In this document: positions 1 through 6,850 of the stretch, piece by piece
Position numbering within the stretch: position 1 is the first letter of the stretch
How the letters are laid out: each line of letters begins with the position of its first letter
Source of the DNA: Pseudomonadota bacterium
GTDB lineage: Bacteria > Pseudomonadota > Alphaproteobacteria > Acetobacterales > Acetobacteraceae
DNA length: 6,850 nt
Assembly (NCBI GenBank): GCA_021845835.1
Contig: JAJZVE010000248.1
Coordinates: forward strand, 1-6,850
Reading direction: 5' to 3'
Notes under the pieces: generated by a model
What the model saw: the letters and a program-made list of their open reading frames with translations, nothing else
What the model was told of the DNA's origin: nothing
Database searches by the model: none
Position numbers and translations under genes: made by a program

Positions 1-532
1 GATGGATGCCCTCGAAGGTGAAGCCAAGCCGGTCCGCGGCGCGGCGCGACGGCGCGTTCAGGGCATTGCATTTCCACACCAGCCGCCGGTAGCCGAGATC
101 GTCGGCGGCCAGCCGCAGCGGCAGGAACATCGCCTCGGTCGCGGCGCGCGTGCGCTGCATCACCGGCGCGAGCCAGATGTTGCCGAGCTCGATGGCCGCG
201 TTCTTCGGTTCGATGCTCATCAGCGTCAGCCAGCCCGACACCACGCCGGTCGCCACCGGCCGCACTGCCCAGGCGACGGAGTCGTGCTGGGTGCAGAAGT
301 CGCCGACGAACCGCTCCATTGTCTCCTGCGAGGCGAACGGGCCGTAGCCGAGATAGGTCCAGGACGCATCGCCCCGCGCGGTCCCGGTTTCCGCCGCGTG
401 CCACAGCTCCGCCGCGTGCCGCGGGTGCAGCGGCTCCAGATGCGCATGGCTACCGCGCAGCGCGGTGCGCGGCGGCAGCGGGCGCGGCATGGCATCGACG
501 ACGGGACCGATGGGCAGTTCGCTTTCGCTCAT
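1..532 (-). CDS. GNAT family N-acetyltransferase, RimJ/RimL-like (3' end beyond window)
   Basis: The first 177 residues of a GCN5-related N-acetyltransferase are visible, and the C-terminus runs off the left edge. Such enzymes move an acetyl group from acetyl-CoA to an amine; the substrate cannot be read from this sequence. Family features include the N-terminal strand and loop that open RimJ/RimL-like proteins (H31-LEPLHPRHAAELW), the central strand pair IELGNIWLAP (114-123), the helix MQRTRAATEAM over the acetyl-CoA site, and the late motif LVWKCNALNAPSRRAADRLG (151-170) followed by F-x-FEGIH, typical of the Acetyltransf_3 group. The acetyl-CoA loop reads QRTRAA rather than the classical Q/RxxGxG/A, which is common in this subgroup. 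The ATG overlaps the enamidase stop as ATGA, with GGAG 8 nt upstream, so translation is probably coupled. No role in nicotinate breakdown is known to me; it may detoxify an intermediate or be incidental. The family call is firm, the function is open. Confidence 0.88.
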   Translation of the reverse strand, partial: MSESELPIGPVVDAMPRPLPPRTALRGSHAHLEPLHPRHAAELWHAAETGTARGDASWTYLGYGPFASQETMERFVGDFCTQHDSVAWAVRPVATGVVSGWLTLMSIEPKNAAIELGNIWLAPVMQRTRAATEAMFLPLRLAADDLGYRRLVWKCNALNAPSRRAADRLGFTFEGIH

Positions 533-1722
533 GACACGATCTCCGGCATGCGCTCCGCCGGCGGTGTGTTGCGGCTGCGGCCGCAGCGCACGATGCCGTC
601 GATCACCACCATGCCGATGCCCGGCAGGTCGCCCTGCTGCACGCTGTCCAGCACGTCCTTGCCGGCGGAATGCTGCGCGCGATCCATCAGCACGAAATCC
701 GCCGCGCGCCCGACCTCGATGAGGCCGCAATCCAGCTTGCGCATCCGCGCGGTGTTGCCGGTGGCGCAGGCGAACACGATCTCCGCCGGCGCTTCGCCAA
801 GTGCAGCGAGCAGCGCGATCATGCGCAGGATGCCGAGCGGCTGCACGCCCGATCCGGCCGGGCTGTCGGTGCCCAGGATGACGCGCTGCATCTGGCCGAG
901 TTCGCGCGCATAACGGAATGCGCTCAGCGCCGCCAGCTCGTTGCCGTTGTGGACGATCTCGATGCCGCGCGCGCAGCTTTCGCACAGGCAGCGGATCTGC
1001 CGCAGCGGCAGCGCGGTGTGGCCGCCGTTGATGTGGCCGATGATGTCGGCGTCCGCCTCCAGCACCGTGTCGGCGTCGATGTAGCCGGAACCGGGCACCG
1101 ACGGACCGCCGGTGTGAATGGTGCTCTGCATGCCGTATTTGCGCGCCCAGGCGACCATCTGCCTGGCCTCGTCGCCGGCCTTGACGCTGCCGAGGCCGAT
1201 TTCGCCGAGCAAGCTCACGCCCGCCTGGGCAAGCTCGGAAAAGTCCTGCTCGGTCATGCCCTTTTCGATCACCGGCGCACCGGCGTGCAGCTTCACGCCG
1301 CCGGGACGGAAATTGCTGAACGCGCGCTGTGCGGTGATGGCCAGCGCCTTCACGCCCACCACGTCGCGGGGCCGTCCGGGCAGATGCACTTCGCCCGCTG
1401 ACACCATCGTGGTGACGCCGCCGTGCAGGAAACTGTCGATCCAGTTGAGCTGGCTCTGCCGCGGCGTCCAGTCGCCGAACACCGGATGCACGTGGCTGTC
1501 GATCAGGCCGGGCGCGACGGCGCAGCCGTGTGCGTCGATGGCGACGCGCGCGCCGTCGGTGTCGCAGTCCGCGCGCTTGCCGACGGCGGCGATCCGGCCG
1601 TTCTCGGCAACGATCGTGTCGGCGTCGAGGACCGGCGCCTCCAGTGCGCCGGAGAGCAGCAGGCCGATATCGGTGATGACCAGCTTGCCGAGTTGCTTCT
1701 CCGGTCCCGCTGCGATGGCCAT
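529..1722 (-). CDS. Enamidase-like amidohydrolase (1,4,5,6-tetrahydro-6-oxonicotinate hydrolase)
   Basis: This is a 397-residue metal-dependent amidohydrolase of the cyclic-amidase type, presumably cytoplasmic. It has the N-terminal beta domain (V31-LDADTIVAENGRIAAVG), the metal motif PGLIDSHVHP (71-80, H77 and H79), E174 in LLGEIGLG, H203 in IHTGG, H230 in GHINGG and D286 in GTDSPAG. It resembles the Eubacterium barkeri enamidase as I remember it throughout: DTIV-x-E-x-G-x-IAA, SFLHGGVTTM-x-SAG, LPGRP-x-D, IHTGG-x-S-x-PGS, HINGG-x-TA, LGILR, and the ending SRNTPPA-x-R. That enzyme has a binuclear Fe/Zn centre and opens the reduced nicotinate ring to 2-formylglutarate and ammonia. E174 fits a bridging ligand in place of the carboxylated lysine of hydantoinases. 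The start is supported by GGGAGGAG at 1727-1734. It lies 123 nt after the large reductase gene and overlaps the GNAT gene by 4 nt. A related cyclic amidase is the main alternative. Confidence 0.82.
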   Translation of the reverse strand: MAIAAGPEKQLGKLVITDIGLLLSGALEAPVLDADTIVAENGRIAAVGKRADCDTDGARVAIDAHGCAVAPGLIDSHVHPVFGDWTPRQSQLNWIDSFLHGGVTTMVSAGEVHLPGRPRDVVGVKALAITAQRAFSNFRPGGVKLHAGAPVIEKGMTEQDFSELAQAGVSLLGEIGLGSVKAGDEARQMVAWARKYGMQSTIHTGGPSVPGSGYIDADTVLEADADIIGHINGGHTALPLRQIRCLCESCARGIEIVHNGNELAALSAFRYARELGQMQRVILGTDSPAGSGVQPLGILRMIALLAALGEAPAEIVFACATGNTARMRKLDCGLIEVGRAADFVLMDRAQHSAGKDVLDSVQQGDLPGIGMVVIDGIVRCGRSRNTPPAERMPEIVS

Positions 1723-1845
1723 GATGCTCCTCCCTGACGTGACGAACCGCTATTCCAGCGGCGAGCGTGTCGCAATCATGCTGTCACGCGCCGCCATTCC
1801 GCGCCACCATCTTTGCAGCACCGCCGGCGCGGCGGGCACGGCCGC
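1723..1845 (-). other. Intercistronic gap between oxidoreductase and enamidase genes
   Basis: This 123-nt gap contains no credible ORF. Three inverted repeats are visible. CCGCCG-GCG-CGGCGG (1821-1835) lies just after the oxidoreductase stop but has no T tract downstream, so it is not a convincing intrinsic terminator. CCGCT-ATTCC-AGCGG (1747-1761) sits upstream of the enamidase ribosome binding site and is itself flanked by GTCACG (1783-1788) and CGTGAC (1738-1743). These could be mRNA stability or processing elements, or chance in GC-rich DNA. I see no strong promoter, so the enamidase is probably transcribed from upstream. Confidence 0.4.
1727..1734 (-). promoter_or_regulatory. Ribosome binding site of the enamidase gene
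   Basis: GGGAGGAG ends 4 nt before the ATG at 1722, with the GGAGG core 6 nt away. This strong Shine-Dalgarno fixes the enamidase start despite the 123-nt separation from the preceding gene. Confidence 0.8.
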
Positions 1846-4800
1846 CTATTCCGCCGCCAACGCGGGCCGCGCGTGCAGCCGCCGCAGCGCGCGGTCGATC
1901 CATTGCGCGGTCAGCTTCTCCTGCACGCCGTTCTGCCGCAGGCGTTCGTTCAGCGCCGGAAAAGCCACGCGGTCCAGCGCCTGATCCTGGTTGAAGCAGG
2001 AGAACACCACGCTGTGCGCACCGGTCGCCGGGTCGATGTGCAGTTGCAGGCACTGCGCGCAGACTTCCTTCATCATGCACTGCATCGGCGAGTTGATCGA
2101 GCCGATCGCCGTGTGATCGGGGCGCAAATACGGCCTGAGCGGGCCATGCCGCGCCGCGCCGACCGCCGCCATCATGCGGTCGGAGCCGATCGCGATCACA
2201 TGCGCGACCTCATCCAGCGGGATCGCCGGTTCGCCGAGTTGTCCGGCGCCATAGGCTGCCATCGCCTGCACGATGTTGCCGACGAAAGTCCTGTCCTGCT
2301 TCCGGCCGGACGCGAAGCCGGGCGCCTCATCGCAGCACCAGACGATCACGTCGGCGGCGCGCTCGATCTCCTCGACCTTGTAGCGGTCGGCTAGCGCCTT
2401 GTAGCCGGCGAAGTAGAGCACGCGCGTGCCGGCTTCGCGCAGCGCCGCGCCGATGCTGAACAGCACCGCGTTGCCCAGCCCGCCGCCGACCAGCGCCACC
2501 GTGCTGTGCGCGTGGATCTCAGTCGGCGTTCCGGTCGGCCCCATCAGCACCACCTTCTCGCCGGGCTTCAGCGTCGCGCACAGATCGGAACTGCCGCCCA
2601 TCTCCAGCGCGATGATGGAAACAAGGCCGCGCGCCGGGTCGGTCCAGGCGCCGGTCATCGCCAGCCCTTCCATCGCCAGCAGCGTGTCCGCGCCGGATTC
2701 GCTGAGGCGTGCCGCGTGCATTTCGTAGTTCTGCAGGCGGAAGAACTGGCCGGGACGGAAGGCGCGCGCCTGCGCCGGCGCGCGCAGCACCACCTCCACG
2801 ATGGTGGGCGTCAGCCGGTTCACCGCATGCACCCTCGGCGCCAGCTCGTCGCGGCAGCGCGCGATCAGCGTCGCGCCGTCGCTGCCGGATTGCGGGGCCG
2901 CGGCGATCACGCGGCTGACCACCGGGTAGCCGCGCCGCGCGCTGCCCATCGCCTTCACCACGTTGCCGAAAAAGCTCGGGTGCAGGTCGCCGAAGAAGCT
3001 GATGAAGCGGCCGTCCGCGGTGCGGTGCATCAGCATCTCGGCCTCGTCCGGCTTGCACAGTCCGCGCACCGGCGTGCGCGGCGCGCCGGAGTCATCGACC
3101 GCCTGGAAGTATTTGCCGTCCAGCCGGATGCGTCCGTCCTCGCGCGCCAGCACCGTGTTCGGCTGCGTACCCGCCGCGACCAGCACCGCGCGCGCCGGCA
3201 GCACGACCTCGCCGCCGTCCGCCTGCGTGCAGCGCAGCGCCGCGGCATGGCCGAAGCGATCGACCTCCACCGCCAGCGGCGCCAGTCCTTCGGCGAAGCG
3301 CACGCCTTCCTCCATCGCTTTCGCGACTTCCTCGTGATTGAGCGTGTAGCTCGGCGCGTCGGTAATCCTGCGGCGATAGGCGATGGTGGCGCCGCCCCAC
3401 GACTCCAGCAGTTGCGCCAGGCGCGGCGCGCGTCCCTCACGTGCCGCCGCGGCGCGCTCGTCGTGGATCGCCGCCGCATGGGCAAGGAATTCCGCCGCGG
3501 TCTCCGCTTCCTCCTCGTTCCAGCGCGCGCGCACCGCGGCCTCGTCCCGCTCGGCGATCAGCGTGCGATAACGGAGGGAGAATTTCTCCACCTGCCGCAC
3601 ATAATAAGTGAGGCTCTCCGTCGCCGTGTCGATCGCCGTCAGCCCGCCGCCGATCACCACGACCGGCAGCCGCAGCTGCAGATTCGCGATCGACGACATT
3701 TTCGCAGCCCCCGTCAATTGCAGCGCCATCAGGAAATCGCTCGCCTGCCGCACGCCGCGCGCCAGCGCGTTCGGCATGTCGATCACGGTCGGCCGGCCGG
3801 CGCCCATGCACAGCGCAACGTGGTCGAATCCCATCGCCCAGGCGTCGTCGATCGACAGCGTCGCGCCGCCGCCGAAGCGCACGCCGCCGAACGCGGCGAA
3901 TTCCGGCCGGCGTTCCAGCAGCAGCCGTACCAGCTTCAGATAGTTCTTGTTCCAGCGCACGGTGATGCCGTACTCGGCGACGCCACCGAAGCCCGCCATC
4001 ACGCGATCGTCCAGGTTCTCGAACAGCGTCGCCGAATCGCGCACCGGCGCGCGCGGATCGAAACCGAGCGGCTCGATCTTCAGCCCGTCGATCGCCACCA
4101 CCGTATGCCCGTCGTTCAGCAGATGATGCGCGAGCGTGAACCCGGCCGGGCCGAGGCCGACCACCAGCACTTTGCGCCCGCTGTCCGGGCGCGGCAGCGG
4201 CCGGCGGATGTCGAGCGGATTCCAGCGTGTCAGCAGCGCGTAGATCTCGAATCCCCACGGCAGCGCCAGCACGTCCTTCAGGATCGCCGTCTCCGCCTGC
4301 GGGATATCGACCGGCTCCTGCTTCTGGTAGATGCACGCCTTCATGCAGTCGTTGCAGATGCGATGGCCGGTCGCCGCCATCATCGGGTTGTCCACGGCGA
4401 TGGTCGCGAACGCGCCGAGCAGGCAGCCCTGCGCGCGCAGCGTGTGCATCTCGCTGATCTTCTCTTCCAGCGGACAGCCGGCCAGCAGGACGCCGAACGT
4501 GCTCTTCTGGAATCCGCCGGTCCTGCGGTCCTTCAGGCCCTTGCTGCACGAATCCTTGCCCTGCGTGTGGCACAAGATGCAGTAGTTGGTCTGGTCCAGC
4601 GCCTGCTGCGTGTTCATCCCGGCATCGGTGAGCGCGAATCCGTCGCGCGCGCGCCAGTCATGCTCCGGCAGACGCAGCATGGTGACGCCGTCGCGCTCGA
4701 TGGTCTCGAACGCGACGAGGTGCATCGGGTCGACCTTCTGCGGCACGCGGAACAGGGTGCCGCCGCGATGCTGCGCGCGCCCTTCTGCGGTCAGCGTCGC

Positions 4801-5295
4801 CCAGGCGGCGTAACGCAGCGCTGCGTCGAGAAATCCGGCGCACTGGTCGCGTTCCCACTGCGCGACATGCCTGGCGAACGCGAGCTCCGTGAGCGTTTCG
4901 CCCATCGCCCGTTCCAGGGCGGTGCGCAGCGCAGCACCGTCGAAGCCGGACGGGTCGGGATGTTTCTTCACCGCCTGGCGCTGCACGAACAGCCGCTTGC
5001 AGGCATGGATCGGATCGAGCCGATTCGTCTCCGCCGCGACCGCAGCCACCGCGTCGGCGATGCCGAACAGCCCGGCGACGAAGGCTTCCAGATGCGGGCC
5101 GAGCACCACCAGCAACTCGCCCTCGGCCCTGGCGTCCAGCGCATCGGGCGCTGCGCGGGCGGCCAGCAGCCGGCCGCACAGGGCGGCGTCCTCGGCGTGC
5201 AGTTGCGCCAGGAAACGCTGGTCCAGCCGCACCAGCCCGTCGCGCCCGGCGAGTTCGGCCACCTCCACGCCGACGCCCGGCGTCACTGTGTCCAT
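1846..5295 (-). CDS. Fused Nfn-like flavin/Fe-S oxidoreductase (GltD/NfnB + NfnA/PyrK domains); candidate 6-hydroxynicotinate reductase
   Basis: A cytoplasmic protein of 1149 residues. Residues 1-230 are mostly helical and unrecognised. Residues 239-330 carry two Fe-S cysteine sets of the GltD/dihydropyrimidine dehydrogenase type: C239-x2-C242-x7-C250 with GCPLEEK (C274), then C314-x2-C317-x3-C321. The FAD fold is at VVGLGPAGF (378-386), the NAD(P) fold at VVVIGGGLTAIDTA (545-558), and the closing motif FFGD at 767-770. Residues 818-1140 match NfnA/SudB/PyrK: FRPGQFF (846-852), GPTGTPTEI (919-927), LVGGGLGNA (935-943), and cysteines C1073, C1079, C1082 and C1100 for a [2Fe-2S] cluster. The start at 5295 has GGAGGAG 8 nt upstream; a longer reading to 5406 would overlap marR. 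It follows marR by 22 nt and precedes the enamidase gene. Domain assignment is secure. A role in reducing 6-hydroxynicotinate, directly or by supplying low-potential electrons, is inferred from context. Confidence 0.85.
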   Translation of the reverse strand: MDTVTPGVGVEVAELAGRDGLVRLDQRFLAQLHAEDAALCGRLLAARAAPDALDARAEGELLVVLGPHLEAFVAGLFGIADAVAAVAAETNRLDPIHACKRLFVQRQAVKKHPDPSGFDGAALRTALERAMGETLTELAFARHVAQWERDQCAGFLDAALRYAAWATLTAEGRAQHRGGTLFRVPQKVDPMHLVAFETIERDGVTMLRLPEHDWRARDGFALTDAGMNTQQALDQTNYCILCHTQGKDSCSKGLKDRRTGGFQKSTFGVLLAGCPLEEKISEMHTLRAQGCLLGAFATIAVDNPMMAATGHRICNDCMKACIYQKQEPVDIPQAETAILKDVLALPWGFEIYALLTRWNPLDIRRPLPRPDSGRKVLVVGLGPAGFTLAHHLLNDGHTVVAIDGLKIEPLGFDPRAPVRDSATLFENLDDRVMAGFGGVAEYGITVRWNKNYLKLVRLLLERRPEFAAFGGVRFGGGATLSIDDAWAMGFDHVALCMGAGRPTVIDMPNALARGVRQASDFLMALQLTGAAKMSSIANLQLRLPVVVIGGGLTAIDTATESLTYYVRQVEKFSLRYRTLIAERDEAAVRARWNEEEAETAAEFLAHAAAIHDERAAAAREGRAPRLAQLLESWGGATIAYRRRITDAPSYTLNHEEVAKAMEEGVRFAEGLAPLAVEVDRFGHAAALRCTQADGGEVVLPARAVLVAAGTQPNTVLAREDGRIRLDGKYFQAVDDSGAPRTPVRGLCKPDEAEMLMHRTADGRFISFFGDLHPSFFGNVVKAMGSARRGYPVVSRVIAAAPQSGSDGATLIARCRDELAPRVHAVNRLTPTIVEVVLRAPAQARAFRPGQFFRLQNYEMHAARLSESGADTLLAMEGLAMTGAWTDPARGLVSIIALEMGGSSDLCATLKPGEKVVLMGPTGTPTEIHAHSTVALVGGGLGNAVLFSIGAALREAGTRVLYFAGYKALADRYKVEEIERAADVIVWCCDEAPGFASGRKQDRTFVGNIVQAMAAYGAGQLGEPAIPLDEVAHVIAIGSDRMMAAVGAARHGPLRPYLRPDHTAIGSINSPMQCMMKEVCAQCLQLHIDPATGAHSVVFSCFNQDQALDRVAFPALNERLRQNGVQEKLTAQWIDRALRRLHARPALAAE

Positions 5296-5303
5296 CCGTC
5301 GAT

Positions 5304-5310
5304 CTCCTCC
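5304..5310 (-). promoter_or_regulatory. Ribosome binding site deciding the oxidoreductase start
   Basis: GGAGGAG lies 8 nt before the ATG at 5295, in the 22-nt gap after the marR stop. The open frame continues upstream to 5406, but that extension runs antiparallel-free through marR in another frame and has no comparable site, so 5295 is chosen. Confidence 0.8.
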
Positions 5311-5317
5311 GCGCCGG

Positions 5318-5788
5318 TCAGGCGAGCTTGCGCAGCAGCGCAAGGAAGTGGCGTCGTTCCGCTGCGTCCAGCGGTTGCAGCGTCGCCTCGGTGATGCGCC
5401 ACGCACAGACGACGGCGCGGGCGGCGAGCGCGCTGCCCGCCGCGGTCGGCATCAGCACCGCCGTGCGGCGGTCCAGCGGGTCCGGCAGCCGCCGCACCAG
5501 GCCGCGCGCGGTCAGCCGACGCACCACGCCCTGAATGGTCGCCGGGTCCATCGCCGCGAGACGGCCAAGCTGGTTCTGCGTCACCCGCCCGAGTTCCACC
5601 GTCTTGATCAGCGCCGTGAACTGGGTCGGCGTCAGGTCCGCCGCCGCGGCGATCCCCTCCTGAAACAGCGCCGCATGGCGCTGGTGCGCCCGGCGCAGCA
5701 GGAAACCGACCTGATCCTCGACCGCATAGCCGTCCAGTACGGACTCACCGTCCGTCCCGCCGCCGGCTGCCAGCTCCGCGTCCGCCAA
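5318..5788 (-). CDS. MarR-family transcriptional regulator (NicR-like role suspected)
   Basis: A 156-residue winged-helix regulator, a normal length for MarR proteins. The N-terminal dimerisation helix is around GYAVEDQVGFLLRRAHQRH (20-38). The DNA-binding part runs from LTPTQFTAL (52-60) through QNQLGRLAAMDPATIQGVVRRL (recognition helix about 81-92), to the wing with D106-R107-R108, and a C-terminal dimerisation helix follows. The probable start is TTG at 5788, because GGAGG lies 6 nt upstream. The in-frame ATG at 5809 and TTG at 5842 have no ribosome binding site and would place codons over the operator. It is the first gene of the putative operon, 22 nt before the oxidoreductase, so it probably represses itself and the catabolic genes until a ligand binds. 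NicR of Pseudomonas putida, also a MarR protein, responds to 6-hydroxynicotinate; the ligand here is unproven. Confidence 0.85.
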   Translation of the reverse strand: MADAELAAGGGTDGESVLDGYAVEDQVGFLLRRAHQRHAALFQEGIAAAADLTPTQFTALIKTVELGRVTQNQLGRLAAMDPATIQGVVRRLTARGLVRRLPDPLDRRTAVLMPTAAGSALAARAVVCAWRITEATLQPLDAAERRHFLALLRKLA

Positions 5789-5793
5789 ATCGA

Positions 5794-5800
5794 CCCTCCG
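5794..5800 (-). promoter_or_regulatory. Ribosome binding site favouring a TTG start for marR
   Basis: CGGAGGG precedes TTG (5788), with 6 nt between GGAGG and the start codon. An ATG at 5809 lies upstream of this site in the same frame but lacks any Shine-Dalgarno. The leader would be very short if transcription starts near 5805. Confidence 0.65.
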
Positions 5801-5810
5801 TGCCAGCATA

Positions 5811-5824
5811 TTGTTAGTACACAA
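5811..5824. promoter_or_regulatory. Probable MarR operator, TTGT-N6-ACAA
   Basis: The 14-bp sequence TTGTTAGTACACAA has 4-bp inverted arms and an AT-richer core in otherwise very GC-rich DNA. It sits just upstream of the marR ribosome binding site and overlaps the likely -10 region, as expected for an autorepressing MarR protein. I see no second copy in the other intergenic stretches, which fits one operator controlling the whole downstream operon. Confidence 0.55.
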
Positions 5825-5842
5825 ACGACTGGCAAGGATCAA
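5814..5842 (-). promoter_or_regulatory. Candidate promoter for the marR-oxidoreductase-enamidase operon
   Basis: On the minus strand TTGATC (5842-5837, 4/6 match to TTGACA) is followed after 17 nt by TACTAA (5819-5814, 3/6 match to TATAAT). A second arrangement, TTGCCA (5835-5830) with CAATAT or AATATG near 5813-5807, is also possible. Either places the -10 under the operator. The matches are moderate, and position supports them more than sequence. Confidence 0.35.
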
Positions 5843-5848
5843 GGCACG

Positions 5849-5998
5849 TCAGGCTTGCGCGCGGCGCTCCTCGGCCGCGTCGTGCCGCGTCTCGGGCTGG
5901 CGCGCTGCCTGCGGCTCCTGATCGGGCGGGGTGGGGTCGGCCGGCGGGCGCAGCAGGCCCTGGGCCAGGGCGATCCGGCGAAAACTGTTCGATGCCAT
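5849..5998 (-). CDS. Possible small protein, 49 residues, unknown function
   Basis: The ORF runs from an ATG at 5998 to a TGA at 5849 and encodes a basic N-terminus (MASNSFRRIALAQGLLRPP), then a proline-rich middle and a charged tail rich in R, E and A. GGAGAAG ends 3 nt before the ATG, a plausible Shine-Dalgarno. There is no signal peptide, membrane segment or motif that I recognise. It lies 65 nt after livF and ends just before the marR promoter, so it could be the last gene of the transporter transcript. Small size and high GC make a chance ORF possible; the ribosome binding site is the main support. Confidence 0.4.
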   Translation of the reverse strand: MASNSFRRIALAQGLLRPPADPTPPDQEPQAARQPETRHDAAEERRAQA

Positions 5999-6006
5999 AA
6001 ACTTCT

Positions 6007-6025
6007 CCCGCGCTCCTCAGCCGGG
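6007..6025 (-). other. Hairpin upstream of the small ORF
   Basis: CCCG-GCT, loop GAGG, AGC-G-CGGG (minus-strand reading) gives a 7-bp stem with one bulged base. The 3' arm runs into the GGGAGAAG ribosome binding site of the small ORF. No run of T follows, so it is a poor intrinsic terminator for livF. It may modulate translation or be accidental. Confidence 0.3.
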
Positions 6026-6063
6026 ACTTCAAGCACTGAAAAGTGACCGAAGCATGTCCGCGG

Positions 6064-6761
<698 letters not shown>

Positions 6762-6765
<4 letters not shown>

Positions 6766-6850
6766 GCCGCAGCCACCCCGCCGAGATAGGCTTCCTGCAC
6801 GAAGCTGTTGGCCTGGATTTCGGCCGGCGTGCCCTCCGCCAGCTTGCGGC
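6762..6850 (-). CDS. livG: LivG-type ABC transporter ATP-binding protein, C-terminal fragment (5' part beyond window)
   Basis: Only the last 28 codons are present, beginning inside the gene at the right edge. They read RKLAEGTPAEIQANSFVQEA followed by YLGG and a short alanine-rich end. The G-x-P-x-EI-x(5)-V-x-x-AYLG pattern is the characteristic C-terminal tail of LivG-type ATPases (the BCA_ABC_TP_C region). The TGA overlaps the ATG of livF by 4 nt, implying coupled translation and one transcript. All catalytic motifs lie outside the window, so integrity cannot be judged. Confidence 0.85.

What the first reader, a model, noticed from the sequence alone, without database searches (positions are those of the whole stretch)
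1846..5295. Single-chain Nfn-like enzyme: both halves of a flavin-bifurcating transhydrogenase fused, large half first
The chain joins a GltD/NfnB-like module (two Fe-S cysteine sets, FAD and NAD(P) folds) to an NfnA/SudB-like module (FPGQF-type FAD region, GGG-x-G nucleotide loop, C-terminal [2Fe-2S] cysteines). In Nfn the two are separate subunits that split NADPH electrons between NAD and ferredoxin. Reduction of 6-hydroxynicotinate needs low-potential electrons in E. barkeri, so a fused bifurcating or confurcating flavoprotein next to enamidase would solve that problem without free ferredoxin.
Basis: partly seen in the sequence, partly recalled or inferred. Interest (0 to 1): 0.72.

Follow-up and report, generated by a model that had tools for sequence, protein, structure and literature searches.

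The report
Fused Nfn-like enzyme replacing ferredoxin reductase
A single bacterial protein that joins both halves of an electron-splitting enzyme known from anaerobes sits beside a nicotinate-breakdown gene, but genome comparisons suggest its main job is to stand in for the ordinary enzyme that passes electrons between NADPH and ferredoxin.

The parts
1846..5295 (-). Fused Nfn-like flavoprotein, 1149 aa (NFN), the object of the finding
4747..5295 (-). N-terminal all-helical domain (residues 1-183), outside the part that matches NfnL; residues 1-230 modelled alone gave no Foldseek match at E<=0.001
2899..4746 (-). NfnL/GltD-like module (residues 184-799)
4291..4581 (-). Two [4Fe-4S] ligand sets: C239 C242 C250 C274 C314 C317 C321 and E335 (assignment to clusters inferred)
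4141..4158 (-). GxGPAG loop of the large half's FAD site (residues 380-385)
3643..3651 (-). GGG loop of the NAD(P)H site of the large half (residues 549-551); YRR at 640-642 follows the insert, R641 invariant
3394..3612 (-). Helical insert in the NAD(P)H domain (about residues 562-634), unaligned to NfnL in the profile alignments
1858..2844 (-). NfnS/PyrK-like module (residues 818-1146)
1996..2079 (-). [2Fe-2S] ligands C1073 C1079 C1082 C1100 (inferred)
529..1722 (-). Enamidase relative (ENA), starts 123 bases after NFN's stop codon
   Evidence: 2vun E 1e-109 over residues 12-395
5318..5842 (-). MarR-family regulator, its stop codon 22 bases before NFN's start; relatives flank NFN or, in some genomes, Fpr
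2..532 (-). GNAT acetyltransferase (cut by the window end), overlaps the enamidase stop; in 5 of 80 loci it follows NFN at 42-814 bases with no enamidase between

Best explanation
NFN is a single-chain, Nfn-type ferredoxin:NAD(P)H oxidoreductase that does the housekeeping work of ferredoxin-NADP reductase (Fpr) in cells that lack Fpr. Shown here by computation: both Nfn folds in one chain with the Fe-S ligand positions invariant, near-exclusion with Fpr in two separate clades, and Fpr in NFN's place in three relatives. Inferred: NADPH binds the large half and reduces its FAD; one electron goes through the two [4Fe-4S] clusters to ferredoxin and the other through the small half's [2Fe-2S] and FAD to NAD+, or the reverse. 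Whether the two routes are strictly coupled (bifurcation) is open. In this lineage the gene shares a co-directional gene row with enamidase and may also feed Hnr through ferredoxin.
For: Folds. Ligands. Exclusion in the family of G001: NFN 56, Fpr 93, both 2 (34.7 expected), neither 3 of 150. On the same genomes NFN is not excluded from enamidase (21 shared) or Hnr (23 shared), a control. Exclusion in the order of G629: NFN 62, close Fpr (>=220 bits, a cut set after seeing the list) 79, both 3 of 205, 23.9 expected, one-sided p 1.7e-12; with every Fpr-like hit at E<=1e-28, 105, both 12, 31.8 expected, p 1e-9. Same-place swap: MarR-Fpr-enamidase in G126, G046 and G098; the G126 protein is Fpr by solved structures (4f7d E 5e-101, 1a8p E 1.8e-91).
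Against: The p values ignore kinship. On the RpoB tree NFN changes 5 times and Fpr 9 times, and only 1 independent NFN pair rests on well-supported branches; that is too few for a kinship-corrected test. In the class sample exclusion is weaker (NFN 64, Fpr 58, both 5 of 289, 12.8 expected, p 0.003) and 172 genomes have neither. Of 50 NFN-bearing genomes's loci, 11 have a close Fpr, four Azospirillum among them, and 3 more a weak one. The two family genomes with both carry intact NFN. In 23 of the 30 Fpr loci read, neither the MarR nor the GNAT relative lies within 1.5 kb, so the shared locus is a minority pattern. Other FNR types were not searched. The small half's RIPLT aligns with GLALT. The Fpr proteins score below NCBIfam's own cut-off for the E. 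coli-type Fpr (145 and 146 against 390 bits). I found no biochemistry for this family in the papers searched.
Confidence: 0.57

Rival explanations
1. NFN is mainly a dedicated supplier of reduced ferredoxin (or direct partner) for Hnr in nicotinate breakdown, as its place beside enamidase suggests.
For: NFN and enamidase lie within 5 kb in 12 of the 21 genomes with both; in G001 the Hnr/Mo-hydroxylase/Liv genes, enamidase and NFN share one stretch of about 20 kb; 21 of the 24 genomes whose enamidase matches the window's at 79% or more also have NFN (counted by hand). E. barkeri Hnr is ferredoxin-dependent (recalled).
Against: 33 of 56 NFN genomes in the family sample have neither enamidase nor Hnr, and 20 genomes have enamidase and Hnr without NFN; 76 of 80 loci show no enamidase beside NFN, 57 of the 60 with at least 1.4 kb of downstream sequence; family members sit in Nitrosomonas and planctomycetes.
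Confidence: 0.15
2. It is a non-bifurcating flavoprotein: a plain NADPH:NAD+ transhydrogenase, diaphorase or an NADPH reductase for another acceptor.
Against: Both halves match Nfn best and the Nfn-like ligand set is invariant; exclusion with Fpr points to ferredoxin as partner.
Confidence: 0.2
3. One reading: NFN itself reduces 6-hydroxynicotinate, replacing Hnr.
For: Operon-like neighbourhood with enamidase.
Against: A separate protein of the family annotated as 6-hydroxynicotinate reductase is present in 21 of 21 genomes with enamidase and NFN. The chain ends with the NfnS-like module; nothing like DPD's substrate-reducing C-terminal part was seen.
Confidence: 0.03

Closest known systems
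[quoted passage not shown] furiosus NfnI and T. maritima
   Same: Both subunit folds over nearly full length; 4Fe-4S region with GCP, RxC..C...C and Glu (weak local alignment, 12 bits); 2Fe-2S cysteines; NADPH loop
   Different: One chain instead of two; extra helical N-terminal domain; helical insert in the NADPH domain; C-x2-C where NfnL has C-x5-C; longer spacing before GCP and four Cys where NfnS uses Asp plus three Cys (both compared with recalled Nfn features); altered FAD motif; 23-24% identity
Fused Nfn 'pattern C' (Actinobacteria, Alpha- and Gammaproteobacteria), PMC6405883
   Same: Large half first, small half C-terminal (passages read)
   Different: Pattern C is described as about 200 residues longer than clostridial fusions; NFN has 1149 residues and scores 79 bits against PRK12779 (cut-off 1519), which I take, without test, to be the pattern C family
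NCBIfam PRK06567 (NF005128), putative bifunctional glutamate synthase subunit beta/2-polyprenylphenol hydroxylase
   Same: Best NCBIfam match, 731 bits, best stretch residues 19-963
   Different: Below the equivalog cut-off of 1072; no function established that I found
Fpr, bacterial ferredoxin-NADP+ reductase
   Different: 268-277-aa protein; no Fe-S clusters and no second flavin half (recalled for the family)
Hnr, 6-hydroxynicotinate reductase
   Same: Same nicotinate gene neighbourhood in some relatives
   Different: Separate protein of about 490 aa present alongside NFN

Membership tests
Nfn | NfnL fold | tested here: met
Nfn | NfnS fold | tested here: met
Nfn | Ligands for two [4Fe-4S] clusters in the large half | tested here: met
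   7 Cys and Glu335 invariant in 51 of 51; GCP, RxC..C...C and E aligned with NfnL in a weak stretch of 12 bits; which residue binds which cluster is inferred
Nfn | [2Fe-2S] ligands in the small half | tested here: met
   4 Cys invariant in 51 of 51; FSC aligned with FAC of T. maritima NfnA only in a 3.1-bit stretch; the module is covered to its end by 5jca_S
Nfn | FAD-binding RxPLT motif of NfnS (its role recalled from FNR-type proteins) | tested here: not met
   RIPLT aligns with GLALT (GLAMT in the window); the fold is kept, so flavin binding is likely but through changed residues. I therefore call it Nfn-like, not an Nfn
Nfn | Electron bifurcation between NADPH, NAD+ and ferredoxin | not testable with these tools
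   needs purified enzyme
PRK06567 equivalog | Score above the curated cut-off | tested here: not met
   731 bits, cut-off 1072
Pattern C fused Nfn | Large half first, a-FAD/NAD/[2Fe-2S] part C-terminal | tested here: met
Pattern C fused Nfn | Clusters with the described examples (M. curtisii) | not tested
   no tree with those sequences was made
Fpr (as a homologue) | Whole-chain homology to bacterial FNR | tested here: not met
   no FNR among the 8 sequence hits at E<=0.01; the FNR-type fold is matched only by part of the chain
Hnr / nicotinate pathway | Presence follows enamidase | tested here: not met
   NFN in 21 of 44 enamidase genomes against 56 of 150 overall, p 0.066; Hnr in 41 of 44
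Enamidase (neighbour) | Full-length similarity to E. barkeri enamidase | tested here: met
   2vun residues 2-385, 370 bits

The most novel reading that the evidence does not exclude
A fused, electron-bifurcating Nfn-type enzyme with a helical domain of unrecognised fold has taken over the housekeeping ferredoxin-reducing role of Fpr in many aerobic Proteobacteria, so that these aerobes charge ferredoxin by bifurcation and not by plain NADPH reduction.
Probability: 0.32. Interest if true: 0.82.

Novelty: new variant of a known kind. Interest (0 to 1): 0.6.

Why it matters
A 2018 survey stated that all genomes encoding Nfn were from anaerobes except Koribacter (PMC6085437, passage read); a 2019 review adds some facultative species (PMC6405883, passage). 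A large Nfn-like family in organisms such as Azospirillum and Nitrosomonas halophila (titles; aerobic life recalled), trading places with Fpr in at least two clades, would extend the Nfn design into ordinary aerobic metabolism. It gives a testable function to many genes that sources now name after glutamate synthase, and it corrects a tempting but unsupported reading of the nicotinate gene row.

Tried and rejected
Rejected: NFN as the 6-hydroxynicotinate reductase. Rejected: my own idea that NFN is broken in the two genomes that also have Fpr. The 'stop inside' flags for G008 and G058 are the natural C-terminal stops; my earlier notes that say otherwise are corrected in a later note. Rejected: the first RpoB tree, in which 28 rows formed a false long branch because my script took wrong-frame ORFs; its counts are not used, and one search replaces it. 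Dropped in checking: the statement that the five NFN/Fpr switches are 'all reciprocal'.

Rows dropped: of the 68 loci entered, L032 (length not a multiple of three) and L069 (internal stop) were left out of the family set, and 12 of the 80 loci were not entered. Alignment A1 used 50 of the 66 plus the window. The RpoB tree used 137 of 150 genomes (8 had no match, 3 more were not fetched, 2 pieces were too short). Fpr neighbourhoods were read for the best-scoring 30 of 93 genomes' places, NFN neighbourhoods for the best 30 of 56. One search used 50 of the 80 loci.

Full report
What is there. On the minus strand the window holds LivF (6064-6765), a MarR regulator (5318-5842), the 1149-residue protein of the finding (1846-5295, here NFN), an enamidase relative (529-1722) and a GNAT acetyltransferase cut by the window end. 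From MarR to GNAT the genes are co-directional; 22 bases separate MarR's stop from NFN, 123 separate NFN's stop from enamidase, and the enamidase and GNAT frames overlap. The enamidase matches E. barkeri enamidase 2vun over its whole length (E 1e-109). The window's own genome is not held; the nearest genome held, G001, has the same order with 87% (NFN) and 92% (enamidase) identity.

Is it the nicotinate enzyme? A reductase of about 490 residues, named 6-hydroxynicotinate reductase by several of the sources listed and 'hypothetical protein' by others, lies next to a molybdenum hydroxylase and near an enamidase in relatives. Published work reports such a cluster in Azorhizobium, Bradyrhizobium and strain SG-6C, whose Hnr is 42% identical to that of E. 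barkeri (PMC3511419, passages read). In 150 genomes of G001's family (unnamed by the tool; Acetobacteraceae by the titles of related loci), enamidase is in 44, NFN in 56 and Hnr in 50. Enamidase and Hnr co-occur in 41 (one-sided p 2e-24); enamidase and NFN in 21 (p 0.066). All 21 have Hnr; 20 have enamidase and Hnr without NFN; 33 have NFN with neither. On the RpoB tree, of 8 well-supported independent pairs that differ in enamidase, Hnr goes the same way in 5.9 on average and the opposite way in none. So NFN is not needed for that step. Still, NFN and enamidase lie within 5 kb in 12 of the 21 genomes with both.

What it trades places with. In G126 and G098 the interval between MarR and enamidase holds, in NFN's place, a 268-277-residue protein. 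The G126 copy is Fpr by solved structures (4f7d E 5e-101), though both score below NCBIfam's cut-off for the E. coli type; G046 is alike. Across the 150 genomes Fpr is found in 93 and NFN in 56; 2 have both (34.7 expected), 3 neither. Enamidase and Hnr show no such exclusion with NFN on the same genomes. In 205 genomes of a second order (two of them, G620 and G641, titled Burkholderiales) NFN is in 62 and close Fpr in 79; 3 have both, 23.9 expected. With every Fpr-like hit counted, 12 have both and 31.8 are expected. In 289 genomes of G001's class, 64 and 58 with 5 shared, 12.8 expected. The MarR relative lies within 1.5 kb in 16 of 30 NFN loci and 5 of 30 Fpr loci, the GNAT relative in 4 of 30 Fpr loci; 23 of the 30 Fpr loci have neither. 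GNAT follows NFN without enamidase in 5 of 80 loci. On these few loci I infer that MarR, a ferredoxin reductase and GNAT formed the older unit, with enamidase as a later guest.

Limits. The exclusion is clade-structured. On a tree of 137 RpoB proteins NFN changes five times and Fpr nine times, the surplus coming from the four genomes with both or neither, and only one independent NFN pair rests on well-supported branches. Both can coexist: of 50 NFN-bearing genomes's loci, 11 have a close Fpr, four of them Azospirillum, and 3 more a weak one. Other kinds of ferredoxin reductase were not searched. The Fpr query was one protein with thresholds E 1e-40 (family sample), 1e-28 (class and order samples) and 1e-25; in the class sample the weakest genome's best hit was 5e-60, so a borderline threshold is unlikely to matter there.

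Mechanism. From the anatomy and the known chemistry of Nfn (recalled; passages of PMC6405883 and PMC6085437 read), NADPH should reduce the FAD of the large half. Electrons then pass through the two 4Fe-4S clusters to ferredoxin, and through the 2Fe-2S cluster and second FAD to NAD+. The displacement of Fpr argues that ferredoxin is the physiological partner. Whether electrons are truly bifurcated is not shown.

Novelty. Fused Nfn with the large half first is in print as pattern C, so the architecture alone is not new. I found no paper, in searches of an open-access library, on this longer family or on its exchange with Fpr. I rate it a new variant of a known kind.

Noticed in passing
L025, L028, L029, L030, L033, L047, L049, L051, L058, L060, L066, L073, L077 (near) and L027, L068 (2.5-3.2 kb away); cluster 0: A CtaA-like (heme A synthase, my reading of the sequence) membrane protein gene lies upstream of NFN on the other strand in 15 of 80 loci, within 0.7 kb in 13; heme A synthesis is ferredoxin-dependent in mitochondria (recalled).
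   Followed up: no
window 4747-5295: The N-terminal helical domain (pLDDT mostly above 90) has no PDB match at E<=0.001 and may be a docking domain; the homologue search lists PF27156 for many relatives, a Pfam entry that the copy scanned did not return.
   Followed up: partly
window 6064-6765: LivF here appears to belong to a second Liv transporter; in G001 another LivK-LivHM-ATPase set lies between Hnr and enamidase.
   Followed up: partly
L144, L145, L146 (G028, G085, G003): About 4 kb of other genes sit between NFN and enamidase (LysR regulators in L144 and L145, a PNPOx-domain and an aspartyl-protease-like protein in L144, a mannosyltransferase-domain protein in L145), so the pair is not held together tightly.
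   Followed up: partly
L160:6845-7945, L162:8880-9482: UPF0280-type (PRK04334) and 'amino acid synthesis' (PF06684) genes recur near Hnr or enamidase; their role in nicotinate breakdown is unknown to me.
   Followed up: no
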